Source: Alteraurantiacibacter aquimixticola (GTDB lineage: Bacteria > Pseudomonadota > Alphaproteobacteria > Sphingomonadales > Sphingomonadaceae). Taken from it: DNA of 64,000 nt. The position numbers and the translations under genes are program-made. The stretch spans positions 186,001-250,000 of the forward strand of contig NZ_SSHH01000001.1 of NCBI RefSeq assembly GCF_004965515.1. Reading direction: 5' to 3'. A model generated the notes under the pieces. The model saw nothing but the letters and a program-made list of their open reading frames with translations, was not told the DNA's origin and made no database searches. Of the stretch, positions 1 through 64,000 are shown one piece after another (positions within the stretch are counted from its first letter, which is position 1; each line of letters begins with the position of its first letter).

Positions 1-1369
1 TGGCCCTGCGGCGATCAAGCTGGGGCAGACGCTCGCCACCCGGCCCGACCTTGTAGGCGAGGATGCTGCACGCAATTTGCTGAGCCTGCAGGACAGCCTG
101 CCGCCCGTCCCCTTCGCGCTGATTAAGGCGGAGATCGAGCGCAGCTTCGAAGCGCCGATCGAAAGCCTCTTTACAGAGATCGATCCTGCCCCCGTGGGCG
201 CGGCCTCGATCGCGCAGGTGCACAAGGGCGTGACCACCGACGGCACGATCGTTGCGATCAAGGTGCTGCGTCCCGGCATTCGCGAACGCTTTGCGCGCGA
301 CATCACCACTTATGAATGGGCTGCTGCCCATCTCGAGGCCATGGGCGGCGAAGCTGCGCGCCTGCGCCCCGCGCTGACCATCGCCAATTTCAAGCGCTGG
401 ACCAATCGCGAGCTCGACCTCAGACGCGAGGCAGCCTCGGCCTCCGAACTTGACGAAGCGATGCGCGGCATTGCCGATTATTGCATTCCCGAGATCGACT
501 GGGATCGCACCAATGGCCGGGTGATGACGATCGAATGGATCGATGGCGTGAAGATCAGCGACGTCGCTGCGCTGAAGGCGGCGGGCCACGACCTTCCCGA
601 TATAGCCCGGCGGTTGGTGCTCGCCTTCCTGACGCAGGCGATCAGCGCGGGCTTCTTCCATGCCGACATGCATCAGGGGAACCTCTTCGTGCGGCCCAAT
701 GGCGATATCGTCGCCATCGATTTCGGTATCATGGGCCGGATCGACCGGCGCGCGCGGCAATGGCTGGCGGAAATCCTCTATGGCTTGACCACGGGCAACT
801 ACAAGCGCGTGGCCGAGATCCATTTCGAGGCGCAATATGTGCCGAGCTACCACTCGGTCGACGAATTCGCGACGGCGCTGCGCGCGGTGGGTGAACCGAT
901 GCGAGGCAAGCCGGTGAGCGAACTTTCGGTTGGCCAGATGCTGGACGGGCTGTTCGCCATCACCCGCGATTTCGACATGCAGACGCAGCCGCATTTGCTG
1001 CTGCTGCAAAAGACCATGGTGATGGTCGAAGGCATCGCCACCCAGCTCGATCCGCAGATCAATATGTGGGACGTGTCGGCCCCCTATGTGCGCAGCTGGA
1101 TCCGCGACGAGCTCGGCCCGGAAAGCGCGCTGGCAAACCGGATCAAGGAAGATACCGAAACGCTGCTGCGCATCCCCGCGCTGGTGCGGCGGCTGGAGGA
1201 GCAATATCCGCCCAAGGGCGGTGCACCCGAGCCGCCGCCGCTGCCCGATATCGAGCTGATGTGGGAACGCCGCACCCGCCCGGCACGCCGCTGGCCGGGC
1301 TTCCTGCTCTCCGCCGCGCTGGGCGCTGCCGCCTTGTGGGGAGTCACGGCGGCAGGATGGCTGGGGTAA
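1..1369 (+). CDS. ubiB: UbiB-family atypical kinase for ubiquinone biosynthesis, 5' truncated
   Basis: The frame is open from base 2, so the window edge removes the start; about 455 residues of a usual 500-550 are visible. The family (UbiB/ADCK/Coq8) is an atypical protein-kinase-like ATPase that supports ubiquinone synthesis at the inner membrane. The diagnostic KxGQ motif is at visible residues 6-9 (KLGQ), the Ala-rich loop replacing a normal P-loop is at about 65-74 (VGAASIAQVH), the catalytic loop HADMHQGN at about 220-227, and the metal-binding DFG at about 240. A C-terminal hydrophobic hairpin after an Arg/Trp stretch fits the two anchoring helices of the family. The next gene starts 5 bases after the stop. 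ubiB close to coaBC and dut is a gene order I associate with Sphingomonadales. Confidence 0.95.
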   Translation, partial: GPAAIKLGQTLATRPDLVGEDAARNLLSLQDSLPPVPFALIKAEIERSFEAPIESLFTEIDPAPVGAASIAQVHKGVTTDGTIVAIKVLRPGIRERFARDITTYEWAAAHLEAMGGEAARLRPALTIANFKRWTNRELDLRREAASASELDEAMRGIADYCIPEIDWDRTNGRVMTIEWIDGVKISDVAALKAAGHDLPDIARRLVLAFLTQAISAGFFHADMHQGNLFVRPNGDIVAIDFGIMGRIDRRARQWLAEILYGLTTGNYKRVAEIHFEAQYVPSYHSVDEFATALRAVGEPMRGKPVSELSVGQMLDGLFAITRDFDMQTQPHLLLLQKTMVMVEGIATQLDPQINMWDVSAPYVRSWIRDELGPESALANRIKEDTETLLRIPALVRRLEEQYPPKGGAPEPPPLPDIELMWERRTRPARRWPGFLLSAALGAAALWGVTAAGWLG

Positions 1370-1374
1370 GCTGA

Positions 1375-2496
1375 TTGGGTATTAACGCACGCCGCCTGCC
1401 GTGGGACCGCTTTGCGCATTGGGCGCCGGGCGCGGCCATGCTCGTCATGGCGTTTACCGCCGTGCTGCTGGTCGCCGCCGTGCTGACCGAGCGGACCGGC
1501 TTTTCCGAGCCCGACAGCGTCCCGTTCCCTTCTACCGAACTGGTGGAGGAGATGGTCGATGCCGAGCTTGGCGACGACGATGATCGCGATACCGACCTCG
1601 CGCTCTATGACCGGATTGCCGAGCGTGTGGCGGCGGGTGAGGACTATTATGCGGCGGCAGTTGCGGAGCAGCGCGCGGGCGACTTCCCCGTGCGTCCGGG
1701 CACCACCGTGCGGCTGCCGACGCTCGCCTATCTGAATGCGTGGATCGGGCAGGGCGGGCTGGCGGTGCTGGCGGTACTCGTCGGGCTCGCGACCCTGATC
1801 GCCTGGTGGCGCAGGCTGGACGACGAGCCGGGCGGCGAGGAGCACCGCAATATCGCCATGCTGCTGCTGGTGATTGGCGCGGGGATCGGGCTGAAGGCGG
1901 AATATCTCGTCCTGCATGAGGTCTGGGCGGGCGTCTTGTTGGCGCTCTCCTTCGGCGTGCATCGCCCCGGCAAATGGGGGCTGGCGTGGCTCGCCGCCGC
2001 GGCCGCACTCGCCATTCGCGAACATGCGCTGCCTTTCGTCCTCCTGATGGGGGCCTTCGCCTTGTTCCGCCGCGACTGGCGCGAACTTGCCGCATGGACC
2101 GGGCTGGTGCTGGTCTTCGCGGTCGTGTGGGCGGCGCATCTGGCGCAGGTCGATGCGCTGATTTCGGAGGCCGATCCGCGATCGCCCGCCTGGCTGGTGC
2201 TGCGTGGGCTCGGCGGTTGGACGCTCAACATCACCGAATCGAGCGTCCTGCACCTCGTACCCGGATGGCTGGCCGCGCCTCTGGTGCTGCTGCCCCTGCT
2301 CGGCTGGGCCGGGTGGAAGAGCGATGCGGGCCTGTTCGGTTTCCTGTTGTTCCTCGGATACGGCGTGTTCTTCATGCTCGCCGGGCGCGACAACAATTTC
2401 TACTGGGCGCTGGTGGTGACGCCCTGCTGGTTCATGGGATACGCCTTCGTGCCGCGCGCCTTGCGATCGCTGTGGAATTCGGCGCGGGGGCGTTGA
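1375..2496 (+). CDS. Polytopic membrane protein of unknown function, paralog A
   Basis: 373-residue integral membrane protein with no family I recognise. One transmembrane segment lies near residues 20-40, then comes a soluble, acid-rich section of about 90 residues, then roughly seven or eight hydrophobic segments to the C-terminus. It is clearly paralogous to the next gene: both have a YYAAA..EQR block followed by VRLPT, a Arg-Glu pair ahead of ALPF, and a FYW block close to a final FVPRAL. A polar extracytoplasmic loop after the first helix followed by many helices recalls GT-C glycosyltransferases, but I see no decisive catalytic motif, so this is speculation. The TTG start at 1375 is the longest choice; an in-frame ATG at 1438 would remove most of the first helix. 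Confidence 0.75.
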   Translation: MGINARRLPWDRFAHWAPGAAMLVMAFTAVLLVAAVLTERTGFSEPDSVPFPSTELVEEMVDAELGDDDDRDTDLALYDRIAERVAAGEDYYAAAVAEQRAGDFPVRPGTTVRLPTLAYLNAWIGQGGLAVLAVLVGLATLIAWWRRLDDEPGGEEHRNIAMLLLVIGAGIGLKAEYLVLHEVWAGVLLALSFGVHRPGKWGLAWLAAAAALAIREHALPFVLLMGAFALFRRDWRELAAWTGLVLVFAVVWAAHLAQVDALISEADPRSPAWLVLRGLGGWTLNITESSVLHLVPGWLAAPLVLLPLLGWAGWKSDAGLFGFLLFLGYGVFFMLAGRDNNFYWALVVTPCWFMGYAFVPRALRSLWNSARGR

Positions 2497-2500
2497 GGGT

Positions 2501-3640
2501 ATGCCGCGGCTGGTCCACAAATCTGGCATGAGGCTGCTCTCCGATCCGATCGGCTGGTGGTGCGCGCTGGGACGGCCCCTGCGCCATCTTTCGCGCGGTG
2601 GGGCCATTGCGGTGCTGCTGGTACTCGCCGCCACGCTGGCCTGGGCGGCGATCACCGTCCCGCGCACGGCGGATGCCTATGACGTAAAGGCGGAGGCCGA
2701 CAAGGAAGAGAACTTCACCGACCTGCAGCTCTACGCGCATATCCATGAGCGCTTCCGGCAGGGGGAGAGCTATTACGCGGCCGCACTCGATGAGCAGCGG
2801 AGGCATAACTACCCGACAAAGCCTTTCGTCACCGTACGCCTGCCGACCATGGCGTGGATCGATACGCATCTTGCCGGCAGGGTACGCCAGCTGGCCAGTT
2901 TCGCGCTGATGCTGGGCATCGTGCTGGCATGGATCGGGGCGCTGTCACCCTTTACCAACAAGGCGGAGCGGCTAGCGGCTTCCTTCCTGTTCTTGGCTGC
3001 GGGTGGGGTGATCTTCGCCGACCGGGCGCTGCTGTTCCATGAGGTGAGCGCGGGGATGCTCGTCAGCCTCGGCATGGGGCTCTATCGCAAGCATCGCTGG
3101 TGGCCGGCGCTGATCGCGATTGCCGGGGCCTTGGCGATACGCGAACTGGCGCTGCCTTTCCTCCTCCTGTGGGGCGCGATTGCCGTGCTGGAGCGGCGCT
3201 GGAAGGAAGTGGCGGCGATCGGCGCCTTGCTGGCGATCTACGCCGTGGCGCTGGGGCTGCATGCCAATGCGGTGGCCGAATATCGCCTGCCGGGCGATGC
3301 CTCGTCCCCCGGATGGAGCGGGCTGATCGGGCCGCAAATGGCGCTGTTCTCGCTCACCCACCTTACCGTGCTGCTGTTCCTGCCGGTGGCGCTCGCTGCG
3401 CCCATCGCAGTGCTGCCGCTGATCGGCTGGATCGGGCTCGGCGGCAGGCTGGGGCTGGTCGCAACCGGCTGGTTCACCGGTTTTGCGCTGGCCATCGCGC
3501 TCTTCGCACGGATCGAGAATTTTTACTGGATCATGCTGGTCCTGCCCGCCTATGCCGCAGGCCTCGCTTTCGTGCCGCGTGCGCTGGCAGACCTTGTGCA
3601 AACGGCGCTGGGCAGGCAGGTAGCGGAAAACAAGTCTTAA
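2501..3640 (+). CDS. Polytopic membrane protein of unknown function, paralog B
   Basis: 379-residue membrane protein, tandem paralog of the preceding gene and only 4 bases after it. It has the same architecture: N-terminal transmembrane helix, a roughly 90-residue soluble segment carrying YYAAALDEQR and VRLPT, then a helix-rich C-terminal half with IRELALPF and ENFYW ending near FVPRAL. Conservation of the soluble-loop blocks suggests a binding or catalytic surface kept after duplication. ATG at 2501 is used; an internal ATG at 2528 is also possible. The pair interrupts the ubiB-coaBC neighbourhood and is probably cotranscribed with ubiB. Function unknown. Confidence 0.78.
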   Translation: MPRLVHKSGMRLLSDPIGWWCALGRPLRHLSRGGAIAVLLVLAATLAWAAITVPRTADAYDVKAEADKEENFTDLQLYAHIHERFRQGESYYAAALDEQRRHNYPTKPFVTVRLPTMAWIDTHLAGRVRQLASFALMLGIVLAWIGALSPFTNKAERLAASFLFLAAGGVIFADRALLFHEVSAGMLVSLGMGLYRKHRWWPALIAIAGALAIRELALPFLLLWGAIAVLERRWKEVAAIGALLAIYAVALGLHANAVAEYRLPGDASSPGWSGLIGPQMALFSLTHLTVLLFLPVALAAPIAVLPLIGWIGLGGRLGLVATGWFTGFALAIALFARIENFYWIMLVLPAYAAGLAFVPRALADLVQTALGRQVAENKS

Positions 3641-3727
3641 CCATCCCGTGCCAAGGCTGGCGCTGGATTGATGTCGGGGCTAAGCCCCCGAACAGCTTTC
3701 ATTTGCCGGGAGGGCCCGAAGACATCG

Positions 3728-5392
3728 ATGGCTGAGCCACGTGTGCTCCTGATCGTGGGCGGCGGGATTGCCGCCTACAAGTCGTGCGAACTGGTACGCC
3801 TCATCCGCAAGGGTGGGGCCGAAGTCACTTGCGTGCTGACCGATGGCGGGCAGCAATTCGTTACGCCCATGGCGTTGGCCGCCCTGTCGGGCAACCAGGT
3901 GCATACCAGCCTGTGGGACCTCAAGAACGAGGCCGAGATCGGCCACATCCAGCTTAGCCGCGAGGCGGATCTTGTGATCGTGTGCCCGGCCACGGCGGAC
4001 CTGATGGCGAAGATGGCTGCCGGTATTGCCGATGACCTTGCCACCACGCTGATCCTCGCCACCGACAAGCCGGTACTCTGCGTGCCTGCCATGAATGTGC
4101 GCATGTGGGAGCATGAGGCGACGCAGCGCAACATTACCTTCCTTGCTGATGCCGGCGTGCGCGTGATGCTGCCGGACGAGGGCGAGATGGCCTGCGGCGA
4201 ATTCGGCCCCGGCCGCCTGCCCGAACCGGCCGCCGTGTGGCTGGAAATCTGCGACCTGCTCGACCTCGAGCCGGGTGAGGAATATGATTACGTCCTCGAA
4301 TATTTCCGTCGCATCGCCGAAATGGAAGAGGATGACGACGATGTCGGCATCGTCGACCCGCTGCCCAATCGCGGCGAGGATGGTGAGGCGATTGGCGGCG
4401 ATGCAGGCGATCTGGGCCAGATCATCCAGCGTTCCTACATTCATGGCGAGCATGAGGACGAGGAGCTCGAGGAAGCGGCGGACGGCGAAGGCGCCGACCT
4501 GCCCGAGCCCGACGATACCGATCCGGACGCCGTCGTGGCGAAGAAGGGCAAGGCCAGCGCCGCCCCGCCGACCGACCGCGAGGCGATCAACCATACAGTC
4601 AACAAGCGCCAGGCCGCTCCCCAGCCTTTCGAAGGCGAGGAAGCCGCCGCTCCCACGCAGCCGCTCGAACCGGCCATGGCCAAGATGGTGGCCGAGCCGC
4701 TGGAAGGCGGGCCGGTGTTCGACGACGATCCCAAGAAGCGCCCGCTTTATGGCAAGCACCTGCTGATCACCGCAGGCCCGACGCACGAGCCGATCGATCC
4801 GGTGCGCTATCTCGCCAACCGCTCTTCCGGCCGGCAGGGCTTCGCCATTGCCGCAGCCGCCGCGGCGGCGGGGGCCAAGGTCACGCTGGTGGCTGGCCCG
4901 GTCAATCTCGCGACCCCGGCAGGCGTCGATCGCGTGGACGTGGAAAGCGCCGAAGCCATGTCGGCGGCGGTGAAGGATGCGCTGCCCGCCGATTGCGCGG
5001 TGATGGTCGCCGCCGTTTCCGACTGGCGCCCGCGCGATTATCACGAGGAAAAGATCAAGAAGCGCGGCAATGCACCGCCTGCGCTGATGCTGACCGAGAA
5101 TCCCGATATCCTGGCCATGGTCTCCGCCAGCTCCAAGCGGCCGGACCTGCTCATCGGCTTCGCCGCCGAGACCGAGAACGTGGTCGAAAATGCCCGCAAG
5201 AAGCGCAAGAGCAAGGGCGTCGACTGGATCGTCGCCAACGACGTCTCCGGCGACGTGATGGGCGGCACCGACAACAAGGTTCACATCGTGCGCGAGCGCA
5301 AGGTCGAGAACTGGGAAGAAATGAGCAAGATGGACGTCGCCTGGAAGCTGATCCAGGCGATTGCCGACCAGTTGGAGAAGGTGAATGGCTGA
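3728..5392 (+). CDS. coaBC: Bifunctional phosphopantothenoylcysteine decarboxylase / phosphopantothenate-cysteine ligase with acidic insert
   Basis: Catalyses two successive cytosolic steps of coenzyme A synthesis: ligation of cysteine to 4'-phosphopantothenate (CoaB, C-terminal) and FMN-dependent decarboxylation (CoaC, N-terminal). The CoaC half (residues 1 to about 180) shows the GGGIAAYK start, the PAMNVRMW motif and the Cys clamp [10 protein letters not shown]. The CoaB half begins near residue 336 with [18 protein letters not shown] and AAVSDWRP. The two are joined by about 155 residues rich in Asp, Glu, Ala and Pro that look disordered; at 554 residues the protein is well above the usual 390-430. 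The ATG at 3728 follows a GGGAGGG block (3709-3715) and gives the conserved N-terminus. The 3' end overlaps dut by 8 bases. Confidence 0.95.
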
Positions 5393-5843
5393 TCGTGTTC
5401 CCATCCAGATCAAGCGCCTGCCGCATGGACACGGGCTGGAACTGCCCGCCTATGCCACCGAAGGCGCGGCGGGCATGGACGTCCTCGCAGCCGAAAACAT
5501 GATCCTGCGGCCCGGCATTCCCCATGCCGTCGCCACCGGTTTCGCCGTCGGCATTCCCGACGGATACGAGATCCAGGTGCGTCCGCGCTCTGGTCTCGCG
5601 CTCAAGCACGGCATCACCGTCCCCAACACGCCGGGCACGGTGGATTCGGATTATCGCGGCGAAGTGAAGGTCATCCTGATCAACCACTCGCAAGACAACT
5701 TCCAGATCCAGCGCGGCGATCGCATCGCCCAGCTGATCGTCTCTCCCGTCACGCTGGCGGAGTGGGAAGAGGTGACCGAGCTGCCGGAGACCGAGCGCGG
5801 AAAAGGTGGCTTCGGCTCCACCGGCGGCTACGCCTCGCTCTAG
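5385..5843 (+). CDS. dut: dUTP diphosphatase (dUTPase)
   Basis: Hydrolyses dUTP to dUMP and pyrophosphate, keeping uracil out of DNA and supplying dUMP for thymidylate synthesis. At 152 residues it is the usual trimeric dUTPase length and carries all five motifs in order: [36 protein letters not shown] and the Gly-rich C-terminal arm [10 protein letters not shown]. The start codon lies inside the last codons of coaBC (8-base overlap), which implies translational coupling; coaBC-dut is a common bacterial pairing. Confidence 0.97.
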
Positions 5844-6062
5844 ATCATCTGGCTCTAACGCGCCCTTGACGGCCCGCGCGCCCGTCGCCAATCTTGCAGC
5901 CACCAACGCAACCGGAAAGGTTTATGCAGGAGATTGTCCTCCGCTGATGTGAGCTTGCCGCGTCTATCGCGGCCGGCTCGTCACGCGCATCGTGTGCCGC
6001 AGGCTGACTGCCTGCCGCTCGCCCATGCGCATGGATTTCATCCAGGCGGACGAGACATCCCA

Positions 6063-6320
6063 GTGAACATTTCGAAATACGAACAGCGTGTGCTGCATGC
6101 ACTCGCGCAGGGCGGACAAATCCGTCCGATCAAGAACGATACCGGCAAGATAACCGAGGTCGATTGCTTCAATCGCGACGGCTTCCGGCTGGCCGATTGC
6201 ACCATGCCGGTGTTCCAGAAACTGCGGCGCAAGCGGCTGATCGTCAGCCGCAATGGCGGCCCCTATCGCATTAACCGCGACGGGTTGTCGGCGGTGCGGG
6301 CGCAGCTGGACAACCGATAG
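6063..6320 (+). CDS. YjhX-family (UPF0386) small protein
   Basis: 85-residue protein matching in length and sequence style the YjhX/UPF0386 family, named after an E. coli protein described as a putative toxin of the YjhX-YjhQ pair. Recognisable features are an N-terminal [12 protein letters not shown] block, the central [14 protein letters not shown] and the C-terminal [12 protein letters not shown] ending in RAQLDNR, a layout resembling a small winged-helix DNA-binding fold. The GTG at 6063 is chosen because it reproduces the exact family length; an upstream ATG at 5934 would add 43 unlikely residues. No yjhQ-like GNAT partner is adjacent. The 219 bases upstream hold no other gene; TTGACG at 5866-5871 could be a -35 box but no good -10 is visible. 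Confidence 0.85.
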
Positions 6321-6353
6321 GAAGGGGCGGGGCAGGTTCGCGCCTGTCCCGCT

Positions 6354-7250
6354 CTAGTCGAAGCGGATGAGGAACAGCGTTGCCCGGTAGAGCGAGTCGA
6401 TCGGCGCGCCAGTAGCGTCGAGAGCGGGGGTGAATTCTGCAGTATCGCTGATTTCGCGGCAGGAGCGGCGGCGGTTGCCGTTACTCCAGTTCGGATATTG
6501 GATTTCGCAATCCAGAACCTCCCCGTCGGCACCGACATGGAAGCGCATCTGGACGATGCGGCTGGAATGATTGACGATCACATTATCGGGAAACCGCATC
6601 CGCTCGCCTACGACCTGCGGATTTTCCAGGACGGGAGCGCGTGCGAAGCCTGTCTGGTCAGGCGGACCGAATTCCCACTCACTCATGAGATCCCGCTCGC
6701 AGTCTTCCATCAGCGTCCGCGCAGTTTCCATGGCGTCAAGTCGCAGAGTTTGGGGCGCCATGGCGGAGCCATCGAAATAGAGCTGGGTCGCTTCCCAGGT
6801 GAAAGGCACGGCTATGTTCACATCGGGGCGTTCGGGCAGGTGGTAGATGAAGCTGCCAAAGGCATTGGTCCCGGCGCCATTGCGGGTGTCGTCCACGCGT
6901 CCCTGAAATGCAACCATAGGCCCGCTGCGATAGCTGCTGCCGATCGCCACGATATCCTTCGCCTCTTCAGGCTCTCCAAAACTTGCACGGGCAAAGATCG
7001 CCCTGCTGTCGTCCCGCTGCATGGTTGGCCCCGCAACGCTTACGCGGAATGCTGTAAATGGTCCCCAGCTGCGAATGAACATGGTGGTGTCGCCCGGCTC
7101 CAGCGCGGTGAAAGAGCGGACCAAGGTGCAGCTCTCGTCGTCGCTGTCGATTTCCCACTGTCCGACCGGTTCGATCATGCGGTTCGCAGCCTGCGCTGCC
7201 ACGGGAAGCGGGAGGGCGAGGGCGGTGGCCAGAAGTGCAAGCCTGATCAT
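6354..7250 (-). CDS. Exported protein with a TonB C-terminal-like domain
   Basis: 298-residue protein with a clear signal peptide (about residues 1-20, ending VAAQA). The last 80 or so residues, with VNHSSRIVQMRFHVGADG followed by a Cys pair, resemble the TonB C-terminal domain fold (x-V-x-F-x-V-x-x-x-G). There is no N-terminal membrane anchor plus proline-rich spacer of a true TonB, so it is probably a periplasmic stand-alone relative. The ATG at 7250 is preferred over 7271: it sits 2 bases after the stop of the upstream esterase gene, has a GGGGAG ribosome site, and puts the signal peptide at the N-terminus. Likely cotranscribed with the esterase. Substrate or partner unknown. Confidence 0.75.
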   Translation of the reverse strand: MIRLALLATALALPLPVAAQAANRMIEPVGQWEIDSDDESCTLVRSFTALEPGDTTMFIRSWGPFTAFRVSVAGPTMQRDDSRAIFARASFGEPEEAKDIVAIGSSYRSGPMVAFQGRVDDTRNGAGTNAFGSFIYHLPERPDVNIAVPFTWEATQLYFDGSAMAPQTLRLDAMETARTLMEDCERDLMSEWEFGPPDQTGFARAPVLENPQVVGERMRFPDNVIVNHSSRIVQMRFHVGADGEVLDCEIQYPNWSNGNRRRSCREISDTAEFTPALDATGAPIDSLYRATLFLIRFD

Positions 7251-7252
7251 CG

Positions 7253-8215
7253 TTACAGACTCCCCATCCACTCGGTGAACGGCCCCGAAAAGCTCTCATC
7301 CACGCTGCCGATGCTGGCGCCTTCGGTCATATGGTTGTGATCCTTGAGGTAGAGCATGGTCGGGCAATTGGCCGCAGCTCCTTCGGCGCACAGGCTCGCT
7401 TCGGCGGCTTCGGCGAAGTCGTGGAACAGCTGCGGGTCGTATTCGGCCCAGGCGATCATCAGCGGCAGGCTGGTCGCGCCCAAGCGTTCGATGGAAGGCG
7501 CGGCGGTCAGCAGGCTGGCATCCTCGCCATAATAGGGGTGCGGGTCCTCACCCTGTTCCAGCGCATAGGCGGGGCTCATCAGCACCGCGCCCTGCACGCC
7601 GACGAATTCCTCGCCATGGATGGAATCGGTCGCGACATAGTCCGCCACCACATTCGCCCCGGCGGAGTGGCCCCACAGGATGATGTGGTCGGGATCGCCG
7701 CCATGTTGGGCGATGTTCGCTCGCACCCAGGCGATAGCAGAGGCAAGGTCCGCGCTGGCGGCGGGATAGGGATTATCGGGCGCGAGGCGGTAATCGATGT
7801 TCACGCCAACCATCCCGTTGCGCGCGGCCCATGCGGTGGCGCTTTGCGGGTAATAGGCGCCCTGCTTCGATCCGCCGACGAAACCGCCGCCATGGACATA
7901 GAGCAGCACCGGGCGGCTGATGCCCTCCTCGGCAGCGTTGAACGTGTAGAGGTCGAGCTGTTGCGCCGGATCGTCGCCATAGGCGACATTCTCGGTCATG
8001 GTGACATCGTCATAGGGCGGGGCATCGACCAGCGGGGCGAAGATGTCGAAGCTGGCGGGATCGATCACCTGGCCTGCCTCGCGGATCATCGCCGCCTGTT
8101 CCTCGGGAACGCCGGGCCATTCGCGCGCGGCGGTATCGGTCGCCTCGTCTGGTGCGGTTTCGCCGCATGCAGCCAGTGCCATGGCCAGCGTGGCCGCGCC
8201 GATCAGTTTCTTCAT
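7253..8215 (-). CDS. Alpha/beta-hydrolase lipoprotein (carboxylesterase/lipase type)
   Basis: 320 residues. An N-terminal lipoprotein signal with lipobox LAAC (Cys17) predicts membrane anchoring. The body is an alpha/beta hydrolase of the HGGG (hormone-sensitive lipase / BD-FAE-like) type: oxyanion motif HGGGF, then YRLAP, the nucleophile elbow GHSAG, an acid residue in the AEYDP region and a candidate catalytic His in DHNHM near the C-terminus. It should hydrolyse carboxyl esters in the periplasm; the natural substrate cannot be read from sequence. It is the first gene of a two-gene minus-strand unit with the TonB-C-like protein. Confidence 0.88.
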   Translation of the reverse strand: MKKLIGAATLAMALAACGETAPDEATDTAAREWPGVPEEQAAMIREAGQVIDPASFDIFAPLVDAPPYDDVTMTENVAYGDDPAQQLDLYTFNAAEEGISRPVLLYVHGGGFVGGSKQGAYYPQSATAWAARNGMVGVNIDYRLAPDNPYPAASADLASAIAWVRANIAQHGGDPDHIILWGHSAGANVVADYVATDSIHGEEFVGVQGAVLMSPAYALEQGEDPHPYYGEDASLLTAAPSIERLGATSLPLMIAWAEYDPQLFHDFAEAAEASLCAEGAAANCPTMLYLKDHNHMTEGASIGSVDESFSGPFTEWMGSL

Positions 8216-8276
8216 CTCTCATCCCTCCCAAGTTTCCTTTGCGGGAGAGACTGCCGCAGATTGCGGGCAAAGAAAA

Positions 8277-8314
8277 GGCGGGCCTCCCCCGCGTCGCGTT
8301 GAGGGAGGCCCGCC
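8277..8314 (-). terminator. Rho-independent terminator
   Basis: A perfect 12-bp stem pairs 8277-8288 with 8303-8314 around a 14-base loop. In the minus direction it is followed by TTTT (complement of 8273-8276). It lies 46 bases past the stop of the DUF4136 lipoprotein gene and upstream of the esterase gene, so it ends the lipoprotein transcript. Confidence 0.85.
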
Positions 8315-8360
8315 CGACGTCCCCGGGGAGTTACCCCGGAACTGATAATCTGTCCGCGCC

Positions 8361-9083
8361 CTAGCGGTCGTTGCGCTTCACCGGCTGGTCTTCCGGAGCG
8401 ATGGAGATGCGCACCGTCTCACCCGAATTGCCGGGGAAATCGGTGAACATCGCCTCGATCAAATTGGGCACGAGATATTGCAGGCGATTGGAGGTGGAGA
8501 CCGCCTCCGCACTGCCTTCGAACAATCGCTCGCCCGTCTGGCCATTGTCGATCTTCAGCGAAATGCCGCTGGTAAAGATCGTGTAGCTGTCAATATCGCG
8601 GCCGCCATAATAGCCGTCGAAGAACGGGTCGTAGAAGCCGTAGCCCCAGCTACGGTTGGGCAGGTAGGCCACGCGCGGACGGCCCAGCCGGTCGCGATAG
8701 ACGAAGGGCGTGTAGCCGTACCACGAACGGTAGAAGGGATCGCGGAAGCCGGTGTAGTTGGTGCGCACGCGTTCGCGCCCGTCATCCACGCCATAGGCGA
8801 AGCGTACCAGCAGGTTGGCGCTTTCGGGATTGTCCGTCTGCGTATAGCCGAGCTCGGCCATCTCCGCCTCCACGCGATCGGCGTAGAGCGCGAATTCGAG
8901 GCCGCCGGCAAGCTCCGGATCGTCCGCTACCACGGCGAAGGTCTGGCCCTGCGGCGCGGGCAGCTGGCTTTCGAAGCGTGAGACATCCGCGCGGAAAGGC
9001 GTGGCGCAGGCGGCAAGGCCTGCCAGCATCACGGCACCGGCGGCAATCTTCAAACCCCTGCTCAATTTGTTCAGTCCGAACAT
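8361..9083 (-). CDS. DUF4136-type lipoprotein
   Basis: 240-residue predicted lipoprotein with a hydrophobic signal and lipobox LAAC around residue 25. The rest matches the style of DUF4136 domains: a short beta-rich start mentioning FAVVADDPELAGG, a helix with the ADRVEAEMAELGY block, NLLVRFAYG, then a Tyr/Gly/Pro-rich middle and a final segment ending in MFTDFPGNSGET. Such proteins are usually outer-membrane or periplasmic with unknown role. The ATG at 9083 is preferred over the far upstream 9188 because it follows AGAGAG and gives a sensible lipoprotein signal. It is a single gene closed by its own terminator. Confidence 0.85.
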   Translation of the reverse strand: MFGLNKLSRGLKIAAGAVMLAGLAACATPFRADVSRFESQLPAPQGQTFAVVADDPELAGGLEFALYADRVEAEMAELGYTQTDNPESANLLVRFAYGVDDGRERVRTNYTGFRDPFYRSWYGYTPFVYRDRLGRPRVAYLPNRSWGYGFYDPFFDGYYGGRDIDSYTIFTSGISLKIDNGQTGERLFEGSAEAVSTSNRLQYLVPNLIEAMFTDFPGNSGETVRISIAPEDQPVKRNDR

Positions 9084-9259
9084 GGCATTACTCTCTGTTA
9101 GGCCGGATCTCTTGCCCGGTTTCGACCTCTTGCGAGACGACACGTCTCCATCTTGCGCGCGGCAATAGCAAGCGCGCCATGAACCCATTTTGAATGGGGC
9201 AGGGCGAAAGTGCCGGAAAATCCAGCAAAAACAGCAGTATGATTCGCCTTTTCGCGCCC

Positions 9260-10279
9260 TCAGCCGCGAATCAGGCCCAGCGCTTCATAGGCAGCCTTGA
9301 GCGTGGGCGAAGCCAGCTCGCGCGCCTGCGCCGCCCCGCGCGCGAGAATCGCATCCAGCGCCTCGCGGTCCGCCTTCAGCTCCACGAAACGGTCGCGGAT
9401 GGGGGAGAGCGTTTCCACCAGCAGCTCCGCCAAAGCAGGCTTGAAGGCGCCGAAACCCTGCCCGCCGAAATCACCCAGCACGGCATCGACGCTGGTTCCG
9501 GCGAGCGCGGCGTAAATGGCGACGAGGTTGAGCGCTTCGGCCCTCTCTTCCAGCCCCTTGGCCTCGCTAGGCAGCGGTTCGGGGTCGGTCTTGGCCTTCT
9601 TGACCTTCTTCGCCATTGTGTCGGCATCGTCGGCCAGGTTGATGCGGCTCATGTCCGAGGGATCGGACTTGCTCATCTTCGCGCTGCCGTCCCGCAGGCT
9701 CATGATCCGCGCCGCTTCGGGCGGGATGATCGGGTCGGGCAGGGTGAAAACCGGCGCTTCCTCCGAGGCGAAGTCGTTGTTGAACTTCTGCGCGATGTCG
9801 CGCGCCAGCTCCAAATGCTGCTTCTGGTCCTCGCCCACCGGCACATGCGTCGCCTGGTAGAGCAGCACGTCCGCCGCCTGCAGCACGGGATAAGTGAACA
9901 GGGCAACCGATGCGCCTTCGCGGTTCTTGCCGGACTTGTCCTTGAACTGCGTCATGCGGTTCAGCCAGCCCATGCGCGCGGTGCCGTTCAAGAGCCATTG
10001 CAGCTCGGAATGGGCGGGAACCTGCGCCTGGTTGAACAGCACGGCCTTGTTCGGATCGACCCCGCAGGCGACCAAGGTGGCGACCAGTTCCAGCGTGCTG
10101 GCATGCAGCTCCGCCGGGTCATGCGGCATCGAAATGGCGTGCAGGTCGGCAAGGAAGATCATGCACTCGCCGCCCGCGGCCACTGCCTCGTCCTGCAGCT
10201 TCACATAATTGCGGATCGCCCCAAGGTAATTGCCGAGGTGCGGCTGGCCGGTGGGTTGGATGCCGGATACGACGCGCAT
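9260..10279 (-). CDS. trpS: Tryptophanyl-tRNA synthetase
   Basis: Charges tRNA-Trp with tryptophan in the cytosol. 339 residues, normal for the bacterial enzyme. The class I signatures are present: a HIGH-like element in [13 protein letters not shown] at the N-terminus and KMSKSDPSD near residue 200. The ATG at 10279 begins directly before the conserved [10 protein letters not shown] and follows AAAGAG; an in-frame upstream start at 10309 is unlikely. It lies 217 bases downstream of murJ on the same strand, so it may have its own promoter in that gap, although I cannot point to a convincing one. Confidence 0.97.
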
Positions 10280-10496
10280 AGCTATTCTCTTTCTGAATTC
10301 TGGAAACAAGGCTGCCCGTCAGGCCCGGGCAGAGGGCGCTCTCAGTTGAAGCAGCCCGACCAGAACCAGGCCGCCCGGCCACGCACCGCGAAACGCAGGG
10401 GGGCAACGCCAGAAGAAAGAAATCCGAATTTCATGGAAGCCGCCTTACCAGACGTAACTCGTTCTGCAAGACAGCGAGTGGCGCACGATGTCCGCG

Positions 10497-12086
10497 CTAC
10501 TTCGCCGCTTTGCGCTTGATGAGCTTTGCTACAGTCGCCCTGTCGATAGCACCGACAAACAATGCCACCGAGAAATAAATTCCCGCGCCCGCCACGGCGA
10601 TGACACCGAGGGCCGTGACGCGCTCAAACACATTACCCGCATACCAGCCCTCAAAGGCATCGCGCAGGAACCACAGCGCCGCGCCCATGGCGGCGGCGGC
10701 CACCAATTGCTTTGCCAGCCTGCCGAGCAGGACGGCGGGCGCGTGATAGTGGCCGCGCTTGACGAGGATCGCATAGAGGATCGCGCAATTGAGCCATGCG
10801 CCCACGGCGCTCGCCGCCGCTACCCCGACCACGCCGAAGCGCTGGAGGAAGGCGATGTTGAAGCCGATGAAGAAGGCGAGAGCCACCAGCGCGGCATAGA
10901 CCGGCGTGCGCGTGTCGGAACGGGCATAGAAGCCGGGCACCAGTACCTTGACCAGCACATAGGCGGGCAGGCCGAAGACGAGTGCCACCAGCACCTCGCC
11001 GGCAATGCGCGCATCCTCGATCGAGAGGCGGCCGCCCTGAAAGAATACGGTGACGAACTCCACCCCGCAGATCGCCATGGCGACTGCTGCGGGCAGGGTA
11101 AGCAGCATGGCCAGTTCTATCGCATCGGTCTGCACGGCGGAGGCGCCCGCCTTGTCCTTCGCCGCGATATGGCGCGAGAGCGAGGGCAGGATCGCCGTCG
11201 CCAGCGCAATGCCGATGATCCCCAGCGGCAGCTGGTTCAGCCGGTCGGCATAGTTCATGTAAGTGACGTTGGAGCCTTCCAGCGCGTTGAGGAAATAGAC
11301 CTGCACCAGCGTGTTGATCTGGTAGGCGCCCGCGCCGAATGCCGCGGGTAGCGCAATCCAGCACAGCCGCTTCACTTCCGGCGTCACCTTGGGCAGCTGC
11401 AGGCTGGGTTTGAAGCCCGCCACGCGCGTCCAATAGTACAGCCACAGGAGCTGCAGCACGCCCGCCGCGCTGACTGCGAAGGCGACGAGGTAGACCGCAT
11501 CGCGCAGCTCGCCCCCGTTCGCCATCCAGTAATCCCCGCCCAGCAGGGCGGCGATCAGCACCAGGTTGAGGATGATCGGGAAGCTCGCCCCCGGCGCGAA
11601 CTTGCTGACCGAATTGAGCATGCCGGTGAACAGGGTCACCAGGCTGATCAGAGCGATATAGGGGAAGGTGATGCGGGCGAGGTCGGTCGCAAAGCCGAGC
11701 TGGTCCGCATCGCCGCGCCATTCGGGCGACCATAGCCAGATGATCGCGGGCATGGCGATCTCGGCTATCGCGCACAGGATAATCAGCGCGGGCAGGAATA
11801 CGCTGAGGACGTCGTTCGAAAACTGCGCTGCCTGTGCATGGCCATCGTCGCCAGCATCGTCTCCCTGCTGCACGCGCTTGGAGAACATCGGCACGAAGGC
11901 GGCGGAAAAGGCGCCCTCGGCGAACAGGCGGCGGAAAACATTGGGCAGGATGAAGGCCTGCAGGAACGCGTCCGTCGCCTCATTCGCGCCCAGCACGCGC
12001 GAGAAGATCATCTCGCGCGCGAGGCCGGCAATGCGGCTGACCAGCGTCAGCGAGCTGATCGTTCCGACATTCCTCAGCAGGCCCAT
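10497..12086 (-). CDS. murJ: Lipid II flippase MurJ (MviN)
   Basis: 529-residue MATE/MOP-superfamily inner membrane protein with about 14 transmembrane segments. It flips lipid II for peptidoglycan synthesis. Family hallmarks include the N-terminal SLTLVSRIAGLAREM, GANEATDAF, PNVFRRLFAEGAFS and the later NYADRLNQLPLGIIGIALAT. The gene is 41 bases downstream of secB and ahead of trpS, and the three probably share a transcript at least in part. Length and motifs are intact. Confidence 0.97.
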   Translation of the reverse strand: MGLLRNVGTISSLTLVSRIAGLAREMIFSRVLGANEATDAFLQAFILPNVFRRLFAEGAFSAAFVPMFSKRVQQGDDAGDDGHAQAAQFSNDVLSVFLPALIILCAIAEIAMPAIIWLWSPEWRGDADQLGFATDLARITFPYIALISLVTLFTGMLNSVSKFAPGASFPIILNLVLIAALLGGDYWMANGGELRDAVYLVAFAVSAAGVLQLLWLYYWTRVAGFKPSLQLPKVTPEVKRLCWIALPAAFGAGAYQINTLVQVYFLNALEGSNVTYMNYADRLNQLPLGIIGIALATAILPSLSRHIAAKDKAGASAVQTDAIELAMLLTLPAAVAMAICGVEFVTVFFQGGRLSIEDARIAGEVLVALVFGLPAYVLVKVLVPGFYARSDTRTPVYAALVALAFFIGFNIAFLQRFGVVGVAAASAVGAWLNCAILYAILVKRGHYHAPAVLLGRLAKQLVAAAAMGAALWFLRDAFEGWYAGNVFERVTALGVIAVAGAGIYFSVALFVGAIDRATVAKLIKRKAAK

Positions 12087-12127
12087 CGTCCCGCCCTCTC
12101 AGCGAGCCTTGCGCCCGCCGGGCTTCA

Positions 12128-12679
12128 TCAGCCCTCGTCGCCCGAAGGCGGCGTGTCGCCTGCGGCAGGGGCTGCGCCGGCAGCGGCGGCATCCTGCGCC
12201 TGCTTGGCGCGTAGCTGCTGCACGTAGAGGCCGTTGAAGTCGATCGGGTCGAGCAGCAGCGGCGTGAAGCCGGCATCGCGCACCGCATCGGCAATAACGC
12301 GGCGGGCGAAGGGAAACAGGATGCGCGGCGCTTCGGCATAGGTGAAGGCGTGCTTCTGGTCGTCCGGCATGTTGCGCATGCCGACGAGGCCGCAGAAGGC
12401 CAGGTCGACGATATAGGCGACGCCTTCCTTCGTCTTGGCGGTCGCGGTGATCTTCAGTTCGACCTCGGACAGCTCCTCGTTCACCTTGCGCGAGGCGATG
12501 TTGAACTGCACGTCCATTTCCGGCTGCGAGGTCCACTGGAAGCTTTCCGGCGCCTTGGGATTCTCGACCGAGAGATCCTTCACATACTGGCTGACGATGC
12601 CCGCCACCGGCTGGGTGTCGGCACCATTGGGAGCCGGCTGGTTGTCGAGATTGGTGAGAACGTCGCCTTCTTCGGCCAT
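12128..12679 (-). CDS. secB: Protein-export chaperone SecB
   Basis: Tetrameric cytosolic chaperone that keeps preproteins unfolded and delivers them to SecA. 183 residues, slightly long because of a C-terminal Ala/Pro-rich tail (AAAAGAAPAAG) that is probably disordered. The core shows the SecB patterns YVKDLSVENP, LELKIT-like VELKITATAK, the CGLVGM segment and RILFPFARRVI followed by DAGFTPLLLDPIDF. It is the first gene of a minus-strand group with murJ and faces away from the Tim44-like gene, both being envelope-delivery functions. Confidence 0.97.
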   Translation of the reverse strand: MAEEGDVLTNLDNQPAPNGADTQPVAGIVSQYVKDLSVENPKAPESFQWTSQPEMDVQFNIASRKVNEELSEVELKITATAKTKEGVAYIVDLAFCGLVGMRNMPDDQKHAFTYAEAPRILFPFARRVIADAVRDAGFTPLLLDPIDFNGLYVQQLRAKQAQDAAAAGAAPAAGDTPPSGDEG

Positions 12680-12993
12680 GACTGTCGAACTTCCGTTTCG
12701 CTGGGGCGGGAGCGCGTGCGGCCCGCCTGTTGATCCTTGATGTGCTGGCTGGCGCGCCTAGCACTGCCATGGCCCGCCCGCAACGTGCCTGTGCGGTTTC
12801 GCCCCGTCGGGCAGCCTTTCGTTCAGCTGGCATTTCGGTGAAATGTTGCAGTAATCGGACGACCGAGCGAATTGTTGCGCCATCGTGCGTTGTCCATTTG
12901 TAATTAGGGCCTATCTGGGCCACAATTGCTTCTCATGCGCGCATTGCGCTCCGTTTCGGGGTTCGGGCGCGCCCGAAGACCGTCATACGGGAC
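12680..12993. promoter_or_regulatory. Divergent intergenic region between secB and the Tim44-like gene
   Basis: A 314-base gap with no convincing gene. It must hold the promoters for secB (leftward) and the Tim44-like/mltA/Smr group (rightward). One weak rightward candidate is TTGTCC at 12890-12895, a 16-base spacer, then TATCTG at 12912-12917. I see no strong hairpin, riboswitch or repeat. Confidence 0.4.
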
Positions 12994-13656
12994 ATGAATG
13001 TGATAGTTGAAATCGCCATCCTCGCCATGGTTGCAGCCTTCTTGGGGCTGCGTCTCTATTCCGTGCTGGGCCGCCGGGCCGAGCAGGAAGAGGAGATCGT
13101 GCACAATGGTTTCGACCGGGCGGATGACCAGGGCCGCGTCCCTCCCTCTCCCACGGCGGTGGAGGAAGCCCCGCGGCTGGAACGCCCGATCACCGGTTTC
13201 CCGCCCGCGATCGAACAGGGATTGCGCGAAATTGCGGGGTCCGATCGCCGCTTCGACCTGCTCGCCTTCCTCGATGGCGCGAAGGGTGCCTATGAAATGG
13301 TGCTCGAAGCCTTCTGGCGCGGCGACAAGGAAGAGCTGAAGGAACTGTGCGACGATGACGTCTATGCCAGCTTCGCCACCGCGATCGACGCGCGCGAGGA
13401 AGCGGGCCACACGCTCGACAACAAGCTGATCCGCATTGAGGACACCACGGTGCATTCGGCCATGCTCGACGGGCAGATCGCCCGCATCGCGGTGCGCTTC
13501 GTGTCCGACATCGCCGCTGTCACGCGCGACAAGGATGAGAATGTCATTGCCGGCTCGCTGGACGATGCGGTGGAAAGCCGCGACATCTGGACCTTCAGCC
13601 GCGACGTGCGCAGCAACGATCCGGCCTGGCTGCTCGACGAAACCGACGAAGGCTGA
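12994..13656 (+). CDS. Tim44-like domain protein (TimA family)
   Basis: 220-residue protein with a single N-terminal membrane helix (residues about 4-22), a short charged linker with several Pro, and a C-terminal Tim44-like domain that contains the FLDGAKGAYEMVLEAFWRGD helix and the later SDIAAVTRDKDENV strand region. In mitochondria Tim44 tethers the import motor; the alphaproteobacterial relatives are inner-membrane proteins whose role is unclear, perhaps at the Sec translocon. Placement opposite secB supports an envelope-targeting role but does not prove it. mltA follows after 38 bases. The ATG at 12994 fits the membrane helix. Confidence 0.88.
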   Translation: MNVIVEIAILAMVAAFLGLRLYSVLGRRAEQEEEIVHNGFDRADDQGRVPPSPTAVEEAPRLERPITGFPPAIEQGLREIAGSDRRFDLLAFLDGAKGAYEMVLEAFWRGDKEELKELCDDDVYASFATAIDAREEAGHTLDNKLIRIEDTTVHSAMLDGQIARIAVRFVSDIAAVTRDKDENVIAGSLDDAVESRDIWTFSRDVRSNDPAWLLDETDEG

Positions 13657-13694
13657 TCCTTCCGCCGATGGGGGCGCGTGATCCCGTGACATCG

Positions 13695-14894
13695 ATGGCG
13701 CGCTTTTCTTCCGTTCGACATGTGTTGGCGGCGGTGCCTGCACTGGCGCTTCTGGCGTCCTGCACGGTCGTGCCGGGTGGTACGCCCGCTCCCACACCGC
13801 CACCGGTTGCGACGCCCGCCAATGCGGCTGCGCTCAGCCTTGCGCGTGGTCCGGCGATTGAAAGCTTCGGCCTGCTGCCGCGTGATAGCGCCGCCGCGCT
13901 CGATGCCTTCCAGGCCAGCTGCCATGTGGTCACGCGGCGCGAGGACCAGACGGGGCTGACCCAGCCTGCCGACTGGTACCAGGCCTGCGCCGAGGCACCC
14001 GAATGGCCGCGCGGCAATGCGGCGCAGTTCTTCTCCGCCCATTTCGAAACCGTGCGCGTGGGCGATGGCGCGGCTTTTGCGACCGGATATTTTGAACCGC
14101 AGATTCTCGGCTCGCGCGAGAAGCATCCCGGATTCGATGCGCCGGTCTATGCCATGCCCGACGATCTCACCCGCGCCTGGCCCGACGACATGCCGCAGGC
14201 CGAGCGCGAGGGGCGTCCGCCGCTGGGCCGCTATGACGAGGATGGGCGTTTCGTCTCCTACTACACCCGCGCGGAGATCGAGGACGGGGCGCTGGAAGGG
14301 CGCGGCCTCGAAATCGGCTGGGCGGCGGATCCGGTGGAGCTGTTCTTCCTGCAGATCCAGGGTTCCGGCCGTCTCGTCACGCCCGAAGGCGAGGTGATCC
14401 GCATCGGCTATGCCGGACAGAACGGCCATGCCTATACCGGCATTGGCGGCGTGATGCGCGAGCAGGGGCTGCTGGGTGACGGACCGGGGCAATATCCAGG
14501 CTCCATGCAGGGCATCATGCAATATATCCGCGAGAACCCGGAGGACGGCCGCGCGCTGATGCGCATGAATGAAAGCTGGGTCTTCTTCACCGAACTGGAG
14601 GGAGATGGCCCGCTCGGCAGCATCGGCGTGCCGGTGCGCGGGGAAAGCTCGGTCGCGGTCGATCCAAAGTTCGTGCCCTATGGCGCGCCCGTATTCCTTG
14701 CCACCGACCGGGCGGAGGCGCGCGGGCTGTGGGTGGCGCAGGACACTGGTGGCGCGATCCGCGGTCCCAACCGCTTCGACACGTTCTGGGGCGCGGGCGA
14801 GCGGGCGCGCGAGATTGCCGGCGGCATGAGTGCGCGCGGCGAGGCTTTGCTGTTCCTGCCGCGCGGCACGCTGGACCGGCTGGGCGTGCCATGA
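13695..14894 (+). CDS. mltA: Membrane-bound lytic murein transglycosylase A
   Basis: Cleaves the MurNAc-GlcNAc bond of peptidoglycan, forming 1,6-anhydro ends, from the inner face of the outer membrane. 399 residues. The signal ends in a lipobox LLASC. The MltA domain shows ATGYFEPQILGSR and the later GSGRLVTPEGEVIRIGYAG. The C-terminal 3D domain, named for its three Asp, contains AQDTGGAIRG and NRFDTFWGAG, including the catalytic Asp region. The ATG at 13695 places the signal peptide correctly; 13668 would add nine residues. The stop overlaps the next start as ATGA. Confidence 0.95.
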   Translation: MARFSSVRHVLAAVPALALLASCTVVPGGTPAPTPPPVATPANAAALSLARGPAIESFGLLPRDSAAALDAFQASCHVVTRREDQTGLTQPADWYQACAEAPEWPRGNAAQFFSAHFETVRVGDGAAFATGYFEPQILGSREKHPGFDAPVYAMPDDLTRAWPDDMPQAEREGRPPLGRYDEDGRFVSYYTRAEIEDGALEGRGLEIGWAADPVELFFLQIQGSGRLVTPEGEVIRIGYAGQNGHAYTGIGGVMREQGLLGDGPGQYPGSMQGIMQYIRENPEDGRALMRMNESWVFFTELEGDGPLGSIGVPVRGESSVAVDPKFVPYGAPVFLATDRAEARGLWVAQDTGGAIRGPNRFDTFWGAGERAREIAGGMSARGEALLFLPRGTLDRLGVP

Positions 14895-15454
14895 GCCGCA
14901 AGGCCCCGCGCGGCCTATCGGAGGCGGAGGCCGCGCTCTGGGCGAAAGTCGCCGCCAGCGTGACGCCGCTGGAGCCGCGCCGGACGGAGCACAAGCCGCT
15001 GCTGACGCAACCTGCCAGTGCCCCGATCGCGAAGCCCGCACCACGTGTGAAGGGCCGCGTCCCCAAGCCACTCGTCCCGCCAGCTCCGGCTCCCGCGCCG
15101 GTTCATGACAGCGGCCTCGATTCGCATTGGGAGCGGCGGCTGACGCGCGCTTCGACAGAGCCCGATTTCACTCTCGACCTGCATGGCCATACGCTCGACC
15201 AGGCACACAGGCGGCTGGATACCGGGCTGATGCAGGCCAAGGCGATGGGCGCGCGGCTGGTGCTGCTGATCACCGGCAAGCCGCGCCCGGTCGATGCGGC
15301 TGACCGTGGGGAGAAGCGCGGGGCGATCCGCGCCAAGATCCTCGACTGGCTCGCCGCAGGGCCGCATGGCTCAGACATTGCGGCGGTCAGGACTGCACAC
15401 CGCCGCCATGGGGGCGAGGGTGCGCTTTATCTCGTGCTGAGGCGGCGACGCTAA
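14891..15454 (+). CDS. Smr/MutS2 domain protein
   Basis: 187 residues. The N-terminal half (about 1-85) is Ala/Pro-rich and probably flexible. The C-terminal half is an Smr domain with the DLHGHTLDQA motif, LLITGK and the HGGEGALYL(V) end typical of this endonuclease-like fold, found in nucleases of DNA or RNA. Its start is embedded in the mltA stop (ATGA, 4-base overlap), so the two are translationally coupled; the Tim44-like / mltA / Smr order is one I associate with Sphingomonadales. The target nucleic acid is not known. Confidence 0.92.
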   Translation: MSRKAPRGLSEAEAALWAKVAASVTPLEPRRTEHKPLLTQPASAPIAKPAPRVKGRVPKPLVPPAPAPAPVHDSGLDSHWERRLTRASTEPDFTLDLHGHTLDQAHRRLDTGLMQAKAMGARLVLLITGKPRPVDAADRGEKRGAIRAKILDWLAAGPHGSDIAAVRTAHRRHGGEGALYLVLRRRR

Positions 15455-15459
15455 GGCGC

Positions 15460-15489
15460 AAAAAAGCCCCCGGCATTGCTGCCGGGGGC
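15460..15489 (-). terminator. Rho-independent terminator of katG
   Basis: A 10-bp stem (15466-15475 with 15480-15489) and 4-base loop. In the minus direction it is followed by a run of six T (complement of 15460-15465). It is 28 bases past the katG stop and also separates katG from the convergent Smr gene. Confidence 0.92.
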
Positions 15490-15517
15490 CCTGCGACCCT
15501 GAAATTGGGACGACCTC

Positions 15518-17821
<2,304 letters not shown>

Positions 17822-17828
17822 CTAACCG

Positions 17829-17845
17829 ATTGATTGGCATTCAAT
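17829..17845. promoter_or_regulatory. Inverted repeat in the katG promoter region
   Basis: ATTGA and TCAAT arms (17829-17833, 17841-17845) flank seven bases, about 100 bases upstream of the katG start. It could be an operator for a peroxide or iron regulator, but it does not match a consensus I can name. Confidence 0.25.
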
Positions 17846-17896
17846 GATCGATTTTGACGTTCAAAAGGTGAGGCGTTCCCACGCTGCGCCCAAACG

Positions 17897-17932
17897 AAAA
17901 GCCCCGCCGGCGCCGGGGCGCGGGCGGGGCTT
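17897..17932 (-). terminator. Rho-independent terminator of ahpF
   Basis: A 10-bp stem pairs 17899-17908 with 17923-17932. The top of the loop can form a further GC helix. In the minus direction it is followed by TTTT (17897-17900 complement), about 25 bases after the ahpF stop. Confidence 0.85.
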
Positions 17933-17956
17933 CGCTGTGTGTTCGGCTGAGGCAGC

Positions 17957-19552
17957 CTATTTGGCGGCTTCTGCCATTGCCTCTGCCGGGGCCGCATTGC
18001 GGATCAAATAGTCGAATGCGCTGAGAGCCGCTTTCGACCCTTCGCCCATGGCGATGATGATCTGCTTGTAGGGCACGGTGGTAACGTCGCCCGCGGCGAA
18101 GACGCCGGGCAGGTTGCTCGCCGCCTTGTGATCGATCTCGATCTCGCCATGCTGGCTGAGCGCCAGGCCGGAATCCCTGAGCCATTCGGTGTTGGGCACA
18201 AGGCCGATCTGCACGAACACGCCTTCCAGCGCGACCTTGCGCTCATCTCCGCTCTCGCGGTCCTTGTAGATGAGGCCGTTCACGCGTTCGCCGTCGCCGG
18301 TGATCTCGGTCGTCTGCGCATTCAGGTGAATGTCCACATTGGGCATCAGACGCAGCTTGTCCTGCAGCACCTCGTCGGCGCGCAGCTTGCTGTCGAATTC
18401 GAACAAGGTCACGTGGCCAACGATACCGGCGAGGTCGATTGCCGCCTCGACGCCGCTATTGCCGCCGCCGATCACCGCCACGCGCTTGCCCTTGAACAGC
18501 GGACCATCGCAATGCGGGCAATAGGCAACGCCCTTGTTGCGATAGTCCTGCTCACCCGGAACGCCCAGATTGCGCCAGCGCGCGCCGGTGGAGAGGATGA
18601 CGGAGCGGGCCTTGAGCACCGCGCCGTTCTCCATCTCGACCTGATGGTAATCGCCCGCACGTTCGGCGGGGACCAACTTCTTCGCAGTCTGCAGGTTCAT
18701 CACGTCGATGTCGTATTCGCCGACATGGCTTTCCAACTGCGCGGCCAGCTTGGGGCCTTCGGTATAGGGGACGGAGATGAAGTTCTCGATCCCCATCGTG
18801 TCGAGAACCTGGCCGCCGAAACGCTCCGCCGCGATGCCGGTGCTGAAGCCCTTGCGTGCGGTATAGATCGCCGCCGAGGCACCGGCGGGACCGCCGCCGA
18901 TCACCAGCACCTCGAAGGCGGGCTTGTCGGCCAGCTTCGCCGCGGCGCGGGCGGAGGCATTGCCGTCCAGCTTCTGCAGGATTTCCTCCACGCCCATCTT
19001 GCCGCTGGCGAACATCTCGCCATTCAGGAAGGTCGCGGGCACGGCCATCACATTGCGGCTATCGACTTCCTCCTGGAAGGAGCCGCCTTCGATCAGCGTC
19101 GCCGTGATGCGCGGGTTGTAGAGCGCCATCAGCGTCAGCGCCTGCACCACGTCCGGGCAGTTGTGGCAGGAAAGCGAGAAGAACATCTCGAACTCGTAAT
19201 CGCCTTCCAGCGCGGCGATCTGGTCGAGGACCTCCTGCTCCACCTTCGGCGGATGGCCGCCTGCCCACAGCAAGGCGAGGACGAGCGAGGTAAATTCGTG
19301 CCCCATCGGCAGGCCGGCGAAGCGGACCCACTTGCCGGCATCGGATGCGCGGCGGATGATGAAGCTTGGCTTGCGGTCATGGTCGCCGTCGAAACTGGCG
19401 CTGACCTTGTCGGACAGGGCAGCGATCTCTTCCAGCAGTTCACGCGTATCGGAAGAACGCTTGCTGTCGTCGAGCGAGGCGACCAGTTCGATCGGTTCGC
19501 GCAGATTGCCGAGATATTGCTGCAGCTGCTGCGTCATATTGGCATCGAGCAT
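17957..19552 (-). CDS. ahpF: Alkyl hydroperoxide reductase subunit F (NADH-peroxiredoxin reductase)
   Basis: FAD-dependent disulfide reductase that passes electrons from NADH to AhpC. 531 residues, close to the 521 of E. coli. The N-terminal tandem thioredoxin-like domain carries CHNC (near residue 130). The thioredoxin-reductase-like domain has the FAD motif [17 protein letters not shown], the redox pair CPHC and the NADH motif GGGNSGVEA. The ATG at 19552 is chosen because AGGAGA lies 6 bases upstream and it gives the family N-terminus; 19636 would add 28 residues. It is 131 bases downstream of ahpC, with two hairpins between. Confidence 0.97.
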
Positions 19553-19577
19553 CGCATGTCTCCTGTCGTAAGAAGTG

Positions 19578-19662
19578 AAAAACGGCCCGGGGGCTTCCGG
19601 GGGGATGGGGGAGGTGGAAGGCCCCGGACCGTTCACGCGACCCGTCGGGGGCGACGGGTTCG
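19578..19662 (-). terminator. Tandem hairpins between ahpC and ahpF, possible attenuator
   Basis: The first hairpin read in the minus direction pairs 19652-19659 with 19640-19647 (8 bp) around four G/C loop bases. The second is larger: 19616-19632 with 19582-19598, 15 of 17 positions complementary with a 17-base loop, followed in the minus direction by five T (19578-19582 complement). It looks like a terminator placed just before the ahpF ribosome site, and would make ahpF expression lower than ahpC. Confidence 0.6.
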
Positions 19663-19683
19663 TTATTCAGTTAAGTGGTGGGC

Positions 19684-20250
19684 TTAGATCTTGCCCACGA
19701 GGTCCAGCGAGGGAGCCAGCGTGTCGGCGCCTTCTTCCCAAGCGGCCGGGCAGACCTGGCCGGGGTTAGCGCGGACATACTGGGCCGCCTTGATCTTGCG
19801 GGTCAGTTCGTTGGCATTACGGCCCACGCCTTCGCAGGTGATTTCCATGATCTGGATGATGCCGTCGGGATCGACCACGAAGGTCGCACGGTCGGCCAGG
19901 CCCATTTCCTCACGCAGCACGTCGAAGTTCTTCGACAGCGTGTGCAGCTGGTCTCCCAGGAAGGGGAACTTGAGCTTGCCGATCTTCTCGGACGTGTCGT
20001 GCCAGGCCTTGTGGCTGAAATGCGTGTCGGTCGACACGGCGTATACTTCCACGTCCATGCCCTTCAGCATTTCGTACTTTTCGCCCATGTCTTCCAGCTC
20101 GGTCGGGCACACGAAGGTGAAGTCCGCCGGGTAGAAGAAGAACACGGCCCACTTGCCTTCGATGTCCTTTTCGGTGACGTCGAAGAAGTCCTTGCCGGCC
20201 TGGAATGCGGTGGCCTTGAACGGCGTAATCTTGCTGCCGATGATACCCAT
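19684..20250 (-). CDS. ahpC: Alkyl hydroperoxide reductase subunit C (2-Cys peroxiredoxin)
   Basis: Peroxiredoxin reducing hydrogen and organic peroxides with electrons from AhpF. 188 residues, usual length. The peroxidatic Cys is in TFVCPTE near residue 48 and the resolving Cys in GQVCPAAW near residue 167. The ATG at 20250 follows CAGGAG and begins the typical MGIIGSKITPF; a longer upstream frame reaching 20895 is a shadow of the divergent membrane gene. It is first in the minus-strand order and probably the more abundant product. Confidence 0.97.
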   Translation of the reverse strand: MGIIGSKITPFKATAFQAGKDFFDVTEKDIEGKWAVFFFYPADFTFVCPTELEDMGEKYEMLKGMDVEVYAVSTDTHFSHKAWHDTSEKIGKLKFPFLGDQLHTLSKNFDVLREEMGLADRATFVVDPDGIIQIMEITCEGVGRNANELTRKIKAAQYVRANPGQVCPAAWEEGADTLAPSLDLVGKI

Positions 20251-20335
20251 CAAAATCTCCTGTATCGGGTCTGAAACTCGACGCTGGAGATAGGGTGCTT
20301 CAGTGATCTGAAAAGCGGCTTGTTGCGATTGCGGT

Positions 20336-20352
20336 GATTGAAATATTCGATC
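20336..20352. promoter_or_regulatory. Near-perfect 17-base palindrome upstream of ahpC
   Basis: GATTGAA and TTCGATC arms flank ATA, with one mismatch pair. It sits in the 280-base region between ahpC and the divergent membrane-protein gene, 86 bases from the ahpC start. It may be a regulator site; no consensus (OxyR, Fur, LexA) is clearly met. The rest of this region shows no other feature I can support. Confidence 0.3.
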
Positions 20353-20530
20353 ACCTCCGTGAATGTTTCGATAAGTGCAACAGCTGTTGTATTTTTTGCA
20401 CCAATCCTGCTGGCAGGGCGGTGCGCCTGCCTGCTGCGACTCGGGCGATGGTATTGGGCAAATCCGTTTGCGTCGCGCCGGCGGCCCGCTAGATTGCGAG
20501 GGCCGAAAGGCAGGCCGGGGAGGGGCTTTC

Positions 20531-21283
20531 ATGACAGCAAGTATTGCCGCAGCGCCAACAGGCGTGCGCAGATTCAAACCGTCATTCTTCTTCTGGCTGG
20601 CGCTGGCCATGTGCTTCTTCGTCATCGCCGGCTTTGGAATCCATTCGGGATTGCCGGCTCTACAGGGTAATTTCCCGCCCGCGCCGCCTATCGTGCACAT
20701 ACACGCCGTGGTGTTCGGCACCTGGATGCTGCTGCTGCTGGCCCAGACCGGCCTGGCGAGTACCGGGAATGTGAAGCTGCACCGCAGCCTTGGCACATGG
20801 GGCATCGCCCATGCCACCGCCATCCTGCTGATCGGCCTCGCCACCCAACTCATCGCCTCGCGTGCCGGGATGGATGCCGGGCGCGATCCCGGCACCGATG
20901 GTCTCTACCTCGGCATCCTGGCTGTGATCGGCTTCGCGATCATGTTCACCTTGGCGATCCGCAACGTGAAACGACCGCAGATCCACAAGCGGATGATGAT
21001 GTTCGCGATGCTGCCCGTGCTGCCGCCGGGCGTGAACCGCTTCTGGTCCAACGCGCTGGGGCTCGACGATCCTATCCCGACCTTCTGGCTCTACCTGACG
21101 CTGTGGGGAATGGCGGCGGCCATCCTGTGGCAGGAACGGCGTGAGACCGGTGGGATCAGCAGATATTCGCTGTTCGGAGCTGCGTGGATTTTCGTCGAGG
21201 GCGCGATCCACGAAGCCGTGGTGGGATCGCCGTGGTTCAACGAGGTGGGCAGAATTGTGCTGGGTCTGGCGGTCTATCGCTAG
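20531..21283 (+). CDS. Integral membrane protein of unknown function
   Basis: 250 residues with about six or seven transmembrane helices. Conserved-looking polar features include HIHAVVFGTW in the second helix, KLHRSLGTWG after the third, and HKRMMM further on; the repeated His in helices is reminiscent of heme- or metal-binding membrane proteins such as the DUF2306 type, but I cannot assign it. The ATG at 20531 follows GGGGAGGGG; an earlier ATG at 20375 has no ribosome site. It is alone on its strand, divergent from ahpC and convergent with aroC. Confidence 0.7.
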   Translation: MTASIAAAPTGVRRFKPSFFFWLALAMCFFVIAGFGIHSGLPALQGNFPPAPPIVHIHAVVFGTWMLLLLAQTGLASTGNVKLHRSLGTWGIAHATAILLIGLATQLIASRAGMDAGRDPGTDGLYLGILAVIGFAIMFTLAIRNVKRPQIHKRMMMFAMLPVLPPGVNRFWSNALGLDDPIPTFWLYLTLWGMAAAILWQERRETGGISRYSLFGAAWIFVEGAIHEAVVGSPWFNEVGRIVLGLAVYR

Positions 21284-21384
21284 AACAACGCCTTCGCACT
21301 AGTTCAAACGGGCCGCAGGTCCGCAAGGGCGACCGCCCGCCCGCAGGTGCCCCGAAGTGAAACGGAGGGAATGGCACCGAGGAT

Positions 21385-21404
21385 GCTCGCCCGGATGGGC
21401 GAGC
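21385..21404. terminator. Perfect hairpin between convergent genes
   Basis: An 8-bp stem (21385-21392 with 21397-21404) and 4-base loop lie 7 bases past the aroC stop. No T-run follows on either strand, so it may act in mRNA stability or as a weak two-way terminator. Confidence 0.45.
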
Positions 21405-21410
21405 GTCACA

Positions 21411-22484
21411 TCAACCCACTTGAGCCCGGTGCAGCATCATGTGATCCGCCAGCACCAGCGCCATCATCGCCTCGACCACCGGCGCACCGCGAATGCCGAC
21501 GCAGGGATCATGCCGCCCCTTGGTGCGGATATCGACCGCCTCGCCCTCCGAATTGATCGACTGGCGCGGGATCAGGATCGAGCTGGTGGGCTTGAAGGCC
21601 ACGCGGCACACGACAGGCTGGCCGGTCGAGATGCCGCCCGCGATCCCGCCCGCATGGTTGGCGAGGAATTCCGGCCCCTCACCTGCCGCGCCGGGCCGCA
21701 TCTCGTCGGCATTGTCCTCACCGCGCAGGGCGGCTGCGGCCATGCCCTCGCCGATCTCCACGCCCTTTACCGCGTTGATGCCCATCATCGCGGCGGCAAG
21801 GTCTGCATCGAGCTTGGCATAGATCGGCGCGCCCCATCCTGCAGGCACGCCCGTCGCCACACATTCGACCACTGCGCCGAGCGATGATCCGTCCTTGCGC
21901 GCCTCGTCCACCAGCTTCTCCCAGCGTTCGGCGGCCAGATGGTCCGGGCAGAAGAACGGGTTCTGGTCGATGTAGGTATAGTCGATATTGTCGCGGTCGA
22001 TCTCGTCCCCGCCGATCGCGGAGACATAGGCGGTGATCTCCACCTCGGGGATCGCCAGCCGCGCGATCGCGCTCGCCGCCACCCGCGCCGCTGTCTCGCG
22101 CGCGCTCGACCGCCCGCCGCCGCGATAATCGCGATGGCCGTATTTCGCGTCATAGGCATAGTCGGCATGGCCGGGGCGGTATGCCTTGGCGATCTCGCCA
22201 TAATCCTTGCTGCGCTGGTCGGTATTCTCGATCATCAGGCTGATCGGCGTGCCGGTGGTCTTGCCCTCGAACACGCCGGAGAGGATCTTCACCTGGTCCG
22301 GCTCATTGCGCTGCGTGGTAAAGCGGCTGGTGCCCGGACGGCGCGCATCGAGGAAAGGCTGGATATCCTCCTCGCTCACTTCCAGGCCCGGAGGGCAACC
22401 GTCCACCACCGCGCCCAAGGCAGGCCCGTGGCTTTCCCCCCAGGTGGTGAAGCGGAAGACGCGTCCGAAAGTGTTCATGCTCAT
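21411..22484 (-). CDS. aroC: Chorismate synthase
   Basis: Last step of the shikimate pathway: converts 5-enolpyruvylshikimate 3-phosphate to chorismate with reduced FMN as cofactor. 357 residues, normal length. Signatures present are GESHGPALG near the N-terminus, [37 protein letters not shown] and the Arg-rich C-terminal ISTGQPV region. The ATG at 22484 is chosen over 22478 because GGAGGAAAG precedes it. It shares an intergenic region and a palindromic repeat with the divergent ruvA. Confidence 0.96.
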
Positions 22485-22526
22485 GGGCCGCGTCTTTCCT
22501 CCAAGCCGGACGATTTGTCCACCACT

Positions 22527-22602
22527 CGTCATTGCGAGCGGAGCGAAGCAATCCAGTGCCGGGACTGGATTGCCGCGCTCCCTTCGGTCGCTCGCAATGA
22601 CG
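22527..22602. repeat. Long palindromic intergenic repeat
   Basis: A 76-base element bounded by CGTCATTGCGAGC (22527-22539) and its exact reverse complement (22590-22602), with further inner pairing around AATCCAGT / ACTGGATT. This CGTCATTGCGAG...AATCCA style is a known dispersed palindromic element of many proteobacteria. Here it sits between the aroC and ruvA starts, so it lies in both leaders. Confidence 0.85.
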
Positions 22603-22655
22603 ATAAGTGTGCGGCGGGACTATTCTTTGAGGCGCAAAACGGGCAGGAACAGAAC

Positions 22656-23258
22656 ATGATCGCGAAACTGAAGGGACTGCTCGACGAAACCGGTGAGGAC
22701 TGGGCGGTGATCGACGTCCAGGGCGTCGGCTATCTGGTCCACTGCTCGTCCAAGACGCTCTCCGCGCTGGGCGAGACCGGAGAGGCCTGCACCGTCTATA
22801 CCGACCTGCAGGTGTCGGAGAACGACATGCGCCTGCTCGGCTTTGCCGAAAGCGCGGAGCGCGACTGGTTCCGCCTGCTCAATTCGGTGCAGGGTGTGGG
22901 GTCCAAAGTGGCGCTTGCCATCCTCTCAGCGCTTTCGACCGGAGAACTGCGCGATGCCTGCGCGGCGGTGGACGCCGCCGCGATAGCGCGGGCCAAGGGC
23001 GTGGGGCCGAAACTGGCGGGGCGCATCGTCAATGAGCTGAAGGACAAGGCGGGCGCTTTGCCGGGTGGTGGCGGAGTGGCGGGTGTTGCCGCAGCGCCAA
23101 AGGGCAGGGCGGGCTCCGATGCCGCATCGGCGCTGGAAAACCTTGGTTTCAAACCTGCGGTGGCGGCGCAGGCTGTGGCAACCGCGCTCAACGAGCTTGG
23201 CGATGATGCCAGCGAAAGTGACCTGATCCGTGTGGCGTTGAAGAGGGCGGCGGGGTGA
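22656..23258 (+). CDS. ruvA: Holliday junction branch migration protein RuvA
   Basis: Binds Holliday junctions as a tetramer and recruits the RuvB motor. 200 residues, usual length. It has the N-terminal OB-fold (GYLVHCSS), the helix-hairpin-helix segments VQGVGSKVAL and AKGVGPKLAGRIV, a Gly/Ala linker (about 135-155) and the RuvB-binding domain III starting near ALENLGF. The ATG at 22656 follows AGGAAC and begins the standard MIAKLKG; a much longer upstream frame overlaps aroC antisense and is not real. ruvB is 1.8 kb downstream rather than adjacent. Confidence 0.96.
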   Translation: MIAKLKGLLDETGEDWAVIDVQGVGYLVHCSSKTLSALGETGEACTVYTDLQVSENDMRLLGFAESAERDWFRLLNSVQGVGSKVALAILSALSTGELRDACAAVDAAAIARAKGVGPKLAGRIVNELKDKAGALPGGGGVAGVAAAPKGRAGSDAASALENLGFKPAVAAQAVATALNELGDDASESDLIRVALKRAAG

Positions 23259-23262
23259 TGAA

Positions 23263-23892
23263 ATGGTAGCAAGGAAGCTTGCTTTGCAACGATGGATCGT
23301 GTCGATCGCTGGATTGGCGAGCTTGGTCTTCTTGGCGGGCACGGCCAAAGCGCAAGAAGAGGAAACTCTCCCAGAAACCGAGTTCTGGCTTCCGCTGTCG
23401 GCGGAATTGCGGGAGCAAGGAGCGCATGGCGAGCTAATAGTGGTGGCCCAATTGGCGCCAGAACGGGATGTATTTGATGTCCTAGTCGAGCAATCGACGG
23501 GGTCGGTTGTTCTCGACGAGTATGCTGTCGCCAAACTTGAAGAGAACGGGTTGCCCGAAACGCACACTGTAAACGGTGAGATTCGGGCGCGGCTAAAAAT
23601 ACATCTATACTCCTTCACCCTGTCGATACCGGTCGGGACGGAATACACCTGTGAGCAGGCCGTGCGCGATTATGACTGGTATCACTCGCTGGAGCTTGCC
23701 TCAGGGCCATGGAGAAATCCCCTGATCTCCTTCTATGGAGGTGCGGCAATCGTTACGGATCGCGAGGAAGTTCAGTTCTTCAAAGATCGCGAGAAGCGTG
23801 CAGTTGCGATTGAGACTGCGATCGCGGTCTGTCGGCAGAAGCCGGAATCGGTGTTCCTTCGTGAATTGATTCTCGCTGGAAACGCACAGTAG
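23263..23892 (+). CDS. Exported protein with TonB-C-like domain, atypical codon use
   Basis: 209 residues with a signal peptide (cleavage after about residue 30, TAKA). The central GELIVVAQLAPERDVFDVLV segment with a following Ser-Gly-Ser turn resembles the strand-helix pattern of a TonB C-terminal-like domain, and the last third has two Cys. It starts 4 bases after ruvA. The gene is noticeably richer in A/T and uses codons such as CTA, ATA and AGT that are rare in the neighbours, a sign of later acquisition. Function unknown. Confidence 0.65.
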   Translation: MVARKLALQRWIVSIAGLASLVFLAGTAKAQEEETLPETEFWLPLSAELREQGAHGELIVVAQLAPERDVFDVLVEQSTGSVVLDEYAVAKLEENGLPETHTVNGEIRARLKIHLYSFTLSIPVGTEYTCEQAVRDYDWYHSLELASGPWRNPLISFYGGAAIVTDREEVQFFKDREKRAVAIETAIAVCRQKPESVFLRELILAGNAQ

Positions 23893-23898
23893 GTTAGC

Positions 23899-24489
23899 AT
23901 GATCAAATCCGTCCTTCTCCATTCTGCGGACCGTCAGCCGGGGAACCTTTTCCGGTTCCTCCCCGTGGTGCTTACATTGCTGCTCGCCACCCCTGCCGTC
24001 GCACAAGACATCCCCCAATTCACCACCGGCCCGGTCTTCACCGATTTCGGCCCCGTCGCCGATGTCGACTACGACATGACAATCCCCGCCGACGCCCATT
24101 TCCGCGTCGCTTTCGACGTCACTGCGCAGGCCGAGCAGGGAGAGGTCAACCGCGCGCTGACCAGCGCGGCGCGCTTCATCAACATGCATGTGCGTGCCGG
24201 CGTGCCGGAGGAGCGGGTGCAGGTGGCGCTCGTCATCCATGGCCCGGCTGGCAATGATGTGCTGAGCGCAGAGGCCTATGCCGCGCGCTTCGACGGGGCA
24301 GAGAATGCGAACCTGCCGGTGATCGCGGCGCTGCTCGACCATGGCGTGCAGATCATCATCTGCGGCCAGAGCGCCACCGGCATGGGCATCGCCAAGGCAG
24401 ACCTCGCACCCGGCGTGCAGATGGCGCTTTCCGCCATGACCGCGCATGCGCTGTTGCAACAGCAGGGCTATACGCTCAATCCTTTCTGA
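23899..24489 (+). CDS. Exported DsrE/F-family protein, copy 1
   Basis: 196 residues with a signal segment (about residues 20-35, ending AVAQ). The rest fits the DsrE/DsrF-like sulfur-relay fold: a strand with VALVIHGPAG, a helical middle and HGVQIIICGQS with the conserved Cys near the end. Intracellular DsrE proteins handle persulfide sulfur; exported ones are of unknown role. Tandem paralog of the next gene and 6 bases after the TonB-C-like gene. Confidence 0.8.
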   Translation: MIKSVLLHSADRQPGNLFRFLPVVLTLLLATPAVAQDIPQFTTGPVFTDFGPVADVDYDMTIPADAHFRVAFDVTAQAEQGEVNRALTSAARFINMHVRAGVPEERVQVALVIHGPAGNDVLSAEAYAARFDGAENANLPVIAALLDHGVQIIICGQSATGMGIAKADLAPGVQMALSAMTAHALLQQQGYTLNPF

Positions 24490-24523
24490 TCGCCCGCCAC
24501 TCCGCCCCGAAGGAGACTATCCG

Positions 24524-25060
24524 ATGCGCAGACTGCCCCTGATCCTCGCCATGGCCCTCTCTCTGGTGGCGGCTCCAGCCTTGGCACAGGAGCGGATGAG
24601 TGGGCCGGTCTTCACCAAATTCGGATCGTGGCGACCCGTCGAAAACAACATACCGGTCCCGGCGGATGGGGAGATCAAGGCGATCTTCGACATTGTCCGC
24701 GCGGCCGAACCGGGCCAGGTCAATGGGCGGATCGACAGCGCGGCGCGCTTTGTCAACCTGCTGGTCCATGCCGGCGTGCCGGAGGAGAACGTGAAACTCG
24801 CCATCGTCCTCCACGGCCCCTCGATCCGCGATGTCACGCATGACGCGGCCTATGGCGCCGCCAATGACGGGGCCAGCAATGCCAGCGCCGCAGCGATCGC
24901 CGAAATGATCGCGCATGGCGTGCAGTTCTATGTCTGCGGCCAATCGGCGCTGAGCCAGGGCATTACCGCCGAAGACCTGTTGCCGGGCGTCCTCATGACC
25001 TATTCGCAGACGGTCACCACTGCGCTGCTGCACCAGCAAGGCTACCAGAACATCCCTTGA
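24524..25060 (+). CDS. Exported DsrE/F-family protein, copy 2
   Basis: 178 residues with a clean signal peptide (residues 1-21, ending ALAQ). Shares with copy 1 the GPVFTxFG start, AARFxNxxVxAGVPEE, LHGP/IHGP and HGVQxxxCGQS with the single conserved Cys, so the two arose by tandem duplication. The ATG at 24524 follows AAGGAGA. The stop is 2 bases before ruvB, so the exported-protein genes and ruvB are likely one transcript. Possibly they act as a periplasmic heteromeric sulfur-transfer pair, but no sulfur-oxidation gene is near. Confidence 0.82.
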
Positions 25061-25062
25061 GC

Positions 25063-26106
25063 ATGACCGATCCCGTCCCCCTCCATACCCCCGACCGCCA
25101 GCCGGAAGACCCGGACGCGGCGCTGCGCCCGAAATCGCTTGGCGAGTTCGTCGGCCAGCAGGCCGCGCGGGAGAATTTGCGCGTCTTTATCGAGGCGGCG
25201 AAGGGCCGGGGCGAGGCCATGGACCATGTGCTGTTCTTCGGCCCTCCCGGCCTCGGCAAAACCACGCTGGCGCAGATCGTGGCAAAGGAACTGGGCGTGG
25301 GCTTTCGCGCCACCAGCGGCCCGGTGATTGCCAAGGCGGGGGATCTGGCCGCGCTGCTCACGAACCTTGAGCCGCATGACGTCCTCTTCATCGACGAGAT
25401 CCATCGTCTTAACCCGGTGGTGGAGGAAGTGCTCTATCCCGCGATGGAGGACCGCGCGCTCGATATCATTATCGGAGAGGGGCCGTCTGCGCGCTCTGTC
25501 CGCATCGACCTGCCGCCTTTCACGCTGGTCGGCGCGACCACGCGGCAGGGGCTGCTGACCACGCCGCTGCGCGATCGCTTCGGTATTCCGGTGCGGCTCA
25601 ACTTCTATACCGAGGACGAGTTGCTCAAGGTCGTCACGCGCGGGGCGGGGCTGCTGGGCTTGGAGATCGATCCCGCGGGCGCGCGCGAGATTGCCCGCCG
25701 CTCGCGCGGCACGCCGCGTGTGGCAGGCCGGCTGATGCGCCGCGTGCGCGATTTCGCCCATGTCGGCGGTGGCGGCACGGTGACGGCCAAACTTGCGGAT
25801 GAGGCGCTCACCCGGCTGGAGATCGATAGCCTTGGCCTCGATGCGATGGATCGCCGCTACCTCACCATGATCGCCGATATCTACAAGGGCGGGCCGGTGG
25901 GCGTGGAGACGCTGGCAGCAGGCCTATCCGAGCCGCGCGACACGGTGGAGGAAGTGGTCGAACCTTACCTCATCCAGCTCGGCCTGGTGGCGCGCACCGC
26001 GCGCGGGCGCTGCCTCAATGCAGGCGGCTGGGCGCATCTGGGAATCGATCCGCCAAGTGATTCGCCATCGGGTGCGCAGGGCGGGCTGTTCGACCCGTCC
26101 AAATAG
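25063..26106 (+). CDS. ruvB: Holliday junction branch migration helicase RuvB
   Basis: Hexameric AAA+ motor that with RuvA migrates Holliday junctions. 347 residues. Walker [10 protein letters not shown] (near residue 67), Walker B DEIH, sensor/arginine-finger region [18 protein letters not shown] and the C-terminal winged helix [16 protein letters not shown] are intact. The ATG at 25063 is 2 bases after the upstream DsrE gene; the TTG at 25057 is less likely. ruvC is not in the window. Confidence 0.97.
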
Positions 26107-26337
26107 GCCCTCGGCGCCGAACAGCCTTCGCGAAGGGCGCCGGTTCGGTTCCAATGTGGGACAAAGCACTGCGAGCCACGCAAATCCGCCGAGAAAAGTG
26201 GGCGTGGGACAGGGTTAAGCACCTCTTTACCATTGCCCCTTCCGCCAAGAACCGTCTCTTTGAGAGCGTTGGAAGGACCATATGGGCCTGTTTTGGGGGC
26301 AGCGTGGTTCGACAGGGAAACGCGAAGAGAGACACTT

Positions 26338-27264
26338 ATGTCCGTACGAATGGCCCTTGCGAAGATGTCCGCCGTAGCCGCCGGGGGTGCGCTGGTTACG
26401 GGCGGCGCGGTGCATGTCGCCGAGCCGCAGGCAGCGGAAGTGGACTACAAGTCCGACAAGGCCGTGGAAGCGCCCGTGCTGGCATCGGTGAAGGACGTGC
26501 CGGCGGCCCGCGCGATCCCGCCGCGTGAAACCACCCGTATTCGCCGCGTGGTGGAAACCGAGCCGGAACCCGTTCCGCTGCCGCTTCCGCCCTTGCCGCT
26601 TCCTGCCGCGCAAGCTTGCTGCGGCGGTGGTGGCGGGGAGCCGATCATCATCGGTGGTTCGGGAGGCTTCGGCGGTTTCGGCGGAGGATTCTTCGGCGGC
26701 TTCTTCGGGGGTAGCGGCGGCAGCTCCTCCATTGGCGACATCATCGTCAACCAGGAGCAGGACCAGGACCAGAGCAGCACCAGCGGCGGGGACATCAATA
26801 TCGACATCGATATCGACAATTCCTCGACCGGTAGCTCGACTTCGACCTCGACCGGCGGCTCGTCCACTTCGACGTCCTCGACCACGGGCGGCGTGTCGAC
26901 CTCGACGGGCAGCGTGAGCACTTCAACCGGTTCGGTCACCAGCTCCTCTGGCAATTACTCGTCTACCTCGACGTCAACGTCGGGCAATGTGTCGACGAGC
27001 ACCAGTTCGTCGAGCTCGACCTCGACCAGCACCAGTTCGTCGACTTCCACGTCCACATCAAGCTCGACCAGTTCGTCTACCTCGACTTCGACCAGCTCTT
27101 CGAGCGGCTGCAACTGCACGACGACGACCACCAGCACCACCTCCGGCACGAAGGTACCGGAACCGGGCATGTTGCTGCTGTTCGGTGCTGGCGCGGGCGC
27201 CGTGTTCATGCGCCGCCGCCGTCGCAAGGGCGAGGCAGGACAAGACACCGAATACGCGGCCTGA
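26338..27264 (+). CDS. PEP-CTERM sorted protein with Ser/Thr repeat region
   Basis: 308 residues with signal peptide (about 1-32), a Pro-rich segment (75-90), a Cys-Gly-rich patch CCGGGGGEP, a Gly/Phe-rich stretch (about 100-130), alternating Asp/Ile with QEQDQDQ, and then a long Ser/Thr tract. The C-terminus is a PEP-CTERM signal: VPEPGMLLLFGAGAGAVF followed by five Arg and an unusually long polar tail of about 12 residues. PEP-CTERM proteins are cut by an exosortase and are often extracellular or linked to exopolysaccharide; no exosortase gene is in the window. The ATG at 26338 follows GAAGAGAG. The 231-base region upstream has a palindrome-rich stretch near 26117-26148 that may end ruvB transcripts. 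Confidence 0.85.
   Translation: MSVRMALAKMSAVAAGGALVTGGAVHVAEPQAAEVDYKSDKAVEAPVLASVKDVPAARAIPPRETTRIRRVVETEPEPVPLPLPPLPLPAAQACCGGGGGEPIIIGGSGGFGGFGGGFFGGFFGGSGGSSSIGDIIVNQEQDQDQSSTSGGDINIDIDIDNSSTGSSTSTSTGGSSTSTSSTTGGVSTSTGSVSTSTGSVTSSSGNYSSTSTSTSGNVSTSTSSSSSTSTSTSSSTSTSTSSSTSSSTSTSTSSSSGCNCTTTTTSTTSGTKVPEPGMLLLFGAGAGAVFMRRRRRKGEAGQDTEYAA
26818..27150 (+). repeat. Ser/Thr low-complexity coding tract
   Basis: Degenerate in-frame repetition of TCG/AGC/ACC/ACG codons encoding (S/T)n with occasional Gly within the PEP-CTERM gene. It is typical of a flexible, possibly O-glycosylated stalk and could change length by slippage or recombination. Confidence 0.85.
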
Positions 27265-27295
27265 AGACACCAGTCGCAGGCAGCATTGGGGGGAA

Positions 27296-27329
27296 GAGGC
27301 GGTCCGCTGCGGGCCGCCTCTTTCGGTTT
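27296..27329 (+). terminator. Rho-independent terminator of the PEP-CTERM gene
   Basis: A 10-bp stem with one G-T pair (27296-27305 with 27311-27320), 5-base loop, then TTTCGGTTT. It is 32 bases past the stop and also separates the convergent hydroxylase gene. Confidence 0.85.
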
Positions 27330-27340
27330 GTGGGTAGCAT

Positions 27341-28066
27341 CTAGCGCAGGTGCAGGCTCCATTCGTCCTGCCGGAACCACTGGGTGATCACATATTTGGC
27401 GCCCGCGTCCACCGGCATTCCTGCATGCAGCGTGGCCGGGTTGGGGTGGCCGCCGGCGTCCATATTGTTCCACACCACCAGCGTACCCGTCTTGGGAGGG
27501 ATGGCGACGCCGAGCTTGTGGAAGTCGGTCGCGCCACCTGCTTCGGGCTCGTTGAGGCAGAGCATCGCCGTCCAGCTGCGCTGCCCGCCGCGTCGCCGTT
27601 CCTGCTGCCAATAGGGCTGGCCGGGCGTGAAATAGTCGAAATGATGCTTGTATTGCTGGCCCGGCAGGTAGCGCTGTCCCTGCATTACCTCGGCATGGGC
27701 GACGGGAATGCCAAGCGCATCGGCAATCGCCCGCTGCAGGCTGACGACATCGGGATCGCCTTCGTCGAAATGATGGGTGGAGCTGGTGCGGAAGCCGTCT
27801 ACCTCCGTCCCCTCGAACAGCTCCGAAGGGCCGATGCGGCTGTCGATCACCGAGACCAGCCGCGCGCATTCCTTCGCATCGCGGAAGCCGGGAATGGTGA
27901 ACAGGTCGGCCTTCGTGCCGCCATGCGCGACAATGCCGGGCTTGCCGGACAGGCGGCTGCTTACCGCTGCGCCGACCGCGGCGAGCTTTGCCGGATCGTT
28001 GACCGGATCGACCAGTCCCGAAGGCGCGGCGCGTGGGGCGTCGTAGGAGAACGTGAAGCGGCTCAC
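27341..28066 (-). CDS. 2-oxoglutarate/Fe(II) oxygenase, prolyl 4-hydroxylase type
   Basis: 241 residues. The catalytic core is the jelly-roll of the P4H family: metal ligands in HHFDYF (His-x-Asp) and in TLHAGMPV (second His), and a 2-oxoglutarate-binding Lys in KYVITQWFRQ. Also visible are RTSSTHHF and the GTLVVWNN strand. It hydroxylates a protein or amino-acid substrate in the cytosol; no substrate can be inferred. The start codon is GTG at 28066, preceded by a long G run. It lies 13 bases downstream of a rhodanese gene and is likely cotranscribed. Confidence 0.88.
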   Translation of the reverse strand: MSRFTFSYDAPRAAPSGLVDPVNDPAKLAAVGAAVSSRLSGKPGIVAHGGTKADLFTIPGFRDAKECARLVSVIDSRIGPSELFEGTEVDGFRTSSTHHFDEGDPDVVSLQRAIADALGIPVAHAEVMQGQRYLPGQQYKHHFDYFTPGQPYWQQERRRGGQRSWTAMLCLNEPEAGGATDFHKLGVAIPPKTGTLVVWNNMDAGGHPNPATLHAGMPVDAGAKYVITQWFRQDEWSLHLR

Positions 28067-28079
28067 CTGCCCCCCCCAG

Positions 28080-28514
28080 TCAGCTCGCGGGGCGCGGTTC
28101 GGCCAGTGTCTCGAGGCCCGCTTCCTCCCAGGCGAGGATGCCGCCTTCCAGATGGCGCACGGTGCCGCCGATGTGTTCGGCCAGCTTGGTCGCGGCCTCT
28201 CCGGAACGGCGTGAGGAGCGGCACATCAGGATTGTTGTGCGCCCCACTTCCATCGGGATGCTGGCAGGATCGAACGTGGAAAGCGGGGCATTGAGCGCGC
28301 CCGCCAGCCGCATTTCGGCGAATTCCTCCGGCGTGCGCACATCCACCAAGATCGCCTCGCCCGCTTTCAGCATGGCGGCGAGGTCGACGGCAGAGATGGT
28401 TTCCACCGCCGCCACGCTTGCCTCTTCCGCAACGGCACCGGGTGCGATCTCCTCCTCTTCCACCGAACAGGCGGCAAGGGCCAGGGGCAGGCAAAGCAGG
28501 ACGGCACGGCGCAT
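28080..28514 (-). CDS. Rhodanese-domain lipoprotein
   Basis: 144 residues. Signal peptide with lipobox LAAC (Cys16) and a short acidic linker. The rhodanese domain has ILVDVRTPEEFAEMRLAGA and the catalytic loop MCRSSRRSGEA with the active Cys. Likely periplasmic, lipid-anchored sulfurtransferase or persulfide carrier. It follows directly (2 bases) after the next gene in the same transcript. Confidence 0.92.
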   Translation of the reverse strand: MRRAVLLCLPLALAACSVEEEEIAPGAVAEEASVAAVETISAVDLAAMLKAGEAILVDVRTPEEFAEMRLAGALNAPLSTFDPASIPMEVGRTTILMCRSSRRSGEAATKLAEHIGGTVRHLEGGILAWEEAGLETLAEPRPAS

Positions 28515-28516
28515 GA

Positions 28517-29044
28517 TTACTCTCCTTCAAACGGGAAGGCGGAGACCCAGCCCACGGCCGGATCTTCTATGCTCATCAGGTCCGCCAGTTCCCAGACATT
28601 GGTATAACCATATCCGTGCAGGTTGATGAAGGTGGGAATGTTGAGCGCTAGCTCGATTTTCTTGGATGGCACCGGTGCCACGTTGTCTGAGAAGTTGTTG
28701 TTGCAATAGATGAGGATCGGGCGGTCGCGGTCAGACCCGATCACTTCGGCCAGCTTCGCTTGGGTGAAATCGGAAAAGGGCAGGTTTACCGCACCCTCGA
28801 TATGCCCCCACTGGAACGCTGCCGCGGAGCGTGTGTCGAGGATGATCGCATCGCCTGCTTCGGCCACGGCGGAGAACTCGTCCCAGCCAAGCAGGTGATC
28901 TTCGCGCACTTCGGCAAGCTGAGCGGTCAGCGCCAGGAAACCGGCGTAATCGACATCGGAAGGCGGGGCGCTATCCTGCGCATGGGCGGGCATAGTGGCA
29001 AGGCTCAGCGCCAATGCGGCGAGCGACAAACGAATGGCGGGCAT
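28517..29044 (-). CDS. Exported rhodanese-like protein
   Basis: 175 residues, signal peptide ending PAHAQ. The single rhodanese-like domain carries LDTRSAAAFQWGHIEGAVN and an active-site loop IYCNNNFSDN with Cys. The loop is longer and less basic than that of classical thiosulfate sulfurtransferase, so the substrate is uncertain. The ATG at 29044 follows GGGGAG. It is first of the minus-strand trio with the lipoprotein rhodanese and the hydroxylase. Confidence 0.88.
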   Translation of the reverse strand: MPAIRLSLAALALSLATMPAHAQDSAPPSDVDYAGFLALTAQLAEVREDHLLGWDEFSAVAEAGDAIILDTRSAAAFQWGHIEGAVNLPFSDFTQAKLAEVIGSDRDRPILIYCNNNFSDNVAPVPSKKIELALNIPTFINLHGYGYTNVWELADLMSIEDPAVGWVSAFPFEGE

Positions 29045-29115
29045 GGCAGGTCTCCCCTTCTGCAATCAGGGGGAGGCTGCCAGCCCGCCACTGGACTCGC
29101 GATGAATGCGAGTGG

Positions 29116-31800
<2,685 letters not shown>

Positions 31801-31958
31801 AGATGCCTTGTCCTTTGCCGTTCGAGGCGCATGCCTGTTGCTGTTTGGGCTCCTGGTGTAGTGGAGGGAGGAGCCTTTGGGCGCGACCTGCTCTTTTGGG
31901 GCCGTTTGGTCAAGGGCGCAGGCGCTTTCAGGGCGTAAAGTGGAGGTTTGGGGCAAGT

Positions 31959-32150
31959 ATGGGATTCGGACCGGCTGACAGGGACAGGCCGCGCATCGGC
32001 GCGCTGCGGATGGCGCTGGCGCTGATCGTGGCGGCATTTCTTGGCGGGGCGCTGGGGCTGGTGTGGCAGAGCACCAATCTATCGCTCGGCGGCGAGGATG
32101 AGGAAGACGTGCCGACCCGCCAAGCGCCTGCTCCGCCTGCAAGCGGTTAG
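31959..32150 (+). CDS. Small single-helix membrane protein
   Basis: 63 residues with one hydrophobic segment (about 17-40, [20 protein letters not shown]) followed by an acidic, Pro-rich tail (EDEEDVP). A GGAGG lies 12 bases upstream of the ATG at 31959. It is too short to name. It converges with, and overlaps by 4 bases, the DMT transporter. Placement between acnA and the transporter says nothing about function. Confidence 0.65.
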
Positions 32151-33067
32151 GGCGCGTTCACGGGCGGCACGCTCGCCACGCCGGTCGCGGTCTGTTCGGT
32201 GTGCTTGCGGGGCGCAGCGATCCAGCAGCCGACGATAATCAGCGCGGCGCCGGCCAGCGTTGCCCATTGCACCACCTCGGCAAAGAGCAGCCAGCCGAAC
32301 AGCGCCGCCCAGGCAAAGCCGGTATATTCCACCGGCACCAGCACCTGCGCCTCCGCTCGGGCATAGGCCCAGGCGAGCAGCATCCCGCCGATCAGGCTCA
32401 GCACCGCCGTCATGCCGATATCCAGCCATGTGCGCGGGGCTTCGGGCAGGATGAAGAAGAAGGGCGCGGCGAGCAGCAGCGTGGCGCCGACGATCATGCT
32501 CTGGAAGGTCGCGATCTCGACCGGCTTGGCGAGCAGGGCCTGCTGGCGTTGCAGGATCAGGTTCCAGGCGTAGAGCACGGCGGAGACCAGCACGAGAACG
32601 ATGCCGAGCGCGGCCTCGTCGGTCAGCCGCTCGCGCCCGATGCGCCCGCCGACGATAATGACCACGCCGGCAAGGCCGAGGACGGCGGCTGCCAGCGTCT
32701 TTCCGGCGATCTTCTCCTTCAGCACCAGCGCCGCCAGTGCCAGCGCCATCAGCGGGCTGATGAAGCTCAACGCAATCGCCTCGGCCAGCGGCAAGTAGAC
32801 GAGGGCGGAAAAGAAGGTGAGTGCTGTAAAGGCGATGATCACGCCGCGCAGCAGGTGCAGCCGCATCGCCTTGCGTCCGGGCCGTTGCGCGCCCTGCCAC
32901 AGCCAGACGGGGCCGACCATCGCCAGCGCCATGCCCGATCGCAGCAGCAGCGCGCTATAGGCCCCTACCGCCAGCGCCGCGCTTTTCATGAAGCCGTCCA
33001 TCAGGCTGAGCAATCCGATCGCCAGCACGGTGACGAGGAAGGGATAGAAGGTTGGATTGCGGGACAT
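32147..33067 (-). CDS. DMT-superfamily (EamA) permease
   Basis: 306 residues with ten transmembrane helices in two EamA repeats, visible from the repeated AL...S..PL.A...A.L..KE pattern ([15 protein letters not shown]) and the second-half [17 protein letters not shown]. Such transporters export or import small metabolites; the substrate is unknown. ATG at 33067 begins the first helix. Confidence 0.9.
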
Positions 33068-33165
33068 GGCAATCCGGCTTTAGCAGCGCGTTTGCCCCCG
33101 TCACTCTCCAAACGGCGCAAGCGAGATTTCTTGCAAGCCTGCTTCGCCTGTTTCACACTATACGC

Positions 33166-34467
33166 ATGAGAGAGGTCGCCAGTTTCGGAATTCTTGGAGC
33201 CATTGCGCTGGGCGCTGCCTGCGCCGCCATGCCGGTTGCGGTAAAGGCGCAGGATTTCGGCACTTCCTGCGCCGATGTCGAGGCGGCTTTGCCGGCGGTC
33301 TATATGGCGCAATCGGCAGGGGCTCTTGCCGCGCAAGAAGAGCGTGAATGGACGCCCGAAGCGGCGCAAGCGCTGCTCGAACTACTGGCTACGGTGGCCG
33401 ATGAGGGGTTGAACGCGGCCGACTACCGGCCGGAAGCGTTACGGGCGGCGCTGGCCGATGGCGAGAGCGAGCGGCTCGACAATGTCGCGGGCGCGATCTT
33501 CGGCTGGCTGGTGCAGGATTTGCGTGACGGACGCACGCCGCGCAGCGCGCGCCGGTCGTTCCACGTCGTCGATCCCGATGCGCGGCTCTACCCTGCCTCG
33601 GCGCTGATGGCGCGGGTGAAGGCGGGCGAGGATGTGGGGCGCGTGCTGGCCTCGCTCGATCCCGTGCACCCGGATTATGCTGCCTTGCGCGATGCGTTGG
33701 GAGCAACGCCGCTGGAGGATGTCGACCGGCGCCGCCTGATCGCTGCCAACATGGATCGCTGGCGCTGGCTGCCGCGCGACCTGGGCGCGACGCACCTGCT
33801 GGTCAACATCCCCGAATTCCGCCTGCGGCTGATGGTAGATGGCGAGATCACCCGCAGCCACCGCGTCATTGTCGGCATTCCGGGCCGCAACGCCACGCCG
33901 CAATTTTCCGACCAGGTGGAAGGCATCATCTTCAACCCGACCTGGACCGTGCCGCAAAGCATCGTGGTGGGAGAGGGGCTGGGCCGCCGCGTCCTCAACA
34001 ACCCCGCCTGGGCACGCAGTCGCGGTTATGTCGCGACGCGCGGGGCCAATGGTTATGTCAGCATCGTGCAGCAGCCGGGGCCACAGAATGCGCTGGGGAT
34101 CGTGAAGCTCGACATGCCCAACCCGCATGCCGTCTTCCTGCACGATACGCCTGCAAAACAGCGCTTCGAGGAAGATTATCGCGCCCTCAGCCACGGCTGC
34201 ATCCGCACGCAGGACGTGCTCGAACTCGCCTTCACGCTGGTGACGCTGAATGACAATATCAGCCGGGAAGAGGCGCAGGCGATTTCCGATAGCGGGACCT
34301 ATACGCGCGTGCCGCTGGCCCAAGCGGTCCCCGTCCATATCGCCTATTTCACGATGGGCGTGGACGAGAATGGCGAGGTGACGCAATTCGCCGACCTCTA
34401 TGATCGCGATGCGCCCGTTCTCCAGAGCATGGCCGCGCCCGTCAGTGGACGCCGCCTGCTGAACTAG
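33166..34467 (+). CDS. L,D-transpeptidase, YcbB/LdtD type
   Basis: 433 residues, signal peptide cut near VKAQ. Makes 3-3 cross-links or attaches proteins to peptidoglycan in the periplasm. The N-terminal half is a scaffold region with a putative peptidoglycan-binding part and the WMPRDLG-like RWRWLPRDLGATHLLVNI; the C-terminal YkuD domain ends with the catalytic Cys in LSHGCIRTQD and the upstream His in AVFLHDTP. The size and the scaffold fit the LdtD/YcbB group. ATG at 33166 precedes a normal signal peptide; an earlier in-frame start gives none. Confidence 0.92.
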   Translation: MREVASFGILGAIALGAACAAMPVAVKAQDFGTSCADVEAALPAVYMAQSAGALAAQEEREWTPEAAQALLELLATVADEGLNAADYRPEALRAALADGESERLDNVAGAIFGWLVQDLRDGRTPRSARRSFHVVDPDARLYPASALMARVKAGEDVGRVLASLDPVHPDYAALRDALGATPLEDVDRRRLIAANMDRWRWLPRDLGATHLLVNIPEFRLRLMVDGEITRSHRVIVGIPGRNATPQFSDQVEGIIFNPTWTVPQSIVVGEGLGRRVLNNPAWARSRGYVATRGANGYVSIVQQPGPQNALGIVKLDMPNPHAVFLHDTPAKQRFEEDYRALSHGCIRTQDVLELAFTLVTLNDNISREEAQAISDSGTYTRVPLAQAVPVHIAYFTMGVDENGEVTQFADLYDRDAPVLQSMAAPVSGRRLLN

Positions 34468-34473
34468 GACAAA

Positions 34474-35148
34474 TCAGCCGAGATTGAGGTTGCGCTGGCG
34501 CGGGGCCTGGACCTGCGCGCCGCCGGGGCCGATGCCCAGCCGGTCTGCGAAGAGCAACGTGCCGCCCTGCAGGGCGTTCAGGGTATGGGTCATCTCCGCA
34601 TCGCCCATGGCAAAGCAGCCATTCGAACGGCCCAGCCGGCCATGCTGATTGACGAAGTCCTGCGTCGCGTAAGTGGCCGGGTGCATCACGATGGCGCGCG
34701 AATAGGCATTGGAATTGTCCCGCTCCAGCCCCTCCAGACGCATCGAGGCGCCATATTTGCCGTGATAGAGCTGCTCGGTGACATAGGCACCGCGACTGGT
34801 GGCGTTGGAACCGTTCACATTGGAAAAGGCATTGAGCCAGCCGTCATGTTCGGGATCAGAGCCCGCACCATGGGTGACGAGGAAGCTGCGCATCCGGCCC
34901 GCTTCCAGGTTCACGATATGAAATCGCGGCTCGGAAGAATGCAGGCCGAAATCAGCGATGGCGACCACGTCGCGCCGGGATACGGCATGCGCCGCGCGCG
35001 CCAGCTCGCTGACGGCCTTGTCGACGATCTTGCGAGTACGCTGATCGGGTGCAGCCTGTGCAGCTACGCGGAGCGGTGCGGCGAGGGACGCTGCACCTGC
35101 GGCGGCACCAAAAAGGAATTTGCGACGATCTGTTTTCATTTTCGGCAT
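34474..35148 (-). CDS. Murein L,D-transpeptidase catalytic-domain protein, Tat exported
   Basis: 224 residues. The N-terminus DRRKFLFGAAAGAASL is a twin-arginine (Tat) type signal. The catalytic region differs from the YkuD form: VNQHGRLGRSNGCFAMGD carries the His and Cys of the family sometimes called YkuD_2. It faces the LdtD-like gene with 6 bases between, so two distinct LD-transpeptidase families sit tail to tail. Likely periplasmic peptidoglycan remodelling. Confidence 0.88.
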   Translation of the reverse strand: MPKMKTDRRKFLFGAAAGAASLAAPLRVAAQAAPDQRTRKIVDKAVSELARAAHAVSRRDVVAIADFGLHSSEPRFHIVNLEAGRMRSFLVTHGAGSDPEHDGWLNAFSNVNGSNATSRGAYVTEQLYHGKYGASMRLEGLERDNSNAYSRAIVMHPATYATQDFVNQHGRLGRSNGCFAMGDAEMTHTLNALQGGTLLFADRLGIGPGGAQVQAPRQRNLNLG

Positions 35149-35303
35149 GATGCTTGCTTATCTGGGGAGCTGTCGAGCCAGATTCAACGCGATTCGGGGT
35201 TTTGCTCGCGTATTCGCCACGCTTTACCGTGCCGACTCGCCACCTGGCGCGCCACAATGCCTTCAGCATTCGCGACTCGGCTTCTTGCCTCTAGGGTGGC
35301 GGC

Positions 35304-35783
35304 ATGAAGGGAAATCTTGCTCCTGCCGCCCTTGCGCTGCTTGCCGCTTGCGCCCCGGTGACCGCCACTGCCGAGACCGCCGGTGCCGCGCCGACCGCAT
35401 CTGCCACACCGGTGATCCATGATGAGCTCAAAGCGACCATGCTGCGCGAAAACAGCGGTGTGACGCTGCAATGGATCAGCTGGGACGAGCGTGGCCCTGC
35501 GGACGTGGTCGTGGCAGAGGATGGATCCTGGCACCTCACTGCCAGCCAGTTCGCCCCCGAACGGCCCGCCGCCGTCCTGCTCGATGGAAAGGTGACGGAG
35601 GTGGGCGCGGACTATTTCCTCTTCGATGGCACGATCACCATCATGAATACGCCCGATGCCGGCCGCTTCTGCCAGCAGGACAAGGTCTGGCGCTTCGCCA
35701 TCACGCAGGATCGCCAGTACTGGCGGCTGCGCGAATTCGAATGGTGCGACTACCTCACCGATTACATCGATATCTACTTCTAG
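35304..35783 (+). CDS. Putative lipoprotein of unknown function
   Basis: 159 residues with a signal of lipoprotein type (LLAAC, Cys16). The mature part is compact with several Trp and Cys (VTLQWISWDERG; QQDKVWRF; LREFEWCDY), suggesting a stable periplasmic domain, but no family is recognised. It is alone, divergent from the Tat LD-transpeptidase and convergent with the glycosyltransferase-like gene. Confidence 0.7.
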   Translation: MKGNLAPAALALLAACAPVTATAETAGAAPTASATPVIHDELKATMLRENSGVTLQWISWDERGPADVVVAEDGSWHLTASQFAPERPAAVLLDGKVTEVGADYFLFDGTITIMNTPDAGRFCQQDKVWRFAITQDRQYWRLREFEWCDYLTDYIDIYF

Positions 35784-35792
35784 GGCCGGCCC

Positions 35793-36722
35793 TCAGGCGC
35801 GCAGTGCCTCAACAGCCTTCTCGCTGACCTCGGTATAGGCACCATGGTCAAAGCGATGCGCGCCGACGAAGTGGATGAAGGCGACATCCTCTTCCCACGG
35901 CTTGCCCCAGTAATTCATGTAGCGGGAATAGGGCAGGCATAGCGGCGTGCCCTCATTGGCGATCAGGAAGTTGGAGGCGACCTGTTCGGTGCCCCAGATG
36001 CTCGCGTTTTCCGCCCCGATCGCGGTCTTCATCCGGCCGAGGAAGGCCGCAGCCAGCTTGCGCCCGCCACGCCCGGCGGAAAAGCCTGCAAAGCCCGCGC
36101 AGCCACGGATATATTTCCACGGCAGCCCTGGGGCGAGGTCGCCCATGCGGCTTTCGATGCGCGTCTGCACATGGCCGTCAGCCGGGCCGTGCGGATAGAG
36201 GCGCTCGGCAAAGGTGGCGAGTTCCAGCGGCTCTTCGGGCGCATCTCCGCCGCCCAGCAGGGTGAAACTGCGATTGGCCGCGATGGCGCGCTCCAGCTCC
36301 CACACCGGGCCCAGCGTCACCGTGTCGCTGTCCAGTTGCAGCCAGTATTCGCCCGCGCGATTGTCCAGGATTGTCAGCAGCCGTTCCCAGCAGCCCCCTT
36401 CCGGGAAATCGCCGCGCGGAATGTCGGCAATGCGGAAGATCTGCGGATCGCCGCAATGCTGGGCCAGGATCGCGCGGTCCTGCGCGGTCAGCGTGCCATC
36501 GTCGAGAATGGCGATGCGGCCGCGCTGCAAATGCTTCCACAGCGATTTGACCGCGACGAGATAGGGCAGCAGCACGGCGGTGCCGATCATCGAGAAGATC
36601 ACCAATCCATCACGCTTGGGCACGATGGGAGGGGTGGAGAGCACGCCTGCAATCGCCTCGTTATGCCGGCCCGCCTCGCGACGGGTGCGCCAACGCTGCG
36701 GCAGGAAGCTCGTCATGTTCAT
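35793..36722 (-). CDS. Putative glycosyltransferase-like protein
   Basis: 309 residues. Contains a membrane-like or buried segment VIFSMIGTAVLLPYLVAVKS (about 35-55), a beta-strand with IAILDDGTLTAQD and the DxD-like LQLDSDTVT (about 155), followed by substrate-pocket patterns GCAGFAGF and NEGTPLCLPYSRYMNYWGK. The DxD suggests a GT-A type glycosyltransferase with divalent metal, but no donor is inferable. The ATG at 36722 is preceded by GGAGGGGG, so this is preferred over 36716 and over the longer 36866. Confidence 0.6.
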   Translation of the reverse strand: MNMTSFLPQRWRTRREAGRHNEAIAGVLSTPPIVPKRDGLVIFSMIGTAVLLPYLVAVKSLWKHLQRGRIAILDDGTLTAQDRAILAQHCGDPQIFRIADIPRGDFPEGGCWERLLTILDNRAGEYWLQLDSDTVTLGPVWELERAIAANRSFTLLGGGDAPEEPLELATFAERLYPHGPADGHVQTRIESRMGDLAPGLPWKYIRGCAGFAGFSAGRGGRKLAAAFLGRMKTAIGAENASIWGTEQVASNFLIANEGTPLCLPYSRYMNYWGKPWEEDVAFIHFVGAHRFDHGAYTEVSEKAVEALRA

Positions 36723-36750
36723 GCTGGATGCCCCCTCCGACAGTGTGCTG

Positions 36751-37302
36751 CTATTGCGCCAGCGACATGGTGTCGCCGCTGATCGAGACCGTTCCCACGC
36801 GGCTGAGGAAGGACTGGCCGAGCAGGGAAACGCGCGCACCCCTGGTGATGACCACAGCTTCGACATTGCTGGCTTCCAGGTCGCCCACGCTCATATGGTC
36901 GATCATGGTAGTCACGCCATAGACCGGCCCGCCGGCGCCCTGCGCCACGGGCTGCACATCCTCATCGAACCAGGTAATGCCCATCGCCTGCGCATCTTCT
37001 GCAGTCAGCGCGACCACAGATGCGCCGGTGTCCACCAGCATCAGGATGTTCTGGCCGCCTGTGCGAACATCGGCATAGAAATGCCCGTCGCCTGCGCGCT
37101 GGATCTGCACCCCTTCGGCCCATTCCGAGCCGGTGTTTGCGGCCGGAGCTTGCGCGAGATTGACCTGTGCGGAAGTGGAATTTCCGTCCGGATTCGCAGC
37201 AGTTTCAGGTGCGTCTTGCTCAAATCCGCCGTCCATCGGCAACATCAAGCCGATAGCGCCACCCGCGATTAGCACGAGGGCGAGGGGGATTTTGATATCC
37301 AT
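36751..37302 (-). CDS. Retropepsin-like (clan AA) aspartic protease, TIGR02281 type
   Basis: 183 residues with an N-terminal membrane anchor or signal (about 5-22) and a proline/Asn/Gln-rich linker. The protease domain has the VDTGASVVALT motif with the catalytic Asp, then the ILG-like LLGQSFLSRV near the C-terminus. Proteobacterial relatives are exported or membrane-anchored single-domain proteases of unknown target, acting as dimers by analogy with retroviral proteases. It is 28 bases upstream of the glycosyltransferase-like gene. Confidence 0.85.
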   Translation of the reverse strand: MDIKIPLALVLIAGGAIGLMLPMDGGFEQDAPETAANPDGNSTSAQVNLAQAPAANTGSEWAEGVQIQRAGDGHFYADVRTGGQNILMLVDTGASVVALTAEDAQAMGITWFDEDVQPVAQGAGGPVYGVTTMIDHMSVGDLEASNVEAVVITRGARVSLLGQSFLSRVGTVSISGDTMSLAQ

Positions 37303-37342
37303 CGGCGGAAACTATCCGCCGCAGGGTTACCGTGGGGTAAAG

Positions 37343-37364
37343 CCGCCGGTGTACGAGCCGGCGG
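37343..37364 (-). terminator. Weak terminator downstream of the ispG operon
   Basis: A 7-bp stem (37343-37349 with 37358-37364) and 8-base loop. In the minus direction it is followed by CTTTA. It lies 7 bases past the 97-residue gene's stop. Confidence 0.45.
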
Positions 37365-37371
37365 GCGGATA

Positions 37372-37665
37372 TTAGTCGTCGTCGTGATGCACGATCGTGA
37401 TTTCGTCGATTTCGAGCTCGCCGACGCTCAGCCTGTCGATGCGGGCTTCCCGCAGGTGCATGCGGCGGATGGCGAGCCTGCCAATGGCGAGTGCGCCTAT
37501 CGCGACGGCCCCGACGGCCAGCGCGCCGATGGCGAGGGCTCCGGCGGAAAGCGCACCGGCAGATCCGGTACCTAGGGCTACCTTTCGGGCCATAAGCTGG
37601 CCGTCCCCGGTAATGCCGGAATCGCTATTCTGCGGCTTCGACTGCGCTGTCTGCTTTTCCTGCAT
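37372..37665 (-). CDS. Small protein with pentapeptide-like A-G-L repeats
   Basis: Up to 97 residues. The central part repeats a five-residue pattern in which every fifth position is small or hydrophobic ([20 protein letters not shown] then [10 protein letters not shown]), like a single turn-poor pentapeptide-repeat helix, and ends in an acidic HHDDD. It probably forms a right-handed quadrilateral beta-helix or a membrane-active helix; function unknown. The 37665 ATG overlaps ispG by 41 bases and has GAGGAAGG upstream; the internal ATG at 37593 (73 residues) is also plausible. Translationally linked to ispG. Confidence 0.6.
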
Positions 37666-38782
37666 CGGTCATGCCTTCCTCGATCTCCGCGGCCTTTTTT
37701 TCGACAAGGCCCACGATGTGATCGATCATGTCGGCATCCTGCACATGGTGATCGGTCACGCCGGAGAGGTATACCATATGCTTGCCCGCGCCGCCGCCGG
37801 TGATGCCGATATCGGTCTCACGCGCTTCGCCCGGCCCGTTGACCACGCAGCCGAGGACGGAGAGCGAGAGCGGCGTCTTGATGTGCTGCAGGCGCTCTTC
37901 CAGCACTTGCACCGTGCGGATGACGTCGAAGCCCTGCCGCGCGCAGCTGGGGCAGGAGACGACGCGCACGCCGCGTGTCCTGAGGCCCAGCGCCTTGAGG
38001 ATCTCGAACCCGACGCGCACTTCCTGCTCCGGCTCTGCCGAAAGGGAAACGCGGATCGTGTCGCCAATGCCCGCCCACAGCAGGCTGCCAATGCCGATGG
38101 AGCTCTTCACCGTGCCGCCGATCAGCCCGCCCGCCTCGGTAATGCCAAGGTGCAGCGGGCAATCCACCGCCTCTGCCAGCCCCTGATAGGCGGCGACGGC
38201 GAGGAAGACGTCGCTGGCCTTCACCGCGACCTTGAATTCGTGGAAGTCGTGGTCCTGCAGCAGCTTGATATGGTCGAGCGCGCTTTCGACCAGCGCCTCG
38301 GGGCAGGGCTCGCCATACTTCTCCAGCAGGTCCTTTTCGAGGGAGCCAGCATTCACGCCGATGCGGATCGCGCAGCCATTGGCCTTGGCCGCGCGGACAA
38401 CCTCGGCGACGCGCTCCGAAGAGCCGATATTGCCGGGATTGATGCGCAGGCAGGCCGCGCCCTTGTCGGCGGCTTCCAGCGCGCGCTTGTAGTGGAAGTG
38501 GATGTCGGCCACGACCGGGATGTTGGAAGCGCGGGTGATCTGGTCGAAATGCCGCGTCGATTCCTCGGTCGGGCAGGAGATGCGGATGATGTCCGCGCCC
38601 GCATCCTCGCAGCGGCGGATCTGGTCGATCGTGGCGGCCACATCCTCTGTCGGCGTATTGGTCATGGTCTGCACGGTGATCGGCGCATCGCCGCCCACGG
38701 GGACATTGCCGACCATGATCTGGCGGCTCTTGCGGCGATCGATATCGCGCCACGGTCTGACGGAAGATGACATGGCGTCCAT
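37625..38782 (-). CDS. ispG: 4-hydroxy-3-methylbut-2-enyl diphosphate synthase (IspG/GcpE)
   Basis: Converts MEcPP to HMBPP in the methylerythritol phosphate pathway, using a [4Fe-4S] cluster. About 385 residues. Motifs include [52 protein letters not shown], and the cluster ligands in [11 protein letters not shown] and [13 protein letters not shown]. Start is uncertain between ATG at 38782 and 38773; neither has a strong ribosome site. It is the first gene of a pair with the pentapeptide-like protein. Confidence 0.96.
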
Positions 38783-38823
38783 ATAGGCGCAGGCGCATGA
38801 AGGGGCAATGACAGCCCTTGGGC

Positions 38824-39225
38824 CTAGGGCTGGGTGGAAATGCGCCCCTCTTCGGGCAGGTCGAAGGCCCAGTCGAATGCGGAAGAGCACCAGACCTGCT
38901 TCACCGGCGCGCCCAGCTCATGCCGCTCTGCGATCGCGCCGATGCGCAGCGCCAGGTTCGCGCCATCGGGATCCATCGCATAGAGATGGGAGCCGCAATC
39001 GCCGCAAAAGCCCTGCACCCGCACGCGCCCGCTATCGGCGGTCTTCTCGTAATGTTTCGGCGTCCCTGTCATTTCGAGAGTCCCCGCCTCCGGCCGGATC
39101 ATCGCGCGATAGGGACCACCGGCGAAGGTTTGGCAATCGCTGCAATGGCACAAGACCACGGTGCCGGGTGAAACCTCGGCTTCATAGGCGATTGCGCCGC
39201 AATGGCATTGTCCGTGGATGAGCAT
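38824..39225 (-). CDS. GFA/CENP-V-domain protein
   Basis: 133 residues with the zinc-binding Cys pattern of the glutathione-dependent formaldehyde-activating family: CHCGAI (first pair), CHCSDCQTF and [10 protein letters not shown]. Members are often called S-(hydroxymethyl)glutathione synthase-like but many have other or unknown activity. Located just upstream of ispG on the same strand (41 bases), probably incidental. Confidence 0.88.
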
Positions 39226-39296
39226 TGGCGAGACATATGCTCACGCCGCTCAAGGGGCAATGACAGCAAGCCCGCTTTGCGGCATGGTGCGCCGCG

Positions 39297-40322
39297 ATGG
39301 ACGACGAACAGGAAGACCTGCAGGTGGATATCTCCGGCGAATGCCCGCCGGAGGATCCGATGATCTTCGGCCGCGTGCTGGACGGGAAGGGCGCAGGCCG
39401 CCCGGTCACCTGGGACGAGGCGCGCGCATGGCAGCCCGATGGCGATGGCGAGGTGCTGTGGGTGCACCTCTGTCGCAACCGCCCCGGCGTGATCGAATGG
39501 CTCGAGGAACTCGGCATTTCCGAGCCGACGCGCGAATTGCTCGTCAGCGACAAGACGCGCCCGCGCGCATTCCGCGAAGGCGATACGCTGGTGGCGACGC
39601 TGCGCGGGATCAACTTCAATCCCGGCGCCGAGCCGGAGGACATGCTCTCGCTGCAAATGTGGTGCGACGGCAAGCGTCTCGTCACGCTGCGGCGGCATCC
39701 GTTGCAGACACCGCGTCACGTGCTGCGCATGATCGACCGGCGCGCGGCGGGGCCCAATGATTGCGGCGCGCTGATCACCGAGATCACCGAGGCGATGATC
39801 ACCCGCATGAATCGCTCCATCGTCGACATGAACGACCATCTCGACGCGCTGGAGGATCGCGACCCGGATGACGATGCGGAAGCAGCGCTGGAGAAGATTG
39901 CGACGATCCGCCGCAACTGCCTGGGCCTGAAACGCCATATGGGCCCGATGCACGAGGCGCTGGAAGCGATCAGCCGCTATGCCCCGCCCTGGTTCGAGGA
40001 GCATGACAGGCGCGAGATCGCCGAATCGATCGACCGGCTGCGGCGCTATCTCGAAGACCTCGACATCAGCAAGGAAAGCGCCGTCGTGCTGATGGACGAT
40101 ATCCGCGGCCGCTCGATCGCCCGCAATGAGCGGACCAATTACCTGCTCACCATCGTCGCCGCGATCTTCCTGCCGCTGGGTTTCATCACCGGCCTGCTGG
40201 GCATCAATGTCGCCGGCGTTCCGGGCACCGACAATCCGACCGCTTTCTGGATCGTTGTGGGCCTGTGCGGGTTGATCTTCTCCATGCAGATCGCGCTGTT
40301 CTGGAAATGGAAGTGGTTTTGA
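39297..40322 (+). CDS. CorA-family ion transporter, ZntB type
   Basis: 341 residues: a large cytosolic N-terminal funnel domain and two C-terminal transmembrane helices. The pore signature is GLLGINVAGVPG, the GIN variant seen in ZntB zinc exporters/importers rather than the GMN of CorA. ATG at 39297 gives the usual length. Divergent from the GFA gene and followed after 25 bases by a Kef-type antiporter, so the two likely form an ion-homeostasis operon. Confidence 0.85.
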   Translation: MDDEQEDLQVDISGECPPEDPMIFGRVLDGKGAGRPVTWDEARAWQPDGDGEVLWVHLCRNRPGVIEWLEELGISEPTRELLVSDKTRPRAFREGDTLVATLRGINFNPGAEPEDMLSLQMWCDGKRLVTLRRHPLQTPRHVLRMIDRRAAGPNDCGALITEITEAMITRMNRSIVDMNDHLDALEDRDPDDDAEAALEKIATIRRNCLGLKRHMGPMHEALEAISRYAPPWFEEHDRREIAESIDRLRRYLEDLDISKESAVVLMDDIRGRSIARNERTNYLLTIVAAIFLPLGFITGLLGINVAGVPGTDNPTAFWIVVGLCGLIFSMQIALFWKWKWF

Positions 40323-40347
40323 CCCGGCCGGTTCGGGAGGCAGGTTG

Positions 40348-42126
40348 ATGGAAGGGCACGAAGGCGGATTGATGCTGCTTGAAGGCGTGGTCATGCTGGG
40401 CTTCGCGCTCGGCTTCGTGCTGCTGTTCCGCCGCATGGGGCTGGGCGCCACGCTGGGTTACCTCGTCGCAGGCGTGGTGATCGGACCGCAAGTTCTGGGC
40501 CTGGTCGGCGGTGCGGAGGAAATGGTCGAGTTCGCCGAGCTCGGCATCGTCATGCTGCTGTTCGTCGTCGGGCTAGAACTCAATCCGGCGCGGCTATGGC
40601 GCATGAAGCACGAGATCTTCGTCCTTGGCGGGGCGCAGGTCATCGCCTGCGGCCTCGCCGTGGCGGCCACCGTGCTGGCGCTCACCGGCTTCACGATGGA
40701 GGCGGCGCTGGCCATTGGCCTGCCGCTGGGCCTCAGCTCCACCGCGCAGGTGCTGCCCATGCTGCAATCGGCCGGACGCCTGCGCACGCCTTTTGGCGAG
40801 CGGGCCTTTGCCATCCTGCTGTTCCAGGACCTTTCGATCATCCCGTTGATCACCATCGTTTCGGCGATGAGCCGCAATCCCGCCGATGCCGAGGGCCCCG
40901 CGGGCATCACGCTGGTGCTGCTTTCGCTGGCAGCCGTCGCCGGGCTGATCGCGGCGGGACGTTTCCTGATCCGTCCGCTGTTCCGCTTGATTGGCAAATT
41001 GGGCGAGCGCGAGATGTTCATTGTCGCCGCGCTCTTCACCGTGGTCGCCAGCGCGGCGGTGATGGAACTGCTCGGCCTGTCGCTGGCGCTAGGCGCCTTC
41101 ATTGCCGGTGTGATGCTGGCCGACACGCCCTACAGGCACGAACTGGAGGCGGATATCGAGCCCTTCCGCTCAATCCTTCTGGGGCTGTTTTTCATCGCCG
41201 TGGGCATGATGCTGGACCTGCAGGCGATTGCCGACAGTCCGTTCTTCGTGATTGGTTTCGCCGTGCTGCTGATCGCACTCAAGACCGGGATCATCACCGG
41301 GCTGGGACTGCTTATGAAGATGCGCTGGCGAGCCGCGCTGGCGCTCGGCCTGCTGCTGTCGCAAGGCGGCGAATTCGCCTTCGTGCTCTACACCACCGCG
41401 CAGAGCGCGCTGCTGATCGAGGATACGGCCGCGAGCATCTTCGGCGCGGTCGTCACCCTGTCCATGGCCGCCACGCCCTTCCTGATGATGGCCACGCGCC
41501 GTGTCCGCCGCGAGCCGCCCGGCAGCGATGGCGGGGAGGAGCGCGAGGGCCCGCAGGCCGAAGGCGCCAGCGCGATCGTGGTCGGATATGGCCGCTTCGG
41601 GCAGACCGTGGCGCAGACGCTGCAGGGCGCGGGCCTGACCGTCACCGTGATCGATACCGATGTGAAGCGCATCGACATGGCCGAGGAGTTCGGCTGGAAA
41701 GTCTATTTCGGCGACGGGTTGCGGCTCGACATGCTGCGCCAGGCAGGGGCGGGCGAAGCGCAGCTGATCATGTTCTGCACGGCGAATGACAAGGTGGACG
41801 CCGAACTGGTCGAAGCGTTGAAGCAGGCCTTCCCCGATGCGCAGGTCTATTTGCGTGGATACGACCGGCGAAGCGTGATCGCGATGGCCGGCAGCAAGGC
41901 CGATTACGTCATGCGCGAATTGTTCGAATCCGCGCTGCGCATGGCGCTTATGGCGCTGGATAATGTGGGTCTGAGCGAGCAGGAGATCGACCGGGCCGAA
42001 AGCCGTTATCGCGAGAACGACCGGCAGCGGCTGCGCGTGCAGATGGAAGCGGGCGACGTCTATGCCGCAAAGGAGATGACCCGCGAACAGGAGCGGGCCA
42101 TGCGCAACGGCGCCCGCGACGACTGA
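40348..42126 (+). CDS. KefB/KefC-type CPA2 cation/proton antiporter with RCK domain
   Basis: 592 residues. About 12 membrane helices in the N-terminal 370 residues (ELGIVMLLFVVGLEL; LLFQDLSIIPLI; LLLSQGGEFAF) are followed by a TrkA-N/RCK domain with the nucleotide-binding VVGYGRFGQTVAQTL and an acidic residue at the strand end (VIDTDV). Ends in a coiled charged tail. It should exchange potassium or sodium for protons under control of a bound nucleotide or glutathione-like ligand. ATG at 40348 follows GGGAGGCAGG; TTG at 40345 adds one residue only. Confidence 0.93.
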   Translation: MEGHEGGLMLLEGVVMLGFALGFVLLFRRMGLGATLGYLVAGVVIGPQVLGLVGGAEEMVEFAELGIVMLLFVVGLELNPARLWRMKHEIFVLGGAQVIACGLAVAATVLALTGFTMEAALAIGLPLGLSSTAQVLPMLQSAGRLRTPFGERAFAILLFQDLSIIPLITIVSAMSRNPADAEGPAGITLVLLSLAAVAGLIAAGRFLIRPLFRLIGKLGEREMFIVAALFTVVASAAVMELLGLSLALGAFIAGVMLADTPYRHELEADIEPFRSILLGLFFIAVGMMLDLQAIADSPFFVIGFAVLLIALKTGIITGLGLLMKMRWRAALALGLLLSQGGEFAFVLYTTAQSALLIEDTAASIFGAVVTLSMAATPFLMMATRRVRREPPGSDGGEEREGPQAEGASAIVVGYGRFGQTVAQTLQGAGLTVTVIDTDVKRIDMAEEFGWKVYFGDGLRLDMLRQAGAGEAQLIMFCTANDKVDAELVEALKQAFPDAQVYLRGYDRRSVIAMAGSKADYVMRELFESALRMALMALDNVGLSEQEIDRAESRYRENDRQRLRVQMEAGDVYAAKEMTREQERAMRNGARDD

Positions 42127-42151
42127 GCCGGACGCGGGTTGCCAAGGCAGC

Positions 42152-43483
42152 TCAGCTTCGCGGCAGGCGCGCCGGCGGCTGGTCGTTCGCTTCCGGAAGG
42201 CCGCGCGTTTCCTGGGCATTGCGGTCGGGAGCCTCACCCTTCGCCCGGTTGCCCATGAGATATTGCTGCGCCGCCACCACCGGCAGCGGGCGTGAGAAGA
42301 AATAGCCCTGTCCGCAGGCGACGCCGAGCGCGGTCATCGTATCGCATTCCTGCTGCGTCTCGATCCCTTCGGCCACCAGCAGGCAGCCGATATCCCGCGC
42401 CAGCTGCACCAGCGCGCCGGTCAGCGCGCGGCGCGCCGGATCGCTGTCGATTTCGCGGGTGAGGGCCATGTCCATCTTGAGCATGTCGGGCTTGAGGTCG
42501 ACGATGTGCCTAAGGCCCGAATAGCCCGTGCCGACATCGTCGATGGCGATGCGCACCTTCTCCTTCAGCCTGACCAGCCGCTCCGCCAGCGCGCCGAAAT
42601 CGGCTACCTGCTGGTGCTCGGTCACCTCGATCACCAGTTGCGCGGTGTCGACCTTCTCGAGCTCTGCCTCGAGCATGCCGGACATGATGGTGGAGGGCGC
42701 GACATTGACCGTCGCATAAATGCCCGCTGGCAGGTGATCGATTGTATCGAGCGCGGCGCGCACGGCGGCCATTTCCAGCTCTACTCCCAGTCCGACCTGC
42801 TCCGCATCGTCGAACCAGGCATCAGGTCCCAGGCGGTTCTGGTTGGGGAAGCGCGCCAGGCATTCCACGCCCACCGGTTCGCCGGTGTCCAGCGCGTGGA
42901 TCGGCTGGTGGAAGATGGTGATCGCGCTGCCGTCCAGCATGTCGGTGACCCGCTCGCGGGCTGCTTTAAGCGCCATTTCGCCTTCCATCGCCTGTTCGAT
43001 TCGCTCGGCAGCGAGGCTGGCGAAGGCGTGTACCACCTTCAGGTCACGCTGGCCCAGGCTGCGGTCGGGCTTGCGGCCCAGCGCGCAGAAACTGCCCCAC
43101 ACGCTGCCGTCCGACAGGCGCAGCGGCACGTTGAGATGGCAGCCTACGGGCAGCATGTCGGTGATCGCCAGCTCTGCCGTCAACGGATGGTCGGCGGGGT
43201 CCTGGATCAGCTCGGGCAGGCGCCCTTGCAGGATGTGCCAGCAATAGGATTCCTCCACCGGCTCGCGAAAGCCGGGGCCCATCGGCAGGTCGAGATCGGT
43301 ATCGACATGCGTCAACTCCCGCTCACCGTCGCCGACATAGCGCGAGACAAAGGCGATCTCGAGCCCGAGATGCCCGCGCACGGCGGCCAGGACGCGATCG
43401 ATCTGGGCGTCGCGCAACAGTTCGTCCGGCAGTGGTCCCGTCGAAAACACCGGTGTGGTCAGCTCTGGTCGCGCGGGGGCCAT
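42152..43483 (-). CDS. GAF-EAL cyclic-di-GMP phosphodiesterase
   Basis: 443 residues. N-terminal GAF sensor (about 30-165) with GSVWGSFCALGRKPD, and a C-terminal EAL domain (about 185-410). The EAL signature is ECLARF with the conserved metal-binding Glu; other active-site residues are present: NVAPS (Asn), EVTEHQ (Glu), DDVGTGYSG (the two Asp), KMDM (Lys), EGIET and GQGYFFSRP. So the enzyme should be active, breaking c-di-GMP to pGpG. The C-terminal tail of about 30 residues is poor in structure. Single gene, convergent with the Kef-type antiporter. Confidence 0.9.
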   Translation of the reverse strand: MAPARPELTTPVFSTGPLPDELLRDAQIDRVLAAVRGHLGLEIAFVSRYVGDGERELTHVDTDLDLPMGPGFREPVEESYCWHILQGRLPELIQDPADHPLTAELAITDMLPVGCHLNVPLRLSDGSVWGSFCALGRKPDRSLGQRDLKVVHAFASLAAERIEQAMEGEMALKAARERVTDMLDGSAITIFHQPIHALDTGEPVGVECLARFPNQNRLGPDAWFDDAEQVGLGVELEMAAVRAALDTIDHLPAGIYATVNVAPSTIMSGMLEAELEKVDTAQLVIEVTEHQQVADFGALAERLVRLKEKVRIAIDDVGTGYSGLRHIVDLKPDMLKMDMALTREIDSDPARRALTGALVQLARDIGCLLVAEGIETQQECDTMTALGVACGQGYFFSRPLPVVAAQQYLMGNRAKGEAPDRNAQETRGLPEANDQPPARLPRS

Positions 43484-43576
43484 CGGTGCAGGTTTGTCCT
43501 TGAAAGGTCGTGGCTATGAACGCTGTGGACCGCAATCCCTAAACGCGGATTAACTTTGGACTAGCGCTCCATTTCG

Positions 43577-44101
43577 TCAAAGGCGCAATTCGTAGAGGAA
43601 TTCATCGTCGCGATGGTTCCCCACCCAGAAATCGATATTGGCCACGTGGTGAAAGCCGTGGCGCTGGTAGAAACGCTGCGCCCCGAAATTCTCGCTGAAG
43701 ACCGACAGGGTAATGGCATCGCCATCCCACGTGCGCGTTTGCGCCAGCGCCCAGTCCATCAATGCCGCGCCAAGGCCACGTCCGGTGCTCTTCTTCGCGC
43801 AATAGAGCTGGCTGAGGAAGGCCGGGTTTGCCGGGCGCGGTTCGGGGTGCTCGTCGAACATGTAACCGCGCACCAGCAGGCAGTAGGCGGCGATTTCCCC
43901 ATTATCGAGCGCGAGCTGCACGGCGGTGTCGGGGTCTTCGACGGATGCACGATAACGCTCCGGCGTGCGCCACTCGTCAAAAAACGCCTGCAGGTCCTCA
44001 GGCTTGTAGAGATGGCCGAACGCAGCATCGAAGGCATCGCGGGCAAAGCCTGCCAGTGCGTCGGCATCGTCAAGGGTTGCAGGGCGCAGTTCCAGGGTCA
44101 T
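43577..44101 (-). CDS. GNAT-family N-acetyltransferase
   Basis: 174 residues. The acetyl-CoA binding signature is in the STGRGLGAALMDWAL motif (R/Q-x-x-G-x-G/A), followed by NFGAQRFYQRHGF typical of the later strands. Substrate unknown; the ATG at 44101 begins the usual MTLELRPATLDDADAL. 40 bases downstream of a channel gene. Confidence 0.9.
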   Translation of the reverse strand: MTLELRPATLDDADALAGFARDAFDAAFGHLYKPEDLQAFFDEWRTPERYRASVEDPDTAVQLALDNGEIAAYCLLVRGYMFDEHPEPRPANPAFLSQLYCAKKSTGRGLGAALMDWALAQTRTWDGDAITLSVFSENFGAQRFYQRHGFHHVANIDFWVGNHRDDEFLYELRL

Positions 44102-44141
44102 GGTCCTGCGCCCTATCCTTTGGGCGGGTGGCTGTGAAGCC

Positions 44142-45392
44142 TCAGGCGCCGGGCGGCAGGTCCGCGGGCTCTTCTCCCGCCGTTGTGGCAGGCGTTGAGC
44201 CGGAAGACGAGGAAGCGGCAGCGCTGCGGCTGACCGCCTCATCCGCCTGTTCCAGCTTGCGCGCGGCCCATTCGCGTCCGCCCAGGCCAAAAGCGAGTGC
44301 CGCTGCTACCGCGCCGCCGATCACGATGGCGGAGAAAGCCGTCTGCACGATCTCCTCGCCCACGCCCATGAATTGCAGGCCCATGAACGTGAACAGCACG
44401 ATCGCGGCCCATTTCACCACGCTACCGGCCACAGCATTGCCGCCTTCGCCGCCGATGATACGGCCGAGCAGTCCGGCGATCAGGAAACCCGCGCCGATCA
44501 CCACTGCACCGAAGACGACGCGTCCGCCCAGCTCGAGTATCTCGTCGAGAATGACGGTCAGTTCCGGGAAGCCCAGCAGGCGCGTGGCGGCAATGGCGAT
44601 GAACAGGATGATCGCCACCTGCACTACGTTGCCGATCACGCGCGAGGCGGAGGTGTTCGCCGGCAGCAGTCCGGTGCTTTCCAGTGAGCGGTCGACGCCC
44701 AGGCCGCGCAGCACGTCGGCCAGCATGGTGCCGGCAAAGCGGGCGATCAGATAACCGAGGCCGAGCAGGATCGCCGCCCCGATGATGCGCGGGATCGCCC
44801 CGAAGATCATCTGCAGCATCTCGCTCGCCGGGCCGGAAATGGTCTCTATATCCAGCGCCTCCAGCGCGGCGATGGAGACCGGGATGATCACCAGCACGAA
44901 GACGATCGTGCCGATCGTCTTGCTGATGGCGGCATTGCCGGTGACGTTGTCCACGCCGCCCCTGTTCGCCCATTTGTCGAAATCGACCGTCTGCAGTGCG
45001 GTCACCGTCAGGTCGCGCAGGATGCGTGCGATCATCAGGCCGATGAAGAAGATCAGGCCCGCCCCGATCAAATGCGGGATGAAGCCCATGATCGAATCGA
45101 GCAGTGTGGTCACCGGCCGCATCACGCCGCCCAGGTCGAATACCTGCAAGACTGCGAGGAGGCCGAGCAGCCAGATCAGCATGGACACGATCTTGCCCAG
45201 CTGCATACCGATGCTCTCGCCCGAAGAGGTGTCCTTCTGCAGGAAGGAGACATTGTCGACGATCTTGGCGAAAGCCCATTTGGCGGCCCTTGCCAGCAGC
45301 CATGTGACCACCACAATGGCAATGGCCAGCAAGATATCGGCAGCGATCTCTATCGCCAGGTCCTGATCGAAGCGGTAACGTCCCAAACGCAT
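44142..45392 (-). CDS. Mechanosensitive-channel-like membrane protein (conserved TM-helix repeat)
   Basis: 416 residues with four or more repeats of a helix pair of the type L.GLI..R.L.DL / IGAGLIFFIGLMIARIL and AAILLGLGYLIARFAGTML and VVIGAGFLIAGLLGRI, a pattern of PF05552 found in CmpX-like and MscS-type channels. The C-terminal 40 residues are Ser/Pro/Thr rich. It probably forms a mechanosensitive or osmoregulatory channel in the inner membrane. ATG at 45392 follows GGGGAG; TTG at 45395 adds one residue. Confidence 0.85.
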   Translation of the reverse strand: MRLGRYRFDQDLAIEIAADILLAIAIVVVTWLLARAAKWAFAKIVDNVSFLQKDTSSGESIGMQLGKIVSMLIWLLGLLAVLQVFDLGGVMRPVTTLLDSIMGFIPHLIGAGLIFFIGLMIARILRDLTVTALQTVDFDKWANRGGVDNVTGNAAISKTIGTIVFVLVIIPVSIAALEALDIETISGPASEMLQMIFGAIPRIIGAAILLGLGYLIARFAGTMLADVLRGLGVDRSLESTGLLPANTSASRVIGNVVQVAIILFIAIAATRLLGFPELTVILDEILELGGRVVFGAVVIGAGFLIAGLLGRIIGGEGGNAVAGSVVKWAAIVLFTFMGLQFMGVGEEIVQTAFSAIVIGGAVAAALAFGLGGREWAARKLEQADEAVSRSAAASSSSGSTPATTAGEEPADLPPGA

Positions 45393-45513
45393 CAAACTAC
45401 TCCCCTGCTATGGGGCCGTTGATACGACCCTCTCGGGACGGATTATTGCAGAGGATAGCGGCCAAATTGAGCCGCGATTGACCGATGAAAATGCACGTTT
45501 CGGCGCAGGCCCG

Positions 45514-46404
45514 TCAGGAGAACTTGTCCGCCTTGCGCTTGCCGAAACGCATGTTGCGCTCAAGATGCGCGCGCAGGGCGGCATAGAAGGCTTCGAGGAA
45601 CTCGCGCTCATGGCCCGCGCCTGCTTCCCAGCCGATCTTGTTGCAGATGGCCAGCATCACCTCATGCATGGCTTCGGAGTTATCCTGCCGCAGCACGCCT
45701 TCGAGCACCTGCAATTCGTGCTCGCCGTAGACAGACAGTTCTTCCTCGCCGAAGCGGAAGTCCCGGCTGCGGTCGGGCGCGGTGGACATGGCCTCGGCGA
45801 GCTTCACGCGGCTGGCTTCGACCACCCATGTCCCGGCCACCAGGTCGCCGGCGCGCAGGCGGTCCTTGTTGAAGACGGGAAACAGCACGAAGCACATCAG
45901 CCAGACGAATGCGGCGACGCCCATCACGCCTTGCTCGGCCTCTCCCGATAGGAGGTAGGTGGCGGGCAGGAATACCTCCACGTCGCGCAGCAGGTTGCGC
46001 GCGATCACCGCCTCAGCCGTCAATCGCCCGCCGTCGCGCGCGGCGACGCGGATGCCCATGATGCGCTTGCCGGGCGTTGCTCCGCGCGGCCCCAGTTCGA
46101 AGAACAGGAAGTATCCATAACGGGCGAGGAAGGTCAGCATGATGAGGATCACCACGAGGAATTCCACCGCTCCGCCGACCTCGCCAGAGCCGATGGTCGC
46201 CATATTGGTGCCAAAGGCCAGCAGCAGCAGGACCAGCGCCACCACCGACAGGGCGATGATGATGAGGTCGAGCAGTAATGCGCCCACGCGCGCGCCGCGG
46301 CTGGCAATGGTGAGCGGAAGCGACAGCCCTTCGGGCGTCACCAGCTCCCGCTGCCGCCTCAATTGCGATGACCGCAGGCGATTGGTAACGCTGGCGCTGC
46401 TCAT
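45514..46404 (-). CDS. RDD-family membrane protein
   Basis: 296 residues. An RDD domain with three or four transmembrane helices is in the N-terminal two thirds: RGARVGALLLDLIIIAL (Arg and Asp motif) and GPRGATPGKRIMGIRV, then ARNLLRDVEVFLPA. The C-terminal third (about 210-296) is soluble and charged with FRFGEEELSVYGEHEL. It is last in the minus-strand MoxR/DUF58 cluster and overlaps the SpoIIM-like gene by 4 bases (ATGA), so the two are coupled. Confidence 0.88.
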   Translation of the reverse strand: MSSASVTNRLRSSQLRRQRELVTPEGLSLPLTIASRGARVGALLLDLIIIALSVVALVLLLLAFGTNMATIGSGEVGGAVEFLVVILIMLTFLARYGYFLFFELGPRGATPGKRIMGIRVAARDGGRLTAEAVIARNLLRDVEVFLPATYLLSGEAEQGVMGVAAFVWLMCFVLFPVFNKDRLRAGDLVAGTWVVEASRVKLAEAMSTAPDRSRDFRFGEEELSVYGEHELQVLEGVLRQDNSEAMHEVMLAICNKIGWEAGAGHEREFLEAFYAALRAHLERNMRFGKRKADKFS

Positions 46405-47462
46405 GGCGCGTCCTCCGTGCCATGGTCGCGCGGGCGCGGCATGAGGAGGAAATAGAACACCCATCCGGCAAGGAAGAGACCGCCGACGATGGCGCGCGGC
46501 CCGGCCCCGGGAAGCAGCTGGCGCGCATAGCCTTCGAGCAGTCCCGCAACGACCAGCATCAGCACGCAGCCCGCCATCACCTGCGCCGCACGCCGGCCCG
46601 ATGCGGCGGCGGCGGAGAGCACGCTCCGGCGGCCAGGAAAGGCCATCGACCTGCCAATATGCATGCCGGCCGCACCCGAAAGCAGGATCGCGCCCAGTTC
46701 CGTCGTGCCATGGACGGAAAGCCAGGCGGCGAATTCCCATGTCAGCCCGGCATCGGCGAACAGCCACAGCATCGCCCCCAGCAGCGCCATGTTGTAGACC
46801 AGCAGCAGCAGCGTGGGGATGCCGAAGCAGAAGCCCAGCGCGAAAGCCATGATGCACACGGCCGAATTGTTGGAGAAGAGATAGGCGGCGAACATGCCGA
46901 GCCCATCGGCGTTCTCGGTACTCGCCAGCGTTTCGGCCAGCTCCTCCCGGCTCGCGCCGGGCTGGCGCCCGCCCGCCATTCCGCCCGAGACGAGCGAATA
47001 GTACCAGCCGCGATCGCTGGCGACGAGCAGGTAGCCGACCACCGTGCCGGAGATCATGGCGAACAGGGCGATGCAGATGTCGAGCCAGATTTCGCGCACC
47101 GATGCGCTCCATCCGCCGCCAAGGAACCGCCGCGCCCATGCGAACAGGCTGGAGCGCGGGCCATAGACCTGGAACCATGCTCGCCGGACCAGCGATTCGA
47201 GATAGGCGAGCGTCGCCGCATCGAGCGAAGTCTCGCGCGCGACGGAGAGGCTGGAGGCGGCCTTGCGGTAGAGCACGGGAAGCTCCAGCAGGTCGTCATC
47301 GGCGATCCTGCCGAGGCGGCCTTTCTCCAGCGCCTCGACGATGGTTTCGAGCCGCTGCCAGTCGCCTTCGCGCTCCAGCCGGAACTGGTCGGAGCGCAGG
47401 GACGCCGCCTCGATATCGGCGGCTGCCTCGGCCACCTTCTTTCGGAAAAGATTGAGCGCCAT
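46401..47462 (-). CDS. SpoIIM-family (stage II sporulation M) membrane protein
   Basis: 353 residues. A soluble N-terminal helical region of about 120 residues, then at least six membrane helices containing GTVVGYLLVASD, FSNNSAVCIMAFALGFCFGIPTLL and the SVHGTTELGAILLSGAAG motif characteristic of SpoIIM/DUF95. Non-sporulating proteobacteria keep it next to MoxR/DUF58 genes; its role there is unknown. ATG at 47462 follows GAGGGGG and is preferred over TTG at 47468. Confidence 0.88.
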   Translation of the reverse strand: MALNLFRKKVAEAAADIEAASLRSDQFRLEREGDWQRLETIVEALEKGRLGRIADDDLLELPVLYRKAASSLSVARETSLDAATLAYLESLVRRAWFQVYGPRSSLFAWARRFLGGGWSASVREIWLDICIALFAMISGTVVGYLLVASDRGWYYSLVSGGMAGGRQPGASREELAETLASTENADGLGMFAAYLFSNNSAVCIMAFALGFCFGIPTLLLLVYNMALLGAMLWLFADAGLTWEFAAWLSVHGTTELGAILLSGAAGMHIGRSMAFPGRRSVLSAAAASGRRAAQVMAGCVLMLVVAGLLEGYARQLLPGAGPRAIVGGLFLAGWVFYFLLMPRPRDHGTEDAP

Positions 47463-47610
47463 CAGCAACCCCCTCTTTCCGCACGCCCATCCGGGCGCGC
47501 GGTCCTCGGCGCTATTCCCTCCGCTCGGCTGCGGGGCGCCTGCGGGCGGCCGTTCGGCCTATGGCTACTGCGACCAAGAGACGGGCGGCTGGAAGGAGAA
47601 GCGAAGTGGC
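47463..47610. other. Non-coding gap within the MoxR/DUF58 cluster
   Basis: 148 bases between the SpoIIM and DUF58 genes, the only sizeable gap in the cluster. It is GC rich and contains GGCCGTTCGGCC (a palindrome near 47550) and several inverted GC blocks, so it may be a dispersed repeat copy rather than a promoter. No gene or T-run terminator is visible. Confidence 0.4.
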
Positions 47611-48951
47611 TCACCCGATCGCCTCCGCGCGCTTGGCCTGGAGGTAGCGGTCGATCAGGCGGTAGCCGATCGTGTCATGCGGGGCCTCGATCACGTCGAC
47701 GCCCATCTGCCGCAACCGCTGCAACACGATGGCGCGCTGGTGGGCGAGCGATGCGGCGGAGACGGCGGTGGCGATATCCGCCACGGTCTCCGGTTCGCGC
47801 GTGGCGAGGCCTTCCAGCTCGGTATCCACCATGGTGACGAAAATGACGAGGTGGTGGCGCACCAGCCGCGCGACGCTTTCCACCATCAGTTCGGCCGAGG
47901 TCGGGTCGGTGAAATCGGAGAAGAGCACGATCAGGCTGCGGCGCTGCAGGCGGGCGGTGAGCGTTGCGAGCGCCAGCGTGAAATTCGGCTCGCGCGTCGT
48001 GTAATCCAGCCCGGCGGCAGCGGTCTGCAAGCGGTGGAAGGCGCGCGTGTCGGTGACGAAGGGTGTCAGCACGCTGGGCGCATCGGCAAAGCCGAAAAAG
48101 GCCACGCGGTCACCGCCCTTCAGCGCGACATAGCTGGCGGTGAGCGCTGCGGTCACGGCCCGGTCGATACGCGGCAGGCCGTCCACCGGCTCGCACATGG
48201 ACTGCCCGCAATCGAAGGCGAAGACGATCTGGTTGTCGCGCTCCGCCTCGTTCTCGCGGGCATAGAGTGCGGTGTGGCGCGCCGATGCCTTCCAGTCGAT
48301 GCGGCGGCGGTCCATGCCTGCTTCATATTCGGACAAGGCCTCGAACTGCGTGCCTTCGCCGCGAATGCGCCGGGCGATCAGGCCGAATTGCGCATCGCGC
48401 AAAAACGCTTGCAGCACGGGTGAGCGGGTGGGGGAGAGATCGGGCCAGACGCGGAGTTCTGTCTCCTCCAGCTTGCGATGCACCTGCCGCACGCCAAGCC
48501 CCAGCGGTCCGGGCCAGCGCAGCCAAAGGTCGTGGAAGGCGCCCGTACCCCGGCGCACAGGGGTGATTGCGCCTTCGCCTGCGAAAGTGGAAGCTTCGCC
48601 TTTGCCGGCAAGCGGGAATGTGACCACTCCGCCTTCGCCCAGCCGTGCGTCGAAGCCGAGAGCGGCTTCAGGCGGTGTGGCATTGGAGCTGCGGTCGAGA
48701 TCGGCGAGCACGCGGATGGAAGCGGGCTGCCCCACCTCGGTATCGCTGGGGACGTGCAACTGCAGGTCGTGGAGCCTCCCGGCCAGCCATCCATCGAGCA
48801 GCATCACCAGCAGCAGCGCTAGCGCCGCGGCAGGCGCGACCACCCAGGCGGAGGGCGCGGTCGCCGCCACCACCAGCGCGATGGGCGCCAGCAGCGTCAG
48901 GATCACCAGCATCCGGGCGGACGGGACAATGGGGAAGGCGGGGAGACGCAT
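47611..48951 (-). CDS. DUF58 (vWA-like) protein
   Basis: 446 residues. Two hydrophobic segments in the first 55 residues anchor the protein, then a beta-rich domain, the DUF58 core with GEGTQFEALSEYEAGMDRRRIDWKASAR, and a von Willebrand A-like domain. The metal-ion site sequence is FDCGQSM, with an altered DxSxS (DxGxS), so metal binding may be weak. Partner of the MoxR ATPase in a cluster generally thought to assemble or activate other protein complexes. Confidence 0.9.
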   Translation of the reverse strand: MRLPAFPIVPSARMLVILTLLAPIALVVAATAPSAWVVAPAAALALLLVMLLDGWLAGRLHDLQLHVPSDTEVGQPASIRVLADLDRSSNATPPEAALGFDARLGEGGVVTFPLAGKGEASTFAGEGAITPVRRGTGAFHDLWLRWPGPLGLGVRQVHRKLEETELRVWPDLSPTRSPVLQAFLRDAQFGLIARRIRGEGTQFEALSEYEAGMDRRRIDWKASARHTALYARENEAERDNQIVFAFDCGQSMCEPVDGLPRIDRAVTAALTASYVALKGGDRVAFFGFADAPSVLTPFVTDTRAFHRLQTAAAGLDYTTREPNFTLALATLTARLQRRSLIVLFSDFTDPTSAELMVESVARLVRHHLVIFVTMVDTELEGLATREPETVADIATAVSAASLAHQRAIVLQRLRQMGVDVIEAPHDTIGYRLIDRYLQAKRAEAIG

Positions 48952-48962
48952 TTGCAGGGGCC

Positions 48963-49925
48963 TTAGCGCGGCGCCTCTGTCTGTTCGACGAGGTCGGCGA
49001 CGAGGTCCTCCATCTCGCGCCCTTCGATCTCTGCGGCGGGCGAGAGCAGCAGGCGGTGGCGCAGGGCTGCAGTGGCGAGGGCCTTCACGTCGTCAGGAAT
49101 GACATAGGCGCGGCCATGCAGCGCGGCACGGGCGCGGGCGGCATTGGCCAGCAGCACGGCGGCGCGCGGGGATGCGCCGCTGGCGAGTTCCGGATTGTCG
49201 CGCGTGGCGCGCACCAGGTTCACCGTATAATCGACGATCTCCTTCGCCAGCGTGACATGGCCGAGCGAGGCCTGCGCGGCGGCGATCTTCGTCGCGTCCG
49301 CCACTTGCGAAATACCGAAATCGTCCACGCTGGGCGGGCCGGAGAGCGTTCCGAACCGCTCGACAATACGCGCTTCCTCTTCGAGGCTGGGATAGGGCAC
49401 CAGCAGCTTGAAGGCGAAGCGGTCCAGCTGTGCTTCGGGCAGCGGATAGACGCCCTGGTTCTCGATCGGGTTTTGGGTCGCAACCACCATGAACTGGTCG
49501 CCCAGCGCATGCGTCTCGCCATCCAGCGTTACCCGGCGTTCCTGCATCGCTTCGAGCAGCGCGGCCTGCGTCTTGGGCGGGGTGCGGTTGATCTCGTCCG
49601 CCAGCAGCAGGTCGCAGAAGATCGGCCCGCGCGTCAGGGTGAACTGGCTGGTCTGAAAGTTGAACAGGTTGGAGCCGAGGATATCGCCTGGCAGCAAGTC
49701 GGGCGTGAACTGGATGCGCCCGAATTCGAGACCGGTGGCGCGGCTGAAGCACTGGGCGAGGAAGGTCTTGGCCGTCCCCGGCGGGCCTTCCAGCAGCACG
49801 TGGCCGCGGCTGATGAGCGCGATCAGCAGGTGCTCGATCGTCTCCTCCTGGCCGACGATGGCCTTGCCCACCTCGTCCCGGATCGACTGCGCCAAGGCGC
49901 GCGTCTCTTCCAGTGTCATGCTCAT
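48963..49925 (-). CDS. MoxR-family AAA+ ATPase
   Basis: 320 residues. Walker [10 protein letters not shown] (near residue 48), GSNLFNF, Walker [15 protein letters not shown], sensor 1 TQNPIE, the second sensor region [15 protein letters not shown] and the C-terminal lid. Acts as a chaperone-like remodeller together with the DUF58/vWA protein. The ATG at 49925 overlaps the stop of the upstream DUF4350 gene (4 bases). Confidence 0.95.
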
Positions 49926-51223
49926 CGTTTCAGCGTCCTTTCCAGTGATTGCAATGCGCTGGCCGCGCGTATCATTTCCGCCGCACCGCGTGCGTCGCGC
50001 AGGCGTTCCGCCCTTTCGCTGAACAGCGGGGCGTCGAGGCCGCGCGCGACCATCGCGGCATCGATTGCCGCCTCGCGCTCCATGCGATCGGTCTCGCGAA
50101 TATGCAGGGCTGAGGCGATGCGCCCGGCGACCATCGCGGCATAGGGCGCGCCCAGCAGGTGCCAGCGCCGCGTGCGTTCGATCAGGGCCGCGCCGTTGCG
50201 CGCCAGTTGCGTCTTGCCGCGCGCGAAGGCCTCCTCCTCGGCCACCGGCGGGCCGAAGCGGCGGAAGGCACGCCAGCCGACCACGAACAGCGCGGCGATC
50301 AGGCACAAGGTTGCGGCAAGGAAAGGCGGCCGGAAGGCAAGGGTCAGCAGGTTCTCGCTCGATCCCAGGCCGGGCATGGTCATGTCGAAAGCGACGGGCA
50401 TGTCATAGCCCTCCATGCTCAGTTCAAGCAGCCGAACCGAGGCCAAGGCACGGGTGCGGTCGGCCATGCCGTAATTGTTCATAAGATCCGGCTCGGCCAC
50501 GATCACCAGCGGATAGAGAGCATTGTCCTGGTCGTATTCCTCCTCCTCGGAGAAGGTAATCCGGCCGGCCTCGGCCAGCTCGGGGTGATAGCCGTTGCGG
50601 TTCCAATATCCTGCCAGCAAGTCGCCCTCGGCATCGGTGACGAGGGGGAACAACTCCTTGTTCGGCACATCGACAATCGCCTGCATGGCCTCGCTATCGG
50701 GCAGCGTTCCGGACAGGCCGAACCCGCTCCAGCTGGCCGTGCCGCCCTGACCCAGCGCCATGGGCTCGAAATCCTCGACCTGCTCGAACCAGAACGGGGA
50801 GAAGCCGAGCGCGACCTGCACCCAGTCCGAAGGCGCTTCGCCGCGCGCTTCTTCCGGCAAGGGCGCGCTCGCCCATTTGGGCAGGATCACCACGGTCGGC
50901 CCGCGATAGCGGCGCGATTCCATAACCTCCTGCAATTCGGCGGCATCGGTCTGGAAGGAGGGTGTGAGGACCAGCAGCACCTCGTCCTCCTGGACCTCGC
51001 GCGTCGTGGCGATGGAGACATCGTGGCCACGCCGCTTCATCAGCGCGACCAGGCCGGAAAAGCCGTTCAGCGCATTGGAATTGGCATGCGCGGTCATCCC
51101 CTCGCGATTGCCGCCGGTCCAGCCCGCGCCAATAGCATAGAGGAACAGAAGGAAGGCGCTCGCCCCCACCAGCACCAGCGCCACCAGCTTGCCGGGCGAG
51201 AAGGGATTGGCTGCCCGGCTCAT
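49922..51223 (-). CDS. DUF4350-domain membrane protein
   Basis: 433 residues. N-terminal membrane helix (about 12-32), then an extracytoplasmic Rossmann-like region beginning [27 protein letters not shown] typical of DUF4350, a second membrane helix near residue 310 ([19 protein letters not shown]) and a soluble C-terminal helical tail. It occurs in MoxR/DUF58 clusters and might sense or bind a ligand in the periplasm. It overlaps both neighbours by 4 bases. Confidence 0.85.
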
Positions 51224-51885
51224 GTCCGGATCTCGCGATAGCCGAGCGCGAATTCGGAATAGGCCGCGCGGGCGGCATGCCAGTCATCCGAAGACAGGCG
51301 CGTCAGGGCGAAGAGGCTGCGCTCGACCCGCTCGGCAATCGTGGCAAAGGCGGTGCGCGCGCTGTCGGGGAGGGCGGGCAAGGCGGAAATCTCGCGCGCC
51401 GTGCTCGAAGGATCGATCAGGTCGGGGCGCAATTCGGCGATCTGGCCCACCGATCGCGTCAGCAGCAGGTGCGTCGCCTCGTCGAAGCGGCCTTCGCTGG
51501 CCAGCCGGTCCGCCTCCTCCAGCAGGGCCAGCGCCGCGCCGCGTTCGGGCACGAACTCGGCATCTTCCTCATGCGCGGATTTGCGCCGCTGCAGCATGGC
51601 GGGATCAACGATGCGGTAGATAGCGAACAGGATCAGGGCGACGGCTGCTGCGATCAGCACCCAGGACAGCCAGCTCCAGCTGCCGGCAAAGACCTGTGCA
51701 GCGGGACTGAGCAGTTCGCCAAGCCACTCGAAGAATTTGGAGAGCCAATCCGGCTCTCGCTCCGGCTGGGCGGGAAGCTCTATCGGGGCGAACTGGATAT
51801 CGCCATCGGAACGCACCGCGTCCCAATCGCGCGCAAAATCCTGATCCCCCGCCATTCTGGTCACGTAGCGACTGGTGGCACGCAT
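51220..51885 (-). CDS. DUF4129-like membrane protein
   Basis: 221 residues with one membrane helix (about 67-90; WLSWVLIAAAVALILFAIYRI) and a C-terminal soluble region with EEADRLASEGRFDEATHLLL and the FALTRLSSDDWHAARAAYSEFA end, resembling the DUF4129 transglutaminase-associated domain. It is the first gene in the cluster (51 to 45.5 kb). Start is uncertain: ATG at 51885 or 51855, without a clear ribosome site for either. Confidence 0.65.
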   Translation of the reverse strand: MRATSRYVTRMAGDQDFARDWDAVRSDGDIQFAPIELPAQPEREPDWLSKFFEWLGELLSPAAQVFAGSWSWLSWVLIAAAVALILFAIYRIVDPAMLQRRKSAHEEDAEFVPERGAALALLEEADRLASEGRFDEATHLLLTRSVGQIAELRPDLIDPSSTAREISALPALPDSARTAFATIAERVERSLFALTRLSSDDWHAARAAYSEFALGYREIRT

Positions 51886-51981
51886 GGCGCGGGGAGGCAA
51901 CGTCTTCGTGTTAAGACTTGCGAGTCTGGCAAATTACGGCCGATCATTGCGCCGCGCGAGCCAACGGCCCAATATGTCAAC

Positions 51982-53559
51982 ATGACGCAATTCGATCCCG
52001 GTGAACACCTTCCGCAACCGCCCAGCGACCAGAGCCTGCGCAGGGTGCTGGTGGTGGGCGGAGGCTCGTCCGGCTGGATGGCTGCGACCATGCTGGCGAC
52101 CACGCTGTCGAAGGATATCTCGGTGGAGCTGGTCGAAAGCGAAGCGATCGGCATTGTCGGCGTAGGCGAGGCGACGATCCCGCCGATGCAGAAGTTCAAC
52201 CACTTCGTGAAGCTGGACGAGGCTGCCTTCATGGCGGCGACGCAAGGCACCTTCAAACTGGGGATCGAGTTCCACAATTGGGGCCGTAAGGGCGACCGCT
52301 ATCTCCACCAGTTCGGCGCGGTGGGGCGCGAGATCGATGCGCTGGTGAAGCTGCATCACTGGTGGCTGCTGGGACGACTGGCGGCAGCTCAGGATGGCAG
52401 GCCCTACCCGCAATTCCAGGAGCTTTACGTTGCCCAGGCCGCCGCGCGCGAAAACCGCTTCGCGCCCGCCGGACGGCCGAAGGACCAGCTGCCCAACCGC
52501 TATACCCATGCCTATCACTTCGATGCGCATCTCTATGCCCGGCACCTGCGCTCGGTAGCCGAGGAACGCGGCGCGGTGCGTCACGAAGGGCGCATCACCG
52601 ATGTCGAACGCGACGGCGAAAGCGGGTTCGTCTCCGCCGTGGTGCTGGAAGATGGGCGGCGGCTGGAGGCCGACCTGTTCATCGATTGCTCGGGTTTCCG
52701 CAGCCTGCTGCTGGGCGGCGCGCTGGAGGAGGAGTGGGACGACTGGAGCCGCTACATCCCCTCCGACCGCGCTCTGGCGGTCCCAAGCAAGCGGCCCGAC
52801 GGCGATATCCGGCCCTATACGCAGGGCATCGCGCATTCCGTTGGCTGGCAGTGGCGTATCCCGCTGCAGCACCGCACCGGCAATGGCCATGTCTTCGCCA
52901 GCGCCTTTTCATCCGAAAGCGAGGCGGAAGAACGGCTGCTGGCAACGATAGAGGGCGAAGCGCTCGATACGCCGCGGCTGATCAAGTTCCGGACCGGGCG
53001 GCGCAAGCGCGCATGGGTGAAGAACGTCGTCGGGCTCGGTCTTTCCAGCGGCTTCCTCGAACCGCTCGAATCCACCTCGATCCATTTCGTGCAGTCCGCG
53101 CTCGAACGGCTGGTCGACTATTTCCCCACGCGGGCAATGGACCCGGCGCTGGCGGAGGCTTTCAATCGCCGCACCGAGCAGGAATGGCTCGACGTGCGCG
53201 ACTTCATCGTGGCGCATTACCATTTGTCGGAACGCGAGGATTCCGAGTTCTGGCGCTACACGCGCAATATGGCGATCCCCGACAGCCTCGCCCATGTGCT
53301 CGACGTGTGGCGGGCGCGCGGCATCCTCGACATTTCGGGCGGGCATCTGTTCCAGCTCGGCAGCTGGTCCTCCATGCTGATCGGCCAGCGCTGCCTGCCG
53401 GGCGGGGTCCATGCGCTCGCCGACAGGGCTGACCCGGCATATGCGGCGCAGGCCGTGCGCCGGATCGCGGACGAGTGTCGCACGGCAGCCTCGCGCCTGC
53501 CCAAGCACGCCGATTTCATTGCCGGCTATTGCGCCGCGCAGCCGATGGAAATGGCCTGA
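51982..53559 (+). CDS. Flavin-dependent tryptophan halogenase
   Basis: 525 residues of the PrnA/RebH type. FAD motif GGGSSGWMAATMLAT, the following GVGEATIPP, the catalytic Lys region TFKLGIEF near residue 90, and the WxWxIP motif GWQWRIP of this halogenase class (vs. monooxygenases) are all present. It should use FADH2, chloride or bromide and oxygen to halogenate an indole or related substrate; a flavin reductase partner is not adjacent. No biosynthetic enzymes surround it. ATG at 51982; no strong ribosome site. It abuts the convergent GNAT gene exactly. Confidence 0.92.
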   Translation: MTQFDPGEHLPQPPSDQSLRRVLVVGGGSSGWMAATMLATTLSKDISVELVESEAIGIVGVGEATIPPMQKFNHFVKLDEAAFMAATQGTFKLGIEFHNWGRKGDRYLHQFGAVGREIDALVKLHHWWLLGRLAAAQDGRPYPQFQELYVAQAAARENRFAPAGRPKDQLPNRYTHAYHFDAHLYARHLRSVAEERGAVRHEGRITDVERDGESGFVSAVVLEDGRRLEADLFIDCSGFRSLLLGGALEEEWDDWSRYIPSDRALAVPSKRPDGDIRPYTQGIAHSVGWQWRIPLQHRTGNGHVFASAFSSESEAEERLLATIEGEALDTPRLIKFRTGRRKRAWVKNVVGLGLSSGFLEPLESTSIHFVQSALERLVDYFPTRAMDPALAEAFNRRTEQEWLDVRDFIVAHYHLSEREDSEFWRYTRNMAIPDSLAHVLDVWRARGILDISGGHLFQLGSWSSMLIGQRCLPGGVHALADRADPAYAAQAVRRIADECRTAASRLPKHADFIAGYCAAQPMEMA

Positions 53560-54048
53560 TCAGTCGAGATTGCGCGACAGGCAGATGCTGAAATCGCCGG
53601 GCAGGTAGTCGCCGAAAGGCGCGCATTCGGAAAAGCCGTGCTTGCGGTAGAGGCCGAGGGCGGGATGGAACGGTTCGGTTCTTCCCGTCTCCAGCCCCAG
53701 CCAGCGATATCCGCGCCGCCGCGCTTCCGCCATCAGCTGCAACAGCACTGCTTCGCCCGCGCCGCGCCCGCGAAAGAGGTCGCTCGCTCGCATGGATTTG
53801 AGCTCGCCGCGCTGGTCATCGATATGGCGGATCGCGCCGACGGCGGCCAGCTGGCCGTCATGCCATGCGGAATAGAAGGTGACATCGGTCTGGCGCAGCC
53901 GCTCGACCGGCATGGCGTGGACCATCTCTGGCGGCGAGAACTGGTGCATCTCGTCCAGATGCTGTTGCAGCAGGGCGACGACTTCGGGGGCGGTCAGGTC
54001 GTCCTCGATCAGGCGAAAGGCATCCGGGGGAAGCCGCTCGCCAGACAT
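53560..54048 (-). CDS. GNAT-family N-acetyltransferase
   Basis: 162 residues. The CoA motif is FRGRGAGEAVLLQLMAEARRRGY, preceded by GELKSMRAS, and the C-terminal HPALGLYRKHGF fits GNAT strands. The substrate is not known; related proteins of this length resemble amino-acid or small-molecule N-acetyltransferases. It is 5 bases downstream of pheA and probably in its transcript. Confidence 0.9.
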   Translation of the reverse strand: MSGERLPPDAFRLIEDDLTAPEVVALLQQHLDEMHQFSPPEMVHAMPVERLRQTDVTFYSAWHDGQLAAVGAIRHIDDQRGELKSMRASDLFRGRGAGEAVLLQLMAEARRRGYRWLGLETGRTEPFHPALGLYRKHGFSECAPFGDYLPGDFSICLSRNLD

Positions 54049-54053
54049 AGGCC

Positions 54054-54962
54054 TCAGCCCCGCATCCGTGCCGAGCGGTAAGTGCCCAGCATGCGTACTT
54101 CCTTGGCGTGGAAGGCGAGTTCCTCCAGCGCGCGGTCCACTGCCGGATCGCCCGGCGCGCCCACGATGTCGCAATAGAACATGGTTGCGGCGAAGCTGGC
54201 GCCCTTCTGGTAGCTTTCCAGCTTGGTCATGTTGACGCCGTTCGTGGCGAAGCAGCCCAGCGCCTTGTAGAGCGCGGCGGGCACGTTGTTCACTTCGAAG
54301 ACGAAGGTGGTCATCGCCTGCTCGCCTGCCAGCGATGCGGGATCGAGCGCCTCGCGCGCCAGCACCACGAAGCGGGTGGTGTTGTCATGCGCATCCTCCA
54401 CCCGGTCCTCGATAACCTTGAGGCCATAGAGGTCCGCGGCCATCAGCGGCGCGATCGCCGCCTCGGTCGGATCGCCCTCTTCTATCACATGGGCTGCAGC
54501 GGCGGCCGTATCGGCATAGGCGAGCGGGGTGATGCCGCGCTCTCGCAGATAGTGGCGCGACTGGCCCAGCGCTTGCGGATGGCTGTGCGCGGCCTTGACG
54601 CTCTCCAGCGTGACCGTGTCGAGCGGAAGGCCCATCAGCGCATGGCGGATCTCGAGGAAATGCTCGCCCACGATGGCAAGGCCGCTTTCGGGCAGCAGGA
54701 AGTGGATATCGGCCACGCGGCCATGCTGGGAATTCTCGATCGGGATGATCGCGCAGCCGGCCTGGCCGCTCTTCACCGCCTCCAGCGCATCCTCGAAACT
54801 GAAGCAGGGCAGCGGCAGGCCATCGGGCGCATATTCCATCGCCGCGCGGTGCGAATTGGCGCCAGGCGCTCCCTGAAACGCAACGGCGCGCTCGGGCTCT
54901 GCAGCGGCGGCGGCGCGCATTTTTTCGACGAGCGCGAGGGCGGGAGCGGGAAAGCTGTGCAT
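54054..54962 (-). CDS. pheA: Prephenate dehydratase
   Basis: 302 residues. Converts prephenate to phenylpyruvate in phenylalanine synthesis. The catalytic domain (about 28-205) begins AFQGAPGANSH with IPIENSQHGRV and the catalytic TRF in DNTTRFVVL. The C-terminal ACT domain (about 215-295) has KLESYQKG, for allosteric phenylalanine control. No chorismate mutase domain is fused. ATG at 54962 is used; a longer frame to 55031 has no support. Divergent from the cytochrome gene. Confidence 0.95.
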   Translation of the reverse strand: MHSFPAPALALVEKMRAAAAAEPERAVAFQGAPGANSHRAAMEYAPDGLPLPCFSFEDALEAVKSGQAGCAIIPIENSQHGRVADIHFLLPESGLAIVGEHFLEIRHALMGLPLDTVTLESVKAAHSHPQALGQSRHYLRERGITPLAYADTAAAAAHVIEEGDPTEAAIAPLMAADLYGLKVIEDRVEDAHDNTTRFVVLAREALDPASLAGEQAMTTFVFEVNNVPAALYKALGCFATNGVNMTKLESYQKGASFAATMFYCDIVGAPGDPAVDRALEELAFHAKEVRMLGTYRSARMRG

Positions 54963-55083
54963 GGTGCAAAGCCGCCTATCGCCACTGCTCAGGGCAAACA
55001 AGCCACTATCGGCACTTGCGCCGGACGCCATGCCCCACTAGAGCGCCCCACAACCTTGGCTCAACCGTGCAGATGAATCGTCC

Positions 55084-55719
55084 ATGACTGACCGTCTCAA
55101 TACCATTTTCGGCTGGCTTCTTTTCGCAGGCGTCGTTGCGCTGATGATGCGCTTTGCGATGAACCTGATCATGCCCGATGCGGAAATGCCCGAACAACCC
55201 GGCTATGTGATCGAAGCTGCCGATGCAGGCGGTGCGGACCAGGGTCCGGCACTGGCAACCCTGCTTGCTGGCGGCGATGCGGCTGCGGGCGGCAATTCCT
55301 TCGCCAAGTGCGTGGCCTGCCACACGATCGATCAGGGCGGCGCCAACGGCATCGGCCCGAATCTCTTCGGTGTGCTGGGCCAGCCTGTCGGCCAGCATGT
55401 TGCCGGCTTCGACTATTCCAGCGCGCTGGCCGATCATGGCGGTGAATGGACTTACGAGAACATGGACGCCTGGCTCTCCAGCCCGCGTGCCTTCGCCAAT
55501 GGCACGAAGATGAGCTTTGCCGGCCTGTCCGATCCGCAGGAACGCGCCAATGTCATGCTCTACCTGATGGAGAATGGCGGCGGTCCCGCGCTTCCCGAAC
55601 CCCCGGTGGAAGAGCCCGCTGCGGAAGAAGGTGACGCAGCAGGTGCCGAAGAGGGTGAAGCCGTGGCCGAAGACGCTGCCGAGGAAGGCGCGGAAGCCGA
55701 ACTCGAGGCGGCAGCCTGA
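55084..55719 (+). CDS. Membrane-anchored cytochrome c with acidic tail (CycM-like)
   Basis: 211 residues. N-terminal membrane anchor (about 9-30), then a class I cytochrome c domain (about 60-165) with the heme site CVACH (near residue 79) and axial Met in TKMSFAGL. The anchored CycM/c552 type shuttles electrons from the bc1 complex to the terminal oxidase. The last 45 residues are an unusual Glu/Ala/Pro-rich tail (EPPVEEPAAEE). A good terminator follows. Confidence 0.93.
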   Translation: MTDRLNTIFGWLLFAGVVALMMRFAMNLIMPDAEMPEQPGYVIEAADAGGADQGPALATLLAGGDAAAGGNSFAKCVACHTIDQGGANGIGPNLFGVLGQPVGQHVAGFDYSSALADHGGEWTYENMDAWLSSPRAFANGTKMSFAGLSDPQERANVMLYLMENGGGPALPEPPVEEPAAEEGDAAGAEEGEAVAEDAAEEGAEAELEAAA

Positions 55720-55750
55720 TCGCTCGACAGCTTTAGGTTCGAGAGGAAAT

Positions 55751-55776
55751 GGGCCGGGAGCAATCCCGGCCCTTTT
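55751..55776 (+). terminator. Rho-independent terminator of the cytochrome c gene
   Basis: A 9-bp GC stem (55751-55759 with 55764-55772), GCAA loop and TTTT (55773-55776). It is 32 bases past the stop and faces the convergent rlmE. Confidence 0.92.
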
Positions 55777-55793
55777 CATTTGTGGCGTCCCGG

Positions 55794-56468
55794 TCAGTCG
55801 TCCTCGGCGCGTCCCTTGAAGCCCTGCGCCACGACATACCATTCGGAGCTGCCCTTGCGGCTGGCGGGCGGCTTGGCATGCTTGACGGTCTTGAAGTGCT
55901 TCTTGAGCAGGTCGAGCAGGTCCTTGTCCGTCCCGCCGGCCAGCACCTTGGCAACGAAAGCCCCGCCTTCCGCCAGCGTCTCCACCGCGAACCACGCGCC
56001 CGCTTCCACCAGTGCCATGGTGCGCAAATGGTCGGTCTGCTTGTGGCCCACCGTGTTGGCGGCCATGTCCGACAACACCAGGTCGGGCGGGCCGTCCAGC
56101 GCCTCTTCCAGCTTCTGCGGGGCAGCATCGTCCATGAAGTCCATCTGGAAGATGGTGACGCCCTCGATCGGTTCGGTCTCAAGCAGGTCGATACCGACCA
56201 CGCCCGCCTTCGGCGCGCGCTTGCGTACGACCTGGCTCCAGCCGCCCGGCGCAATGCCCAGGTCGACCACGCGTTGCGCGCCTTTCACGAGACCGAACTT
56301 GTCGTCGAGTTCGATCAGTTTGAAGGCCGCACGGCTACGATAGCCATCGGCCTTGGCCTGCTTCACGTAAGGATCGTTGAGCTGCCGCTCCAGCCAGCGC
56401 TGCGAGCTTGCCTTGCGCTTCTTCGCCGTCTTCAACCGACGGTCCGCATCCTTGCCTGCTCGTGCCAT
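55794..56468 (-). CDS. rlmE: 23S rRNA (uridine-2'-O-)methyltransferase RlmE (FtsJ)
   Basis: 224 residues. Methylates the ribose of a universally conserved uridine in the 23S A-loop using SAM. Motifs: SAM-binding VVDLGIAPGGWSQVV, the K-D-K-E type catalytic residues (Asp in LVLSDMAAN, Lys in AFVAKVLAGGTD) and the C-terminal SSEWYVVAQGF. The N-terminal basic start is a bit long. The ATG at 56468 overlaps the ppx stop as TGATG, so the two are coupled. Confidence 0.96.
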   Translation of the reverse strand: MARAGKDADRRLKTAKKRKASSQRWLERQLNDPYVKQAKADGYRSRAAFKLIELDDKFGLVKGAQRVVDLGIAPGGWSQVVRKRAPKAGVVGIDLLETEPIEGVTIFQMDFMDDAAPQKLEEALDGPPDLVLSDMAANTVGHKQTDHLRTMALVEAGAWFAVETLAEGGAFVAKVLAGGTDKDLLDLLKKHFKTVKHAKPPASRKGSSEWYVVAQGFKGRAEDD

Positions 56469-57682
56469 CAGCCCTGTCCCTTGCCCTTCTGGTCGCGCAA
56501 AGCGGCCTGCGCCTGCGCGCCTTCGGCATCGGCGGTCATCATCGATCGCAGGATCCCCTCGCGAATGCCGCGATCGGCCACGCCCAGTCGCGGCGCGGGC
56601 CAGATGTCGAGGATCGCTTCGAGAATGGCGCAGCCCGCCACCACCAGGTCCGCGCGTTCGTTGCCGATGCAATTCAACTGCCGCCGTTCCTGCGGAGAAA
56701 GCGCGGACAATTCCTGCGAGATATCCCGCATCGATGTGGCGGGCACGATCAGCCCGTCCACCGCCTTGCGATCATATTGCGGCAGTTCGAGATGCAGGCT
56801 GGCGAGCGTCGTCACCGTGCCGCTGGTGCCCAGCAGGCGCAGGTCGGGCGAGCGGTGGGCGTCGATCCGTTTGGCGAATTCGGCAAAGCTCTCGCGCACC
56901 AGCCGCTTCATCTCGGCATAGCGGGCGAGGCGTGCTTCCTGGTCGCCTTCCTCCGGTCCCACCGTCTCGGACAGGGAGACCACGCCCCAGGGCACGCTCT
57001 GCCAGTCGAGGATGCGGGGCACGGGCGCGCCGGGTTCGATCAGCACCAGCTCGGTCGAGCCGCCGCCGATATCGAAGATCACCGCCGGGCCGATGCCGTC
57101 CTCCAGCAGGATATGGCAGCCCAGCACCGCCAGCCGCGCTTCTTCCTGCGCGCTGATGATGTCGAGCACGATGCCGGTCTCCTTGCGCACCCGCTCGATG
57201 AATTCCCCGCCATTATCCGCCCGGCGGCAGGCTTCGGTGGCGACCGATCGGGCGAGGTGGACATTGCGCTTCCTCAGCTTGTCCGCGCAAATGCGCAGCG
57301 CGCCCACCGCGCGGTCCATCGCCTTGTCCGACAGGCGATTGGTCTGTGCCAGTCCTTCGCCCAGCCGCACGACGCGCGAAAAGGCATCGATCACCACGAA
57401 GTTCTCGTCGGACGGTTTGGCGATCAGCAGGCGGCAATTATTGGTGCCGAGGTCGATCGCGGCATAGGCCTGGCGATAATTGTGATGCGGCGGGCGGCGC
57501 CAGCTGGTGGCGTCGCGCATCGTGCCCTTGCTGCGGGATTTATCGGAATCCGGGCGCTTGCTGGCCCTGTTGCCGGAATTCTGGCGCGCCTTGGCCGGTT
57601 GCCTGTCGGGACGGTCCTTGCTTCGTCCCTGTCGATCACCGGCCTTTACCTTGCGGCCGTCCGGCGGAGACATGTCCGCCAT
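56468..57682 (-). CDS. Ppx/GppA phosphatase family protein
   Basis: 404 residues. Exopolyphosphatase or guanosine pentaphosphate phosphohydrolase, ASKHA fold: AIDLGTNNCRLLIA, a second phosphate-binding FDIGGGSTELVLIE and LLGTSGTVTTLASL. The first 65 residues are a basic, Lys/Arg/Ser-rich extension absent from the usual enzymes and may bind RNA or polyphosphate. It lacks the C-terminal HD-like domain of E. coli Ppx (about 510 residues). Upstream of rlmE; both may serve stress and ribosome functions. Confidence 0.9.
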   Translation of the reverse strand: MADMSPPDGRKVKAGDRQGRSKDRPDRQPAKARQNSGNRASKRPDSDKSRSKGTMRDATSWRRPPHHNYRQAYAAIDLGTNNCRLLIAKPSDENFVVIDAFSRVVRLGEGLAQTNRLSDKAMDRAVGALRICADKLRKRNVHLARSVATEACRRADNGGEFIERVRKETGIVLDIISAQEEARLAVLGCHILLEDGIGPAVIFDIGGGSTELVLIEPGAPVPRILDWQSVPWGVVSLSETVGPEEGDQEARLARYAEMKRLVRESFAEFAKRIDAHRSPDLRLLGTSGTVTTLASLHLELPQYDRKAVDGLIVPATSMRDISQELSALSPQERRQLNCIGNERADLVVAGCAILEAILDIWPAPRLGVADRGIREGILRSMMTADAEGAQAQAALRDQKGKGQG

Positions 57683-57777
57683 AATTTGTAAAACTCACTA
57701 CTTCTCAAAACCCGCCACACGAGCGGAACCTGAGTGCAGGCTAGCGCATGGGTAGCGCTCCCGCAAGGAGAGCGGCC

Positions 57778-58581
57778 TTATGCCTCCGACCGGGCGCCGC
57801 CAGTGCGCGCCGGGGCGAGCAGGGCGGGGACGAGCTCGACATCGCGTTCGGCCAGCGCATCGTCGACCCCGATGGCGATATCCTCCTGCGCCACATCGTC
57901 GCGATAAGTGCCGTGGAGGTGATCCCAGATGGCGATGCCGCTGCTCCAGTTGCTGTCCATTTCGGACAAGTCCTGCGAATGGTGGATGCCGTGCATCTTC
58001 GGCGTGGTGATCACGCGGGAGAGTTTCTCGTCCAAGCCCTTTGGCAAGCGCGTGTTCGAATGGTGGAACAGCACCGAAAGCACGAAGAAGCCCTGCCACG
58101 CCTTGAGCATCTTCGGATCGACGCCGGACACGCGCACCTGCACCAGCCGCCATGGCAGGGAGATCAACATGTCGAGGAAATGGAACCTCACCGCCGTGCT
58201 CATGTCCATGTCCGGATCGACATGGTGGACGCGGTGGAAGCGCCACAGGAAAGGCACCTTGTGCGTGGCGATGTGCCAGAGATAGAAGCCGTAATCCATG
58301 GCGAGGAAAGCGGCGAGCTTGCCGATGATCCCGCCTCCCAGCGCGTGCTGCAATCCGCGCTGCTCGCTCTCATTGCGCCGTGCGATGGCCTGCGTCGCCG
58401 GGGCTTCGCTCACCATGATCATCGCCTGGCAGCCCGCCCCCATCGCGGCATTGCGGATGGTGCGCGGAAGCGGATCGCGCGTCTGTTTCCTCAGCGGGCG
58501 GCGGCGTTCGGCAAGCGCGATCGCCCCGACAATGCCGAGCGTCGCGGCGAAGCCCGCAGCCTTGAGGAATCGCGATGCCAT
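57778..58581 (-). CDS. Sterol desaturase / fatty acid hydroxylase family protein
   Basis: 267 residues, with about four membrane-embedded helices and the histidine clusters of the family: HIATH, HRVHH, FHHSN and GIHHSQ, which bind two irons. Members hydroxylate or desaturate lipids in the membrane. In Sphingomonadales related enzymes act on carotenoids, sphingolipids or hopanoids, but the target here is unknown. ATG at 58581; the long frame to 59136 is antisense to the next gene. It diverges from the glycosyltransferase gene. Confidence 0.9.
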   Translation of the reverse strand: MASRFLKAAGFAATLGIVGAIALAERRRPLRKQTRDPLPRTIRNAAMGAGCQAMIMVSEAPATQAIARRNESEQRGLQHALGGGIIGKLAAFLAMDYGFYLWHIATHKVPFLWRFHRVHHVDPDMDMSTAVRFHFLDMLISLPWRLVQVRVSGVDPKMLKAWQGFFVLSVLFHHSNTRLPKGLDEKLSRVITTPKMHGIHHSQDLSEMDSNWSSGIAIWDHLHGTYRDDVAQEDIAIGVDDALAERDVELVPALLAPARTGGARSEA

Positions 58582-58635
58582 GGCGCGCGACAATGGCGGT
58601 TCGCCAAAGCCGCGTCGAGAGGCTAGGGGAAGCAG

Positions 58636-59223
58636 ATGGCCGCCATTCCGGAACCCGTCGTCGCGCTGTTTGCGAAATATCCGCATCCCGGCAAGGCCAA
58701 GACGCGGCTGATCCCAGCGCTGGGGCCGAGCGGCGCGGCGCATGTCCATCGCCTGCTGGTGGAGCGGACCATCGCCACCATCCGCGCGAGCGGGCTTGCT
58801 TTCGACGTGTGGTTCACGGGGGCGGAGCGTGCCGACTTCGCCGAATGGCTCGGCGATGACGTGACACTGGTGGACCAGGGCGAGGGCGACTTGGGCGCGC
58901 GGCTCACCCGCGTGGGCGGACCGGCGATCCTGCTGGGCGCGGACGTGCCGGACCTTGCGCCGCGCCATCTGCGCGACGCGGCGAGCGCACTGGAGCGGCG
59001 CGATGCGGTGATCGGCCCGGCAAGCGATGGCGGATATTACCTGCTCGGCTTCAATCGCCGGCTGCCTTTCCTGTTTACCGATATGCCCTGGGGGACCGAC
59101 GCGGTTCTGGCCGAGACCTTGCAGCGCCTGTCGCAAGCTGGCGTCGAACCGGCGATGATCGACGAACTGGAGGATTGCGACCGCCCGGCCGACCTCGCCC
59201 GCTGGCCCGAATTGCTGCCCTGA
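58636..59223 (+). CDS. TIGR04282-like glycosyltransferase (arsenosugar cluster type)
   Basis: 195 residues of the DUF2064/TIGR04282 glycosyltransferase-like family, found with arsenosugar genes. It has the nucleotide-diphosphosugar fold start ALFAKYPHPGKAKTRL, the acidic LLGADVPDL (metal-binding) and PASDGGYYLLGF. It may transfer or handle a sugar in arsenosugar formation; that role is inferred from the cluster type and from arsM nearby. The stop overlaps the next start as TGATG. Confidence 0.85.
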   Translation: MAAIPEPVVALFAKYPHPGKAKTRLIPALGPSGAAHVHRLLVERTIATIRASGLAFDVWFTGAERADFAEWLGDDVTLVDQGEGDLGARLTRVGGPAILLGADVPDLAPRHLRDAASALERRDAVIGPASDGGYYLLGFNRRLPFLFTDMPWGTDAVLAETLQRLSQAGVEPAMIDELEDCDRPADLARWPELLP

Positions 59224-59945
59224 TGCGCATTTCCATCGTCATCCCGATGCTGAATGAGGAGAAGGCGCTCCCGCAGCTGGCCGAGGTGCTGGGACGGCTC
59301 GATCCCGCGCCGTTCGAGGTGCTGTGCGTCGATGGCGGGAGCGAGGATGGTTCGGTGGGCTTGGCGGAGAGCTATGGCTGGCGCGTCGTGAACAGCGCGC
59401 GGGGGCGCGGGCTTCAGATCAACACCGGGGTCGAAGCGGCGCGCGGGGAAGCGGTGCTGGTGCTCCATGCCGATACCTATCCGCCTGCCGATGCGATGCA
59501 GGTGATCGTCCAGACGCTCTCCGATCCGCGCATCGCGCTCGCCAGTTTCACGCCGGTGATCAAGGGGTCGGAGAAGACGCGTTGGGGCACCACGGCGCAT
59601 AACTGGGCGAAGACCTGGTACGCCCCGCTGCTCTTCCGGCCGCTGCTATTCTTGAGGGGGGCGCGGCTCCTGTTCGGCGACCACGGCATGTTCTTCCGCC
59701 GTCACCAGTTCCTCGATGTCGGCGGTTGCGATCCTTCCGCCAAGGTGATGGAGGAAGTGGATTTGTGCGCCAAACTGGTGGAGCTAGGCCGCGTGAAACT
59801 GGTGCCGCGCATGATCGAAACCAGCGACCGCCGCATCGCCGAATGGGGCGCGCTGAAGGCCAACTGGACCTATCTGAAAGTCGGTTTCCTCTGGGCTATG
59901 GGTGTGCGGGAGCGGCTCGAGCGTCACTATCCGGACGTGCGCTGA
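59223..59945 (+). CDS. TIGR04283-like glycosyltransferase family 2 protein
   Basis: 240 residues, GT-A family 2: N-terminal SIVIPMLNEE, DGGSEDGS (metal), LVLHADTYPP (DxD type) and GDHGMFFRR with the EVD region of the acceptor site. Matches the small GT2 proteins TIGR04283 that pair with TIGR04282. Coupled to the preceding gene by TGATG, so the two act together. Its 3' end overlaps the convergent epimerase by 50 bases. Confidence 0.87.
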   Translation: MRISIVIPMLNEEKALPQLAEVLGRLDPAPFEVLCVDGGSEDGSVGLAESYGWRVVNSARGRGLQINTGVEAARGEAVLVLHADTYPPADAMQVIVQTLSDPRIALASFTPVIKGSEKTRWGTTAHNWAKTWYAPLLFRPLLFLRGARLLFGDHGMFFRRHQFLDVGGCDPSAKVMEEVDLCAKLVELGRVKLVPRMIETSDRRIAEWGALKANWTYLKVGFLWAMGVRERLERHYPDVR

Positions 59946-60948
59946 CCGGCGGCGCAGGGAGGTATCCCGCCGCCATGCCATAGGCGATTAGCCGGTCCAT
60001 CCATTCGCTATCCGTGGGTGGGCAGGTGAGCCCGGTCAGTGCGCGCAGTTTGCGGTCATCGAACCGGGGACTGCGGGTGAAATAGCTTCCGAAAGTGGCG
60101 AGCATCCGCCCGGCCACGCGTGCTTCCATCGGCGAGAGGCTGGCGAGATCGAAATCGGCGGGAGCTACTATTTGCGGATCGGGGAAATGGGGCACGCGGG
60201 CGACGCCGTGGGCCAGCTCGGCGGAGGGTGTGGGCGTTGCCGCGACGAGGTGGAAATAGCCGCCCTGGGCCTCATCCATCCTCTCGGAAATGCGGGCAAT
60301 TCCTTCTGCGACATGGTCGATGGGAACGAGGTCGAGCGTGGAGTTTGGGTCGGCGGGGAAGGTCGTGATCTTGCCGCGCGCCATCAGGCGGAAGACATTG
60401 CAAAGCGAGGGAAAATCGCGGATCGCGCCGGTCTCTGAATGGCCCAAAGTAATCGAGGGGCGGGCGATCGCGAAGGGCACGCCGCTTGCCGCCACCAAGG
60501 CCTCGGCGCGGGCCTTGCTCGCCTCGTAATTGTTGGCGAATTGGGTGCCTTCAGGGACCGGCCCTTCCTCGATAACCCCTTGGCGAAGGCCGCAAACATA
60601 GGCGGTGGAGACGTGCGCGAACTTCGCTCCGCAAGCCTTGGCAAAGGCAAGCGCGTTGGCGGTCCCCTGCACATTGTCGCGCTCCAGCTCCTCCTCCGGC
60701 GCGTCGAACTGAAGCGAGGCTGCGCAGTGCACAACGAGGTCTAGCGCATGCCTGGCGGGGTCTAGCTCCATCAAGGGCAGGGTGACGTCGCCCGAAACCA
60801 CGCTGGCGACGGGCACATCGGCCCCATCATTGCCGCGCACCTCTTTCGTTCGGCGGACCATGGCGGTGATGTCATGTCCCCGCGCCGCCAGCCGTGCGCA
60901 AACCTCGCCGCCGATCAGCCCGGCGGCACCTGTGACCAGAATCCTCAA
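59896..60948 (-). CDS. NAD-dependent epimerase/dehydratase (extended SDR)
   Basis: 350 residues. Rossmann motif ILVTGAAGLIGGEV, then HCAASLQFD, HVSTAYVCG and the Tyr-Lys catalytic pair NNYEASKARAE (YxxxK). Acts on a sugar-nucleotide or other alcohol; the C-terminal part is long and Ala/Pro rich. A TTG start at 60948 is preferred because it gives the canonical beginning and lies 13 bases after arsM with GAGGG upstream; the ATG at 61002 would overlap arsM by 41 bases. Cotranscribed with arsM. Confidence 0.85.
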   Translation of the reverse strand: MRILVTGAAGLIGGEVCARLAARGHDITAMVRRTKEVRGNDGADVPVASVVSGDVTLPLMELDPARHALDLVVHCAASLQFDAPEEELERDNVQGTANALAFAKACGAKFAHVSTAYVCGLRQGVIEEGPVPEGTQFANNYEASKARAEALVAASGVPFAIARPSITLGHSETGAIRDFPSLCNVFRLMARGKITTFPADPNSTLDLVPIDHVAEGIARISERMDEAQGGYFHLVAATPTPSAELAHGVARVPHFPDPQIVAPADFDLASLSPMEARVAGRMLATFGSYFTRSPRFDDRKLRALTGLTCPPTDSEWMDRLIAYGMAAGYLPAPPVSARPDSDARAAPAHP

Positions 60949-60961
60949 CAGCCCAAATCCC

Positions 60962-62014
60962 TCAACAACAGGGCGCCGCTTCGCTCTTGGCCGGATTAGC
61001 ATCGCTCTGGCCGAAAGGAACGGCGGTGCCGCAACCGGGGAAGACGCCGAAATGCGTGTCGAAATTGCCGATGAATTCGAAATGCTCGGCCAGCCGAGTT
61101 TCTGCCAGCATCAGCCAGCTGTTCCCGCACACCGGGAAGATACGCCCGCGTTCGATCGCGTGGTGGTCATCGAGGTGGAACATCTGCTCCTCACCCGGCA
61201 CCGTGCCCTTGTAGATCACAGCCTGGCCGTAATCCTCGCATTGCGGTTCCAGCCCGGCGAGCTTGAACAGGCGGTAGGTGGCGGAAACGAAGGCGATCCC
61301 TTCCAGCTTCTTCGCCACTTCCGCATCGTTGATGCCCAGCACCCGGTCGGTGACGAGGCGCGGATCGGCGAAACCGGCGCGCTTGGCCAGCATGTCGAAA
61401 TCGCCCCAATAGAGCGCGCCGGACAGGCATTCGCCGTGCAGCACCGGGTCTTCCAGCAAGTGCTTTGGCACGCGGCGATCAGCATAGACGTCGGAGAAAT
61501 AGAGCTCCCCGCCCGGCTTCAGCACGCGGTGCGCGGCGCGGAAGACCGCTTCCTTGTCGGCGACGAGGTTGATCACGCAATTGGAGACGATGACGTCGAA
61601 GCTCTCCGGCTCCAGCCCCAGTTCGTCCAGCTTCTCGATATCGCCTTCCACGAAGCGGACATTGCGATATCCGAAACGTTCCGCATGCCAGTCGAGATGT
61701 TCGTTCGCCACCGCGAGCTGTTCGGGCGTGGCATCGACGCCGGTGACCGAGCCCTTCGCGCCGACCAGCTGCGCCAGCAAATACGCGTCCTGCCCGCTAC
61801 CCGATCCGAGATCGAGCACATTGCACCCCTCGATCGCCTGCGGGACTACCAGGCCGCAGCCGTAATAACGGGCCTTCACTTCCGGATGGACGTTCTTCAA
61901 CGCATCGAGAATAGCGGGCGCAGGCATTTCGAGCGTGCAGCAGGCATCGGTCCGAAGGTCCGTACTGCCTCCCAGCACCTTTCCATAATAGTCCTGCGAA
62001 TTCTGGAGATTCAT
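60962..62014 (-). CDS. arsM: Arsenite methyltransferase ArsM
   Basis: 350 residues. Transfers methyl groups from SAM to As(III), giving methylated arsenicals. The SAM motif is VLDLGSGSGQDAYLLAQLVG and NCVINL follows. The conserved As-binding Cys are seen in DACCTLE (N-terminal), YYGCGL and GECLSGA, and the protein ends in PCC. The ATG at 62014 is used. A longer frame reaching 62518 is antisense to the oxidoreductase gene. It diverges from that gene across 88 bases, which should hold both promoters; no ArsR gene is in the window. Confidence 0.94.
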   Translation of the reverse strand: MNLQNSQDYYGKVLGGSTDLRTDACCTLEMPAPAILDALKNVHPEVKARYYGCGLVVPQAIEGCNVLDLGSGSGQDAYLLAQLVGAKGSVTGVDATPEQLAVANEHLDWHAERFGYRNVRFVEGDIEKLDELGLEPESFDVIVSNCVINLVADKEAVFRAAHRVLKPGGELYFSDVYADRRVPKHLLEDPVLHGECLSGALYWGDFDMLAKRAGFADPRLVTDRVLGINDAEVAKKLEGIAFVSATYRLFKLAGLEPQCEDYGQAVIYKGTVPGEEQMFHLDDHHAIERGRIFPVCGNSWLMLAETRLAEHFEFIGNFDTHFGVFPGCGTAVPFGQSDANPAKSEAAPCC

Positions 62015-62102
62015 GAAACTACCTGTCCCTTCGGGTCGAATGGCTTGATCATAGACAGGAATATTGTCGCTTGGCAGCGCTTTTCGGTTACCGTGGGGAC
62101 CA

Positions 62103-63518
62103 ATGGAATATTCGCATGACGTGATCGTGATCGGCGGCGGTGCTGCGGGATTGACCGCCGCGGGCGGCTGCGCGCTGTTCGGCCTCAAGGTCGCGCTGAT
62201 CGAGAAGGGCGCGATGGGGGGCGAATGCCTCAATAATGGCTGCGTTCCATCGAAGGCGCTGATCGCTTCCGCGCGCCGAGCCGCCGAAGCGCGCGAGGAG
62301 AAGCGGCTGGGCGTGCAACTGGCCGCGCCGCAGGTCGACTGGATGGGCGTGCATGGCCACATCCACGCAGCCATCGCCGCCATCGCCCCGCATGATTCAC
62401 AGGAGCGTTTCGAGGAGATGGGCTGTGAGGTGCTGCGTGACCATGCCACCTTGCGGGACCGGCACACGGTGGAGGTTGCGGGTCGCAAGCTGACCGCACC
62501 ACGCATCGTCATCGCCACCGGCTCCGAGCCTTTCGTGCCGCCGATCGAGGGGATCGATAGCGTCCCTTATCTCACCAATGAGAACCTGTTCGAGCTGACC
62601 GAACAGCCGAGGCACCTTGTCATCATCGGTGGCGGCGTGATCGGCATGGAAATGGGTCAGAGCTTCCGCCGCCTCGGCAGCGAAGTGACCATCATCAATC
62701 CCGGCCCGCTGATGGGGCGAGACGATCCGGACTCGGTCGCCGTCGTGCAGGCACAGATGGAGCGCGAAGGCGTGCGCTTTGTCGATGGCAAGGCGGCCAA
62801 GGTTGCAGGCAGCTCCGGCACCATCACCGTCACCACTGATGGCGGGGAAACGCTCACCGGCTCGCACCTGCTCGTCGCCGTCGGCCGCAAGGCGCGCACT
62901 TCCGGGTATGGGCTGGAGGAGCTGGGTATCGAACTGGGCCGCAACGGCATCAAGGTCGATGCGCGCCGCCGGACGTCCATCAAGAACATCTACGCCATCG
63001 GCGATTGCCGAGAGGGGCCGCGCCTCACCCATGTCTCGGGCTATGAAGGCTCCAACGTCGTGCTCGAAATCGCCACCGGCCTGCCGACCAAGGTGGACTG
63101 GAAGGCGCTGCCCTGGTGCACCTATACCGATCCCGAAGTCGCCCAGATCGGCATGACCGAGGCCGAGGCGCGGGAGAAGCATGGCGAGGCTGTGACGGTG
63201 GTGCGCGAGGATTTCGACCACAATGACCGCGCTGTCTCGGAAGGCGAGATTGCGGGCCACATGAAGCTGGTAATGAAGGGCAAGAAGGTCATTGGCGCCA
63301 GCATTGTCGGCCATAATGCGGGCGAGTTGTTGCTGCCGCTGACGCAGGCGATCACGGGCAAGAGCAGCAGTTTCGCGCTTGGTGGTGCGGTGATCGCCTA
63401 TCCCACCCGTTCGGAAATCACCAAGGCGCTGGCCTTCAAGACATGGGAGCCGACCGTCTTCGGTTCGCTGCCCAAGAGCTATGCGCGGTTCGTCTCGAAA
63501 CTGAGGAAACTGTTCTGA
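62103..63518 (+). CDS. MerA-like FAD disulfide oxidoreductase
   Basis: 471 residues of the pyridine nucleotide-disulfide oxidoreductase class I. FAD motif VIGGGAAGLTAA, the redox-active pair CLNNGCVPSKA, NAD motif IIGGGVIGMEMG, GDCREGPRLTH and the C-terminal dimerisation domain. It lacks the N-terminal HMA domain and the terminal Cys pair of mercuric reductase, and resembles the dihydrolipoyl-dehydrogenase-like proteins found in arsenic clusters. It might reduce an arsenic or thiol intermediate. Stop overlaps the next start as TGATG. Confidence 0.9.
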   Translation: MEYSHDVIVIGGGAAGLTAAGGCALFGLKVALIEKGAMGGECLNNGCVPSKALIASARRAAEAREEKRLGVQLAAPQVDWMGVHGHIHAAIAAIAPHDSQERFEEMGCEVLRDHATLRDRHTVEVAGRKLTAPRIVIATGSEPFVPPIEGIDSVPYLTNENLFELTEQPRHLVIIGGGVIGMEMGQSFRRLGSEVTIINPGPLMGRDDPDSVAVVQAQMEREGVRFVDGKAAKVAGSSGTITVTTDGGETLTGSHLLVAVGRKARTSGYGLEELGIELGRNGIKVDARRRTSIKNIYAIGDCREGPRLTHVSGYEGSNVVLEIATGLPTKVDWKALPWCTYTDPEVAQIGMTEAEAREKHGEAVTVVREDFDHNDRAVSEGEIAGHMKLVMKGKKVIGASIVGHNAGELLLPLTQAITGKSSSFALGGAVIAYPTRSEITKALAFKTWEPTVFGSLPKSYARFVSKLRKLF

Positions 63519-64000
63519 TGGCGAGCCGCGTGAAGAGCCGCAACGTGCCCACGGGACCATCGCCTTTCGCGATTCCGGACAAGGTGCCTCTGAAGCGCGA
63601 GAAGTTTGCCGATCCGGCGGTGACGGCGGATGGCTCTCCGCGCGCATCGGTGGCGCTGGATCACCTCGAAACGCTGTGGCTCAACACCGGCACGCTCTGC
63701 AATCTCGCCTGCGCCAGCTGCTATATCGAAAGCTCGCCCACCAATGATGCGCTGGTCTATCTGAGCGCCGAGGACGCGGCGAGCTTCTATGACGAGATTG
63801 CCGCGTCCGGCCAGCATGTGCGCGAGATCGGCTTCACCGGCGGCGAGCCTTTCATGAACCCGGCCTTCTTGCGGATGCTGGAGGACGCGTTGGACCGCGG
63901 ACATGAGGTGCTGGTGCTGACCAATGCGATGAAGCCCATGCGGCGGCATGAGGCGGCGCTGCTGGCCCTGCGCGAGCGGTTCGGGGATCGGCTTACCCTG
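63518..64000 (+). CDS. Radical SAM protein, 3' end outside the window
   Basis: 161 residues visible; the gene runs off the right edge. The [4Fe-4S] motif is CNLACASC (CxxxCxxC) near residue 66, after LETLWLNTGTL, and then YIESSPTNDA; the SAM-binding Gly-Gly-Glu is GFTGGEPFMNP, followed by VLVLTNAMKPM. It is coupled to the oxidoreductase by TGATG. In arsenosugar clusters the radical SAM enzyme ArsS joins dimethylated arsenic to the 5'-deoxyadenosyl group, but the residues around this cluster motif do not look like the ArsS pattern I know, so I do not name it arsS. Confidence 0.88.
   Translation, partial: MASRVKSRNVPTGPSPFAIPDKVPLKREKFADPAVTADGSPRASVALDHLETLWLNTGTLCNLACASCYIESSPTNDALVYLSAEDAASFYDEIAASGQHVREIGFTGGEPFMNPAFLRMLEDALDRGHEVLVLTNAMKPMRRHEAALLALRERFGDRLTL

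Follow-up and report, generated by a model that had tools for sequence, protein, structure and literature searches.

The last part of the window, by which we mean the whole 64,000-nucleotide stretch analysed from Alteraurantiacibacter aquimixticola (contig NZ_SSHH01000001.1, positions 186,001 to 250,000), carries an arsM gene close to a flavoprotein gene and a radical SAM gene. The six genes named here by an earlier sequence-only reading (ArsM, an epimerase, TIGR04282, TIGR04283, a MerA-like flavoprotein and a radical SAM protein) are all present, and a likely further member, the PF04116 gene FAH (57778-58581, minus strand), had been overlooked. The features and the labels used below are as follows.

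57778..58581, minus: FAH, PF04116 fatty-acid-hydroxylase/sterol-desaturase-like (82.9 bits; start codon picked by eye)
58636..59223, plus: GT82, TIGR04282 protein (DUF2064), CofC-like (TIGR04282, 181.6 bits versus a cut-off of 134)
59223..59945, plus: GT83, TIGR04283 family-2 glycosyltransferase (171.9 bits versus a cut-off of 182)
59896..60948, minus: EPI, extended SDR reductase/epimerase (NAD_binding_4, PF07993, 121 bits; Epimerase, PF01370, 81 bits; TTG start picked by eye)
60962..62014, minus: ArsM (5evj, E 7.9e-104; NF008823, 170.5 bits, under the cut-off of 263)
62015..62102: divergent intergenic region of 88 bp between ArsM and the flavoprotein gene (from coordinates)
62103..63518, plus: FAD, MerA/Lpd-like pyridine nucleotide-disulphide oxidoreductase (NF004991, 385.7 bits)
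63518..64000 in the window, ending at 64513, plus: rSAM, radical SAM protein (PF04055, 48.3 bits)

Gene content and layout

The rSAM gene is truncated by the window edge, with 161 of its 331 residues inside, and reaches its stop at C1:250513 (L003 6519-7514). TGATG stop/start overlaps, described earlier for the cluster as a whole, do join TIGR04282 to TIGR04283 (59221-59225) and FAD to rSAM (63516-63520) but not the rest of the set, ArsM and EPI being spaced by about 13 bases. FAH is divergent from the TIGR04282 gene, EPI and the TIGR04283 gene are convergent with an overlap of 50 bases, and ArsM plus EPI and FAD plus rSAM form divergent pairs 88 bp apart; the gene set is not a single operon. 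Past the window, it is followed by DUF2147, tRNA-Gln and an LptG-like gene (the last named by eye), and inspection of 12 kb by eye revealed no arsR, DUF547 or TMEM64-type genes.

HMM searches placed GT82 over the TIGR04282 cut-off, with a secondary match to CofC (TIGR03552, 36.6 bits). The proposed TIGR04283 assignment of GT83 stands in extent, the match spanning profile positions 1-220 of 221, but not in score, which is about 10 bits short of the cut-off. The closest solved relative of ArsM is 5evj, in which cysteines lie opposite C25, C53, C146 and C196 of the query, the four cysteines conserved in solved arsenite methyltransferases. Although the protein is also under the NF038099 cut-off, from its sequence the gene is a genuine arsM. 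The best NCBIfam family of FAD is NF004991 (cut-off 620), as it is for the ArsS-linked flavoprotein of locus L162, and on the MerA model TIGR02053 it scored 311 bits, below the cut-off of 454. MerA mercuric reductase has a C-terminal cysteine pair; FAD has a CX4C pair (C42/C47) and no C-terminal pair, its last cysteine being residue 339 of 471. We dropped a mercury operon as an explanation because FAD lacks C-terminal cysteines and no mer genes were seen by eye among the flanking ORFs. An arsenosugar-type arrangement, in which TIGR04282 and TIGR04283 genes adjoin ArsM and a radical SAM gene, is present at the locus, with TIGR04283 10 bits under its cut-off.

Relationship of the radical SAM protein to ArsS

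The motif CNLACASC followed by YIESSPTND, on which the protein had been set apart from ArsS, is present in rSAM, and the distinction was borne out: rSAM is not TIGR04167-positive, scoring 57.6 bits against a cut-off of 300 and matching the core only (profile positions 5-154 of 303), while the ArsS of L162, a positive control in the same profile search, scored 445.7 bits. DUF3641 (PF12345) had no match in rSAM at E<=1, compared with 184.8 bits for the same control. The TIGR04167 score and the missing DUF3641 rule out rSAM as an ArsS orthologue. A full ArsS elsewhere in the genome was also rejected, as inspection by eye of the 12 kb past the window showed none and a genome-wide TIGR04167 search (E<=0.001) returned only rSAM (57.7 bits) and one 23.9-bit match. 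TIGR04167 is listed as a selenoprotein family in a passage of PMC13188914.

None of the NCBIfam families has a cut-off that rSAM exceeds. Its best match is NF049973 (Rv1681; 84.3 bits versus a cut-off of 380, residues 52-227 only) and ArsS ranks second among all NCBIfam families, so that by profile score its nearest curated family is Rv1681, not ArsS. Profile families of 125 rSAM and 32 ArsS proteins (from 153 and 34, after removal of duplicates and of lengths outside 280-419) matched across the radical SAM core with an E-value of 8.6e-14. The CX3CX2C motif (C61, C65, C68) was found in 125/125 rSAM relatives. These 125 proteins have six invariant C-terminal cysteines, and a global alignment of the profiles puts five of them opposite the five C-terminal cysteines of the 32 ArsS, a set ending H-C-x2-C-x7-C. 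With the C-terminal halves alone, only the last 16 columns align (E 0.0011, probability 20%) and a global run aligns nothing; homology of the whole C-terminal half of rSAM to that of ArsS is suggestive only. The ArsS-invariant C105 and C135 (L114 numbering) do not occur in the 125 rSAMs, which have T/S135 and mostly H167 there, and rSAM has an additional invariant cysteine, C256. Structure prediction used L034, a relative that shares 84 percent identity with its closest partner in the alignment, in place of the window's protein. The resulting model is closest in fold to BlsE, SkfB, SuiB and anSME (Z 16.6 to 18.6; 13-18 percent identity), which we take to be of the SPASM/Twitch class; the last ten residues of the model, bearing the last cysteine, are of low confidence. 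The structural-neighbour rows held no ArsS entry, which excludes nothing, and such neighbours suggest the general type of enzyme only.

Distribution and gene neighbourhoods

Presence across genomes was compiled by hand from search tables. In the class sample (n=190), TIGR04283 (E<=1e-30) was found in 53/54 genomes with rSAM versus 19/136 without (Fisher 1.2e-29, relatedness ignored), and in the order sample (n=246; matches >110 bits) in 70/73 versus 7/173. The co-occurrence in relatives on which the sequence-only reading depended is thus strong, and synteny and genome-level co-occurrence are together far beyond chance, with the proviso that the Fisher tests ignore relatedness; a chance neighbourhood is excluded by the conserved synteny in relatives and by this co-occurrence. 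ArsS never occurred together with rSAM, being found (E<=1e-40) in 0/246 order and 2/190 class genomes; at E<=1e-60 it was found in 80/170 phylum genomes, none of those 80 in the window's class.

ArsM is less constant. Window-type ArsM (E<=1e-30) was found in 44/246 order genomes, of which 43 also have rSAM, and 30/73 rSAM genomes of the order lack it. In the class, NF008823 (E<=1e-25) was not found in 37/54 rSAM genomes, and several of the 17 genomes with both rSAM and ArsM depend on partial NF008823 matches; in genus g6, rSAM is present in 12 genomes and ArsM in just 2. We rejected relocation of ArsM in the ArsM-less relatives, since none has window ArsM (E<=1e-30) and an NF038099 scan of 66 genomes (27 order and 37 class ArsM-less genomes and two with ArsS; G078, G111 and G113 were left out as incomplete) gave only weak partial matches in 7/66. 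The two alphaproteobacterial ArsS genomes have no ArsM either in the same searches. All nine invariant rSAM cysteines are kept in the ten ArsM-less loci of the alignment.

Neighbourhoods were counted from tblastn matches at E<=1e-6, at any position in loci that differ in length and with some distant paralogues included, for the best 80 relatives listed in one scan, in which near relatives are over-represented. Among these best 80 rSAM loci, EPI was matched in 57 and FAH in 30, mostly adjoining GT82. In 20 of them MTAP, in opposite orientation, lies 3' of rSAM (one identity confirmed), within 351 bases in 13 of the 20 and at most 2.5 kb away. Among the 70 full-size loci of the same 80, 20 match EPI, FAD and rSAM while lacking ArsM, and five have rSAM without any other window gene. 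The latter holds for 12/20 class loci fetched; linkage of rSAM to the cluster is mainly a trait of the order. Lone rSAM genes share MetZ-, ApaG-, FolE- and TrkH-like neighbours (named by eye), which look like housekeeping genes and give no functional clue.

The accessory genes also surround true ArsS at some loci, in the order ArsM-GT82-GT83-FAD-TVP38-ArsS-MTAP in L221, GT82-TVP38-FAD-ArsS-MTAP-GT83 in L162 and hydroxylase-ArsS-GT83-GT82 in L223. In L175, an rSAM locus, the arrangement is rSAM-ArsM-TVP38-FAD with FAH-GT82-GT83 on the other strand. Such a full set around ArsS is the exception, with GT82 in 5, GT83 in 4 and MTAP in 4 of 22 ArsS loci, 20 of which were hand-picked from the 80 ArsS-positive phylum genomes; the queries were window proteins and three L162/L163 proteins, and distant forms are missed. 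The extra epimerase beside arsM is real, and window EPI as a query had no match in these ArsS loci (0/22).

Proposed pathway and comparison with known systems

We favour, at a probability of about 55%, the reading that the locus is the alphaproteobacterial form of an arsenosugar-type cluster, where a distant radical SAM relative has taken the place of ArsS. An arsenosugar-type cluster with a non-ArsS radical SAM protein, as first proposed from the sequence, is supported by the family matches, the co-occurrence and the TIGR04167 score. We conclude that rSAM fills the ArsS slot from its co-occurrence with TIGR04283, from the lack of any sampled order or class genome with both ArsS and rSAM, and from the same accessory genes around ArsS at some loci. 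This gene context favours the role of ArsS for rSAM, which probably acts as the arsenic-adenosylating enzyme; against such a role, ArsM is not obligatory, and rSAM lacks two cysteines invariant in ArsS and is often unlinked in genomes beyond the order.

ArsS joins 5'-deoxyadenosyl to dimethylarsenite. In the pathway that we infer, including the arsenic substrate of rSAM and the product, ArsM would convert arsenite to dimethylarsenite, the flavoprotein would hold arsenic or a dithiol reduced, and rSAM would cleave SAM and deliver the 5'-deoxyadenosyl radical to arsenic, like ArsS. An MTAP-type phosphorylase, whose gene lies elsewhere in the same genome, could take adenine off to give dimethylarsinoyl-ribose phosphate, which the CofC-like TIGR04282 protein may activate as a nucleotide sugar and the TIGR04283 glycosyltransferase may transfer to an acceptor, yielding an arsenosugar or arsenosugar lipid. 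Tailoring of the sugar, acceptor or lipid may fall to EPI and the hydroxylase. If this reading is true, synthesis of sugar-linked arsenic would extend beyond ArsS carriers to roughly one in four of the alphaproteobacterial genomes sampled (54/190), and an unnamed radical SAM family could be assigned to C-As bond formation. We found no paper describing window-type rSAM in the literature searched, which is weak evidence as most subscription journals were outside its scope.

The ArsM-less genomes raise the question of whether methylarsenic made by others is used or the pathway is about something else. We hold more tentatively that class-wide rSAM with TIGR04282/TIGR04283 may be a second radical bond-forming module replacing ArsS, with a different organoarsenical as its product, or an arsenic-free one in ArsM-less genomes; the 'arsenosugar' label of TIGR04282/04283 would then be too narrow. 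Somewhat less probable is a core of rSAM, TIGR04282 and TIGR04283 that is not arsenic-specific at all but makes a radical-derived (e.g. 5'-deoxyadenosine-derived) glycoconjugate, ArsM being an optional graft in some lineages. The persistence of rSAM and TIGR04283 without recognisable ArsM (37/54 class and 30/73 order rSAM genomes), the nine cysteines intact in ten ArsM-less loci, and the 20/70 full-size loci, among the best 80 relatives listed, with EPI, FAD and rSAM only, speak for such a core. However, both alphaproteobacterial true-ArsS genomes likewise lack ArsM, so its absence alone is no argument against arsenic chemistry; within the order, window-type ArsM hardly occurs apart from rSAM (43/44 genomes), and methylated arsenic could be supplied from outside.

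That rSAM makes another C-As bond (in its attachment or in the SAM-derived group), or that EPI remodels the sugar, either giving a new organoarsenical as the sequence-only reading suggested, seems to us unlikely, although the replacement of C105 and C135, the extra C256 and the distribution of EPI (57/80 rSAM loci among the best 80 relatives listed, 0/22 ArsS loci) point that way; as EPI is real and accompanies rSAM, the product may be a modified one. The remaining genes are nevertheless the arsenosugar set, and MTAP near rSAM in 20/80 loci (best 80 relatives listed) fits a 5'-substituted adenosine product. MTAP can also remove the 5'-deoxyadenosine that radical SAM enzymes release as a by-product. 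Very improbable is the idea that rSAM serves another pathway as an enzyme of SPASM/Twitch type (e.g. in peptide or small-molecule modification) and lies beside arsenic genes by chance, as the predicted fold, the Rv1681 match and the 12/20 class loci with rSAM alone might suggest, given the near-perfect TIGR04283 co-occurrence in the 190 class genomes, even when unlinked, and neighbours that are the same as those of ArsS.

Among known systems, BlsE, SkfB, SuiB and anSME resemble the rSAM relative in predicted overall fold and in a cysteine-rich C-terminal extension, and differ in substrate and in sequence (13-18 percent identity). The Rv1681 family (NF049973) supplies the top NCBIfam model for rSAM at 84 bits, far under the cut-off of 380 and over residues 52-227 only; we know of no arsenic link for this family and found no paper joining the two in the literature searched. 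In the part of PMC8552651 that describes the ArsQML arsinothricin cluster, which has three genes including an efflux permease, ArsM adjoins a radical SAM gene with CX3CX2C, as at our locus, and the predicted reaction of ArsL is transfer of a 3-amino-3-carboxypropyl group; on the model for arsinothricin ArsM, in contrast, window ArsM scored 143 of 500 bits. The arsenosugar pathway of Synechocystis is built on SsArsM and SsArsS, ArsS being TIGR04167. The window differs from the ArsM/ArsS pathway in its radical SAM protein (57 of 300 bits, no DUF3641, no C105/C135) and in the extra EPI, but shares with it a related radical SAM core and, near both ArsS and rSAM, ArsM, TIGR04282, TIGR04283, the flavoprotein family, MTAP and TVP38, with the hydroxylase beside ArsS in a single case.

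Gene content and surroundings

The genome comprises 3.43 Mb in five contigs, with the window corresponding to C1:186001-250000. The radical SAM gene (rSAM), completed beyond the window end from the sequence of locus L003, spans 63518 to 64513 in window numbering and belongs to the following set, listed in gene order:

FAH, minus strand, first of the set: fatty-acid-hydroxylase/sterol-desaturase-like (PF04116)
GT82 and GT83, plus strand, after FAH, with TGATG coupling: CofC-like protein and family-2 glycosyltransferase
EPI and ArsM, minus strand, after GT83: reductase/epimerase and arsenite methyltransferase
FAD and rSAM, plus strand, last of the set, with TGATG coupling: MerA/Lpd-like flavoprotein and radical SAM protein

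GT82 scores above the TIGR04282 cut-off and resembles CofC nucleotidyltransferases (36.6 bits), while GT83 matches TIGR04283 over its full length at 10 bits under the cut-off. For ArsM, alignment to arsenite methyltransferases of solved structure (5evj, E 7.9e-104) shows four conserved cysteines. FAD belongs to the PRK06370-type pyridine nucleotide-disulphide oxidoreductases; it carries a CX4C pair and lacks cysteines beyond residue 339. EPI is an extended SDR with matches to NAD_binding_4/Epimerase. Downstream of rSAM lie a DUF2147 gene, tRNA-Gln and an LptG-like gene, the last named by eye.

A full-length tryptophan-halogenase-type flavoprotein (window 51982-53559, plus strand; PF04820, 563 bits) is encoded ~4 kb upstream of the cluster. 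Approximately 6 kb downstream, a TonB-dependent receptor gene (L003 13912-17871; C1:256911-260870, minus strand; weak STN match of 23.3 bits, below cut-off) is preceded by FecR-like and ECF-sigma-like genes recognised by eye, a trio that forms a possible cell-surface signalling uptake set.

The radical SAM protein and ArsS

The cluster type is already known. No NCBIfam family gives the protein occupying the ArsS slot a score over its threshold, and the titles and abstract openings listed in literature searches contain no description of it. It reached 84 bits on the Rv1681 model (cut-off 380) and 57 bits on the ArsS model TIGR04167 (cut-off 300), covering the core alone, compared with 446 bits for a genuine ArsS used as control. 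DUF3641, present in the control, had no match in rSAM. The proposal of the sequence-only reading that this protein is not ArsS is therefore borne out.

Nine cysteines are invariant in the rSAM family (n=125), namely the three of the radical SAM motif plus C256, C269, C289, C318, C322 and C329, whereas ArsS (n=32) has five C-terminal cysteines and two more, C105 and C135. Local profile comparison joined only the core regions of the two families (E 8.6e-14); global comparison paired the five C-terminal cysteines. The C-terminal halves alone aligned locally in the last motif only (E 0.0011, probability 20 percent) and gave no match in a global profile run. An AlphaFold model of the rSAM relative from L034, built from a 40-row alignment (mean pLDDT 88.7, pTM 0.88), adopts a radical SAM fold whose nearest structural neighbours are BlsE (Z 18.6) and SkfB (Z 18.5), with low confidence in the last ten residues. 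The C-terminus may plausibly hold a second cluster.

Distribution and co-occurrence

One scan of species genomes yielded at least 80 named rSAM relatives, whose loci were searched with the window genes by tblastn. Among the matches listed, the closest titled relatives were Alphaproteobacteria/Altererythrobacter MAGs followed by Aurantiacibacter isolates, and all 80 were alphaproteobacterial by title except one Latescibacterota MAG. In these 80 loci there were matches to GT82 in 65, FAD in 66, EPI in 57, GT83 in 59, ArsM in 40, FAH in 30 and the phosphorylase-type gene MTAP in 20. Window gene order was kept in many of them; in Qipengyuania (e.g. L045, L050, L058) EPI faces FAD with no ArsM in between. 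Since rSAM stood alone in 5/70 full-size named loci among the matches listed and in 12/20 further class loci, the cluster belongs chiefly to the order. The contig labelled Candidatus Latescibacterota (L108) encodes an rSAM with 64 percent identity to the alphaproteobacterial protein, which points to either a binning error or transfer.

Co-occurrence was assessed by tables and Fisher tests, which ignore the relatedness of genomes, across 246 order and 190 class genomes. In the order, rSAM was present in 73 genomes, including 43 of the 44 with ArsM of the window type and 70 of the 77 with a strong TIGR04283; ArsS was found in none of the 246 at E<=1e-40. Both rSAM and TIGR04283 are missing from G097 in genus g1 and from G065 and G074 in g6, and two genomes of the window's family (G226 and G245) have TIGR04283 without rSAM. 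In the class, rSAM occurred in 54 genomes, sharing 53 with TIGR04283 (72 genomes), 17 with ArsM-type NF008823 (22 genomes) and none with ArsS (two genomes). Here rSAM and TIGR04283 are often on separate contigs or hundreds of kilobases apart, so their co-occurrence does not arise from linkage alone. Of the 19 class genomes with TIGR04283 but without rSAM, two carry ArsS and 17 have neither at the thresholds used; in the latter, the TIGR04283/TIGR04282 pair may work with a third partner or serve a different purpose. A TIGR04282-like neighbour was observed in all 11 loci fetched from these 17 (e.g. L164-L174).

No recognisable ArsM was found in 37 of the 54 class rSAM genomes, nor in 10 of the 12 rSAM genomes of genus g6. 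Both class genomes that carry true ArsS likewise show none, making this a puzzle of the module rather than of rSAM alone. A different methyltransferase may be at work, with seven weak candidates plus partial ones; alternatively, methylated arsenic may be supplied from outside, or the core substrate may be other than arsenic. Frames of ~330-450 aa whose match to ArsM models is confined to the second half (G254, G260, G303, G341, G370, G382 and G387; also G015, G021, G045, G048, G060, G083 and G089) possibly represent, in rSAM genomes, a second family of ArsM-like methyltransferases that has no name.

Proposed pathway and comparison with ArsS loci

Arsenosugar biosynthesis begins with steps catalysed by SsArsM and SsArsS (PMC8552651), and arsenic is adenosylated in this pathway by a radical SAM enzyme (PMC12159101, citing Cheng 2021). 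Judged by the gene context that it shares with ArsS, rSAM would catalyse this same adenosylation. Adenine would next be lost through MTAP, which has one match in this genome (C1:545446, outside the cluster); the CofC-like TIGR04282 protein would then activate the product, and TIGR04283 would transfer it. Roles for EPI, FAH and FAD are guesses.

Of 170 phylum genomes, 80 carried ArsS, and none of these belonged to the class of the window. We compared the genes within ~7 kb of ArsS in 22 loci, 20 hand-picked from the phylum set and two from the class. Neighbours comprised ArsM (10), FAD (8), TVP38 (6), GT82 (5), GT83 (4), MTAP (4) and hydroxylase (1), with EPI in none of the 22. One rSAM locus, L175, brings together rSAM, ArsM, TVP38, FAD, hydroxylase, GT82 and GT83. 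The complete or nearly complete ArsS loci L221 and L162 have the gene set of the window, with ArsS standing where rSAM stands.
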